From Candidatus Enterococcus testudinis (lineage in GTDB: Bacteria; Bacillota; Bacilli; Lactobacillales; Enterococcaceae): 52,448 nucleotides of DNA. Within the stretch, counting starts at the first letter, position 1, and every line of letters starts with the position of its first letter. Shown here piece after piece: positions 1 through 52,448 of the stretch. The DNA is taken from the NCBI RefSeq assembly GCF_002140915.1, contig NZ_NGKU01000001.1, positions 1,628,814 through 1,681,261 of the forward strand, given 5' to 3'. The position numbers and the translations under genes were made by a program. The notes below the pieces were generated by a model. That model was not told the origin of the DNA, ran no database searches, and worked only from the letters and a program-made list of their open reading frames with translations.

Positions 1-74
1 TATCAGATGTTGTTAGCATATTAAATTCATTCTTAGTTTTCAAATAACTCCAATACAAAAAATTACCGTTCAAA

Positions 75-2348
75 TTAATCAATATTTTTTAGTGATTCAA
101 CAAAGTTTAATTTTTTTATTCTTTGACTAACAAAAAATGTGGTACTTAAAGAACAAACCCAAACAATAATCGAAGCAATTGCAACATTTCTCACACTTAA
201 ATAAGGTGTATAATCAATCTGTATCGTTGAAAAAGTTTGCACATATTGTCCTAGAAACCATGCGCCTGCTGGGATACCAATCAACCAACCAATACTAGTA
301 GTAACAACGTTCTCAATCATCGTGATACGTCTGAGTTCTTTCTTACTAAAACCTAGCACACTGAGGGTCGTATAATCTCTAGTACGCTCGACAAAATTCA
401 ATGTCCCTAAATTGTATAAAACAACAATGACTAGCACCACGGCAAAAGCAATGATCATACTGAATATACCATCTAGACTAGCCACAAAGTCATACGCATT
501 TTGTTTCTGATCAGAAATAGCGATACTAGAAGTCACCATTTCTGTGGATTCAATGTCTGACAATGTCACTTGGTCATCAACAAGTAACGTGTGCGGTGTA
601 AATACTCCGCCTGCCTCTTCCCAAGTTTCTGATAATAAATAGGCTCCTTGATTGGTTTCACTCGTAATGATCCCCTTAATTTCAAATGAAAAGGCTTGAT
701 CATGAAAAGCTGGATAAACATCAATCATATTCCCTTTTTCAAGATTTGCACGTGTAGCAAATCCCTCCGTTAAATAAATTCCTCCATGGTTGATTTGTTC
801 TCCTTCATGGGTTTGCATATGAATAAAGTCTCCCTCATCAATGATCATTAATAATCGGTTGTGACCATCATCAGGAGAATAGCGTGCAGGTAAGATTTGA
901 ACAGCTTGTCCTTCGAACGATTCTTCTAAGAGATCCATTTGGTTGGTATTCAAACGATAATCGTAGGTGAAATCTTCTTGATAAGCTTTGTCTACCAATG
1001 TCTGAATAGACTCTGGCATACCCAATCCTGCCATGATCAGCATCATCCCGCCAGCTACACCAATGATCCCCATTAAAATACGCGTCTTATTCATTGATGC
1101 ATCTCGGATGCCCCAACGGCTTTCATAGCTTACTTTCTCCCATATTTTTTCTGATTTTTCTAAAACTGTTTTTCTTATTCGTTTTTCATTCCCACCTTTA
1201 AGGAAATCAGCAGGCAATCCACTATGGGCTTTACGAGAGGCCAGAAAAGCAGCCAGTGTACAAATCAACAGGACCAACAGACAAACAAGCAAGGATAGAT
1301 AATTATACGAAACTCGCCAATTAGGCATAGCCAACATTGCTTTTTGCGTATCCAAAACAAAATTTGATAATAGTGGAGAAATACAGATTCCGCAGAGCAC
1401 CCCAAATCCACCAATCAGAAACCCATAGCTCGCATAATGTGCGCCAACTTGACGATTAGAAAACCCCAGTGCCTGCAAAACCGCAATTTCCTTTGATTGT
1501 GTATCAATCAAGCGCTTGATTGTCGTATACATGGCCAAAATGGCCAATAGTATAAAGATAAAAGAAAACATAAAGGAGAGATTACGAATCTGATCCACTC
1601 GGTCAAACGCTTCGGAGACTTCATTTAGCGTGTCATGGTCATAGTAAGCGATGTGCCGTTCACCTAAAATCTTTTCGCTTTCAATGCGAAGAGAATGACT
1701 GACACCTTGTATCTCTAGGACATTTGGCAATCCCTTATATCCCAGCTGATGTTCGATTGTTTCCGTAGATACCAGACCATATCCATATTGCAGCGCATTC
1801 GGTGCAATAAACTCTTGTGTACCCGTAAAATATATCCTATCTGAGGATAAAATGAAGCCAGCAATCGTCAAGTCTACTTCATTTTCTGATAGGGTGACTT
1901 GAATCACATCGTTCACACCAAGCTGATTGGCTTCTCCATACGCTTGATTCAACCAGATAAATCCTGATTCAGAGTGGAGCATTTCACCCTCTACCAGATA
2001 AGGAGATGTATGCGCATCTGCTTCAAAGCTCCGAATCGCGATGTTTTTTTCTTTCCCTCCATCGGTAGTATCTTGCACATCAATGCTGTACATTTCAGAT
2101 ACATCCGTTACCCCAGCTACCCCTTTGATCTCAACAACGTCCGCTTCCGTAAAACCAGTGCTATACAACCATGCATCTGCTAATCCTTGTTCAGAGATAA
2201 ATGACTGTAATGTCTTATCTAAACCTCCCCAAACACCTTGCAAACCAACAAAAACCAGAACACTAAGAAATGCCATGAAGAACACTGAAAAAAACTGCGT
2301 CCAATTTCGCTTCAGGTCACGAAATAACTTAATCAGCAAATACTTCAT
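75..2348 (-). CDS. Large MacB/FtsX-type ABC transporter permease
   Basis: This 757-residue membrane protein has two FtsX-like halves. TM1 is at about residues 18-40, followed by an extracytoplasmic domain to about 255 and three TM segments at about 256-370. A second TM at about 425-445 leads to a second outer domain and three final TM segments at about 630-735. This duplicated architecture is typical of permeases that move or sense peptides and lipid-like substrates across the outer membrane face rather than importing nutrients. The start is set at the ATG at 2348, one base after the stop of the ATPase gene and preceded by a GAGAAGAGGG ribosome site; the longer reading frame inside the ATPase gene is rejected. 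It forms a transporter with the ATPase at 2350-3024. The substrate is unknown. Confidence 0.85.
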   Translation of the reverse strand: MKYLLIKLFRDLKRNWTQFFSVFFMAFLSVLVFVGLQGVWGGLDKTLQSFISEQGLADAWLYSTGFTEADVVEIKGVAGVTDVSEMYSIDVQDTTDGGKEKNIAIRSFEADAHTSPYLVEGEMLHSESGFIWLNQAYGEANQLGVNDVIQVTLSENEVDLTIAGFILSSDRIYFTGTQEFIAPNALQYGYGLVSTETIEHQLGYKGLPNVLEIQGVSHSLRIESEKILGERHIAYYDHDTLNEVSEAFDRVDQIRNLSFMFSFIFILLAILAMYTTIKRLIDTQSKEIAVLQALGFSNRQVGAHYASYGFLIGGFGVLCGICISPLLSNFVLDTQKAMLAMPNWRVSYNYLSLLVCLLVLLICTLAAFLASRKAHSGLPADFLKGGNEKRIRKTVLEKSEKIWEKVSYESRWGIRDASMNKTRILMGIIGVAGGMMLIMAGLGMPESIQTLVDKAYQEDFTYDYRLNTNQMDLLEESFEGQAVQILPARYSPDDGHNRLLMIIDEGDFIHMQTHEGEQINHGGIYLTEGFATRANLEKGNMIDVYPAFHDQAFSFEIKGIITSETNQGAYLLSETWEEAGGVFTPHTLLVDDQVTLSDIESTEMVTSSIAISDQKQNAYDFVASLDGIFSMIIAFAVVLVIVVLYNLGTLNFVERTRDYTTLSVLGFSKKELRRITMIENVVTTSIGWLIGIPAGAWFLGQYVQTFSTIQIDYTPYLSVRNVAIASIIVWVCSLSTTFFVSQRIKKLNFVESLKNID

Positions 2349-2349
2349 C

Positions 2350-3024
2350 TCAAACCCTCTTCTCTTTTTCATCGATTGACACGATTTTTCCATCATGTAA
2401 CCGAATCACTTTATCGGCAAACGCAGCAAACTCTGCATTATGTGTGACCATAACTACAGCAGTTTTCGACTTTTTGGCTGCAGCTTTCAACAAAAGAAGG
2501 ATCTTATCACCTGTTTTTGAATCTAAAGCACCCATTGGTTCATCACAAAGCAACAGCTTTGGTTCTTTTGCTAGGGCACGGGCAATCGATACACGCTGCA
2601 TTTCTCCCCCTGAGAGTTGGGCTGGAAAGTTGTTTTTGCGATGTGTTAAGCCAACCTCTTCTAAGTAAACTGTGGCATTGTGCCCATGATGGTGTAATTG
2701 ACCTGCAATTCCGACGTTCTCTAACGCTGTCAAACTAGGAATCAAATTATAAAATTGAAAGACAAAGCCCACAACATCTCGTCGATAGATCGATAATGCA
2801 TGGTCATCATAATCAGTGACATCTGTCCCATTGATCGACATTGTTCCTTGGCTTGCTCTGTCCATGCCCCCTAACAAATTCAATAAGGTGCTTTTTCCTG
2901 ATCCAGAAGGGCCAAGAATCACTGTAAATGCACCTGCTTCGATCTTAACATTTACGTTGTTCAAAGCGATCACTTTCCGGCCCCCTTCTCCGTACAATTT
3001 GGTGATGTTTTTCAATTCAATCAT
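2350..3024 (-). CDS. ABC transporter ATP-binding protein (LolD/MacB type)
   Basis: This 224-residue nucleotide-binding subunit partners the large permease immediately downstream. Walker A (GPSGSGKS) is at residues 38-45, the Q-loop at Q90, the signature LSGGE at 137-141, and Walker B ends in D161-E162 followed by the D-loop. The sequence belongs to the group that pairs with FtsX/MacB permeases (export or peptide-sensing transporters). An AAGGAG ribosome site lies just before the ATG. A terminator-like hairpin separates it from the response regulator upstream, so it may have its own promoter in the roughly 100-bp gap. It could still be a target of the neighbouring two-component system; this is inference. 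Confidence 0.92.
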   Translation of the reverse strand: MIELKNITKLYGEGGRKVIALNNVNVKIEAGAFTVILGPSGSGKSTLLNLLGGMDRASQGTMSINGTDVTDYDDHALSIYRRDVVGFVFQFYNLIPSLTALENVGIAGQLHHHGHNATVYLEEVGLTHRKNNFPAQLSGGEMQRVSIARALAKEPKLLLCDEPMGALDSKTGDKILLLLKAAAKKSKTAVVMVTHNAEFAAFADKVIRLHDGKIVSIDEKEKRV

Positions 3025-3083
3025 TTGTCCGCTCCTTCGATATGATAATTTGTGTTGTTCTAAGCATAAAAAACCACAAAGAA

Positions 3084-3112
3084 AAAAACATCCGTAACAT
3101 CCGAATGTTTTT
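3084..3112 (-). terminator. Rho-independent terminator after the response regulator
   Basis: Read on the minus strand, an 8-bp AAAAACAT/ATGTTTTT stem with a GC-containing loop is followed by a run of T. It sits directly downstream of the response-regulator stop and upstream of the next ABC gene. The stem is AT-rich, so read-through is possible. Confidence 0.5.
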
Positions 3113-3124
3113 GTGCGGGGTTCC

Positions 3125-3724
3125 TCATTTGATCAAATTCAATTTGATTCCTTCTCTAACTGCCCCGATCCGTGTCTGAACTTGCAATTTATTGCAGATA
3201 GACGACACATGACTTTCAACAGTACGGCGACTGATAAAAAGTGCTTGGGCAATATTTTCATTGGTATACTCTTTGGCCACAAAATGCAATACGTTTAATT
3301 CTGTCTGGGTCAAAAATTCATCGTTTTTCTGCAATAAAGTATCCGGAACAATTCGATTCCCATCTTTGACACTCTTGATTGTATTGATCAATTCTTCATG
3401 AGAAGCTTCTTTTCGCATAAACGCTTGCACCCTCAAAGACAATGCCCGTTTGTGTAAAAGCGGTTCATAAAATCCAGAAATCAAGATGATTTTAGGTGGA
3501 TTGGAGATCTCTTGTATAACGGGCACCAAATCGAAGGCGTGGCATTTTTTTAGCCTCATATCCATTATGACGACATCGACTGCATTCATTTTTATGAATG
3601 ACACACATTCCTCTGGATCGGTAAAAGCAGCAAGGACATCAAATGACCTTTCTGATTGCAAAGTTTGGTGTATGCCTTCCAGCACCATTTGATGATCATC
3701 TAACAAGGCGATGGTTGTGTTCAT
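3125..3724 (-). CDS. LuxR/NarL-family response regulator (ComA-like)
   Basis: This 199-residue DNA-binding response regulator has an N-terminal receiver domain with the acidic pair D9-D10 and the likely phospho-acceptor D55 (VIMDMRL). A C-terminal LuxR-type helix-turn-helix lies at about residues 137-195 (LTQTELNVL, then the recognition helix around RRTVESHV). It presumably takes phosphate from the kinase encoded just upstream, whose stop overlaps this ATG in an ATGA, so the two are translationally coupled. Its likely targets are the transporter genes around it, but no binding site was identified. Family and role as a partner are clear; the regulon is inferred. Confidence 0.93.
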   Translation of the reverse strand: MNTTIALLDDHQMVLEGIHQTLQSERSFDVLAAFTDPEECVSFIKMNAVDVVIMDMRLKKCHAFDLVPVIQEISNPPKIILISGFYEPLLHKRALSLRVQAFMRKEASHEELINTIKSVKDGNRIVPDTLLQKNDEFLTQTELNVLHFVAKEYTNENIAQALFISRRTVESHVSSICNKLQVQTRIGAVREGIKLNLIK

Positions 3725-5493
3725 GGAAAGTCTCCTTTCAGAAGTGCTTGCGGTATTTTCAAACGAATCGTTGTCGGTTCTGATTTCATCTCCAACTCCC
3801 CAGCCAATAATGTAATTTTCTCTCTGATCACATGCAAGCCAAAATGAAGATGATTGGTCTCAATTTTCCCATCAAATACGCCATTATCAATCACTTCGAT
3901 GACCATATTTTGTTCCTCCCGATAATTGGTTATCGTGATTTCCGTTGCCTGCCCATGTAAAATACTATTATTGATCAACTCTTTGATTGAACGTAAAATA
4001 AAAATATTCACCGCTGCCGATTCTGATACAAGACGTTCATCGAATGCGAAATGAATCGAAACCGGAAATCGTTGTTCAAATTGAAGGATGATTTCCTTTA
4101 CTGTTTGTGCCAAACCCACCTCTTTCAAAAGCAGCGGATAAATATCTGAACACAGTTCTCGCAAATCATAGATTGTTTCTTCCAAATGAAATTGAATTTC
4201 TTTTGTAGTGATTGCCTGATTTGCTTCGGTACTTCGGATCAGATGAATCATATCTTGAATCACTTGATCATGGATAAAGGTAGCAATCGTTTCTCGTTCC
4301 AGTTCAACGGCTAAAAAAATATCAAAAGAATGGTTCTCTTGTTTTCTGCCGTTTGCTAAAAACATAAGCTCATCAAAAATCGGCAGTAATGTATAAATCA
4401 AAATGACGATATATAACTTGACGATTGCAGCTGGAACAAAAGCAACCAATTCCATACTTGCAAAAACAATCAAGGAAATGATTGCTGTCAAAAGCATAAG
4501 AATCATCTCCCTACTCAATCGATAACGAAATTTTAAGACACGCTGAACCGTCAAATAGTGAAAAATACAAAAGAGTGGCAACAGTAAGAACAATAATAAA
4601 ACCGCATAAGGTGCTGTAGATAGCTTCGGATAACCATAGAAAAAGAACAATGGCGCCAGACAAACAATGGTAACTAATGGAATATTGATTTTTGTCATTT
4701 GAACGGCAGACGACCGTCTCTTCTGTTTTTGCCGCATGAAAAAAGTACATTGCATGCCCATGATTCCTAACAACACCATAATAAAACCAACAGATAGATA
4801 TTCATTGATGACATTTGGCATTGCGAAAATACATACGCTTACACCAAAAAGAACATGCAGCAGCGCAATCAACCATAGCCCTCGCATGAGGCGATGTTGA
4901 TTTGCAGCTGTTTGCCCTTGGCTTATATAGGATTGTCCATATATAGGAAACAAAGAAAGTCCCGCGATCACAACGAGTCGTGAAAGAGCATCCCCAAGAC
5001 TCGAAGGGTAAACCGCCAACAAAACAAATGCCGCTGTTGCGATGCAAAAATAAAACAATTCAGAAGTTCCTGTGTAGATCTGTCGGCGATAAAAAATGAC
5101 CAGAAATAGCATCAGTCCAAGACTTAACAGAAACAAAGAAACAAACCCGCTGTCCAGAGATCCATTCATTGGAAAAACGACTTGCAGCAGACGGCCATTT
5201 CTTTCTATCGTCATTGCTTCCAATTGTTCTGCTACTAGCCAATTTGACAATGGTTGGTGTTGAGCTGCAGGAAGTGAATCAATCAGGAGGATTTTATCTC
5301 CTACTCGGACATCTACCGCTTCCGCTAAACCACCACTATAAATGCGTTGCACGAGCCAATCATTTTCTTGAAGCCGCCCTCGAATCCCAATGTAGCTGTT
5401 CTGCATAGAGAAACTGATACAATAAATGCTGAAAACGAGATATAGACAAACCAGACCGATACTGATTCCTGACCAATACATGCGCGACTTCAA
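3721..5493 (-). CDS. ComP-like sensor histidine kinase with extracytoplasmic PDZ-like domain
   Basis: This 590-residue membrane kinase has TM1 at about 10-30, then a PDZ-like stretch at about 40-110 (RIYSGGLAEAVDVRVGDKIL). Some seven further TM segments reach to about 375. The cytoplasmic HisKA_3-type helix carries the likely phospho-acceptor H408 in an HDQ motif. The ATPase domain shows an N box (ELINN, 505-509), DNG at 536-538 and GLHVIREK at 552-559. The order PDZ, many TMs, HisKA_3, ATPase matches Bacillus ComP, the quorum-sensing kinase, although no ComQ or ComX gene is visible here. The start is a TTG in a TTGA overlap with the ATPase stop, preceded by GAGGGA; an ATG lies four codons later. 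The ligand is unknown. Confidence 0.88.
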   Translation of the reverse strand: MKSRMYWSGISIGLVCLYLVFSIYCISFSMQNSYIGIRGRLQENDWLVQRIYSGGLAEAVDVRVGDKILLIDSLPAAQHQPLSNWLVAEQLEAMTIERNGRLLQVVFPMNGSLDSGFVSLFLLSLGLMLFLVIFYRRQIYTGTSELFYFCIATAAFVLLAVYPSSLGDALSRLVVIAGLSLFPIYGQSYISQGQTAANQHRLMRGLWLIALLHVLFGVSVCIFAMPNVINEYLSVGFIMVLLGIMGMQCTFFMRQKQKRRSSAVQMTKINIPLVTIVCLAPLFFFYGYPKLSTAPYAVLLLFLLLPLFCIFHYLTVQRVLKFRYRLSREMILMLLTAIISLIVFASMELVAFVPAAIVKLYIVILIYTLLPIFDELMFLANGRKQENHSFDIFLAVELERETIATFIHDQVIQDMIHLIRSTEANQAITTKEIQFHLEETIYDLRELCSDIYPLLLKEVGLAQTVKEIILQFEQRFPVSIHFAFDERLVSESAAVNIFILRSIKELINNSILHGQATEITITNYREEQNMVIEVIDNGVFDGKIETNHLHFGLHVIREKITLLAGELEMKSEPTTIRLKIPQALLKGDFP

Positions 5494-6167
5494 GGCATTC
5501 CCTCTTCACTTAACTTCCCATCCCGCATCAATACTTGACGATCACAAGCATCTGCAATCGACTGTTCATGGGTGACGATTATCACGGTTTTGCCCTTTCG
5601 GTGTTCTGCTAATAAGATATCTAAGACTATCTGGCTATTCAAAGAGTCTAGATTACCGGTAGGTTCATCTGCTAAAAGAATGTCAGGTTCATTGATCAAC
5701 GCGCGTGCAATGGCTACACGCTGTTGCTGACCACGAGAAAGCTGATTGGGGTATTTCTTCAGTTGATCTTGAATATTCAAAGACAAACACAGTGCCTGTA
5801 GTTTTAGGGCTTTTGCTTTTCTGATCTTTCGTGGTAAGTATTTTGTTGGCATCAAAATATTTTCTTTGACAGTGTAATCATGAATCAGACCAAAATGCTG
5901 TAAAACAAACCCAATCGTCTGATTTCTTAGTTGTGCTTGTTGTTTGTTATTCAGGTCTTCTGCTTTCAGGTGTTTGATTTGATAACTGCCTTTATCAAAC
6001 TGGTCCAATAAGCCTAATATTCTTAATAAGGTCGTTTTTCCACTGCCAGATTCACCGATAATGGCGATCAATTCTCCTTGATCACAATGAAAGTGTGGTA
6101 AATCAAGAGCTGTACATACCGCCTCTCCCGTTTGATAAGTTTTCTTTACATTCGTTAAATCAATCAT
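5490..6167 (-). CDS. ABC transporter ATP-binding protein with variant signature motif
   Basis: This 225-residue ATPase presumably energises the two small permeases encoded just upstream. Walker A (GESGSGKT) is at 38-45, Q90 is the Q-loop and Walker B ends in D167-E168 followed by PTGNLD. The signature is LSRGQ (143-147) rather than the usual LSGGQ: an arginine replaces the first glycine. The start is the ATG at 6167, 8 nt after GGAGG; an in-frame upstream TTG lies within the ribosome site and is rejected. It overlaps the upstream permease gene by 8 bp and the kinase gene by 4 bp. The MacB-like/bacteriocin-export class is likely but not proven. Confidence 0.9.
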   Translation of the reverse strand: MIDLTNVKKTYQTGEAVCTALDLPHFHCDQGELIAIIGESGSGKTTLLRILGLLDQFDKGSYQIKHLKAEDLNNKQQAQLRNQTIGFVLQHFGLIHDYTVKENILMPTKYLPRKIRKAKALKLQALCLSLNIQDQLKKYPNQLSRGQQQRVAIARALINEPDILLADEPTGNLDSLNSQIVLDILLAEHRKGKTVIIVTHEQSIADACDRQVLMRDGKLSEEGMP

Positions 6168-7434
6168 GCTGATTTCCTCCTTCCCCAAGACTTATCCCTC
6201 CAGTCTTCTTTCGTGGGAAACAATGAAAGTACAAGACGATCAAGACAATCAATAAATAGATTGCGAAATAACTTAGTGTACCAACGACTATCTGGCGCAA
6301 CAACCATTCTTCATTTAGAAATGTTTGAGCCAGAATAGACAGCAGTGCCCAAGCCACAACAAATAGCAGCAAATAACCTGTAATGAGTATCATAAAAATC
6401 TCTGTTTTTGTTGAACCTATTGAGAAATATGCATCATAGGCTGATAGACGTTTTTTATAACTAAAATGAACGATCATCCCTGTTTGTACAGTTGCAAAAA
6501 CAAGCAGCAACAGTAACAAAAGCAGTTGGTTACGATACAAAGAACGATACATATTGATCTCATAATCATAACTAGTTCGATCATTGATAAAAGATAGATA
6601 CCCGTGAGAAAGTCCGATTTCTTTTACCGCTTCTGCGGTGGCTAAATAATCGAGCTTCTTTTCTGCCTCAGCAGGCAACATATAAAAAAAGCCCATCATT
6701 TGTACAGCTAGAGTCGGACTATTGGATTGAACCATGTCTTCCGTTAACGGCATCACAATCATCTTATCTAGTATGATTTCTTCCGTCATGCCTTGCCAGA
6801 AATTCTGTAACGCATGATTGTCGGTCAAAAAGCCTTTTACTGTATATGAACGTTCCACAGTGATGACTAAACCTTCATCATCAACGTCCTCATACGTCTG
6901 CAATAGAAAGTCATCACCTATCTGATAGCCTTCTTGATAATCCGCACCCAGCAGAATCCCGTTTCCTTGAACGGCAAAATCGGTATCATCCAATTGATGT
7001 CCACTGGAAAGATGAAATGCGGCTTTCTCTACCAACGCTTGATTCATGATCATCAGCTGTGGTTGAACCAATGGCTGTCCAAATTGATTTTCTATAGGCA
7101 TTGATGACTCAGAGAATATAAAGGCATCAGCATCTGCAAAATAATCTCCACCTTGCAAATAGTAATAAATATCCTCCCCGAACAGCGCTTTTCCTTCTTC
7201 GATAATAGCCAAGGTATCCTTTGGAGAAATGAAGTCAGTTGAAACATCTACCAAACGGATCGAGGAATCAGAACCAAAGTTTTTGGTGAGGGCTTGTGTA
7301 TGTGCAAGGTATGTTTCATAGGCTTGAAAGAACTGGATGCTGCTCATGATAACAAGGGCGGTCATGACGACCATCGCACCTTTCAACCATAGATGCACCC
7401 CCATCTCTGTCAGGACATAAGTCATTCTTCTCAT
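6160..7434 (-). CDS. FtsX-topology ABC permease, subunit B
   Basis: This 424-residue membrane protein has one N-terminal TM (about 15-36), a large outer domain of about 260 residues, and three C-terminal TM segments (about 305-325, 350-375 and 385-410). The topology is that of FtsX/MacB-type permeases. I cannot place it in a named family; bacteriocin-associated integral membrane proteins are the nearest type I can suggest. The ATG overlaps the stop of the preceding permease gene in an ATGA, so the two small permeases are probably made in equal amounts and act as a heterodimer with the ATPase at 5490-6167. The substrate is unknown. Confidence 0.75.
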   Translation of the reverse strand: MRRMTYVLTEMGVHLWLKGAMVVMTALVIMSSIQFFQAYETYLAHTQALTKNFGSDSSIRLVDVSTDFISPKDTLAIIEEGKALFGEDIYYYLQGGDYFADADAFIFSESSMPIENQFGQPLVQPQLMIMNQALVEKAAFHLSSGHQLDDTDFAVQGNGILLGADYQEGYQIGDDFLLQTYEDVDDEGLVITVERSYTVKGFLTDNHALQNFWQGMTEEIILDKMIVMPLTEDMVQSNSPTLAVQMMGFFYMLPAEAEKKLDYLATAEAVKEIGLSHGYLSFINDRTSYDYEINMYRSLYRNQLLLLLLLLVFATVQTGMIVHFSYKKRLSAYDAYFSIGSTKTEIFMILITGYLLLFVVAWALLSILAQTFLNEEWLLRQIVVGTLSYFAIYLLIVLIVLYFHCFPRKKTGGISLGEGGNQHD

Positions 7435-8474
7435 TCATCCACCTCCATAAACATCGCCGTAACACTGACTTTTCTGACATATAGGATAGAAAGGAGCAAA
7501 AAGACAACCAATAGTCCGACGAATAACACGAAAATGTGGAACAATGCCCACCAACGTTGAAGCAATGTCAAAGGCATGATCCAAGGAAACAGACTGATCG
7601 TGCCGAAGTAAATCACTAATGCCGCAATAAAGGAAGCAGCGCTCAAAAATAAGAACTTCTTAAAGGTATCGATCACTAACTGAATTGTATGGGCGCCGAT
7701 CATTTTCCTGACCGCAAATTCCATTCGCCACAAATCAAAACGTTGATAGTAATGGATGCCCATACAAAGCACGATGACAAGGACCAATAGTAAGAATAAC
7801 TGACGATATTCTGCTAAGATTTGCGAAATATCTTGCTGACTTAAGCTACTTGACTGTTCACTCATTTGACCAATATAAAGACGCTCATCGATCACGGACA
7901 AAATCTCATACAATTGTGTCTGGGCTTTTTCGTAACTTTCACTGCGGACGGTAATCGAAGTGATGTTGGATTGGACACGTGCATCTGTGAACAACATATC
8001 AGAAAACAGAACCAAATGATGATCATAAGGTGATTGAGGCAGTATATCGGTGACGTCAAAGGGCGTATCATAAATAGACAGTTGCTGGTTGCGTATGTCT
8101 TTCGCAACTGATGGATAAGCCTCTTTCCCTGCAATCAAATAATGAGGGACATCAGCTGTTTTTTTTAACTCATTGAATTGCGGGATTGCTTCTTGAGGAT
8201 AGATCATTGTCAACGAAGCTTTTGCGTTGTACCTAGGTAAATAAAACTCAACAATACTCGTATCATCAAGAACATCATCCAATACTTGCTTCATTCTCTT
8301 TGCATCGAATTGTAGGCCTTGAACCTCTATTTTAGCAATGGACTTATCATAAATATTCTGGTAGGTAGAAAAAAATGCCAGTTGTGATTGAATCATTGTA
8401 CTCATCAAAAGCAGCAGCAGAAAACTAATAGTAACAATCGCCCCTGGCAGTAAATGTTGTTTCAGTCTTTTCAT
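7431..8474 (-). CDS. FtsX-topology ABC permease, subunit A
   Basis: This 347-residue membrane protein has the same plan as its downstream neighbour: an N-terminal TM at about 10-30, an outer domain of roughly 190 residues, and three C-terminal TMs at about 225-245, 268-295 and 310-337. A charged stretch follows TM2 (FDLWRMEFAVRKMIG), resembling the cytoplasmic coupling helix seen in FtsX permeases. An AAAGGA ribosome site precedes the ATG. It lies 24 bp after the exported-protein gene and overlaps the next permease by 4 bp. It is probably one half of a heterodimeric permease. Confidence 0.75.
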   Translation of the reverse strand: MKRLKQHLLPGAIVTISFLLLLLMSTMIQSQLAFFSTYQNIYDKSIAKIEVQGLQFDAKRMKQVLDDVLDDTSIVEFYLPRYNAKASLTMIYPQEAIPQFNELKKTADVPHYLIAGKEAYPSVAKDIRNQQLSIYDTPFDVTDILPQSPYDHHLVLFSDMLFTDARVQSNITSITVRSESYEKAQTQLYEILSVIDERLYIGQMSEQSSSLSQQDISQILAEYRQLFLLLVLVIVLCMGIHYYQRFDLWRMEFAVRKMIGAHTIQLVIDTFKKFLFLSAASFIAALVIYFGTISLFPWIMPLTLLQRWWALFHIFVLFVGLLVVFLLLSILYVRKVSVTAMFMEVDE

Positions 8475-8498
8475 AACGATCCTTTCTATTGTTGTTTG

Positions 8499-9131
8499 CT
8501 ACACGATAGCATCTAGAATCAAGGACACCTCCATTTTTTCAGGTGGCAATGGGTGATCAAAGGGATACTTGAAGACAACCAACCATTTGGTTAGATTGTT
8601 TGCTTGATCAAAGAATGGTGTTTCGGTATAAATATCCCACAGGTCTAATGGTAGTTGATCATAGACCGATGTTGCTTGATAAGAAAATGTTTTCTGAGAT
8701 AGATCTCCTTCAATCAAAATATACAAAGGTATCGCGTAAAAACCTTCCGCTTCAGCAAGAAATTTATACTTGTAATTGTCATAATAGCCTAGTCCATCTT
8801 CACTGTGGTAAGAATCATTTTCTAAATCTATGCCTAATCCATAAGCAAATTGCTCATAAATAATACGTGATTGGATTACATCTCCCGACACACCCTCATT
8901 GGATAACGGAGACACGGACGCAGCCGATTTGTCCTTGAGATATATTTTCAAAGTATTGCGTACATATTCATCTACTGTCATGAAGGCATTGTTGACTTCT
9001 GAATCGATTGCTGTAAAGAACTCCTCTTCCTTATCCTGTGGCGCTTCTTGCTTCTCTTTATTTGTCAGAAGAAAAATAAGACTGACAAGTAAACAGAGAC
9101 AGAGAAAGGCAAATGAAAAATATCTTTTCAT
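8499..9131 (-). CDS. Exported or membrane-anchored protein of unknown function
   Basis: This 210-residue protein begins with a basic residue pair and a hydrophobic segment at about 5-23, then a highly acidic, soluble outer domain. The hydrophobic stretch contains cysteines, but I see no convincing lipobox, so an uncleaved anchor is as likely as a signal peptide. I do not recognise the family. It is the first gene of the six-gene operon with permeases, ATPase, kinase and regulator, so it may be an accessory ligand-binding or immunity protein. The ribosome site GGAGG is well placed before the ATG. Its first bases are the ones copied in the assembly artefact just upstream. Confidence 0.7.
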   Translation of the reverse strand: MKRYFSFAFLCLCLLVSLIFLLTNKEKQEAPQDKEEEFFTAIDSEVNNAFMTVDEYVRNTLKIYLKDKSAASVSPLSNEGVSGDVIQSRIIYEQFAYGLGIDLENDSYHSEDGLGYYDNYKYKFLAEAEGFYAIPLYILIEGDLSQKTFSYQATSVYDQLPLDLWDIYTETPFFDQANNLTKWLVVFKYPFDHPLPPEKMEVSLILDAIV

Positions 9132-9155
9132 GTGTATCCTCCATTCGTTTCATAC
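9126..9155. repeat. 30-bp segment duplicated at the artefact (source copy)
   Basis: These 30 bases, covering the ribosome site and first codon of the 8499-9131 gene, recur exactly at 9274-9303 between two transposase adapter sequences. This copy is the authentic one because it sits in its gene. Confidence 0.95.
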
Positions 9156-9235
9156 TGAAAATATCACTAAAACATACTATATCTCATTGATACATTTATT
9201 ATATAGTTTGAATATTTAGATAAGTTATCTTATAT

Positions 9236-9322
9236 CTGTCTCTTATACACATCTAGATGTGTATAAGAGACAGTTTCATGTGTATCCTCCATTCGTTTCA
9301 TACCTGTCTCTTATACACATCT
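9236..9322. other. Sequencing-adapter and chimeric-junction artefact (Nextera mate-pair)
   Basis: Positions 9236-9273 are a perfect 38-bp palindrome made of the 19-base transposase mosaic end CTGTCTCTTATACACATCT and its reverse complement. This is the published Nextera mate-pair junction adapter. It is followed at 9274-9303 by an exact 30-bp copy of 9126-9155, then by another 19-base mosaic end at 9304-9322. A short reading frame crossing it ends in the peptide DVYKRQ, a well-known translation of this adapter. No genomic function should be assigned, and the bases on the two sides may not be neighbours in the real chromosome. Confidence 0.98.
9274..9303. repeat. 30-bp artefactual copy of 9126-9155
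   Basis: It is an exact direct repeat of the start region of the 8499-9131 gene, enclosed by adapter sequence on both sides. This is expected from a mate-pair fragment that was not trimmed before assembly or gap filling. Confidence 0.95.
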
Positions 9323-9450
9323 AGATAATTATAGTAAATGTGTCTCGTTTTTCTAGAATATTGCCATTCTTCCTGCTCAAGATATATATCCATTTGAGCT
9401 TTCCGTCTATTCATAAGGAATCCTTTAAAATGCATAATATCTTGCACACA

Positions 9451-9485
9451 AAAAAACCAGTGCCATTTTCTCATCGCACTGGTTT
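9451..9485 (-). terminator. Rho-independent terminator after carbonic anhydrase
   Basis: A 10-bp AAACCAGTGC/GCACTGGTTT stem (9454-9463 with 9476-9485) has a 12-nt loop and is followed on the minus strand by a run of T. It lies 40 bp past the carbonic anhydrase stop. The stretch between here and the artefact at 9322 shows no supported gene. Confidence 0.85.
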
Positions 9486-9525
9486 CTCGTATCCATTTAG
9501 TTTTAAAAGGACCCATTTTTGAATC

Positions 9526-10215
9526 TCAATAGAAATAAATCGGCCGTTCTTTACGGTCTTGTAAAGGTCGATTGTTGTTTTCCAAAACTTCCTCGCGGAA
9601 TTCTTGGATGAATTTGCGACTCATTTCGCCGACCCAATCAAAAACGAACCAATTGATTGGTCCTTTGGTGGGTGGCGTCGTTAGTGAGCCCACGTAGTGA
9701 AAATGGTGGGTTCGTTCTGGCAAGAACATACTTGGATCAAACCATTGCACATGGTTTTCAAAGTCCCAAATGCTGTCGTCTTGGGCATTACAGATCCAAT
9801 TCAGTTTATCTGTCAAGCGGAACAAGATACCGACAACCAAGTTCTGGCCTTCTTCGTTCATATGCACCAAGTGAAATTCCAGCTCTTGCTGTTCGTCATC
9901 GATGATATGTTCTGAGGGCATGTGAAAATGGATATCAGTCAAATGATAATCTACCCCTTGAAAGGTCACATAACTTTCTTTATCAAAGGGAACAAAGTGG
10001 ATCGTATTTTTAAATTCTTTTTCTGTAAATTGCTCGCGTCTATAATGAAATGCCAAATCTTGATCGATTGGTTCTTCTGTTTCGTCATGGACCAACGCAA
10101 TTGGTGATTGCAGCGGGAATTGAGCCCCTTCCGCGTACCAATCGCACAGTGTATGCCAATGCTCGGGTCCATTATCGCCTGAATAACTCCAGGGAACATC
10201 CATATTTCTTTTCAA
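9526..10215 (-). CDS. cah: Alpha-class carbonic anhydrase
   Basis: This enzyme interconverts carbon dioxide and bicarbonate. Its 229 residues carry the alpha-class zinc ligands H96 and H98 (HFH) and H115 in EFHLVHMN, the supporting E102-H103, E113, and the LTTPPT substrate-pocket motif near residue 175. Unlike most bacterial alpha-class enzymes it has no signal peptide, so it is probably cytoplasmic. The start is a TTG at 10215, 8 nt after AGGAGG; the ATG four codons on is too far from that site. It lies just downstream of the pyr operon, separated by a likely terminator, and could supply bicarbonate to carbamoyl-phosphate synthase. The family is certain; the location is inferred. Confidence 0.93.
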   Translation of the reverse strand: MKRNMDVPWSYSGDNGPEHWHTLCDWYAEGAQFPLQSPIALVHDETEEPIDQDLAFHYRREQFTEKEFKNTIHFVPFDKESYVTFQGVDYHLTDIHFHMPSEHIIDDEQQELEFHLVHMNEEGQNLVVGILFRLTDKLNWICNAQDDSIWDFENHVQWFDPSMFLPERTHHFHYVGSLTTPPTKGPINWFVFDWVGEMSRKFIQEFREEVLENNNRPLQDRKERPIYFY

Positions 10216-10303
10216 ACAAACAGCCTCCTATGTCAAGCGAATCGTGATTGTAAAGTTTACGCTAAGAAAACTTTCTCCCCATGCTATCAGAAATCAGACA
10301 AAA

Positions 10304-10350
10304 TGAAAACGAATATGCTTACACATGTCTGTAAACCATTCGTTTCGTTT
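10304..10350 (-). terminator. Probable terminator of the pyr operon
   Basis: AAACGAAT (10307-10314) pairs with ATTCGTTT (10338-10345), with an inner TTACA/TGTAA pairing. A T-rich tract follows on the minus strand. It lies immediately downstream of the pyrE stop. Confidence 0.5.
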
Positions 10351-10354
10351 TGCT

Positions 10355-10989
10355 TTATTCTGCTAACCACGTTGCTGGCGATTGGCGCCATTCTTTCAAG
10401 ACTTCGACATCTGATTGTTGGATCGTTCCATTCTCCAGTGCAACTTCGATCAAGGTTGAATAATTGGTCAATGTCACATAAGGCAAATCAGCGGCCGCGA
10501 AATTTGCGGCAACTTGCGGCAATTCATAGGTGAAAATCGCAGCGACCCCTAGGACATCTGCGCCTTCACGTGCAGCCGCAGCACAGGCTTCCAGCACACT
10601 GCCGCCTGTTGATAGAAGATCTTCGATCACGACCATTTTTTGACCGGCTGTGATCCGCCCTTCGATTTGATTGCCTTTGCCGTGGGCTTTGGCTTGACTG
10701 CGGATATAGACCATTGGCAAGTCCAGCAATTCAGCGACCCATGCTGCATGGGGAATGCCGGCAGTCGCAGTCCCTGCGATCACTGCCACATCTGGAAAAT
10801 CGCTTTTGATTTTTTCAGCTAATCCTTGGGCAATTGCTTGTCTGACGCGCGGATAACTCATAGTGATACGATTGTCGCAATAAATGGGGCTCTTGATACC
10901 GCTAGCCCAAGTGAAAGGCTCGTTTGGTCGTAAAAAGATTGCCTCAATGGCTAATAAATCTTTGGCGATTTGTTTGGCTTGTGTATGCA

Positions 10990-10990
<1 letters not shown>
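10355..10990 (-). CDS. pyrE: Orotate phosphoribosyltransferase
   Basis: This 211-residue enzyme joins orotate to PRPP to give orotidine monophosphate, step five of UMP synthesis. The PRPP-binding loop is visible as [12 protein letters not shown], and the N-terminal [12 protein letters not shown] stretch is typical. The start is the ATG at 10990 in a TAATG overlap with the pyrF stop, with GGAGG upstream; a longer in-frame extension into pyrF is rejected. It is the last gene of the pyr operon, so its level depends on PyrR attenuation at the front and on translational coupling to pyrF. Confidence 0.96.
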
Positions 10991-13408
<2,418 letters not shown>

Positions 13409-13426
13409 TTGCCAAACCCCTATCTG

Positions 13427-16400
13427 TTATATTGCTTTTGTTGAAAAACTCCGTGATTCCATCACTTTCAAGATGGCATCGGCAGTATCCAGTGACGTAA
13501 ACAATGGGACGCCATGTTCCACCGCTTCTCGTCGAATAATGAAGCCATCTTCTGTCGTATTTTGCCGATCCTTATCCATGGTGTTGACCACAACTTGGGT
13601 CGTACCGTTTCTGATCAAATCTACAACATGCTCAGCTGCATCTGTATCAGAGATTTTGGCCACTCTAGTTACAGGCAAGCCCTGTGCTTCAAAGTAGTCA
13701 GCGGTCCCGCTGGTTGCTAGCAGTGTAAAGCCGACTTCAAAGAATCTAGCAGCCAATGCAGCGGCTTCTTCCTTGCTTTCATCCGAGACAGTAAACAGTG
13801 CTCTGCCAAATTCTGGGATATGCAGACCCGCTGCTTCAAAGGCTTTATAAAGTGCTTTTGCCAAATTCTTGTCTGAGCCCATCACTTCTCCTGTTGATTT
13901 CATTTCAGGGCCTAAGTAGGTATCGACTTTTAAAAGTTTTGTAAAAGAGAAGACCGGTGCTTTGATATGGACTTCATTTGGTGTCGGATATAACCCATCA
14001 TGATAGCCAAGATCTGTGATTTTCTCGCCAAGAATCGCCTTTGTCGCAATTTGGGCCATTGGGATCTCTGTGACTTTGCTTAAGAATGGCACCGTCCGAC
14101 TTGCCCGTGGGTTGACTTCGATGACATAGACTTTGTTCTCATGGATCACAAACTGGATGTTCATCACGCCGACACAGTTCAGACCGATCGCTAACCGTTT
14201 GGTGTAATCTTCGATCGTTGCAATGATCTCATCTGATAGATTTTGCGGTGGATAGACGGCCATGGAGTCTCCTGAATGGACCCCGGCCCGTTCGATATGT
14301 TCCATAATTCCTGGAATCAAGACAGTTTCACCGTCACAAATGGCATCCACTTCACATTCTTTTCCTACCAAGTAACGGTCGACAAGTACTGGGTGTTCTG
14401 GAGATGCTTTGACAGCATGTCGCATATAGTCTTGCAAATCTGCTTGGTTTTCTACGATTTCCATTGCGCGGCCGCCAAGGACATAGCTTGGGCGCACCAA
14501 TACTGGATACCCAATCGTTTCCGCAATGGCGATTGCTTCTTGTTCATTCGTTGCTGTATCCCCCGGCGGTTGCGGAATCGACAGTGCCTGTAATGCCTGT
14601 TCAAACAAATCTCGATTTTCCGCACGATCCAGATCCTCGATGCTAGTCCCTAAAATCTTGACCCCATGTTTGGCTAGTGGTTCAGCTAAGTTAATGGCTG
14701 TTTGTCCGCCAAATTGAACGATGACCCCTATTGGCTGTTCTAAGTCGATCACATTCATGACATCTTCTAGTGTTAAGGGTTCAAAATACAACTTATCTGA
14801 GATTGAAAAGTCCGTCGAGACGGTTTCAGGATTGCTGTTCATGATGATTGCTTCATAACCAGCCGCTTGGATGGCTTTCACTGAGTGGACAGTCGCATAG
14901 TCAAACTCCACCCCTTGACCGATCCTGATTGGGCCTGAACCTAACACCAATACCGATTCTTTTTCACTGCGATGGCTTTCATTTTCAAATTCATAAGTAC
15001 TATAAAAGTATGGTGTTGCTGACTCGAATTCAGCCGCACACGTATCGACCATTTTATAGACTGGATTGATTTTGGCTTCCTGACGGGTGGTTCTGATTGA
15101 ATCTTCTGTTGTCTGCCATAACCCGGCAATCGTTCGATCGGTGAAGCCGTTTTGCTTCGCTGTCTTCAATAAAGTCAGATCATCAGGTGAGGCACTCAGT
15201 GCTTGTTCGATTTCAAAGATATGCAGCAGCTTGTCTAAGAAGAAGAGATCGATTTTCGTCATTTCATGTAAGTCCTCGATCGTATAGCCGCGACGAATGG
15301 CTTCCATGACATAGAAGAGGCGATCATCTTGGGCTTTGATCACTTTTTCGATCAAATCATTGTCAGACAGCTCCGCCAATTCTTTGATTTCAATATGATT
15401 GGTGCCGATTTCTAATGAACGGACCGCTTTTAATAAGGATTCTTCGATATTGCGGCCAATGGCCATGACTTCGCCTGTGGCTTTCATTTGTGTGCCTAAG
15501 CGCCGGTCACCAGTTTCAAACTTATCAAAAGGCCAACGAGGAATTTTGGCAACAACATAGTCTAATGCTGGTTCGAATTCCGCATAGGTGGTTTCTGTGA
15601 CTGGATTTTTCATCTCGTCTAAGGTCAAACCAACCGCGATTTTCGCTGCCAGTTTGGCGATTGGATAGCCCGTTGCTTTACTTGCCAATGCAGAGGAACG
15701 TGAAACCCTTGGGTTGACTTCGATCACATAGTAGTTGAAGCTATGAGGATCTAATGCCAATTGAACATTACAGCCGCCTTCGATTTTCAATGCCCGAATG
15801 ATTTTCAATGAGGCATCCCGTAGCATTTGGTACTCATGGTCAGACAAGGTTTGACTTGGTGCGAAAACGATTGAATCGCCAGTATGGATCCCGACTGGAT
15901 CAAAGTTTTCCATGTTGCAGACCACAATTGCATTGTCTGCGGAATCTCGCATCACTTCGTATTCGATTTCTTTAAAACCGGCAATACTGCGCTCGATCAG
16001 ACATTGGGTCACTGGCGATAATTTCAAACCGTTCTCAGCGATTTGTCTTAATTCCTCTTCGTTATTACACATACCGCCACCAGTACCACCTAAAGTGAAG
16101 GCTGGTCGCACGATGATCGGGAACCCGATTTTCTTGGCAAAGGTCACCGCTGCTTCGACTGTTGATACGATCTCTGACTCAGGGATTGGCTGTGCCAATT
16201 CTTCCATCAGCTGCTTGAACAAATCACGGTCTTCCGCTTGGTCGATCGCTGATAACTTGGTTCCTAAAAGCTCAATCTTCAATTCATCAAGAATACCTGA
16301 ATTGGCTAATTCCATGGCCATATTCAATCCGGTTTGTCCGCCAAGTGTTGGCAAGATTGCATCTGGTTGTTCTTTGCGCAAGATTCTTGACACGAATTCA

Positions 16401-16612
16401 AATGTGATTGGCTCAATATAGACCTTATCGGCAATTTCTTTGTCCGTCATGATCGTTGCTGGATTGGAATTGACTAAGACAACTTCATAGCCTTCTTCTC
16501 TCAATGCTAAGCAGGCTTGCGTGCCAGCATAATCAAATTCTGCAGCTTGTCCGATGATAATGGGACCAGAGCCGATAACCATGATTTTTTTGATATCTGT
16601 ACGTTTTGGCAT
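13427..16612 (-). CDS. carB: Carbamoyl-phosphate synthase large subunit
   Basis: This 1061-residue synthetase uses ammonia from CarA, bicarbonate and two ATP to make carbamoyl phosphate. Two homologous ATP-grasp halves are clear: [12 protein letters not shown] at the N-terminus and [12 protein letters not shown] at about residue 555. The C-terminal MGS-like allosteric domain begins near 925 ([14 protein letters not shown]). Lying inside the pyr operon, it should be controlled by UMP through PyrR. Length is normal for the family. It starts one base after the carA stop. Confidence 0.98.
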
Positions 16613-16613
16613 A

Positions 16614-17693
16614 TTAGTTCTGCTCCTTCCAAGCGTCGATCATTTCTAAAAATTCATCAAATAAATGAACAGCATCGTGGGGGCCTGGTGCCGCATCGGG
16701 GTGATACTGGACACTAAATGCCGGATAGCGGCGATGACGGACCCCTTCGATCGTACCATCGTTGACTTCCACATGCGTGATCATTAATTTTTCGGTATCA
16801 ATCGATGCTTCTGCAACTGCAAAGCCGTGATTCTGTGAGGTAAAATCGATACGGCCTGTGGCGATTTCTCGCACTGGATGATTCAATCCTCGGTGACCAA
16901 ATTTCATTTTGTAAGTATCCGCACCGTTTGCTAAGGCAAACAGTTGATGCCCTAAGCAAATACCGAATATTGGCACTTTTCCTTGGATCCCTTGGATCAT
17001 CGTGATTGCCTCCGGCAGACTCTTTGGATCACCTGGTCCATTGGTCAACATCACACCATCTGGTGCAAGATCCAAGATCTCTTGGGCAGTTGTATTGTAT
17101 GGCAAGATCGTCAAGTTGCAATTTCTTCTTGATAACTCTCGCAAGATACTGTGTTTCAAACCATAATCGATAACTACGATATTTTTGCCAGTACCGGGAC
17201 TAGGATAGGGTTTTGATGTCGAGACTTGTGCCACTTGGTTGGTAGGCAAAACCGCCGCTTTCAGCTGGTCATAGGCATGTTCGAAAAGATCACCGGCATC
17301 GACGATACTGGCTTTCATCGTGCCGTGTTGCCGAATTTTCCGGGTCAAGGCACGGGTATCGATTCCTGAAATACCGGGAATGTTTTTGCGGGTCAAAAAT
17401 TCATCTAATGTCAGTTGTTTGCGCCAATTGCTGGCCCGTCGTGCATGTTCTTTTACAACGACCCCTTTACAAGTGGGTGCAATCGATTCATAATCATCAC
17501 GATTGACCCCGTAGTTACCTACCATTGGATAAGTAAAGGTAATGATCTGTCCATTAAAACTCTGGTCTGTGATCGTTTCTTGATAACCTGTCATACTTGT
17601 TGTAAAGACGATTTCTCCATATACGTTGATGTTGGCGCCAAACCCCTCGCCTTCAAAATATGTGCCGTCTTCTAAAATCAACCATCGTTTCAT
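16614..17693 (-). CDS. carA: Carbamoyl-phosphate synthase small (glutaminase) subunit
   Basis: This 359-residue subunit hydrolyses glutamine and channels ammonia to CarB. The class I amidotransferase nucleophile elbow is GICLGHQL, with its catalytic Cys at about residue 240, and the [11 protein letters not shown] segment supplies the His. The ATG at 17693 follows AAGGTGGG by a normal spacing; the four-codon longer frame overlapping pyrC is rejected. It begins 1 bp after the pyrC stop. Confidence 0.97.
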
Positions 17694-17694
17694 T

Positions 17695-18978
17695 TTATCG
17701 CCCACCTTTTTGCCAAACTATCGTACCGTTTACGAATGTATAACTTGTATCACCATATAATGACCACCCGCCAAACGGTGTATTCACACCTTTAGACAGG
17801 AAGTTTTTAGGATCGACTGCATAGGCAGTGTCCAAATCAAAGATTGCCAGATCCGCCGGCGCACCAACAATCAACCGACCAGCATCTAGTCCAAAGACAT
17901 CTGCTGGTTTAGCAGTCATCCAGTCAACCAATTGCTGCAAGGTAAAGCGCTCGGTTTTGACAAAATGCGTGTATAGCAGTTGGAAGGCATATTCTGAACC
18001 AACAATACCGAATGGTGCTTTTAAAAAACTTTGACTTTTTTCTTCCAAACCATGAGGCGCATGGTCTGTTGCGATACAATCGATTGTGCCATCTAAAAGA
18101 CCTTCAATCAATGCTTGCCGATCTTCCTTGCCTCGCAACGGCGGATTCATTTTCCAGAAACCTTCATCGGCGGGAATATCTTCATCTACCAATAATAAGT
18201 GATGCGGGGCTACTTCAGCTGTCACATGGATACCAGCTTTTTTGGCATCGCGGATCACCCGCACACTTTCTTTCGTGGAGACATGACAGACATGGTAATG
18301 GGCGCCAGTTGCTTCTGCCAGTAAGACATCTCTGGCGATCTGTGACGCTTCTGTGATACTTAAAATCCCGGGTAAGCCGAGTTCTTCTGCTCGTTGCCCT
18401 GCGTGCATCACCCCGCCAAACAACAAGGAGTCATCTTCGGTGTGAGCAACTAATGCCAGACCGTTCTCTGCAGCAGCTTGCATCGCTAGATACATGGTCC
18501 CGGCGGTCTGAACACCGACGCCATCATTGGTCAAGGCAAAGGCCCCTGCTTCTTTCATTGCAGCTGCGTCTGTCAAAACTTCACTGCGCAAATTTTCAGT
18601 GATTGGTGCGTATTGCAAGACATTGACCACTGCATCTGTTTGAATTTTCTGATAAACTTGCTTTAGTTTTTCTGGGGTATCCGGTACTGGATCGAGATTC
18701 GGCATGGCACATACCGTTGTGAAGCCGCCTCTCGCCGCTGCATGGCTACCGGTTTCAATCGTTTCTTTATATTCAAATCCTGGTTCTCTGAAGTGAACAT
18801 GAACATCCACCAATCCTGGCGTGATCAATTGTCCTTGGGCATCGATCACTTGGTCGAATGCGATATCCGAAAAGTCGCTGCCGATCCCTTTGATCTTTTC
18901 GTCTTCAATCCAGATTGCTGCTGGGATACATTGATTCCCTTTCTTGATGATCTGGCCATTCTTAATCAGTGTTTTCAT
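17695..18978 (-). CDS. pyrC: Dihydroorotase
   Basis: This 427-residue zinc amidohydrolase cyclises carbamoyl aspartate to dihydroorotate. The metal-binding HVHFREPG motif is at about residues 59-66, followed by [15 protein letters not shown]. Further ligands are visible in [10 protein letters not shown] and in CIATDHAPH. It is the long (type I) form typical of Firmicutes. GAGGAGG precedes the ATG. It follows pyrB after 38 bp. Confidence 0.97.
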
Positions 18979-19016
18979 GTTTCCTTCCTCCTCTGATCAT
19001 TGTTCGATTCTTATTT

Positions 19017-19943
19017 TTAGGCTTTGCCATTGAGTACAGCTTCTAAAATCGCCATCCGCATATACACACCATTTGCCATTTGTGTGACGATACGCGAGCG
19101 CAAACTTTCCACAAGGGCGTCGGCTAACTCCACATCACGGTTGACCGGCGCCGGATGCATAATGATCGCCCCTTCTTTCATTTTGGCTGCCCGTTCGACC
19201 GTCAATCCATGTTGTTGCAAGTAAGCTTCTTGAGAAAAACTTTCTTTGCCGTCATGCCGTTCATGCTGCACCCGCAGCATCATCATGACATCGACTGTAC
19301 TGATCAAATCATCTAAAGGCAACCAATGTCCATACACTTCAAACTCTTCGTCATACCATTCTTTTGGTCCTGAGAAGTAAACTTGGGCGCCTAAACGATT
19401 CAACAGTTGCATATTCGACTTGGCCACCCGCGAATGGGTGATATCCCCAACGATTGCTACTTTTAAATCTGTGAACTGGCCAAATTCTTCATAAATCGTC
19501 ATTAAGTCAAGCAAACATTGGCTCGGATGCTGCCCACTGCCGTCACCGCCATTGATGATACTGCATTGGATCGTCTTGCTTTGGATCAATTCGTCATAGA
19601 AATGCTCTGCGCCATGACGAATGACCGCAACGTCCACACCAATTGCAGACATCGTCAAGACCGTGTCGTAGAGGGTTTCTCCTTTTTGGACGGAGCTGGT
19701 GGAATCATCAAATTCGATGACTTCGATACCCATCTTCTTTTCGGCAACATCAAAACTCTTATGGGTACGGGTACTGTTCTCAAAGAACAGATTGGTTGCA
19801 AAATACTGTGATTTCTGAGGCGTCCACTTGGCCCCTTTTTTAAAGGCTTGGCCCCTTCTGATGAGTCCCATGACCTCACGATCAGATAATGCTTCTACGG
19901 TCAATAGATGTTTTAAACTGATTTGTTCGGATTGGATAATCAT
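19017..19943 (-). CDS. pyrB: Aspartate carbamoyltransferase catalytic chain
   Basis: This 308-residue enzyme condenses carbamoyl phosphate with aspartate, the committed step of pyrimidine synthesis. The carbamoyl-phosphate motif is [12 protein letters not shown], and HPSQCLLD and the C-terminal [10 protein letters not shown] motif are present. No regulatory pyrI chain is seen, as expected for Firmicutes. The start is the ATG at 19943, 9 nt after GAGGAGG; a six-codon longer frame is rejected, and an overlapping out-of-frame ATG is ignored. The 56-bp gap to uraA contains no attenuator, unlike Bacillus subtilis. Confidence 0.97.
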
Positions 19944-19999
19944 GCATGTAATCCTCCTCATATACGGTATACGGATGATGATTGACTGTTGTCTTTCGT

Positions 20000-21292
20000 T
20001 TATGCTTCTTCGCTGCGAGATGTTTCCGGCAATACTAAGTTCAAAAAGATGCCTAAGACGGTGGCAAGTGCCATTGCTGATAATGTGAATGTGCCAACAG
20101 TGAAGACGAGGCCGCCGATCCCAACGACTAGAATAACTGAGGCAATGATCAAGTTCTTTTTGCGGTCAAAATCGATTTTGTTGTCGATCAAGATTTTCAA
20201 GCCGCTAGCGGCGATCACTCCGAAAAGTAAGAAGCTGATGCCTGAAATAACTGGTCCAGGGATACTTAAGATCAACGCACTCAGTTTGCCTACAAAGCCT
20301 AAAACAATAGCTAAGACTGCTGCCCCACCGATAACAAAGACACTGTGGACCCGGGTGATAGCCAACACACCGATGTTTTCGCCGTAACTTGTGACAGGTG
20401 GTCCGCCAACGAAACCAGCGACGATTTGCGCGAAACCGTCCCCCATCAAAGTCCGGTTCAAACCAGGTTCTTCGAAGAAATTGCGTTTGGTCAATTTGTT
20501 CAGTACCATCAAGTGGCCGATATGTTCAGTCATGGTCACAAATGCAATCGGCGCCATAGTGGTAATGGCGTTCAAATGCAGTGTCGGTGTGTAGTTGACA
20601 AAGGGAATCTCGAAACTTGGTAGCGAGAACCACGCCGCATCAATGATGGGTTGGACATCGACGATACCAGCTACTAAAGCAATCAAGTATCCGCCAACGA
20701 TTCCCAGCAATATCGGAATCAAACCTAAGAACCCTCTCAAGAACATGTTGAAAAAAATCGTTAAGCCTAATGTCGCTAAGGCGACCAAGATGTATTTGAA
20801 GTCATAAACGCTGTCGTTGTACATCGCATTTTGCGCAGCATTGGCTGCTAAGCCTAAGCCAATGACCATGATCACAGGGCCGACAATGATCGGTGGTAGA
20901 ATCTTGTCTAACCAAGCCGATCCTGCACGTTTGATGATCATCGATACGATGACATAGACAAGACCTGTTGTGATTGCACCTTGGGCGATGGCTGGATAAC
21001 CATCCGATTTCATCAACATTTGCATCGCAGCGATGAAGGCAAAGCTGCTGCCAAGATAGGCTGGGATCTTGCCTTTGGTCGTCATCAAGTAGACCAATGT
21101 CCCCAGCCCTGAACTGACCAAGGCAATACTTGGGTTGATCCCTACTAAGATTGGCACCAAAACGGTTGCCCCAAACATCGTGAATAAATGTTGCAAGCTA
21201 AGGCCTAGCCAAGGCAATGCTTTCGGTCGATCTTTAATGTCTAAAACTGCATCCGGGTTACGAAATTCCTGCTTCTCCATGTCCTGTGTCAC
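20000..21292 (-). CDS. uraA: Uracil permease
   Basis: This 430-residue NCS2-family transporter imports uracil, probably with protons (also called PyrP). Many hydrophobic segments are present, with the characteristic [17 protein letters not shown] start and the [20 protein letters not shown] region around the substrate site. The start could be GTG at 21292 (AGGAAG 5 nt upstream) or ATG four codons later; the GTG is preferred. It lies 8 bp after pyrR and is under the same leader. Confidence 0.95.
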
Positions 21293-21300
21293 GCTTCTTC

Positions 21301-21954
<654 letters not shown>

Positions 21955-21996
21955 CTAGCAAGGGTTCGATCTCCAACGCGGGAGTCGTCTGCTTAC

Positions 21997-22035
21997 TCAA
22001 TCCTTCTTAGCCTCACGGGACTACATTTAAAGGAG
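21997..22035 (-). promoter_or_regulatory. PyrR-binding loop in the pyr leader
   Basis: On the minus strand the RNA reads CTCCTTT, a bulged segment with GTCCCGTGAGGCTAAG, then GAAGGA, closing a stem by TCCTT/AAGGA pairing. This closely matches the conserved PyrR anti-antiterminator consensus. It sits about 100 nt upstream of the terminator, and a CCAAACC/GGTTTGG pairing at about 21912-21940 may be part of the competing antiterminator. UMP-bound PyrR would stabilise it and lower transcription. Confidence 0.88.
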
Positions 22036-22054
22036 CTATTTAGTTGTTAGGAAT

Positions 22055-22083
22055 ACTATACATTTCTTTAAAAGAAAAATCAA
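22055..22083 (-). promoter_or_regulatory. Promoter of the pyr operon
   Basis: The -35 box TTGATT (22078-22083) and -10 box TATAGT (22055-22060) are separated by exactly 17 bp on the minus strand. The -35 box overlaps the stop of the pseudouridine synthase gene. Transcription would begin near 22048, just before the PyrR-binding loop. Confidence 0.75.
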
Positions 22084-22988
22084 TCATTTTTTCGTAATTT
22101 TTTTAACGTCTCTTCAAACAGCGCTGGCAATGGTGCTTCAAAGACCAAATTCTCACCGGTGGTTGGATGGGTAAAGCCCAATAATTTGGCATGGAGGAAC
22201 TGTCCATTGCCTTTCAGCGTTTTTTTCGGTCCATAGACCGGATCGCCAGCTAAAGGAAACCCGATGTATTGCATATGCACTCTGATTTGATGGGTTCTGC
22301 CTGTTTCTAGCTGCAATTCAACCAGCGTGAATTGATCAAAACGCTCCAACACAGTGAAATGAGTGACCGCAGGTTTGCCGTCTTCAATCACCGCTTGCAT
22401 CTTCCGATTGACTTTTGACCGGCCGATCGGTGCAGTGATCGTGCCCTTTTCATGGCTGATATTTCCGTGGACCAATGCCACATACTTACGTAACGAGGTT
22501 TTGTCTTTCAATTGTTTCGCCAAAGACTCATGGGCATGATCATTTTTGGCAACCATCAAGAGTCCAGAGGTATCTTTATCGATTCGATGAACGATCCCTG
22601 GACGCACGACATCATTGATCGTGGACAAGTCATCCAAATGATACAACAATGCATTGACCAGCGTATGGTTCGGATGTCCTGCTGATGGATGGACCACCAT
22701 GCCTTGGGGTTTATTGATGACTGCCAGATCGCTGTCTTGATATACGATCGTCAAAGGAATATTTTCCGCCTCCAACGTCAATGTTTCAGGTTCTGGAATT
22801 TGGATCACAAAATGGTCTCCTGATTTGACTTTGTAATTGGCTCGCACTGCTTCACCATCAAGCGTCACCGCATCTTCTTTGAGCCATTGCTGGATCTGTG
22901 AACGTGTGAAATCAGCCAAACGAGCGGCCAACACTTTATCGACCCGGCCTTTTTCTTCTTTAATGATTACTTCAAGCTGTTTATTCAT
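22080..22988 (-). CDS. rluD: RluD-family 23S rRNA pseudouridine synthase
   Basis: This 302-residue RNA-modifying enzyme has an N-terminal S4 RNA-binding domain (about 12-75, RVDKVLAARL) and a catalytic domain with the RIDKDTSGLLM motif, whose Asp is the nucleophile. The C-terminal RTHQIRVHM motif is also present. Family and length match RluD (YlyB in Bacillus), which modifies helix 69 of 23S rRNA; the exact target is inferred. The ATG at 22988 follows AAGGAG; a ten-codon longer frame lies in lspA and is rejected. It overlaps the lspA stop by 8 bp. Confidence 0.93.
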   Translation of the reverse strand: MNKQLEVIIKEEKGRVDKVLAARLADFTRSQIQQWLKEDAVTLDGEAVRANYKVKSGDHFVIQIPEPETLTLEAENIPLTIVYQDSDLAVINKPQGMVVHPSAGHPNHTLVNALLYHLDDLSTINDVVRPGIVHRIDKDTSGLLMVAKNDHAHESLAKQLKDKTSLRKYVALVHGNISHEKGTITAPIGRSKVNRKMQAVIEDGKPAVTHFTVLERFDQFTLVELQLETGRTHQIRVHMQYIGFPLAGDPVYGPKKTLKGNGQFLHAKLLGFTHPTTGENLVFEAPLPALFEETLKKLRKND

Positions 22989-23454
22989 GATGTGCTCCTT
23001 GCCCTTTTGCTTCGTCATCGACTAATGCATAAATAAAAATCAAAATAACGCCAAAAACCAGCGACATATCTGCAATATTAAAAATCGGAAAATTGATAAA
23101 ATCGAATTGGAACATATCTACAACATACCCATGCTGCATCCGATCAATAAAGTTGCCGATTGCCCCAGCCAGCACAAAAGCTAGGCCAAAGCGAAACCAA
23201 AGGCTGCTTTTGCGGTAGCGAAACATCAAGTAAACCACGACTGCTACAGCAATCACTGTGATGATGGCAAAGAAAATCATTTTCCCTTCCAAAATACTCC
23301 ATGCCGCCCCAGTATTCTGTAAATACGTCAACGAAAAAATACCGTCGATCATGGAATGCGTCTCACCCAATTGGTAATTGGCTACGATCCAAATTTTCAG
23401 CCATTGATCTAAACCGATCACAACGGCACTTAACAAAAAAAACACTGCTATCAT
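22981..23454 (-). CDS. lspA: Lipoprotein signal peptidase II
   Basis: This 157-residue membrane aspartyl protease cleaves the signal peptide of prolipoproteins. Four TM segments are visible. The catalytic aspartates lie in GAIGNFIDRMQHGYVVD (about residue 116) and in FNIADMSLVFG (about residue 138). It overlaps the CBS-protein gene upstream by 4 bp and the pseudouridine synthase gene downstream by 8 bp. The lspA-rluD pair just ahead of pyrR is conserved across Firmicutes. Confidence 0.97.
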   Translation of the reverse strand: MIAVFFLLSAVVIGLDQWLKIWIVANYQLGETHSMIDGIFSLTYLQNTGAAWSILEGKMIFFAIITVIAVAVVVYLMFRYRKSSLWFRFGLAFVLAGAIGNFIDRMQHGYVVDMFQFDFINFPIFNIADMSLVFGVILIFIYALVDDEAKGQGAHHE

Positions 23455-24158
23455 ATAGTTTCCACACTTTCTTCATTAAAAATATCCCGCGGCCGTATAA
23501 TACCGAGCAAATTGCCGTTAGGATCTTGATTTTTGGTGATCAGCACTGCTTCCAAAAAGGTATTTTTTTGAAACAATCCTTCCACTTCACTGATTGTTGC
23601 CTCTGGTGATACAAACTGATAGTTTGCCGTTTTGCCATCGGCAGCCAATAATACCGCTGCAGTTTTGCCTGCCAACTCGATTGTACCCTGTTGACTCTCA
23701 TTGGCAAACCAATAGCCCAAGATACGCAAAGTGATCAATCCCAGGAAATGACCATTGTCATACAACGGAAATTGGGAATATCGTTTTTGTGCGACTGTTT
23801 TCAATAACTCTGTCAGGGGCAGATCTTTTTCAAAACCAGTGACTTTCTTAGCAAATTTTGGCAAGACCCGTTCGGGCTGCAATAATTCTTTTTCAATCGT
23901 CTGGATGCGGGTGACCACCCATTGATTCGGTTCAGCAATCACAAAGTTTTCACCGATTTTTTCATGAACGATTGCATTCCGCAATTGCGCCATTTGTAAT
24001 AGATCATCTTCAAATTTCTTGAGTTGACCATCACGATTCTTGGCCAAGCGCCGGACCATTTCTGAAAAGCCCATATTTCTTGGGTTATCTAATTCATCAC
24101 GCACATATTTTTCGATTCGATTGAAACTGCTTAAAAACAAATCAGCACCACTCGCCAT
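23451..24158 (-). CDS. HEPN-like helical domain plus CBS-domain pair
   Basis: This 235-residue soluble protein has an alpha-helical N-terminal half with the motif RNAIVH (R60 to H65). That fits the Rx4-6H signature of HEPN domains, whose members include RNases. The C-terminal half, from about 95, carries two CBS-like repeats (RYSQFPLYDNGHFLGLIT and AVLITKNQDPNGNLLG), which usually bind adenine nucleotides. A nucleotide-gated RNA-acting switch is possible but is only inference. It overlaps the upstream membrane-protein gene by 17 bp and lspA by 4 bp, so it is embedded in a housekeeping operon. Confidence 0.75.
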   Translation of the reverse strand: MASGADLFLSSFNRIEKYVRDELDNPRNMGFSEMVRRLAKNRDGQLKKFEDDLLQMAQLRNAIVHEKIGENFVIAEPNQWVVTRIQTIEKELLQPERVLPKFAKKVTGFEKDLPLTELLKTVAQKRYSQFPLYDNGHFLGLITLRILGYWFANESQQGTIELAGKTAAVLLAADGKTANYQFVSPEATISEVEGLFQKNTFLEAVLITKNQDPNGNLLGIIRPRDIFNEESVETI

Positions 24159-24561
24159 GTTCGTCTACCTCCTTTATGATAAATCCTCGCACGAGATAAT
24201 AACGCAAACCAATACTATACAGTAAGATCAGCGAAATCAATAGCAGCCAGAGCCAGCATTGGGCATAAAACAAGCCGCTTACGCCTGCAATCAAGAAAAA
24301 AACACCATAGCTGATGAAGTAAAATCGCTTCAGCAACGGGTTGAGTATAATCTCAAGTGTGACAGGTGTTTTCCTTTCCTTCAGCATGTATGGTTGACTG
24401 CGCAGCAGCATCATCTTGACCTTCAGCGGCTGTATAGGATCGATTTCAACTGTTTGTGACGCATCATGACGTACACTGGCTATCTGTCGCCCGTCCTGTA
24501 TCAATTGGATTGGGCTGGCCATACCGAAAAAACCGGTTCTTCGTTTCACATCGATTTGCAT
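24142..24561 (-). CDS. Small two-TM protein of unknown function
   Basis: This protein of about 139 residues has an N-terminal soluble part with a beta-rich look and two adjacent TM segments (about residues 83-125). I do not recognise the family. The ATG at 24561 has a GGAG 12 nt upstream, a long spacing; a TTG six codons earlier is the alternative start. It is the first gene of the operon leading through the CBS protein to lspA and rluD. Confidence 0.65.
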   Translation of the reverse strand: MQIDVKRRTGFFGMASPIQLIQDGRQIASVRHDASQTVEIDPIQPLKVKMMLLRSQPYMLKERKTPVTLEIILNPLLKRFYFISYGVFFLIAGVSGLFYAQCWLWLLLISLILLYSIGLRYYLVRGFIIKEVDEHGEWC

Positions 24562-24638
24562 ATCAGGAACACACTCCAATTTTTTAAGTATACTTGAAAA
24601 GCAGCAGAAATAAAATAGCTTTTGTCATCCTCGTTATG

Positions 24639-24647
24639 ATTATAACA
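24639..24647 (-). promoter_or_regulatory. Extended -10 promoter element
   Basis: TGTTATAAT on the minus strand is a perfect extended -10 (TGn followed by TATAAT). It lies about 80 bp before the 24561 start codon, and I see no good -35. The rest of 24650-24770 shows no recognisable feature. Confidence 0.45.
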
Positions 24648-24771
24648 AGAAAAATGAATTTTGGCGCTTCAAAGTGAAGGTCCGACGGTGACTACCCTCC
24701 CTACGGTCAGCTAGTACTGTTCATCATCTACTCTGCCTTGCTCCGCAAGTCAATCGCAGTGATTCACAGCA

Positions 24772-24801
24772 AAAACGACTACCTGTTTGAAAGGTAGTCG
24801 C
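24772..24801 (-). terminator. Rho-independent terminator of fhs
   Basis: A 9-bp CGACTACCT/AGGTAGTCG stem with a 7-nt loop is followed by T5 on the minus strand. It lies 13 bp past the fhs stop. Confidence 0.88.
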
Positions 24802-24813
24802 TTAAAGCTTATT

Positions 24814-26484
24814 TTAAAACAATCCGATTGCTTGTCCATCCGCTGTAACATCCATCTTCAACGCTGCTGGCTCTTTTGGTAATCCCGGCATAGTCATCAC
24901 TGCACCGGTTAAGGCGACAATAAAACCAGCGCCTAATTTAGGTACGAATTCACGGATCGTTACCGTAAAGTCACTTGGTGCCCCTAATTTCTTCGGATCA
25001 TCACTAAATGAATATTGCGTCTTTGCCATACATAAAGGCAGCTGATCCCATCCATTTTCAGCAAATGCTGCCAGCTGACCTTTGGCTTTTGCCGAAAATT
25101 CAACAGCCGTCCCGCCATAAATTTCCCGCACGATCGTTTCAGCTTTGTCTGCTAGGGATTGCTGATCGTCATATAAGCGATGATAGTCGGCCGGTGTGCT
25201 GTCGATCGTTGCAACGACAGCATTGGCTAATGCCTCGCCCCCTGCGCCACCTTCGGCCCAGACATTGGTTCTTGCGACTTGCACATCTATTTCTTGGCAC
25301 AATGTTTCGACAAGATTTCGCTCCGCCTCCGTATCTTGTACAAACGCGTTCAATGCCACAACAACTGGTATCTGATATTTTCGTAAATTGCTGACATGCC
25401 GGGCAAGATTGCTAAATCCGGCACGGATCGCTTCTGTATTCTCGCTGCCCAATCCGCTGACAGGGACACCGCCGTGCATTTTTAAGGCGCGGATCGTTGC
25501 CACCACAACGATTGCATCTGGTGCTTTTGATAAATTCGGTGTTTTGATATCTAGGAATTTCTCAGCACCCAAATCAGCACCAAACCCAGCTTCCGTCACT
25601 GTATAGTCTCCCAAACGCAAGGCAGCCTCTGTGGCGATGACACTATTACAACCATGAGCAATATTGGCAAAGGGGCCGCCATGGACCAATGCGGGTGTTC
25701 CTTCAATCGTTTGGACAAGATTTGGTTTCAAGGCATCTTTCAACAACAAAGCTAATGCGCCTTGGACTTGAAGATCTGCTACATAGACAGGTTGTCGGTC
25801 GTAGGTGTAACCAATCAGAATATGACTCAGACGTTCTTTCAAATCATCAATAGAAGATGCTAAACATAAAATAGCCATGATTTCACTGGCAACCGTGATG
25901 TCAAAGCCATCTTCTCTTGGCACACCTTGGACAGGCCCTCCCAGTCCAACAATGACTTGTCGCAACGCACGATCATTCAAATCGACCACACGCTTCCATG
26001 TGACTCTGCGAGGATCGATGTTCAATTCATTTCCTTGATGGATATGGTTGTCGATCAAAGCGGACAAGGCATTATTTGCAGCCGTGATGGCGTGCATATC
26101 CCCTGTGAAATGCAGATTGATGTCTTCCATTGGCAGTACTTGCGCCATGCCGCCACCTGCGGCACCGCCTTTGACACCCATGACCGGTCCTAAAGAAGGT
26201 TCTCTTAAGGCAATGACGGATTGTTTGCCGATCCGGTTCAACGCATCTGCAAGACCGATCGTCACTGTTGATTTGCCTTCGCCTGCAGGTGTTGGACTGA
26301 TTGCAGTGACAAGGATCAATTTCCCGGTCTTCTCTTGCTTCCGTGCTTCAATCGCTGACCATGCCAATTTGGCTTTATATTTGCCATATAACGATAAATC
26401 GTCTTCTGATAAACCAATGGTCTGCGCAATCTCATTAATCGGTTTAAGTGTTGATTCTTGTGCAATTTCAATATCTGATTTCAT
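24814..26484 (-). CDS. fhs: Formate-tetrahydrofolate ligase
   Basis: This 556-residue ATP-dependent ligase joins formate to tetrahydrofolate, giving 10-formyl-THF for purine and initiator-tRNA formylation. The P-loop is [16 protein letters not shown] at about residues 65-80, and the conserved [20 protein letters not shown] segment follows. Length is normal for the family. It stands alone with its own terminator. The ATG follows a GAGGG site. Confidence 0.97.
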
Positions 26485-26595
26485 TTAAACCCTCTATTCA
26501 CGAACTATTTAGCATATAAAGACACATTCGTTTGCTATATATCTATTATACTTGTTTTTCATCAGATGTGAAGCCCGAGTTTTCCCACCGTACGC

Positions 26596-26630
26596 AAAAA
26601 CGCTCTTTCAGCCATAGCTTCTAGAGCGTT
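26596..26630 (-). terminator. Rho-independent terminator of the EbsA-like gene
   Basis: AACGCTCT pairs with AGAGCGTT (8 bp, 16-nt loop) and is followed by T on the minus strand, directly after the 26639-27064 gene. Confidence 0.7.
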
Positions 26631-26638
26631 CCTGATCA

Positions 26639-27064
26639 TTATTCAATAGGCGGTTGTTTTTCTGACATACCAGAAATAATGTGTAAAGATGTTTTATCGG
26701 AGAGACATGCAGCCAGTGCGATCAAATCATGTTTGCGAAAAGCAGCCGTCCACTGCTCATTGCCGACTGAAAGTTTCAGCATTCGTCCTTCGATGCAAAT
26801 ACGATCGATTGCTGCAAATTGAATGCTCTTTTTTTTCCAAATACGGGCATAGCGAATCGTCATTTTGTTCTCTTCTATCAGTACCTTGCGTCGCAAACCT
26901 AGATACACAAATAACCCAAAGAAAACCAATACTAGATTACTTTTCCAGTAGGGGCCAGTATTCTCCAAAGCCAAAATCAAACTGTAAAATAAAATGATCA
27001 ATGTCACTGACCAATAGATAATGGCCGTCGCAGCTTCGGGCTGCCAATTAAATTTACGCTTCAT
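26639..27064 (-). CDS. EbsA-like small membrane protein
   Basis: This 141-residue protein has two TM segments (about 14-34 and 42-60), then a soluble C-terminal domain of about 75 residues with a PH-like alternating pattern. The opening FNWQPEAATAIIYWS resembles the enterococcal EbsA family, named from work on aggregation-substance mutants and of unclear function. It is divergent from the RNase HI-like gene, with only 66 bp between. The family call rests on the N-terminal motif, so it is tentative. Confidence 0.6.
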   Translation of the reverse strand: MKRKFNWQPEAATAIIYWSVTLIILFYSLILALENTGPYWKSNLVLVFFGLFVYLGLRRKVLIEENKMTIRYARIWKKKSIQFAAIDRICIEGRMLKLSVGNEQWTAAFRKHDLIALAACLSDKTSLHIISGMSEKQPPIE

Positions 27065-27130
27065 ATCTGTTCCTCACACCATTTATTTCTTGTATACTAT
27101 AAGATAATCATAACAAAAAAGGGTGAACAT

Positions 27131-27541
27131 ATGTTAAAGATATATCTTGATGCCTCTACCAAAGGCAATCCTGGACCTAGCGGCGGCGGAATCGTTCTGG
27201 TAGGAGAGCAGATCCACGAACAATTATCCTTCCCGCTTGAAGAACTTAGCAACCATCAAGCAGAGTTTGCGGTCATGCAAAAGGCATTGTCCTTACTGAT
27301 CGAAAGAAATCTGCACCAGCAAACCTGTATGTTCTTTACCGATAGCAAAGTGGTTGCCCAAACTATCGACAAAGACCATACCAGCAATTCTGCCTTTCAG
27401 GTCTATCTCACGACGATCCGTTCTTTATTGAACCAATTTTCATTGGCCATCATTCAGTGGATACCTGAAAGCCAAAACAAAGGCGCCGATCATTTAGCTA
27501 GACAAGGTCTATCAAAAGCACTGAAATCAAAGGATCGGTGA
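27131..27541 (+). CDS. RNase HI-like domain protein
   Basis: This 136-residue protein has the RNase H fold core residues in order: D in IYLDAST, E in NHQAEFAV, D in FFTDSKVV and D in NKGADHLARQ. That is a complete acidic catalytic set, so it is probably an active RNase H or exonuclease-like nuclease acting on RNA-DNA hybrids. It matches the short reverse-transcriptase-like/RNase HI proteins of Firmicutes. It is one of few plus-strand genes and its end overlaps the convergent cardiolipin synthase gene by 15 bp. Confidence 0.85.
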   Translation: MLKIYLDASTKGNPGPSGGGIVLVGEQIHEQLSFPLEELSNHQAEFAVMQKALSLLIERNLHQQTCMFFTDSKVVAQTIDKDHTSNSAFQVYLTTIRSLLNQFSLAIIQWIPESQNKGADHLARQGLSKALKSKDR

Positions 27542-28993
27542 CAGCAACCGAGAGAAGTTTTGTTTGAATCGCAGCCAATAGGATTGTTTGGCTAAAATTT
27601 CATCCGTCAGCAAGGTTGATTGCACCATATCCGCTTCAAAAAAGTCTTTCAATGTTTTTGTCACATCATGGTCATAGGTGAAAGCATTGACTTCAAAGTT
27701 CAATTCATAACTACGGATATCTTGATTGGTCGTCCCAAAAGAACAAATCGTATCATCCATCATCACCGTTTTGGCATGTAAGAAACCATTGTCATAAATA
27801 TAGATTTTGGCGCCTCGACGATGCAAGTAATTGGCATAGTGCTGTGTGGCACGATAAATAAAAGGATGGTCAGGCATACAAGGGATCATGATCCGGACAT
27901 CAACACCGGAATGGATCGCGATTTCTAATGCGTTCATCATGCTATCATCCGGAATCAAATAAGGTGTTTGGATCCAGATTGATTCTTTGGCTGCCAAAAT
28001 CATTTTGACGAACCCACCCTTAAGAACTTGGGTTTCTGATTCTGGTCCATCGGCCACGATTTGCATATCCACGTTGCCAGCGTCTTCTTTTGAAGGCAAG
28101 ATAAAATAATTATCCGCATACTCTAATTGGTCTTCCTCTTTTTGCACTGAAGCATTCCAATCACGAATAAAAATCTCCTGCAATGTAAAACTTGCGGTAC
28201 CTACAATGCGGGCATGCGTGTCACGCCAATAACCAAATTTGGCTTTTTTGCCTAAATATTGATCACCTACATTAAAGCCCCCGGTCCAACCAATCTGTCC
28301 ATCGATCACCACGATTTTGCGATGTAAATGATAATTCAAGCGGGTATTGCGGATCAAGTTCTTTGATGTGATAAAAGGAACGACCTTTCCGCCGGCATCA
28401 ATCAGCGGTTGGAAAAACTTACGATTGGCTTTCGGCGATCCCCATGGATCATAGACCAACCGCACTTCAACGCCTTCTTTGGCTTTATCGATCAAGATCG
28501 ATAAAAATTGTCCGCCGATCTCATCATTAAAGAAAGAGTAATACTCCACGTGCAAATTGTCTTCGGCTTGTTTCATGTCTGCAAATAATGCTGCAAATTT
28601 TTCTTTGCCATCGGTATAAAAATCGACTTTATTCCCCTTCGTCAAAGGTGACTCATCTAAGTTTTTAAAATAGCGTTCCAATAGATGATTGTCATCTGAA
28701 TAAGGATGATCAGGGAAAGAATAATTATGTACCTTAATGATTTGGTTGATCTCATTGATTCGGCTTTGGTGGTGCTCGCTAAATTTATAAATAATTTCTC
28801 CATCGATCCCGCGACCGCAAAACAAGTACAAGATAAACCCAAATCCTGGAATAAACACCAGCGTCATCATCCATGCAAAGACACTCGCAATGGAACGTGG
28901 TTTGCGAAAGACAGTGATAAACGCTGCTACGGTATTGATGAACAGCAAAGCCGCAAACACCGTTGAAACCATACTCATATCCATTTTAATCAT
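27527..28993 (-). CDS. cls: Cardiolipin synthase
   Basis: This 488-residue membrane phospholipase-D-family enzyme condenses two phosphatidylglycerols into cardiolipin. Two N-terminal TM segments are followed by two HKD catalytic motifs: HLHRKIVVIDGQIGWTGGFN (about residues 220-240) and FLHAKTVMMDD with SFGTTN (about 400-420). An AGGAGG site lies 5 nt before the ATG. In enterococci, changes in Cls affect daptomycin susceptibility; I cannot judge that here. It starts 9 bp past the CDF transporter stop, so the two may be cotranscribed. Confidence 0.95.
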   Translation of the reverse strand: MIKMDMSMVSTVFAALLFINTVAAFITVFRKPRSIASVFAWMMTLVFIPGFGFILYLFCGRGIDGEIIYKFSEHHQSRINEINQIIKVHNYSFPDHPYSDDNHLLERYFKNLDESPLTKGNKVDFYTDGKEKFAALFADMKQAEDNLHVEYYSFFNDEIGGQFLSILIDKAKEGVEVRLVYDPWGSPKANRKFFQPLIDAGGKVVPFITSKNLIRNTRLNYHLHRKIVVIDGQIGWTGGFNVGDQYLGKKAKFGYWRDTHARIVGTASFTLQEIFIRDWNASVQKEEDQLEYADNYFILPSKEDAGNVDMQIVADGPESETQVLKGGFVKMILAAKESIWIQTPYLIPDDSMMNALEIAIHSGVDVRIMIPCMPDHPFIYRATQHYANYLHRRGAKIYIYDNGFLHAKTVMMDDTICSFGTTNQDIRSYELNFEVNAFTYDHDVTKTLKDFFEADMVQSTLLTDEILAKQSYWLRFKQNFSRLLSPIL

Positions 28994-29002
28994 ATTTTCC
29001 TC

Positions 29003-30145
29003 CTACAATAGATAACTATGGTCAAAGGTGATCTCCACCACATAGTTTCCTACTTCCTTCGTCATTTTTTCCTGCAGTAAGTACCGAATATCGTCATCTC
29101 GGTAAGCAGCCTCGTTCGGTATCACCAAATCAAAGTAGATGGTCTGATCAGTCACACGAAAATCGTGCATTCTTAACTGTGGGTCTACTTGGCGCACCAC
29201 CTTTTTGGTTGTTTTTTTCAATCGACGATAATGGGCATCATGGATCGGTACCGGATCTAAATGACAAACCAATTCAACCCGCAACTGTTTGTAAAAATCA
29301 TGTTCGATTTGGTCAATGACTTGATGGGCTTGATTCAACGTCCATGTATCATCCACTTCTATATGCACGCTGGCAAACCGATTAGACGGTCCGTAATTAT
29401 GGACCAGCAAGTCATGAAACCCTAAAATCGTTTGATAGCTGGCTAACCGTTCTTCCATTTCTGCCAATTCTGTTTCTGTGGGTCGGCTGCCTAACAACTC
29501 ATTAATAAAGTTCCGGATCATTTGAATGCCGTTGTATAAAATATAAAGTGCAATCAGCAAACCAACATACCCATCGATCCGCAACCCTGTCAGCCACTCA
29601 ACAGTCGCCGACAACAACACCGCCGTCGTCGTAACGACATCGTTGATACTATCTTGTCCACTGGCTTGCAGCGTAGCGGAGTTGATTTTTTTTGCAAGTG
29701 AGCGATACATCGATCCTTGCCAGACTTTGATACCAATCGACAATATCAAGACGATAAATAGTATCGGTGAAAGTCGAATATTTTCTGGAGTCATGATTTT
29801 ATTGATCGAGGAAAGCAAAAACTGCCCACCGACAAAAGTAATCAATAAGGAAACCACAAAACCGCTGATTGTTTCAAAGCGGGCATGTCCATAAGGATGT
29901 TCACTGTCTGCTGGTTTGCCAGCGATCCGAAAGCCAACCAACGTCAGCAGTGAAGAAGCACTATCGGTCAAACTGTTGATTGCATCAGCCATGATCGAAA
30001 CGGAACCAGCCGAGAGACCTATCAAGAATTTGCCGATAAATAAAACAAGATTTGATCCTAACCCAAGCCATCCCGCAGTCAAACCAATCGATGTTCGGTC
30101 GTAGGAATCATTTTCTTGTTTATGTCTTTTCCAAAAACCTGCCAT
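29003..30145 (-). CDS. Cation diffusion facilitator metal efflux transporter
   Basis: This 380-residue CDF transporter exports divalent metals using the proton gradient. Six TM segments are suggested in the first 230 residues. The metal-site motifs are ADAINSLTDS in TM2, HPYGHARFE after it, and SGQDSINDVVTT in TM5. A cytoplasmic C-terminal domain of about 150 residues follows, longer than in many FieF proteins. The DxxxD pattern in both TM2 and TM5 suggests manganese or iron/zinc; the substrate is not decided by sequence. Confidence 0.9.
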   Translation of the reverse strand: MAGFWKRHKQENDSYDRTSIGLTAGWLGLGSNLVLFIGKFLIGLSAGSVSIMADAINSLTDSASSLLTLVGFRIAGKPADSEHPYGHARFETISGFVVSLLITFVGGQFLLSSINKIMTPENIRLSPILFIVLILSIGIKVWQGSMYRSLAKKINSATLQASGQDSINDVVTTTAVLLSATVEWLTGLRIDGYVGLLIALYILYNGIQMIRNFINELLGSRPTETELAEMEERLASYQTILGFHDLLVHNYGPSNRFASVHIEVDDTWTLNQAHQVIDQIEHDFYKQLRVELVCHLDPVPIHDAHYRRLKKTTKKVVRQVDPQLRMHDFRVTDQTIYFDLVIPNEAAYRDDDIRYLLQEKMTKEVGNYVVEITFDHSYLL

Positions 30146-30281
30146 TTGCCATCCCCCCCACTTAATATGATGATCTTTCTTATTTTACCCCGAAAGAAAA
30201 CAATTAAACAACTATTCCTATCGACAATCAGAAAAAAGTTTTTGGAAATCCTATCGTACCTCTTTAAACCAAGTACATTTA

Positions 30282-30321
30282 AAAAGATAACAGAATGATC
30301 TGCATCATTCTGTTATCTTTT
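30282..30321. terminator. Strong bidirectional terminator after alaS
   Basis: A perfect 17-bp inverted repeat (30282-30298 with 30305-30321, 6-nt loop) begins with AAAA and ends with TTTT. On the minus strand it ends alaS transcription 39 bp past the stop. Confidence 0.9.
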
Positions 30322-30359
30322 AAATAGCTTCTGCATTTTCGTTTAGATAGAAAATGCAA

Positions 30360-33002
30360 TTATTTTTCAGACAACCATGCTTTGGCTTTCGTCAATGCAT
30401 CAGAAATGCCTTCAGGGTTCTTGCCGCCTGCTTGTGCCATATCTGGACGGCCGCCACCGCCACCACCTACGATTGGTGCGATCGTTTTGATCAAGTCACC
30501 AGCTTTCAGACCTTTGGCATTGGCTGCAGCATTGATGGCTGCCAATAAATTGACTTTCCCGTCATTTGCAGTCGCTAAGACCAACACATCAGAGTAGTCT
30601 TTTTGTTTCCATTGATCGGCCAATTGACGCAATTGGTTCATGTCTTTGACATTGACTTTGGCCGTAATCAATCGGATACCGTTGATGTCCTCAACATCCT
30701 TGAATACATCTCCGGCTTGTTGATTGGCCAATTTGCTTGCCAATGCTTCGTTTTCTTTTTGTAATTCACGCAATTGGGCTTGCAGTTGTTCCGTTTTGGC
30801 AACGACTTCTTTGATTTGCGCTGACTTGACGATTGATGCGACAGCTTTCAGTTGTGTTTCTTCTTCTTGCAACAAGCGATAGGCTTCTTCGCTGGTGACC
30901 GCTTCGATCCGACGAACACCTGCCCCAATCCCTGATTCAGAAACGATTTTGAAGATACCGATATCTTCTGTATTGGTTACGTGGGTTCCACCACACAATT
31001 CAATCGACCAATCTGCTACATTCACAACGCGAACATCATGACCATATTTCTCACCGAATAACGCCATGGCCCCCATGCCTTTGGCCGTATCGATATCTGT
31101 TTCGATCGTGACTACGGGCAAAGCTTCCCAGATTTTTTGGTTGACGATTTGTTCCATCTGGCTCAACTCTTCGCCAGTCACTTGACCAAAGTGGCTAAAG
31201 TCAAAGCGCAAATGACCAGGTGCTACCAATGAACCTGCTTGGTTGGCATGGCTGCCTAGCACTTCTTTTAAGGCTTTGTGCAATAAATGGGTGGCTGTAT
31301 GATTTTTGACGATCTTGTTGCGGCGATGTTGATCGACTTGCAAGAAATAGGCTGTATCAATTGCAATCGGTGCAAGGATCGTTACTGTGTGCAAGAATTG
31401 ACCATTTGGCGCTTTCTTCACATCATTGACTTCAGCCACGATGCGCCCTGCTTCATCAATGATCGTACCCGTATCTGCAACTTGCCCACCCATTTCAGCA
31501 TAAAATGGTGTTTCTGCAAAAATCAATTGTGCTTCGCCTTCACTGGCGCTTTCTTTCAATGCTTCGCCTTGGATCAAGACCAGCAGTGCACTTTTGACTT
31601 CTTGCATGTCATAACCGACAAATCGACTGTCCACTTTGATATCTGTCAATAAGGCAGATTGGACCCCCATCGATAATTCCGTTTGACGCGCAGCACGGGC
31701 ACGGGTCCGTTGTGCGTCCATTTCCGCTTCAAAGCCAGCGTGATCGACTTTAAGGCCTTCGTCTTCCGCCACTTCTTCCGTTAATTCAACTGGGAAGCCA
31801 TAGGTATCATACAATTTGAAAATATCTGCGCCTTGCAAGGTATCTTCACCAGATGCTTGAACAGTCGCGATGACATCATTTAAGATCGCTAACCCTTCAT
31901 TGATTGTTTCGTGGAAACGTTCCTCTTCGCTGCGGACAACTTTTTCAATAAATGCTTGCTGTGCCAACACTTCAGGATAATAACTGTCCATAATACCACC
32001 AACGATTGGGACCAATTTATATAAGAAAGCCGTATCGATGCCTAGTTTTTTGCCATGCATGACTGCCCGACGCAACAAACGCCGCAAGACATAGCCTCGG
32101 CCTTCATTAGACGGCAATGCACCATCGCCGATAGCAAAAGAAAGTGCCCGGATATGGTCAGCAATCACTTTGAAAGAGATATCTGTTGTTTTGCTATCGC
32201 CGTAAGCAACTTTCCCGCTTAATTGGGCAACAGCTTCAATGATTGGCATAAATAGATCTGTTTCAAAATTGGTTGGTGCATTTTGGACGATCGAAACCAT
32301 CCGTTCAAGCCCCATTCCCGTATCAATGTTTTTATGCGGCAGTGGTTCATAAGCGCCGTCAGGTTGATGGTTGAATTCAGAAAATACCAAGTTCCAGATT
32401 TCTAGATAGCGTTCATTTTCGCCACCAGGATAGTTTTCTGGATCATCTTCAGCAACATCGTTGAACGCTTCGCCACGGTCATAGAAAATCTCTGAGTCTG
32501 GTCCACAAGGTCCGGCACCAATATCCCAGAAGTTGTCTTCGATCTCAACGATATGCTCAGGTGTCAAGCCAACTTCTTCTGCCCAAATACGCTTTGCTTC
32601 GGTATCTTTCGGATAGACCGTCACATATAGTTTTTCTGGATCAAAAGCCATCCATTCTGGTGAGGTTAAAAATTCCCATGCCCAGTGAATGGCTTCATTT
32701 TTGAAATAATCACCGATCGAAAAATTGCCCAGCATTTCAAACATCGTATGGTGACGAGCGGTTTTACCGACATTTTCGATGTCATTGGTCCGTATAGATT
32801 TTTGCGCATTGGTGATCCTTGGATTTTCAGGTACCACGGTACCGTCGAAATATTTTTTCAATGTTGCCACACCAGAATTGATCCATAGTAAGGTGGGATC
32901 ATTGACTGGTACCAACGACGCACTTGGTTCGATAGAGTGCCCTTTCGATTGGAAAAAATCTAAAAACAGTTTTCGTACTTCTGCACTGGATAATTGTTTC
33001 AC
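30360..33002 (-). CDS. alaS: Alanyl-tRNA synthetase
   Basis: This 880-residue class II synthetase charges tRNA-Ala. The N-terminal catalytic domain shows [14 protein letters not shown] and [15 protein letters not shown]. The editing domain carries the zinc motifs [11 protein letters not shown] and CGGTHV, and the C-Ala domain ends with a [15 protein letters not shown] stretch. The start is GTG at 33002, six bases after AGGAG. It is controlled by the T-box leader upstream and ends at a strong terminator. Confidence 0.98.
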
Positions 33003-33089
33003 TTTATTCTCCTACTTTCTGCTATCTTCGTTTGGCTTGTGGTCTGCTTGCTGATGCCTCTTTTTTGATGCTTGCGCACTTGTCTAAAA

Positions 33090-33315
33090 AGACAAAAAAA
33101 CACCATTGCAAAAACAAGGACGTCTACACGCGGTACCACCTTGCTTGCAATGATGTAACTCATTACCTCTTAGACTCGCTAACACTGAGTACGCGTCAAC
33201 ATTGCTGTTGAAAATCAAGAAAAGGGAGCCATTCAGCCGGGCACATGTTTTTCTCTCAGCACTGAAAAACTTTCTGTGATGCAACACCAAACCAACGATA
33301 TCCTTTATCACTCAA
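33090..33315 (-). promoter_or_regulatory. T-box leader of alaS
   Basis: The diagnostic T-box sequence AAGGTGGTACCGCG lies at 33129-33142 on the minus strand. Downstream, a CATTGCAA/TTGCAATG stem (33145-33152 with 33104-33111) followed by seven T forms the terminator. In the antiterminated state the T-box would pair with the acceptor end of uncharged tRNA. The upstream 170 nt fit a Stem I region. I infer tRNA-Ala as ligand from the downstream gene; I could not place the specifier codon with confidence. The roughly 90 nt before alaS shows nothing else. Confidence 0.93.
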
Positions 33316-33344
33316 AGTATAAGGAAAGATCTCGGAAAAGTCAA
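33316..33344 (-). promoter_or_regulatory. Promoter of the T-box/alaS transcript
   Basis: The -35 box TTGACT (33339-33344) and -10 box TATACT (33316-33321) are 17 bp apart on the minus strand, immediately upstream of the leader. This is close to the vegetative consensus. Confidence 0.85.
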
Positions 33345-33347
33345 TCC

Positions 33348-34397
33348 TTAGATGCGGTCTTTTTCAATCAAAATCGCTTTGCGGTAACGATAATCTATAG
33401 AGGAAAGGATTTTTTCCGGCTGTAAGATCCTGCGTGAGCGATAATATGTGGCGTATGGCAAAGCATCTAATAATGAATGGCTGCAAGTCGACCACTTCTC
33501 CATTTTTAGAGATAAACCATCTGTCAGTTCCCAGCCATTGGCTAATCCGTATGTACAACCAAACATATTGGGCGCCAATAATTCTTCAGCAGGCAGCGTC
33601 ATACCATCTCCACAGGTTTTCTCATTCCCCCAGCGGAAAAGTCGTCTTGTTCCTGCACCGCAGCAATATTCCCACTGATCTTCTGACAGCAATACGAAAC
33701 CTTCTTTGTGCAACTGCGTTTGCAACGTCTTTTGTGATACTTGCTGATGGGTATATAGCAAATAATTACCAGTCAGAGGATGTAATTCCGCGAAATAGCG
33801 GTTCTCTTCCAGAATCGATTCCGGCAATGCATAGTCCAGACTTTCTTCAAAAGATATCGGCATCTGAAAGTTTGCTTGCACATCTTCCGCAAACAGGTTG
33901 TAGGCTTCCACGTTGCCGTGAAATTCTGCAGTGACCGTATCAAGGACACCAACGAATGTAGTGCCTACCGGCAGCGCGTGGCATTGAACCAACATCGGGG
34001 CAATCGACCTTTTGCGTAGTGGACTCGTCGATTCATTGACATAATCAGACCAATCTTGTTCGTTTTGAAAGCCGTAAGCAGCAGCCAAACCCGCAGCGGT
34101 TTCATTCGATGATGGCCACGATAGTCCCCAACTAGATAAAGGCAACCCTTGAACACCAAGATCCCAGCCCAAAATAGCTTCAGATGTTCCTGGTACAAAT
34201 ACAAAGTCTTCATCATCGATCGTCATTCGAAATGTCTCGCATTTGATGCCCGCATAAGCATAGTTCACCACATGGAGATCAGTGATTTCTTTCAAAGGGC
34301 TCACAAAGTACATTAACATCTGCTGAATCAATTGCTTCTTGACCTCCAGCGGCAAATTCTTCCAATTGTTCCATTGCAATGCGTCAAAAAACTCCAC
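33348..34397 (-). CDS. Formylglycine-generating-enzyme (SUMF1)-like fold protein
   Basis: This 349-residue protein shows spaced motifs of the FGE-sulfatase fold: FVFVPG with AILGW (65-78), QWEYCCGAGT (242-250), FRWGN (254-258), PNMFG (276-280) and NGWELTDG (287-294). A basic YYRSRR segment lies near the end. They correspond to the VPGG, EWEYAARGG, YPWGN, PNAFGLYDM and GNVWEWT landmarks, but several are degenerate, so catalytic activity is doubtful. It may act as a binding protein, as do other C-type-lectin-like FGE relatives. No sulfatase is nearby. The start is GTG, 6 nt after GAGGGGA. Function is unknown. Confidence 0.65.
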   Translation of the reverse strand: MEFFDALQWNNWKNLPLEVKKQLIQQMLMYFVSPLKEITDLHVVNYAYAGIKCETFRMTIDDEDFVFVPGTSEAILGWDLGVQGLPLSSWGLSWPSSNETAAGLAAAYGFQNEQDWSDYVNESTSPLRKRSIAPMLVQCHALPVGTTFVGVLDTVTAEFHGNVEAYNLFAEDVQANFQMPISFEESLDYALPESILEENRYFAELHPLTGNYLLYTHQQVSQKTLQTQLHKEGFVLLSEDQWEYCCGAGTRRLFRWGNEKTCGDGMTLPAEELLAPNMFGCTYGLANGWELTDGLSLKMEKWSTCSHSLLDALPYATYYRSRRILQPEKILSSIDYRYRKAILIEKDRI

Positions 34398-34467
34398 GTC
34401 ATATCCCCTCTCATCTGCTACAATTACTATAACTAGAGTATACCACGAATCTGGAGGGAAAAAAGAT

Positions 34468-34892
34468 ATGCTTTATTTTGGACGCAGCCCATGGTTGCAA
34501 GCACAAGTCTACGCATTACGACAAAGTGTATTTGTTGAAGAACAGCAGATTCCTACTGCGTTAGAATTTGATGATTTAGACCAAACCTGTCCCTACTATC
34601 TTTGGGTAGAGAATCATCAGCCCATCGCAACTGTACGCTATCAATTTGAAAGAGCTGGTGTTTTGCAACCCGACCGTTTCTGTGTTTCTGCAGATTATCG
34701 CCGCCAAGGCTATGGTCAGCGCTTATTGGGTTATTTGGAAGAAAGAGCATGCACGACGGCGCCGAACGATCCGAGTTGACAGCTGAGATCAGTGCCCACG
34801 CTTTCTATGTAATTTGCGGTTACCACATCACTTCTGACCCTTTTGTAGAGGATGGCATTTCTTGTGTGAAGATGGCCAAACAACTAAAATAA
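34468..34892 (+). pseudogene. GNAT acetyltransferase interrupted by a frameshift
   Basis: The gene begins at the ATG at 34468, 9 nt after GGAGG. It reads through LRQSVFVEEQQIP and the acetyl-CoA loop RRQGYGQRLL, typical of the ElaA/YjcF-type GNAT group, then hits a stop at 34779. The correct C-terminal part continues in another frame (ERSELTAEISAHAFYVICGY, then FVEDGISCVKMAKQL) to TAA at 34892. A single missing base between about 34750 and 34758 would restore one protein of about 141 residues. It may be a real mutation or a sequence error. Confidence 0.8.
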
Positions 34893-34917
34893 CCCTTGGA
34901 GATTGACTCTCCAAGGG
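34893..34917. terminator. Bidirectional terminator between the GNAT gene and cshB
   Basis: CCCTTGGAGA pairs with TCTCCAAGGG (10 bp, 5-nt loop). On the minus strand it is followed by TTATTTTAG. It lies between two convergent genes. Confidence 0.75.
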
Positions 34918-34931
34918 CTAATCGTATTTGA

Positions 34932-36278
34932 TCAACTATTCGAATTCTTCTTGTTCTTACGAGCCGTTCGAGTGGTTTGGCGTCGTTCGATTTTGCGTTT
35001 CTCTTTGTTCTTTTTATCAACAGCCCATTGAATCTTTTTCTTATAGCCTGGTTTGATATTTTTCTTCTTCTTTTTCACCAAACCGATCAAGGTTGGATCC
35101 AACTCATCCCGGGATTTTTCCCGTTTGGTCCGTCGGTTTCGATCGTAAGTATCGACGATTTCGTCATTCTTGACTTCTTTGGGCTGGAAGGTCACACCCA
35201 AATCTTCAATCGCTTGAATCGCTTGTTCATCTGCTGGATCATACAACGTGATTGCCGTACCAGATAAATGGTTGCGGCCAGTTCGTCCAACGCGATGAAT
35301 AAAGAAATCTAGATCAGCCGGAATCTCGGCATTGATGACGTGGGAAACTCCTTCAATATCGATCCCGCGGGCAGCCAAATCTGTTGCTACCACATACTGG
35401 AACTCTAAATCATGCACTTGGCGCATGATGCGCTTGCGTTCTCGCGGACTGATATCGCCATGGATCTTGGCCACTTTCAAGCCCTGCCCCTTCAGATAGT
35501 CCGCAATATCGTCCACCCGGCTTTTGGTATTCGCAAAAACGATAGCCAAATAAGGATGACCTGTCGTCAGAATTTGGTGGATCAATTTGTTTTTGTTTTT
35601 GCCTTTGGTTGAAATCAACCAGTTTTCGATTGAATCAGAAATCACCGCTTTGGCTTTGATTTCTTCAATCAAAGGATTTTGCATATACTTCTTCAAAAAT
35701 GGGCGCAGTTTCTCAGGGATCGTCGCAGAGAAAACCAGCATTTGTAATTTGGCTGGCAAACGTCCGGCAATTTGATCAACTTCCGCCAAGAATCCCATAT
35801 CTAATGTCATATCTGCTTCATCAACGACAAAGGCTTGTGCAGTATGTACCGCTAAGGCTTGCTCATTGATCATGTCAAGAATCCGGCCAGGCGTGCCAAT
35901 AACGACATGGGGTTGTTGATGTTCTAAACGGGCCAATTGGCGCTTTTTATCCGTACCGCCAACAAAGTTTGACACTCTGATCTCAGGATCATGGAAACCG
36001 CCGATTTGTTTGGCTGCTTGATAGATTTGTACTGCTAATTCACGACTTGGTGCCGTGATAACGACTTGAACTTCATCTTTGCTGGCATCGATTTTATCCA
36101 TCAAAGGAAGTAAAAATGTGTGGGTTTTACCGCTCCCTGTCTGTGATTGTCCGACAACACTGCGGCCTTTTTGAATAACTGGGATCAATTTTGCTTGCAC
36201 TTCTGTTGGTGTCGCGAATTGCTTTTCCGCAAGTGCTTCGTAAATAAATGGTTGAAATTTAAATGACTCAAAAGACAT
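34932..36278 (-). CDS. cshB: DEAD-box RNA helicase, CshB type
   Basis: This 448-residue ATP-dependent RNA helicase is likely to act in cold adaptation, RNA turnover or ribosome assembly. The motifs run Q-motif region, GQSQTGSGKT (I), PSRELAVQ (Ia), DEAD in VVDEADMTLD (II), SAT (III) and HRVGRTGR (VI). A very basic, low-complexity tail from about 385 probably binds RNA. AAGGTG precedes the ATG. Length and tail match CshB of Bacillus and relatives better than CshA. Confidence 0.92.
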   Translation of the reverse strand: MSFESFKFQPFIYEALAEKQFATPTEVQAKLIPVIQKGRSVVGQSQTGSGKTHTFLLPLMDKIDASKDEVQVVITAPSRELAVQIYQAAKQIGGFHDPEIRVSNFVGGTDKKRQLARLEHQQPHVVIGTPGRILDMINEQALAVHTAQAFVVDEADMTLDMGFLAEVDQIAGRLPAKLQMLVFSATIPEKLRPFLKKYMQNPLIEEIKAKAVISDSIENWLISTKGKNKNKLIHQILTTGHPYLAIVFANTKSRVDDIADYLKGQGLKVAKIHGDISPRERKRIMRQVHDLEFQYVVATDLAARGIDIEGVSHVINAEIPADLDFFIHRVGRTGRNHLSGTAITLYDPADEQAIQAIEDLGVTFQPKEVKNDEIVDTYDRNRRTKREKSRDELDPTLIGLVKKKKKNIKPGYKKKIQWAVDKKNKEKRKIERRQTTRTARKNKKNSNS

Positions 36279-36336
36279 TCAAACACCTTCTTTCTTTTAA
36301 CATCTTTAGAATTATAGCATAATTCAGCCTATTTTC

Positions 36337-37488
36337 CTAACCTTCTTTTGCTTGGACTGTACTTATCGTATAGGTTTTGCTTCTTTTCTCATAAAAGAAA
36401 CGTGGTTCTTTTTTGACGGCTGTCCACAATAGATTTAGGTAAAAGCCGAGTTGCAACAGACCAAAAAGCAAAACCATCATCAAGCTGACCAGAAGCAGCA
36501 GTTGTGTATCAGATTGGAGATACGGGGTAAAAATACCGCTGATTCGGCTGATGCTGGCATAAATCAGATAAAACAATCCGTAACGGACAAATAAAGCAGA
36601 CATACTGATACGTTGGCGTCCTTCTTGCATCAGTCTGATGCGCACCAATTTTTTACCAAGGGTTTGTCCTTCCGTCAGATAAGGAATCAAAACAAAATAC
36701 ACCAAGACTTCTACAGCAAAGTACCAATAGTCACCTGTGAAGTCCCGTATTTCCTGTTGCCTGATCAACGTCAAAACTAGCAATAGCGTCGAACTGAAGA
36801 CCGATAGACACAGCCAGTCGATAGCCCAAGCAAAAAAGCGCCGGGTCATGGTCACACGAGTATCTCGTGCATAAGATGCCGCATCGATTTCTTCTCTTGA
36901 TGGCAGCAAGAAGGTAAAGATCGGCGCAACCAGCCAGCCAAGAACCCCGCCTAATGTGTTCACGAATAAATCATTGACATCAAAAAGACGATAAGAACGA
37001 GGATAGATAAAATACAATCCGGTCAATTGTGTCAGTTCAAAAAATAGGGTCAAACAAAATGACAGCAGCAGCGTTTTTTTGAAGGAATAGTTAAAGTAAT
37101 AACGCAAATAGATGCCAAATGGGACAGTCAATAACAAATTGAAGAGCGGTTCTAAGACCACGCCTTGTTTGAGTGCAGGTAGATACGTGGCAGGATCATG
37201 GATATCTAAGACTGTTTGTTGCAGAAAATGAATCCAAGAAGCCCCTAGCTGCCACTCCATCCTAGGACCCGTCATTTGCGCCACCGCTTCAATAGAAGGT
37301 AGTGGCAAAATCACGAGAAAGTAAGCACACAACAAATAGAAAACAAATGAATACAAAATGAGGGCTCTTGACCATAAGAAACGACCGTATTTCCGGTATT
37401 GTCTAACAAAGAAAATCGATGAGATCCCTAGAGCCAAAAAAGGGAAAACCAATAAGGCGATTTTGATTGGACCAATATAAGCTGACAT
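36337..37488 (-). CDS. VanZ-RDD fusion membrane protein
   Basis: This 383-residue polytopic protein has a VanZ-like domain in its first half (TMs to about 190, with FELTQLTGLYF and RLFDVNDLFVNTLGGVLGW). An RDD-family domain follows from about 215 (RRFFAWAIDWLC, EGQTLGKKLVRIRL). VanZ relatives can lower teicoplanin susceptibility, and the fused form is known in Firmicutes; its role here is not shown. The start is ATG at 37488 after AAAGGAG, the longer in-frame extension being rejected. It is divergent from the small membrane-protein gene. Confidence 0.88.
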   Translation of the reverse strand: MSAYIGPIKIALLVFPFLALGISSIFFVRQYRKYGRFLWSRALILYSFVFYLLCAYFLVILPLPSIEAVAQMTGPRMEWQLGASWIHFLQQTVLDIHDPATYLPALKQGVVLEPLFNLLLTVPFGIYLRYYFNYSFKKTLLLSFCLTLFFELTQLTGLYFIYPRSYRLFDVNDLFVNTLGGVLGWLVAPIFTFLLPSREEIDAASYARDTRVTMTRRFFAWAIDWLCLSVFSSTLLLVLTLIRQQEIRDFTGDYWYFAVEVLVYFVLIPYLTEGQTLGKKLVRIRLMQEGRQRISMSALFVRYGLFYLIYASISRISGIFTPYLQSDTQLLLLVSLMMVLLFGLLQLGFYLNLLWTAVKKEPRFFYEKRSKTYTISTVQAKEG

Positions 37489-37579
37489 AACAAACTCCTT
37501 TGAAAATAAAATATGGCACTGTATTTCCCAAAACAACCGTTTTGGCGTATGATAAAGAAAAAAGGAGGTCGAAAATACT

Positions 37580-37906
37580 ATGTTACATCCTTACTTCTCA
37601 TTCGGCGTGCCTAGCTTATTGCTGCTATTATATGTAGCATTTGCACTTTTTCAACGTTCCGCCCAGATTCCTTACTTAGGTTTCGGCTTATTCATCATTG
37701 CAGGATTTATGACGGGATTTAGTCTGCAGGTCTTACAACTCGCATGGAATGAAGTGGCTAAAACCTCATTCGATCAAGTGCAAGAAACAATTCATTACTC
37801 ACCTTACCTGCTGTTGATTCCCTTTGTGATCGGAATCATCTTGATGTTGATCCATCTCTATCAGGGGTATCAAAAGGTTCGGACAGTACGGTTGAGAACA
37901 AAATAA
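37580..37906 (+). CDS. Small three-TM protein of unknown function
   Basis: This 108-residue protein has three hydrophobic segments (about 8-24, 32-52 and 73-95) and a basic C-terminus, with an excellent AAGGAGGT ribosome site. I do not recognise the family. It is transcribed divergently from the VanZ-RDD gene across about 90 bp and ends at a clear terminator, so it is probably a single-gene unit. Confidence 0.75.
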   Translation: MLHPYFSFGVPSLLLLLYVAFALFQRSAQIPYLGFGLFIIAGFMTGFSLQVLQLAWNEVAKTSFDQVQETIHYSPYLLLIPFVIGIILMLIHLYQGYQKVRTVRLRTK

Positions 37907-37946
37907 ACAAGTCCTGACACAATGATAGCTTGGCATGACACAAAAC

Positions 37947-37981
37947 AACAACTAACCGGCAAAAGAGGTTAGTTGTTTTTT
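37947..37981. terminator. Bidirectional terminator
   Basis: AACAACTAACC pairs with GGTTAGTTGTT (11 bp, 9-nt loop) and is followed by T6 on the plus strand. A-rich sequence on the left gives a T-tract for minus-strand transcripts, but the gene to the right is also minus, so it serves both flanking genes. Confidence 0.85.
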
Positions 37982-38006
37982 GGTGAATCTGTTTATTCAA
38001 TACAGG

Positions 38007-38240
38007 TTACATGTCATCTGAAGCACCATCAAATGATGTTTCGTCTTGTTCAATAAAGGACGCTTTGACTTCATCGTCTAGTTGCGCCAAGAGATATTGC
38101 CAATCACTATTTGCTAAAACGATAACATCAATGTTGTTCTCCTCATCAATCAATTCTAGATTAGATATATCTTCGCCTAATGATTGAAATAATGTAGTAA
38201 ATTTGGGATCTTTGATCGTCATATACTCTGTGCGTTTCAT
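38007..38240 (-). CDS. Small acidic protein of unknown function
   Basis: This 77-residue, strongly acidic soluble protein starts in a TAATG overlap with the upstream gene, so the two are translationally coupled. No signal peptide or TM segment is seen. I do not recognise the family. It ends at the bidirectional terminator. Confidence 0.7.
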   Translation of the reverse strand: MKRTEYMTIKDPKFTTLFQSLGEDISNLELIDEENNIDVIVLANSDWQYLLAQLDDEVKASFIEQDETSFDGASDDM

Positions 38241-38611
38241 TATTCATCACCCCATGAATCGATAAATTCATAAAACAAGATATCAACGTATTCCAAATCT
38301 TTCATTTTTTGTAATGTGGACAAATCTAAGCGTATAAAGGCTTTTTCCACTAGAATATAATGATTGTCTTCTAGCGCTTCTTCAATGAATGGCAAAATAT
38401 CTTCTTCATCGCCTAACTGTTCATTGGCAATTTGATCAATTTGCGCAAAAAGCGCTTCATCTTGGAGCAAGAAGTACTGATTATCGTAGCGATAAACTGC
38501 AACTTCATAAGGCCGCAATGGCAATTCTGCCCGAATAACAAATAAACATTCTCCAGAGTCAGAAAGTGCAGGCAACAATTCATTGGGTTGCAGTGCTTGT
38601 TGATAATACAT
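38240..38611 (-). CDS. Acidic protein of unknown function, partner of the next gene
   Basis: This 123-residue acidic soluble protein has no recognised domain. The start is taken as the ATG at 38611, 7 nt after AGGAGG; the two upstream in-frame starts lie on or before the ribosome site. It is coupled by TAATG to the 77-residue gene. The pair may form a complex, but this is only suggested by coupling and similar charge. Confidence 0.75.
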   Translation of the reverse strand: MYYQQALQPNELLPALSDSGECLFVIRAELPLRPYEVAVYRYDNQYFLLQDEALFAQIDQIANEQLGDEEDILPFIEEALEDNHYILVEKAFIRLDLSTLQKMKDLEYVDILFYEFIDSWGDE

Positions 38612-38706
38612 TTCCATCCCTCCTTTCATACCATTATAGGCAAGGATCGAGAAAAATGGAAATAATCGGGTTACAGATTAAAAAACCCTAAAATTTGTTA
38701 CCGTTG

Positions 38707-39372
38707 TTACACATCCCATTCAGCATAAAACTCTTTCAAAAAAGCTTCCATGAATGCCATGCGACGCATCGCTTCTTTTCTGGCATAAGCCGTATGCATT
38801 TTTCCAGGTAATAAAAACAACTTTTCATAAAAGTGATTGATGACTGTGGTCCCTTTTCGATAATCCGCATGATCTGTGAAGTCTTTAGGTGCAAGATCTG
38901 GGAGATGCAACGGGTGTTGATGACTGCCGCCAAAGTAGCTCGTCCGCATGATCCCGATTGCCCCAAGCGCATCTAAACGATCCGCATCACGCACGATGAT
39001 TCCTTCTAATGTGTCGACCTCTGCCCCTTGCAGCAATTCTTTCGAAAAAGAAAGGTTGTCGATGATCGTGAAGATATGATCGATCTGAAAGGCACTGGCT
39101 CCAGCTGTCAGAAGACAAGCGTTGACTTCTCGCTGAGCTTGCGCCACATCAGTAACCACTTTATCATCGACGGTATCATGCAGATAGGCGGCGACTTGAA
39201 CAACAAAGGCGTCAACTGTCAAATGGTCTTCATCAATGATGGTTTGACTTAGTTTTGCCACACGATTGACATGATCAAAACCGTGACCGGTACAATCATT
39301 TGAGAGGACTTGTTTGGCATATCCGATGACTTTGTCTAGATTAGGTTGGTTCTTTTCAGGTATATTCGACAT
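38707..39372 (-). CDS. HD-domain phosphohydrolase
   Basis: This 221-residue metal-dependent hydrolase has the HD-domain ligands H in GHGFDHVNRV (about residue 33), HD in YLHDTVDDK (about 65) and D in VRDADRLDALGAIG (about 130). It matches the YedJ-like group, whose substrates are thought to be nucleotide-like; the substrate is not known. AAAGGAG lies before the ATG. Confidence 0.88.
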   Translation of the reverse strand: MSNIPEKNQPNLDKVIGYAKQVLSNDCTGHGFDHVNRVAKLSQTIIDEDHLTVDAFVVQVAAYLHDTVDDKVVTDVAQAQREVNACLLTAGASAFQIDHIFTIIDNLSFSKELLQGAEVDTLEGIIVRDADRLDALGAIGIMRTSYFGGSHQHPLHLPDLAPKDFTDHADYRKGTTVINHFYEKLFLLPGKMHTAYARKEAMRRMAFMEAFLKEFYAEWDV

Positions 39373-39402
39373 ATTCGGCTCCTTTATTCACAGCTCAAAG
39401 AA

Positions 39403-39467
39403 AGAACCTGTCTGTTGGGCATTGACTTTGATGGTGACAAGTCTCTATCCACAACCGTTCAGGTTCT
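39403..39467 (-). terminator. Possible structured terminator after the M32 peptidase
   Basis: AGAACCTG (39403-39410) pairs with CAGGTTCT (39460-39467). An inner GACTT/AAGTC pairing lies in the 49-nt loop, and a T-rich tract follows on the minus strand. The long loop makes it weak. Confidence 0.35.
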
Positions 39468-39493
39468 TCGCAATTGATGTATAGTATGATCAA

Positions 39494-40993
39494 TTAGTCA
39501 TTGATTTTATAAACAGCAAAGTAGATCTTGCGTAAATAATCCAATAGATACTGTGGATTCAACAACTCACCCGTAGCATCTAAAATCAATTCATTTGGTT
39601 TCTTTGATGCGCCAAATTGGTGGATATGTTCTGTCAACCAAAGACGAATCGGCGAATAATCATCTGAAGCCAAAACGTCATCAACAGCCACATCTTTTTG
39701 CATCGCCTGAAGCAATTGCGCAGCGTACATATACCCCAATGCATAAGATGGGAAGTAACCAAAGCTGGCACCTGACCAATGGACATCTTGTAAAATACCT
39801 TCTAAGTCATTCTCAGGACGAACACCTAAGTATTCTTCGTATTTGTCATTCCAGATTTGTGGCAGATCTTCTACCGCTACTTGATCATTGAAAATCATTT
39901 TTTCGATTTCATAGCGAATAATGATGTGTAATACATAGGTCAAACTATCGGCTTCGATCCGGATCAAGCTTGCTTGAGAATGTTTCAATGAGTCATAGAA
40001 TTCATCAAACGAGACATCATCAAAGGTGCCTTCCGCACATGCTTGGAAAAATGGAAATTGTTTTTGCCAAAAAGCCCGATTGCTGCCGATAATAATTTCA
40101 TTGAACAGGGATTGTGATTCGTGGATCCCCATTGAAGCACCTTCATGGACGGGGGTACCTTGGTATTTTTCATCGATATTTTGCTCGTACATTCCATGCC
40201 CGGCTTCATGAATCACACCAAACAAGCCCATAGAGAAGTCGTGCTCATTCCAGCGGGTGGTCAAACGCACATCATTGTGATTGATACCAGTAGCAAAAGG
40301 ATGCACCGTATTGTCCAAACGCCCCCGATTAAAGTCATAGCCCAAGTCAGTAATGACCTTTGATATGAATGTTCGTTGCTGCGCTTCTGTCATTTTACGA
40401 GAAAGGATCGTAGTTGCAGGTGCGGTCCCTTTTTCAGCTAGTTGACGACGAATATCCATGATACCGTCTCTTACTTGTGAGAAGACATTGTCAAGAATCT
40501 CTACTGTCATATTCGGTTCATATTGATTCAATAGAACGTCATAATCTGTCAGTTCATTCTTTTTCATATAAGGAATCATTTCCTTGGTCAAACGAATATT
40601 TTCAGACAATGCTTCTTTGAATAAACCAAAGTCTTTTTCTTTCCGTGCTTTTAACCAAGCGGTGTGGGCTCTAGACGTTGCTGCTGAAGCCTCGATCGCC
40701 AATGATTGCGGCACATCTTTTTGCAATTCGTACTCTTCTTTGACCAAAGTATAAGCGGCTTGTCCCACTTCAGATAATTCTTCAGGATGCGTACCAAAGT
40801 ATTCAATGGCTTCTTTGATTGGTGCGCCGATTTTTTTCTCGAAGTATAGCCCATAAAGATAACTATCAACTTCACTACGGTATTCACTAGCGGCTTCCGG
40901 CATGCCAGTTTGATTGTCCCACTCTAAGATACCCATTGCTTGGCGCAAAAGATCGATTTCTTTCAATTCTTTCAGAAAGGTTTGTTCATTCAT
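39494..40993 (-). CDS. M32-family metallocarboxypeptidase
   Basis: This 499-residue cytoplasmic zinc carboxypeptidase related to Taq carboxypeptidase carries the HExxH motif as GVIHEAGHGMYEQN near residue 265. Other family signatures are ILEWDNQTGMPEAA, HPFATGINHNDVRLTTR and the C-terminal GASFGYFPSYALGY. It releases C-terminal residues from peptides. The ATG at 40993 follows AAGGAG by 8 nt and overlaps the stop of the methyltransferase gene (ATGA). Confidence 0.95.
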   Translation of the reverse strand: MNEQTFLKELKEIDLLRQAMGILEWDNQTGMPEAASEYRSEVDSYLYGLYFEKKIGAPIKEAIEYFGTHPEELSEVGQAAYTLVKEEYELQKDVPQSLAIEASAATSRAHTAWLKARKEKDFGLFKEALSENIRLTKEMIPYMKKNELTDYDVLLNQYEPNMTVEILDNVFSQVRDGIMDIRRQLAEKGTAPATTILSRKMTEAQQRTFISKVITDLGYDFNRGRLDNTVHPFATGINHNDVRLTTRWNEHDFSMGLFGVIHEAGHGMYEQNIDEKYQGTPVHEGASMGIHESQSLFNEIIIGSNRAFWQKQFPFFQACAEGTFDDVSFDEFYDSLKHSQASLIRIEADSLTYVLHIIIRYEIEKMIFNDQVAVEDLPQIWNDKYEEYLGVRPENDLEGILQDVHWSGASFGYFPSYALGYMYAAQLLQAMQKDVAVDDVLASDDYSPIRLWLTEHIHQFGASKKPNELILDATGELLNPQYLLDYLRKIYFAVYKIND

Positions 40994-42153
40994 TCGATTG
41001 GCTCCTTTTTGCGCGGCGGACGTTGGCCCCAATATTGGAACAAATCAGTCCGGATCGCACCATTATATAATTTTCGTTTTTTGGTTGCTTTTTCACCATA
41101 GTGGCTTTCAAATGTCAAATCGCTGGTCAAGATATACTTGCTCCAAGTCTTCAACGGACGGAAGGCTTGCCCCATTTCTTTGTACAAACGTTGAACGGAT
41201 TCTTCTTCCCCCAATCGCTCGCCATATGGCGGGTTGGCCACGATCACACCATATTCTTTCGCAGTTTTGAAGTCTTTGACAGCTTGTTGTTTGAAGACGA
41301 TTGAATCACCAAGACCGATTTCTTCGGCATTGCGTTGGGCAATATCAATCATCCGTCCATTGATATCTGATCCAGTAATATCTAAAACCACATCATAGTC
41401 GGCAGCTTCATCCGCTTTTTTGCGTACCTCTTCAAAGACAGAAGCCGGGAACCAATCCCATGATTCACACACGAATTCACGATTAAACCCTGGTGCGATA
41501 TTGTGACCGATCAATGCAGCTTCAATACACAATGTCCCTGATCCGCAGACCGGATCGACAAAAGGTTTGTCTTTGTGCCAGTTCGTCAGCATGACTAATG
41601 CAGCAGCCATATTTTCTTTTAGCGGTGCACCGCCCTTTTCAAGACGATAGCCCCGCTTGAACAAACTTGGACCTGTGGTGTCTAATGTAATGATTGCATG
41701 ATCTTTTAGCAATGCGACTTCTAATTGGAAGAACGCGCCTGTTTCCGTTAATGGCACACTTGCTGGTCGATGATAGACATCCCGCAACCGATTGACGATT
41801 GCCTTTTTGGTAATGGCTTGACAGTCTGGTACACTGAATAATTTCGATTTGATTGATTTACCGGCAACTGGAAATTCCGCATCGAGAGGCAAAAAGTCTT
41901 CCCATGGCAGTGCTTTGACCGATTCAAATAGCTGGTCAAAGGTCAAGACATCAAATTCCCCGACAATGATTTTGATCCGGTCTGCGGTCCGCAGCCAAAG
42001 GTTGGCTGTCGCAATCGTTTCCATAGTCCCTTTGAAACGTGCACGGCCATTTTCAACTTCACAGTCAATGCCCAGATCTCGTAATTCTTTTCCTACTAAT
42101 GCTTCCAAACCGCTGGCAGCAGTTGCGATACAGTTAAATGTTTTTTCAGTCAT
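40990..42153 (-). CDS. ypsC: THUMP-domain 23S rRNA methyltransferase (YpsC/RlmL type)
   Basis: This 387-residue SAM-dependent RNA methyltransferase has an N-terminal THUMP RNA-binding domain (about 1-155) and a Rossmann methyltransferase domain. The latter carries DPVCGSGTLCIEAA (SAM binding) and the catalytic NPPYGERLG, typical of N2-guanine methylation. The RlmL half only is present, as in Bacillus YpsC. The start is ATG at 42153 after AAGGAG; a longer frame running back into rnpB is rejected. It lies next to rnpB and gpsB, as in Bacillus. Confidence 0.92.
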   Translation of the reverse strand: MTEKTFNCIATAASGLEALVGKELRDLGIDCEVENGRARFKGTMETIATANLWLRTADRIKIIVGEFDVLTFDQLFESVKALPWEDFLPLDAEFPVAGKSIKSKLFSVPDCQAITKKAIVNRLRDVYHRPASVPLTETGAFFQLEVALLKDHAIITLDTTGPSLFKRGYRLEKGGAPLKENMAAALVMLTNWHKDKPFVDPVCGSGTLCIEAALIGHNIAPGFNREFVCESWDWFPASVFEEVRKKADEAADYDVVLDITGSDINGRMIDIAQRNAEEIGLGDSIVFKQQAVKDFKTAKEYGVIVANPPYGERLGEEESVQRLYKEMGQAFRPLKTWSKYILTSDLTFESHYGEKATKKRKLYNGAIRTDLFQYWGQRPPRKKEPIE

Positions 42154-42173
42154 AAATAGCTCCTTCTTGGTAT

Positions 42174-42198
42174 AAAAAAACCTTCCGTTGCTGGAAGG
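42174..42198 (-). terminator. Terminator of rnpB
   Basis: CCTTCC pairs with GGAAGG (6 bp, 6-nt loop), followed by T7 on the minus strand, a few bases past the RNA 3' end. Confidence 0.8.
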
Positions 42199-42209
42199 AT
42201 TCCCTGATA

Positions 42210-42592
42210 TGTTGTGGTTTTCTATAAGCCATGTTTTGTCCATATCTTCCTCAGGGAGAAGAAAATATTGGGTAATTATCTATCTGCAATTACTTGCCTT
42301 CTTGCTTCCGTTCATTTCCGTGCAAAAAGCGCCCCTACCGTTGTTTGGGTTGCTCGCTCGAGGGGTTTACCGCGTTCCACCAAGACGGTTTCCCGGCTTG
42401 CTTCGTCACTGTGGCACTTTCAAGGATACTTTGGCATAGCTTGCACCTTAGCCATTTTTCCTGCCGTTACTTTCTCAAGTACCCTAGCTTATGGTTTCGC
42501 TAGGCACGAACACTACAAGCATCTCAGCTTGTGCGAGCATGGACTTTCCTCAGCATAATCGAGTTATGCCGCAATTACCCGAAAACCACAAC
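42210..42592 (-). ncRNA. rnpB: RNase P RNA, class B
   Basis: The catalytic RNA of RNase P matures tRNA 5' ends. The minus strand carries the conserved core GAGGAAAGTCCATGCTCGCA and a 3' core ACATGGCTTATAG. The ends pair as GTTGTGGTTTTC with GAAAACCACAAC, forming helix P1. Location between gpsB and ypsC is the standard Firmicute position, and the length of about 380 nt fits. The exact ends are set by the P1 pairing and are approximate to a few bases. Reading frames called across it are spurious. Confidence 0.95.
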
Positions 42593-42604
42593 CATCATTA
42601 TTGT

Positions 42605-43018
42605 CTAAAATTGACGGGTCTTCTCATTGTCATCTTCAAGATCAGCATTTGTATAATTGCTGTTGTAAGACGTGTTTGACCGTGTTGCTGTTTCTGGTTC
42701 ACGATCCAATTTTTTGCCAAAGACTTCTTTTTCAAGATTTGACAAACGTTTAAGGATATCAAAGTTTGTAACAGTTTGGCTCTTCGGTGCCTCTTGCTGC
42801 ACACGAGAAGCGATTGCTTGGTTCTTAGACAATTGATCCACTTTTGCATTCAAGCGATCATTTTCTTCTTGCAACGCCAAAATCTCTTTATTGTAGTTTT
42901 CGTAATCCTTAATAATGTTATCTAAAAATTCATCGACTTCAACTGGATCATATCCGCGCATTTTTGTTTTAAATTCTTGTTGCAGAATATCTTTCGGACT
43001 ATAAATCAAATTTGCCAT
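42605..43018 (-). CDS. gpsB: Cell division protein GpsB
   Basis: This 137-residue DivIVA-like protein coordinates peptidoglycan synthesis during division, in part by binding penicillin-binding proteins. The N-terminal DivIVA domain contains DILQQEFKTKMRGYDPVEVDEFLD, and a coiled coil follows at about 35-70. A flexible linker leads to a C-terminal trimerisation helix (FDILKRLSNLEKEVFG). The neighbouring pbp1A gene encodes a class A PBP, the usual partner. AGGTG precedes the ATG. Confidence 0.96.
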   Translation of the reverse strand: MANLIYSPKDILQQEFKTKMRGYDPVEVDEFLDNIIKDYENYNKEILALQEENDRLNAKVDQLSKNQAIASRVQQEAPKSQTVTNFDILKRLSNLEKEVFGKKLDREPETATRSNTSYNSNYTNADLEDDNEKTRQF

Positions 43019-43105
43019 TATTTACACCTCATTGTTTATTCCAAATGGTTTTCACTTTCTAAACCATTCTATCAAAAAAAACCAGAAAATCAAAGTAAAT
43101 TACTA

Positions 43106-43645
43106 TCAATTCCCATCAAATGTTGCATTTTGCAGATCATCCATTGTTATTTGCTCGATTATGTAGGGTTGTTGTTGGCTAAATGCCTGTGCATCTTTCA
43201 AAAAATAGCTGGTTTTTCCAGGAAACTCTTCATCATATAATAATAATGCGCCATCTGTGTGCTGTAGCAAGAAAGCAGTATGATTGCGCAACTGACTAGG
43301 ATCTTTGTAAGGTTGATGACTAGTCGCATCTACATAATCAGCAAACGCCTTCGCCGTCTGCAGTGCTTCTTGGTTGGCTTCATTCCAATTTTCGCCAAAC
43401 CCTTCAAAAGGAAAGATGATGCCAAATTTGATCTCAGGATAGTCGACCTTCAAACCCGCCATCAATTCCCCGCACCATAACTCCGCGCCAAGATTGCCGC
43501 TGATCAAAATCCATGTCAATCCTTCTTCAATGTATCTGACGATTGCTTCTTTTATGACTTTCTTAATGACTTTGACTTTCGGGTCTTTTGCTTGAAACAC
43601 ACCGATCTCATAGCTTCGATACCCAGTAAAGTATAAGGTTTTCAT
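43106..43645 (-). CDS. ypsA: YpsA, SLOG-superfamily protein (DUF1273)
   Basis: This 179-residue soluble protein has a Rossmann-like SLOG fold, seen in LYFTGYRSYEIG, ILISGNLGAELWCGE and the C-terminal LLYDEEFPG. In Bacillus YpsA affects cell division. The conserved ypsA-gpsB-rnpB-ypsC order supports the call. An RNA or nucleotide-derived ligand is likely for this superfamily but is not known here. Confidence 0.92.
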   Translation of the reverse strand: MKTLYFTGYRSYEIGVFQAKDPKVKVIKKVIKEAIVRYIEEGLTWILISGNLGAELWCGELMAGLKVDYPEIKFGIIFPFEGFGENWNEANQEALQTAKAFADYVDATSHQPYKDPSQLRNHTAFLLQHTDGALLLYDEEFPGKTSYFLKDAQAFSQQQPYIIEQITMDDLQNATFDGN

Positions 43646-43687
43646 TGTTTAGGTTGCCCCCTCTTTTCTTTCCAACTTTTTTTTTGG

Positions 43688-43693
43688 TATAAT
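43688..43693 (+). promoter_or_regulatory. -10 element of the recU-pbp1A promoter
   Basis: A perfect TATAAT lies 22 bp before the recU ATG, downstream of a T-rich stretch. I see no clear -35. It suggests a very short leader for the recU-pbp1A transcript. Confidence 0.5.
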
Positions 43694-43715
43694 GTTGCCT
43701 AGGAGTGTGAATAAC

Positions 43716-44342
43716 ATGGTCATTCGTTACCCAAATGGTCAATCTGGTGTTTATGATGGTGGGAAAAAACAAAATATGCAAGAAAAACAATTGCCGCCCA
43801 AAACATATGCCAATCGCGGCATGCGTTTTGAAGAGGCCATCAATGAAAGCAACCTCTATTACCTCAATCGACAGATTGCGGTCATCCATAAAAAACCAAC
43901 ACCCATTCAAATCGTTAAAGTGGATTACCCACGACGAAGTGCAGCTGTCATCAAAGAAGCGTATTTCCGTGAAGCCTCCACTACTGACTACAATGGTGTG
44001 TATCGTGGACACTATATTGATTTTGAAGCGAAAGAGACACAAAACAAAACGTCATTTCCCTTTAAAAATTTCCACCTGCACCAAATCAAACATATGGAAA
44101 ACTGTCTTGAACAAAACGGACTCTGTTTCGTTTTATTGTGGTTTTCCAGTTTACAACGCTGCTTTTTTTTAGACAGTCGGTCACTGATCGAAAAATGGTA
44201 TTTACAAGATAGTACGGGTAAAAAGTCTTTATCACTCGCTTATATCGAAGATATAGGAATTGAGATCAAGCCAAAAATCGCCCCACGGATCCCCTATCTT
44301 GAAGCAGTTGATTCATTTTTAACAATAAAGGAGAATGATTGA
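43716..44342 (+). CDS. recU: Holliday junction resolvase RecU
   Basis: This 208-residue nuclease resolves Holliday junctions in recombination and chromosome segregation. Key segments are [12 protein letters not shown] near the N-terminus, the catalytic region [13 protein letters not shown], and [14 protein letters not shown]. The start is ATG at 43716 after AGGAGTG; the eight-codon longer frame includes the -10 box and is rejected. It is followed one base later by pbp1A, an arrangement conserved in Firmicutes. Confidence 0.95.
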
Positions 44343-44343
44343 T

Positions 44344-46641
44344 ATGGCAAATGAATCCCGTTCGAGAACCGATCGACACGATTCAAAAGGGTTAGGCAAA
44401 AATAAGACGCCCAAGAACAAAGGTAAACGAAAATCCAGCATTGGCAGTATATTGCTGAAAATCTTCATGGGCTTATTTTTCTTAGGTTGTGTAGCGATTT
44501 TATCTGGAATGGGCTTGTTTTGGTGGTACGCCAAAGATGCCCCGGAATTAGATCAGACAAAACTAGATTCAACTGTCTCTTCTCGCTTTTATGCAGCCAA
44601 TGGTGAGCTGATCACTGAATTTGGCAGTGAAACACGGGAGAAAATCACCGCCAATGAAATCCCGCAATTGCTGGAAGATGCGATCATCTCTGTTGAAGAT
44701 CGACGATTTTATCAACATATCGGGGTCGATCCGATTCGGATCGTCGGCTCTGCCCTTTCCAATGCGAAGACTGGTGGAATGCAAGGAGGAAGTACCTTGA
44801 CGCAGCAATTGATCAAGTTGTCTTTCTTCTCTACCAATGCTGAAGACCAAACACTACGACGCAAAGCGCAAGAAGCTTGGATGGCGGTACGTTTGGAACA
44901 AACGAAATCCAAACAAGAAATTTTGACTTACTACATCAATAAGGTTTACATGTCCAATGGATTATATGGGATGCAGACTGCAGCTACAAAATTCTATGGC
45001 AAATCCTTAGATGAACTTGATCTGGCGCAAACCGCATTGATCGCCGGATTACCAAATGCTCCTTCTGCATTTGATCCATATGTCAATCCAGAGAACGCCA
45101 AGAGCCGTCGGGATGTTGTCCTAAAAGCAATGTTAGATAATGAAAAAATCACCCAAGATGAGTATGAAAGCGCCGTTGCAGAAGATATCCAAGAAGGATT
45201 ACAGGATATCAACGATGACAATCAAGAATGGAAGTATTTTGACAATTATTTCAATGAAGTGATTGCCGAAGTCAAAGAAAAAACCGGTAAAGATGTATAT
45301 ACCGATGGATTAGATATTTATACCAATATCGATGTTGATGCCCAAAAACGACTGTATGATATCGTCAACTCTGGAGATTACATTGATTATCCAGATGATG
45401 AGATGCAAGTTGCTGCTACATTGATCGATGTCAACACAGGAAAAGTCACTGCTCAAATCGGCGCCCGGAACAATGATGCCGTACTAGGAAACAATTTGGC
45501 TGTCAATGTGACGCGAGATTTTGGTTCCACTGTCAAACCAATCACAGATTACGGTCCTGCTTTCCAATATTTAGAAAATTCTACAGGGCGAACGATTCTT
45601 GATGAGCCTTACAACTATATCGGCACAGACATCCCTATCTATAACTGGGATCGCCAATACATGGGCAACATCTCCTTACGTACTGCGTTGACCCAATCAC
45701 GTAATGTACCAGCCGCAAAACTATTTGAAGAAGTCGGCGCGGACAATATCAGCGAATTCCTGCAAGGGTTAGGGATTGAATACAACGCAATCACGCAATC
45801 GAATGCCATTTCCAGCAACACGGACAAAATCGACGGAACCAAATACGGGATCTCCAGTTTGAAATTATCCGCTGCTTATGCGGCATTTGCCAATGGCGGG
45901 ACTTATTATGAACCACAATACGTCAATAAAATCGTTTATCAAGATGGTACGGAAGATGAAGACTCATTTACAGTCTCTGGCGAAAAAGCAATGGATGATA
46001 CAACGGCCTACATGGTAACTGACATCCTGAAAGATGTTATCTCTCAAGGAACTGGGACTAACGCTCAAATCGACGGCTTATATCAAGCTGGTAAAACGGG
46101 CACCTCTAATTACACAGATGATCAGTTAGCGCAGTTAGATACGTCAAATGGTGCCTATCCAGATATCACATTTGCTGGATATACGCCATCATATTCACTG
46201 GCTGTCTGGACAGGGTACAATGATAAAATGACACCCATCACAGATAGCAGTACCCATGTTGCGTCTGATGTCTATCGTGAATTGATGCGTTATGTCTCAT
46301 CTTCAGTCGAGAATACTGACTGGACAATGCCGGATGGTTTGACCCGAATCGGCAATGAATTGTATCTTGCTGGCACCTATACTCAGCCTAGCTATTCATC
46401 AACCAGCAGTTACAGCAGCCCATCTTCAGAAATATCAGAACCTTCTTCTGAGACTTCTGAATCAACTGAATCTAGCTCTTCTGAAGAATCGATTTCGTCT
46501 TCAAGCAGTGAAGAAGCACCCGCTTCCTCAACACCTGAGACGACACCAAGCAGTAGTGAAGAAACACCCGTTTCTTCGGATGATAGTGAATCAGCTGCAC
46601 CGCCAACGCCGCCTGAAGGCAGCGAGAATACCAACGAATAA
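44344..46641 (+). CDS. pbp1A: Class A penicillin-binding protein 1A
   Basis: This 765-residue bifunctional murein synthase has a basic cytoplasmic tail, one TM (about 35-60), a GT51 glycosyltransferase domain with the catalytic VEDRRFYQHIG, and a transpeptidase domain. The transpeptidase motifs are STVK (active-site Ser), SRN and KTGTS. The last 90 residues are extremely rich in Ser, Glu, Pro and Thr, a probable wall-spanning linker. ATG at 44344 is 10 nt after AGGAG; the ATG at 44335 is too close to the ribosome site. GpsB, its usual partner, is encoded nearby. Confidence 0.96.
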   Translation: MANESRSRTDRHDSKGLGKNKTPKNKGKRKSSIGSILLKIFMGLFFLGCVAILSGMGLFWWYAKDAPELDQTKLDSTVSSRFYAANGELITEFGSETREKITANEIPQLLEDAIISVEDRRFYQHIGVDPIRIVGSALSNAKTGGMQGGSTLTQQLIKLSFFSTNAEDQTLRRKAQEAWMAVRLEQTKSKQEILTYYINKVYMSNGLYGMQTAATKFYGKSLDELDLAQTALIAGLPNAPSAFDPYVNPENAKSRRDVVLKAMLDNEKITQDEYESAVAEDIQEGLQDINDDNQEWKYFDNYFNEVIAEVKEKTGKDVYTDGLDIYTNIDVDAQKRLYDIVNSGDYIDYPDDEMQVAATLIDVNTGKVTAQIGARNNDAVLGNNLAVNVTRDFGSTVKPITDYGPAFQYLENSTGRTILDEPYNYIGTDIPIYNWDRQYMGNISLRTALTQSRNVPAAKLFEEVGADNISEFLQGLGIEYNAITQSNAISSNTDKIDGTKYGISSLKLSAAYAAFANGGTYYEPQYVNKIVYQDGTEDEDSFTVSGEKAMDDTTAYMVTDILKDVISQGTGTNAQIDGLYQAGKTGTSNYTDDQLAQLDTSNGAYPDITFAGYTPSYSLAVWTGYNDKMTPITDSSTHVASDVYRELMRYVSSSVENTDWTMPDGLTRIGNELYLAGTYTQPSYSSTSSYSSPSSEISEPSSETSESTESSSSEESISSSSSEEAPASSTPETTPSSSEETPVSSDDSESAAPPTPPEGSENTNE

Positions 46642-46643
46642 CA

Positions 46644-46679
46644 AAAAACCAGCAAATCGATCACGATTTGCTGGTTTTT
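46644..46679. terminator. Bidirectional terminator between pbp1A and nth
   Basis: A 16-bp perfect stem (46644-46659 with 46664-46679, 4-nt loop) starts with AAAAA and ends with TTTTT. It serves the two convergent genes, and overlaps the last codons of nth. Confidence 0.93.
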
Positions 46680-47320
46680 GCTTTCATACGTATCTTGCCA
46701 TCTTGACACATGGATAATAAGGGACAGACCTCGCATTTAGGCGCCCGCGCCGTGCAGTGATACCGACCAAAGAAAATCATCGAATGATGTGTTTTGACCC
46801 ATAAAGTATCGGGAATCTTTCTCATCAATGTCTGCTCTACTTCGACCACATTGGCGTCTAAGCGGCAGATACGCAACCTTTTTGAGACTCTTTCAACATG
46901 GGTGTCAACGGCAATCGCTGGTACACCAAAGGCATCCCCCATCACCACATTCGCTGTTTTGCGACCCACGCCAGGCAAAGAAATGAGTGCTTCTCTGGTT
47001 TGCGGGACTTGCCCATCAAAACGCAGCAAGAGTTCACCAGCACAGGCCTTGATATTTTTGGCTTTGTTGCGATACAAGCCAATCGACTTGATTTTCTCCA
47101 TAATCTCTTCGACTGGGGCCACACTTAATGCTTGAGGCGTTGGATAGGCCGCAAACAATGCCGGTGTTACCTTATTGACCGATACATCCGTGGCTTGCGC
47201 ACTGAGAATTACAGCAATCAGCATTTCAAAAGGGTTTTTTGACACCAACTCGCCATGAGCTTCTGGGAACATCTCGAACATGGTTTCTACAGCTTGTAAT
47301 GTTTTTTCTTTACTGATCAT
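46661..47320 (-). CDS. nth: Endonuclease III
   Basis: This 219-residue base-excision glycosylase/AP lyase removes oxidised pyrimidines. The helix-hairpin-helix LPGVGRKTANVV carries the catalytic Lys, the Asp is in AVDTHVERV, and the [4Fe-4S] cluster cysteines are C-x6-C-x2-C-x5-C near the C-terminus. I prefer the ATG at 47320 because family members begin here; a GTG five codons earlier abuts the ribosome site. It follows dnaD, as in other Firmicutes. Confidence 0.95.
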   Translation of the reverse strand: MISKEKTLQAVETMFEMFPEAHGELVSKNPFEMLIAVILSAQATDVSVNKVTPALFAAYPTPQALSVAPVEEIMEKIKSIGLYRNKAKNIKACAGELLLRFDGQVPQTREALISLPGVGRKTANVVMGDAFGVPAIAVDTHVERVSKRLRICRLDANVVEVEQTLMRKIPDTLWVKTHHSMIFFGRYHCTARAPKCEVCPLLSMCQDGKIRMKAKTSKS

Positions 47321-47353
47321 TTTCCCTTTGGCCACTCCTCTTCTTAATTCTCG

Positions 47354-48055
47354 TTACTCGCCTTCTAACCAATTATGCATCGGTATTTTCGGTGTTGGTC
47401 CCTCTTCTTGCTGCAGGGAATCTTTTTGCAGGAATTGCTTTTTACGGCGCTTTTGTTCTTCTTCGACCTGAGCCTTTGATGTGATATTTTTGCGTTCCCA
47501 AGAAAGCAGGATACGATCGATATAATTCAAACTATAGGCCTGATTCAAGACAGCTTCTCTCAATGCCAATTGGACCAACTCTGGTTGATAATGATCATCT
47601 TCCAACCACTGACTAATCCGTTGATATTCGATGGCTGACAGCGGACGGCCAAATTCCCCTTCGAATAGTTGGTAAAGATTGCGTATTTTTTCTTCATTGG
47701 ATTGCGCTTCTTGTTTGTGAGCTTGTTGTTTCAACAAGGCGTCAAGCCGGCCATAAATGCCGGAAAAATCATAATAATCGGTCATTTTGCCGAAAGGATC
47801 TTTTTTGGCATCAAGTTTGATAATATCTTTTTTCAACAACTGATTGAGCCAATGATAGATTTCTTTCTGGTCACTGCCCATGATTTCGGCGATATCACGC
47901 AAGTCAGGAAAATCATTCCCTTGTTCATGATAACGGAACAATTGCAGCCATAATAGAAATTCGTCATTGGACAGACCAAGCTGACGATAATGATCCAGCA
48001 GCATATTAGAAATCGTCGTTTGTCCTTTTGCTAAGTAATCTTCTAACGAAATCAC
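47354..48055 (-). CDS. dnaD: DNA replication initiation protein DnaD
   Basis: This 233-residue primosome protein remodels DNA and helps load the helicase with DnaB and DnaI. The N-terminal winged-helix (DDBH1, about 1-100) is followed by a DDBH2 domain at about 125-200, with the terminal YxxxIL-like motif as YIDRILLSWE. The start is GTG at 48055, 5 nt after AGAGGAA. It is upstream of nth, as in Bacillus. Confidence 0.93.
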   Translation of the reverse strand: MISLEDYLAKGQTTISNMLLDHYRQLGLSNDEFLLWLQLFRYHEQGNDFPDLRDIAEIMGSDQKEIYHWLNQLLKKDIIKLDAKKDPFGKMTDYYDFSGIYGRLDALLKQQAHKQEAQSNEEKIRNLYQLFEGEFGRPLSAIEYQRISQWLEDDHYQPELVQLALREAVLNQAYSLNYIDRILLSWERKNITSKAQVEEEQKRRKKQFLQKDSLQQEEGPTPKIPMHNWLEGE

Positions 48056-48112
48056 TGAAATTCCTCTTTTCTATTCATAGGCTTTTGGTGATCAATCAAC
48101 GATTGGTTCATC

Positions 48113-48143
48113 AAAAAAGGGACTGCGCCAAAGCGTCCGTCCC
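48113..48143 (-). terminator. Terminator after ridA
   Basis: GGGAC (48119-48123) pairs with GTCCC (48139-48143), with an internal CGC/GCG pairing, and is followed by T6 on the minus strand. Confidence 0.75.
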
Positions 48144-48158
48144 ATACACTTTTTTTAT

Positions 48159-48539
48159 TTACGCTTCGACAGCAGCAATGATTTCAACTTCTACCAAAAC
48201 ATCTTTCGGTAAGCGGGCAACTTCTACCGCAGACCGAGCCGGCAGCGTTTGATCAAACAATGTTGCATACGTATTATTAAATGGCACAAAATCATTCATA
48301 TTTTTAAGGAAACAAGTGGTTTTAACGATTGCATCCGGCGTCAAATCAGCGGCTTCTAAAATCCCGCGGATATTTTTCAAAACTTGCTGTGTTTGGACTT
48401 CGATTGTGGTGCCGACCACTTCTCCTGTCACAGGATCCAATGGTATCTGTCCCGAAGCAAATAAAAAGCCATTTGCGATTTTGCCTTGTACATAAGGGCC
48501 GATCGCTTGTGGAGCTTGATCTGTTGAGATAATTTTCAT
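48159..48539 (-). CDS. ridA: RidA-family enamine/imine deaminase
   Basis: This 126-residue trimeric enzyme hydrolyses reactive enamines and imines from PLP enzymes, such as those of the threonine and cysteine pathways. The conserved stretch ARSAVEVARLPKD contains the key Arg, and FASGQIPLDP and CFLKNMNDF are typical. It overlaps perR by 4 bp (ATGA), an unusual coupling of an imine deaminase with a peroxide regulator. Confidence 0.94.
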   Translation of the reverse strand: MKIISTDQAPQAIGPYVQGKIANGFLFASGQIPLDPVTGEVVGTTIEVQTQQVLKNIRGILEAADLTPDAIVKTTCFLKNMNDFVPFNNTYATLFDQTLPARSAVEVARLPKDVLVEVEIIAAVEA

Positions 48540-48970
48540 GATTGATTCTCTCCTTTACAATCTGGACATAGTCCATAAACTTCTAAACGATGGGTATTGA
48601 CTTGGTAGCCCGTTAACTTAGAGGCAGCCATTTCAACATCCTCTAATCCCGGGTAATAGAAATCAGCGATTTTGCCGCAATTCTGACAAATCGCATGATA
48701 ATGCTGTTCTGTCGTAAAATCAAAGCGACTAGATGAATCACCATAATTCATCTCTTTGACGAAACCGATTTCCGTAAATAACCTTAAATTATTATAGACC
48801 GTCGCGACGCTAATACCAGGGAAATGTACTTCGATCGCGCGATAAATCTCCTCAGCGGTCGGATGGGCATCGTGGCTGGCTAGAAACTCTAAAATAGCGA
48901 CTCGCTGCGGTGTAATACGAATATTCTCGTGTTTGAGCGTTTTGATAGCTTCATCATAAATCGTACTCAC
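48536..48970 (-). CDS. perR: Peroxide-responsive repressor PerR
   Basis: This 144-residue Fur-family repressor senses hydrogen peroxide by metal-catalysed His oxidation. The winged-helix part has PTAEEIYRAI and SVATVYNNL. The PerR-type sensing site is seen in SRFDF and HYHAICQNCGKI, and the structural zinc in CQNC and CPDC. The Asp before the HYH motif and its close match to Bacillus PerR separate it from Fur and Zur. The start is GTG at 48970, 7 nt after GGAGG. I see no certain Per box. Confidence 0.9.
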   Translation of the reverse strand: MSTIYDEAIKTLKHENIRITPQRVAILEFLASHDAHPTAEEIYRAIEVHFPGISVATVYNNLRLFTEIGFVKEMNYGDSSSRFDFTTEQHYHAICQNCGKIADFYYPGLEDVEMAASKLTGYQVNTHRLEVYGLCPDCKGENQS

Positions 48971-49099
48971 AGGAGTTCCTCCATTTCTCTTATCTTTCCT
49001 ATCATACTATGTAAATAACAAAAATTCAAACAGCTTTCCTTTATTTTTCAGGTCTTTTCGTAAATTTATCATTCCATGCGGCCTTTTCTTATGGAAAAC

Positions 49100-49127
49100 A
49101 AAAGCAGGCAATCATTTGCCTGCTTTT
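49100..49127 (-). terminator. Terminator of cysK
   Basis: AAAAGCAGGCAA pairs with TTGCCTGCTTTT (12 bp, 4-nt loop) and ends in a T-tract on the minus strand, 11 bp past the cysK stop. Confidence 0.92.
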
Positions 49128-49137
49128 TGTCTGCTAT

Positions 49138-50067
49138 CTAGTCCTCAAATTGATACAATGCTGTAGATAGATAGCGCTCACCATTGTCCGGTACGATTGC
49201 TAAGACTTTCTTGCCTGGACCTAAGTCTTTGGCTACTTGCAAAGCCGCATGGATCGCAGCACCCGAAGAAATGCCGACTAAAATACCTTCTTGACGTCCC
49301 ACGGCACGTGCCGTTTCCATTGCATCATCACTGGAGACAGCAATGGCTTTTTCATAAATATCGGTATCCAATACCTTTGGCACAAAGCCTGTACCGATCC
49401 CTTGGATCTTATGGGGACCCGGTTGGCCACCTTCCAAGATTGCTGATTCGGCTGGTTCAACACCGTATATTTTCAATTCTGGATATACACGTTTCAATTC
49501 TCTACCAGCACCAGTAATGGTTCCGCCAGTACCAATACCTGCTACAAAGGCATCTAAGCCTTTCGATTCAAAGGCATCTTCAATTTCTTTCCCCGTTGTT
49601 TTTTCATGGATTTCCGGGTTTGATGGATTGTCGAATTGCAGTGGCATAAAGTAGCCATCTTGGGCCGCAATTTCTTTGGCTTTATTGATTGAACCTGTGA
49701 TTCCTTCTGATCCTGGTGTCAATACCAATTCAGCCCCATATGCTTGAACGATTTTGCGCCGTTCGATACTCATTGTTTCTGGCATCACCAATACAACACG
49801 ATAGCCTTTCGCTGTTCCAATCATCGCTAAGCCAATACCCGTATTTCCTGATGTCGGTTCAATGATCGTATCTCCGGGTTTAAGAGCGCCATCTTTTTCA
49901 GCTTTTTCGATCATCGCTAATGCGATTCGATCCTTGACACTTCCCCCTGGATTAAAAAATTCTAATTTTACATAGACATCGGCAGAACCCTCTGCCACGA
50001 TATGGTTCAACTTGACGATAGGTGTATGTCCCACCAGTTCATTGACTGATTGATAGATTTTTGTCAT
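49138..50067 (-). CDS. cysK: Cysteine synthase (O-acetylserine sulfhydrylase A)
   Basis: This 309-residue PLP enzyme makes cysteine from O-acetylserine and sulfide. The PLP lysine is in [10 protein letters not shown] at about residue 42, the substrate loop is [13 protein letters not shown], and the phosphate-binding [10 protein letters not shown] is seen in the C-terminal half. The ATG at 50067 is 8 nt after GGAGG; a five-codon longer frame is rejected. It is a single-gene unit. Confidence 0.96.
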
Positions 50068-50261
50068 TGAAAATCCCTCCAATTCTTATGTCTATTCTAC
50101 CGAAAAAATCATGGGATTGCGAATAAAAAGTAAGCACTTTCTCGGTTTTGATAAAAATAACTAAAGGAACTTTAAAAAAATTATACTAAATAATTAGTTC
50201 TGTGATTTAAATAGTTTCAAAGTAGAGATTTGTCTTTTCGTAATATTAATAATATCTATTA

Positions 50262-50678
50262 TTATTGCTCAATATTTATATTTTCCAACTTTTTTTGAAT
50301 ATGTTCAGGAATTTGCTCCCAGTATATAAAATGAATTTCATACACATAATTTAGTTTATATTGAACTTCAGCAAAATTTTTTCCCTCCGGAGATTGACCA
50401 CCACTAAAAGTCAAGACACGTACATCCTCTGAATCTTTATTAACAACTCTCATATTGACATACGGATCAGGAAATTGCCGTTCATGTGTATCAACTTTGT
50501 ATATTTGTCCATTATTGTAGGTAACATCTTGGGGGAGAATTGCATAGCCTGTTTGCACAGGTAAAAAAGGATAAAATCTATTCAGAGTATCAATGCTATA
50601 AGTAAGATATGAAATACCAATGATAAGGATTAAAATCATGCCGAATATCAAATGAAACTTAAGTCTTCTGCTAAACAT
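50262..50678 (-). CDS. YxeA-like (DUF1093) exported protein
   Basis: This 138-residue protein has an N-terminal TM anchor at about 8-29 and an outer domain with a beta-rich pattern ending IPEHIQKKLE. The plan resembles YxeA, which in Bacillus sits beside a peptide-sensing ABC transporter operon; the match is by pattern and context only. The start is the ATG at 50678, 10 nt after GAGGAG, and the longer frame overlapping the ATPase is rejected. It is last in the AT-rich ABC operon. Confidence 0.65.
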   Translation of the reverse strand: MFSRRLKFHLIFGMILILIIGISYLTYSIDTLNRFYPFLPVQTGYAILPQDVTYNNGQIYKVDTHERQFPDPYVNMRVVNKDSEDVRVLTFSGGQSPEGKNFAEVQYKLNYVYEIHFIYWEQIPEHIQKKLENINIEQ

Positions 50679-50685
50679 TATCAGT

Positions 50686-51348
50686 CTACTCCTCAAACTT
50701 TTTTTGGTCCATAGGTCCCATGCGTATTGATCTAGAACAATTACGAGCAACCTCAGCATCATGCGTAACTACTAAAATTGTCTTTCCTTGCTTGTTTATC
50801 CATTTCAAAATAGCAAGAATGCTATCTCGATTTTTATCATCTAAAGAACCTGTAGGCTCATCAGCTAGGATTATATCGCAAGGTTTTAAAATTGCTCTTG
50901 CTATGGCAACTCTCTGTTGCTCTCCACCCGATAACTCACAAATTTTCATTTTAAGACAATCATATAAACCCACGCTTTCCAGTGTCAACTTCATCATATC
51001 AATTTTCGCATAGTTAGATTTTTCAACATACTTTAAGGCCATTCTTAAATTTTCTTCAACAGTTAAATATTCTACTAGGGCATAGTTCTGGTAGAGATAA
51101 GAAATATGTTTTCTGATAAATTGATTTGCAGCTCTGCTATTCGGACGTGGTGCTTTTTCCCCAAATAAATATAATTGTCCTTCATCATAAGCTTCTATCA
51201 AACCAATAATATTTAAAAGTGTAGATTTTCCACAGCCGCTAGGTCCCGTAATTGCAATCATTTCTCCTTCATGTATTTGCATATTTACATTTCTAAAAAT
51301 TCCTTTCAATCCATAATCTTTTCTCAAATCCTTAAGTTCCAAATGCAA
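50686..51348 (-). CDS. ABC transporter ATP-binding protein, bacteriocin-associated type
   Basis: This 220-residue ATPase has Walker A (GPSGCGKS) at 35-42, the signature LSGGEQ at about 139-144, and Walker B as IILADEPTGSLD. It pairs with the permease one base upstream. The sequence style is that of MacB-like ATPases associated with bacteriocin export or immunity. Codons are markedly A/T-rich against its neighbours, suggesting acquisition by transfer. Confidence 0.9.
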   Translation of the reverse strand: MHLELKDLRKDYGLKGIFRNVNMQIHEGEMIAITGPSGCGKSTLLNIIGLIEAYDEGQLYLFGEKAPRPNSRAANQFIRKHISYLYQNYALVEYLTVEENLRMALKYVEKSNYAKIDMMKLTLESVGLYDCLKMKICELSGGEQQRVAIARAILKPCDIILADEPTGSLDDKNRDSILAILKWINKQGKTILVVTHDAEVARNCSRSIRMGPMDQKKFEE

Positions 51349-51349
51349 A

Positions 51350-52448
51350 TTAGTCAGCTCCTTTTAATATATGAACTATATTTTTTTTCTCATACTTGAT
51401 AACTAGATAAAAGATAATGGCAAAATCGATGAAAGTAAGAACTGCATACATGACCAACGAGGAAAGACTTCTCTCTAACACAAGCAGTTCAATCATTCCA
51501 AATAGATAAATTAATCCAAAATAAAAAAGCTCATCTTTATATATTTGATGAAAAGAGTAGCCTAACAATTTCAGCACACTCACTTGTTTTTGTCTTGATA
51601 GTAAGATAGTGAGTACGATATAGTATGAAGCCAATACACTCACCAAAATCGAAAAGAGTATGGCAACCAACAAAATACTTACCTCAGATAGAGTCATTTG
51701 AAAAATTTCGGAATATCCAGTATCTAATACATTTTGAAATATCAGATTATTTCCATCTAATTCATTATTCCGAATGGCATTATTTATTTTTAAGTGATTC
51801 TCATCATTATTTTCGATTCTCAACGGATTATAAATAGCAGCATTTTGAAGTCTACTATTTGATAAAGTGAAAAACGGATTACTCAGACATATGATAATTG
51901 GATTTTTTATAAAACCTTGTTCAATGTCCATCATATCTATATTCTCCGAAAAAAAAGTAACGTTATTTTCGGGATATTGTTTAAATTCCACTAAATGATT
52001 TAAATTTATTTCATCCGAAATGAGTTCATGCAGATAATCTGCAATCAAAAAAAGGACGAATTTTTTTGCTTTTTCTTGATTAATATTGTCAGGGAGATGA
52101 ACAGTTAATTTATCTTCAGAAAAAGAGTACACATAGTCGATTGGCAAATGATTCTCATTCAAGAAATTTTTATTCACTTGAACAATATTTACATATTCAT
52201 TGTTTGCATAACCAAATTCTTCACTCATTCGATTTGGATAAAACCGCTCAGAAACAATGTATTGCGCATCCACAGTTTTTTCTAATTCATGAAATAAATG
52301 AATTAGTTTCTGTTCAATAGACAAATCTCCTATTTCATATTCATTATATGAAATATTTGATAGAGTAACAAAATTACTTTGTTGCACATACACTTGTCGA
52401 ATTTCTGAGATATTCAGAAATGTATTCATAGAGTTTATAGCTATTGGT
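51350..52448 (-). CDS. Bacteriocin-associated-type membrane protein (partial)
   Basis: The frame is still open at the right edge, so the N-terminus lies beyond the window and the internal ATG at 52429 should not be taken as the start. What remains is an outer domain of about 240 residues and three C-terminal TMs (about 245-270, 295-315 and 320-345 from 52429). This half-FtsX layout matches DUF1430-type integral membrane proteins found with lactococcin-972-like loci, a tentative call. It forms an operon with the ATPase and YxeA-like protein downstream. Confidence 0.72.
   Translation of the reverse strand, partial: PIAINSMNTFLNISEIRQVYVQQSNFVTLSNISYNEYEIGDLSIEQKLIHLFHELEKTVDAQYIVSERFYPNRMSEEFGYANNEYVNIVQVNKNFLNENHLPIDYVYSFSEDKLTVHLPDNINQEKAKKFVLFLIADYLHELISDEINLNHLVEFKQYPENNVTFFSENIDMMDIEQGFIKNPIIICLSNPFFTLSNSRLQNAAIYNPLRIENNDENHLKINNAIRNNELDGNNLIFQNVLDTGYSEIFQMTLSEVSILLVAILFSILVSVLASYYIVLTILLSRQKQVSVLKLLGYSFHQIYKDELFYFGLIYLFGMIELLVLERSLSSLVMYAVLTFIDFAIIFYLVIKYEKKNIVHILKGAD

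Follow-up and report, generated by a model that had tools for sequence, protein, structure and literature searches.

Positions 9236-9326 of the window, by which we mean the whole 52,448-base stretch of DNA analysed here, are almost certainly an assembly artefact, a Nextera-type mate-pair junction adapter left behind in the assembled sequence, and not biology. The original prediction had named a Nextera mate-pair adapter, and rightly so; the block is one of 27 in the genome assembly, which comprises 3,202,475 bases in 3 contigs and in which the window corresponds to C1:1628814-1681261. We infer the library type (Nextera mate-pair) from the assembly alone. The kind of error is known, as adapter contamination is already in print: published microbial assemblies, including those of isolates, retain adapter sequence (PMC11536531), just as the published assembly studied here does. 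What was counted there was a 12-base TruSeq adapter, unlike the junction described below, and the name 'Nextera' is absent from the main text of that paper.

Anatomy of the adapter block

The 87-base stretch 9236-9322 consists of leftover adapter and a stray copy of nearby DNA. Its parts, together with the four bases that follow and the fragment from which the copy would derive, are:

9126..9235, plus strand: putative tagmentation fragment of 110 bp, whose right end abuts the junction and whose left end recurs after it
9236..9273, no strand: perfect 38-base mate-pair junction, a mosaic end (9236-9254) followed by its reverse complement (9255-9273)
9274..9303, plus strand: stray, exact 30-base copy of 9126-9155, the start of a 210-aa open reading frame (ORF)
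9304..9326, plus strand: third mosaic end (9304-9322) and the bases AGAT, with which the second half-adapter begins

The structure read originally from the sequence, with a perfect 38-base junction, an exact 30-base copy at a distance of 118 bp and a third mosaic end, holds to the letter. The 19-base mosaic end occurs in three exact copies, at 9236-9254 (plus), 9255-9273 (minus) and 9304-9322 (plus), against a chance expectation of 0.01 with up to 3 mismatches allowed and three matches in none of 100 shuffles, and a chance origin of the matches in the window is excluded. The first two copies abut with zero spacer and form a perfect palindrome. The bases at 9274-9303 and 9126-9155 are equal at all 30 positions and represent the sole exactly repeated 30-mer of the window; the source copy includes the reverse-strand ATG of the 210-aa ORF, at 9131. 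A scan of the entire window found no mosaic-end piece of at least 12 bases elsewhere in it. With the AGAT directly after the third mosaic end counted in, the adapter-like block spans 9304-9326; these four bases could alternatively be genomic.

The mosaic end in the window is identical to the Tn5 mosaic-end oligonucleotide whose sequence is printed in PMC4248319, and the 38 bases at 9236-9273 are exactly those of the Nextera mate-pair junction adapter (PMC3928519). This is the 38-base junction pair that NextClip looks for, the mate-pair library protocol being described in the same paper (PMC3928519); the protocol and the 38-base adaptor pair are also given for Skewer (PMC4074385). The flanks agree with the known adapter in their order, which runs from a right end through the junction to an upstream left end: the fragment that ends before the junction has its upstream start repeated, in the same orientation, in the DNA that follows 9236-9273. 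Unlike the Nextera junction adapter in reads (PMC3928519), the one described here lies within an assembled scaffold, next to a further, truncated junction.

The DNA after the junction begins 110 bp upstream of it, which would place the fragment at 9126-9235. Tn5 tagmentation would have released this short fragment flanked on both sides by a 19-base mosaic end, and circularisation would have linked its two ends via the 38-base junction, so that a read would run from 9235 through the junction to 9126. Untrimmed mate-pair reads from such short, self-circularised fragments may then have gone into contig building or gap filling, where a contig at this low-GC intergenic stretch would have been extended through the junction, over 30 bases of the opposite fragment end and on into further adapter, and then joined to the right flank within the truncated adapter, at about 9322-9326. 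A short circle alone does not account for the third mosaic end after the 30 copied bases, and a second fragment end or a join made by a gap filler is needed. We infer low coverage as the cause, and likewise how the reads led to this sequence and precisely where the in-silico join was made.

Recurrence of adapter blocks in the assembly

The assembly contains 42 exact 19-base mosaic ends, and a control search with the reversed pattern found 0. With partial halves counted, it has 27 adapter blocks at unrelated sites, of which 15 are full 38-mers and 12 are of 19-37 bases. Twelve of the 27 have a single or truncated adapter, like the one at 9304-9326, and these would mark points at which the assembler returned to genome sequence. 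Runs of N are found on the same contig just left of the start of the window.

The mosaic end is a substrate of hyperactive Tn5 (PMC4248319), and the block might thereby be read as an engineered mini-Tn5 insertion, or the scar of one, that is real in the living strain. We hold this to be extremely unlikely, as the ends enclose no cargo at any of the 15 full 38-mers, the single or truncated adapters are unlike the products of transposition, and the tandem copies of 27-103 bp seen at 8 of the 27 blocks are not left by transposition. Tn5 target duplications measure 9 bp. No flanking duplication was found across 9236-9273 or across 9304-9326; at one of the 27 blocks (G000:C1:3143830; L054, 1522-1577), exactly 9 repeated bases, GTCATATAC, stand on both sides of the junction, an arrangement that favours a mini-Tn5 and that, by the 9-bp rule, also fits two neighbouring fragments from a single Tn5 cut. 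The Tn5-type transposase domain (PF14706), moreover, was not found in the host genome (0 of 1), the control search having given a match in one of 14 named genomes (E. coli). A natural Tn5/IS50 insertion was rejected on the same absence of PF14706 from the genome, and on the ends abutting with no transposase or cargo between them.

The places at which the adapter was retained are AT-rich. The mean GC content of the flanks is 28.5% at the 21 clusters of blocks (24-37%), as opposed to 42.4% for 348 tiles of the window, of which 3 fall below the block-site mean; the contrast is smaller against the surrounding 3-kb stretches (28.7% at the blocks and 36.3% around them). The 14 bases that follow a block were found again at most 400 bp upstream at 10 of the 27 blocks, those within one cluster not being independent of each other, compared with 0 of 20,260 background 14-mers, which were kept 500 bp off the blocks and examined in the upstream direction only. 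Untrimmed reads from short fragments that circularised on themselves would be expected to give such an upstream recurrence of the bases after a block. When left-side copies and the 9-bp case are included, nearby copies are present at 14 of the 27 blocks, 9 of them as exact tandem duplications of 9-103 bp, and absent at 13; because the background covers the upstream direction only, the count to set against it is 10 of 27 and not 14. A first background (347 of 5,935) was dropped, having sampled duplicated DNA beside the blocks.

The same 38-mer in other genomes and records

A perfect palindrome that recurs in an assembly may also be taken for a natural repeat, or for a mobile element that ends in a 38-bp palindrome. 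The probability of this is, in our view, negligible: half of the palindrome matches the oligonucleotide in PMC4248319 letter for letter, and the 38-mer is absent from the other 39 of the 40 genomes in the relatives search and does occur in unrelated records of plasmids and viruses.

Within the family, the 38-mer was found in 2 of 105 genomes, our own and another Enterococcaceae genome (G072), which carries 71 copies. Of 72,556 plasmid records, 5 also carry it (NZ_CP032357.1, NZ_MT039157.1, NZ_KY978628.1, NZ_MF589339.1 and NZ_MF918372.1); two of the five come from Klebsiella and the others from Serratia, Cronobacter and Escherichia. The DNA at 8900-9700 matches plasmids in 5 records, each over 38-41 bases that comprise the adapter only. 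In one of the five plasmid records, the 38-base adapter lies outside the listed genes. Among viral contigs, the 38-mer was found in 7 stretches of 6 contigs, in at least 2 of which the adapter lies no more than 10 bases from the end of the contig; it was not found in 50,697 phage records, nor in 20,395 E. coli records, at the sensitivity of the respective searches. With an identical sequence in unrelated replicons and a patchy occurrence among assemblies, the 38-mer tracks the laboratory and not descent.

In the part of G072 that was sampled (12 stretches, L067-L078, with 24 blocks), 5 of the 24 blocks have nearby copies, 4 of them detected by the upstream 14-mer test, for which the background is 5 of 9,220. 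The flanks of these blocks are barely AT-richer than the surrounding stretches (GC content of 32.5% and 33.8%, respectively), and a low GC content at the blocks is thus not a general condition.

Gene order across the scar and consequences for annotation

The ORFs around the block include the following three, which are on the minus strand, RIT-PI-f being an Enterococcus sp. of a species different from that of the host:

8499..9131, minus strand: 210-aa ORF of the left flank, with 69% identity in RIT-PI-f over residues 27-209 and 65% over residues 2-208 in the relatives search
9298..9516, minus strand: spurious 72-aa ORF, which ends at its C-terminus in translated adapter (LDVYKRQV)
9526..10215, minus strand: 229-aa ORF of the right flank, presumably carbonic anhydrase-like, with 98% identity in RIT-PI-f

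The original prediction took the artefact further and read the adapter as the possible mark of a false join, warning that 1-9235 and the rest of the window may come from separate loci. Junction reads do unite distant fragment ends by design (PMC3928519), and when all 18 relatives' loci were scanned, the left genes were found at the same place in that of RIT-PI-f only and not beside the 229-aa gene in the other 17. The warning is nevertheless not borne out, and we regard a false join as very unlikely, because in RIT-PI-f, whose genome is free of the 38-mer, the gene order and strand continue through the join. There (locus L027, contig G003:C3, which contains locus L022 letter for letter), the genes that match 5490-9131 stand directly beside those that match 9526-13408, in the same order and on the same strand, and the DNA alignments cover 5511-9028 of the window and then 9450-20000, again on the same strand. 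The gap between the two alignments is 355 bp in RIT-PI-f and 421 bp in the window, or 334 bp without the 87-bp block. At the protein level, the left ORFs (5490-6188, 6160-7434, 7431-8474 and 8499-9131) are 66-76% identical to their counterparts, and those at 9526-13408 are 88-98% identical.

The conservation of order, strand and spacing in this one relative, of another species, indicates that the flanking genes are real neighbours. The left-flank gene is found in 2 of 40 relatives, which were sampled at one genome per species, and in 2 of 6 genomes of the genus, both times in our own genome and in RIT-PI-f. For the ORFs at 1-5490, RIT-PI-f shows no close match next to the shared block, so that synteny stops at 5490, to the left of which the window holds no adapter piece of at least 12 bases.

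The exact bases at the join are a different matter, and in this respect the join is still as unproven as was first stated. We sought the exact empty site in RIT-PI-f and found the intergenic DNA too diverged to fix the true bases, the alignment having 270 identical positions in 548 columns with the block and 261 in 483 without it. In view of this divergence, we claim the conserved gene order alone and treat the bases at 9235-9327 as uncertain; the unreliable bases are limited to the intergenic DNA around 9236-9326. We consider it unlikely that the scar hides a short piece of genuine AT-rich intergenic DNA, lost by the assembler, in which a small regulatory element might lie between the flanking genes.

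The significance of the artefact is one of data hygiene only, and the tandem copies beside adapter blocks are not to be read as biological repeats. A literature search on DVYKRQ and other adapter peptides returned no title about contamination. The translated adapter peptide DVYKRQ, pointed out from the sequence at the outset, does occur in ORFs, both in the 72-aa ORF at 9298-9516 and, genome-wide, in four distinct ATG-initiated ORFs of at least 60 aa at the adapter blocks. As 13 of the 27 blocks overlap ATG-initiated ORFs of at least 60 aa (frames with N excluded), neither gene ends nor short hypothetical proteins should be trusted there.
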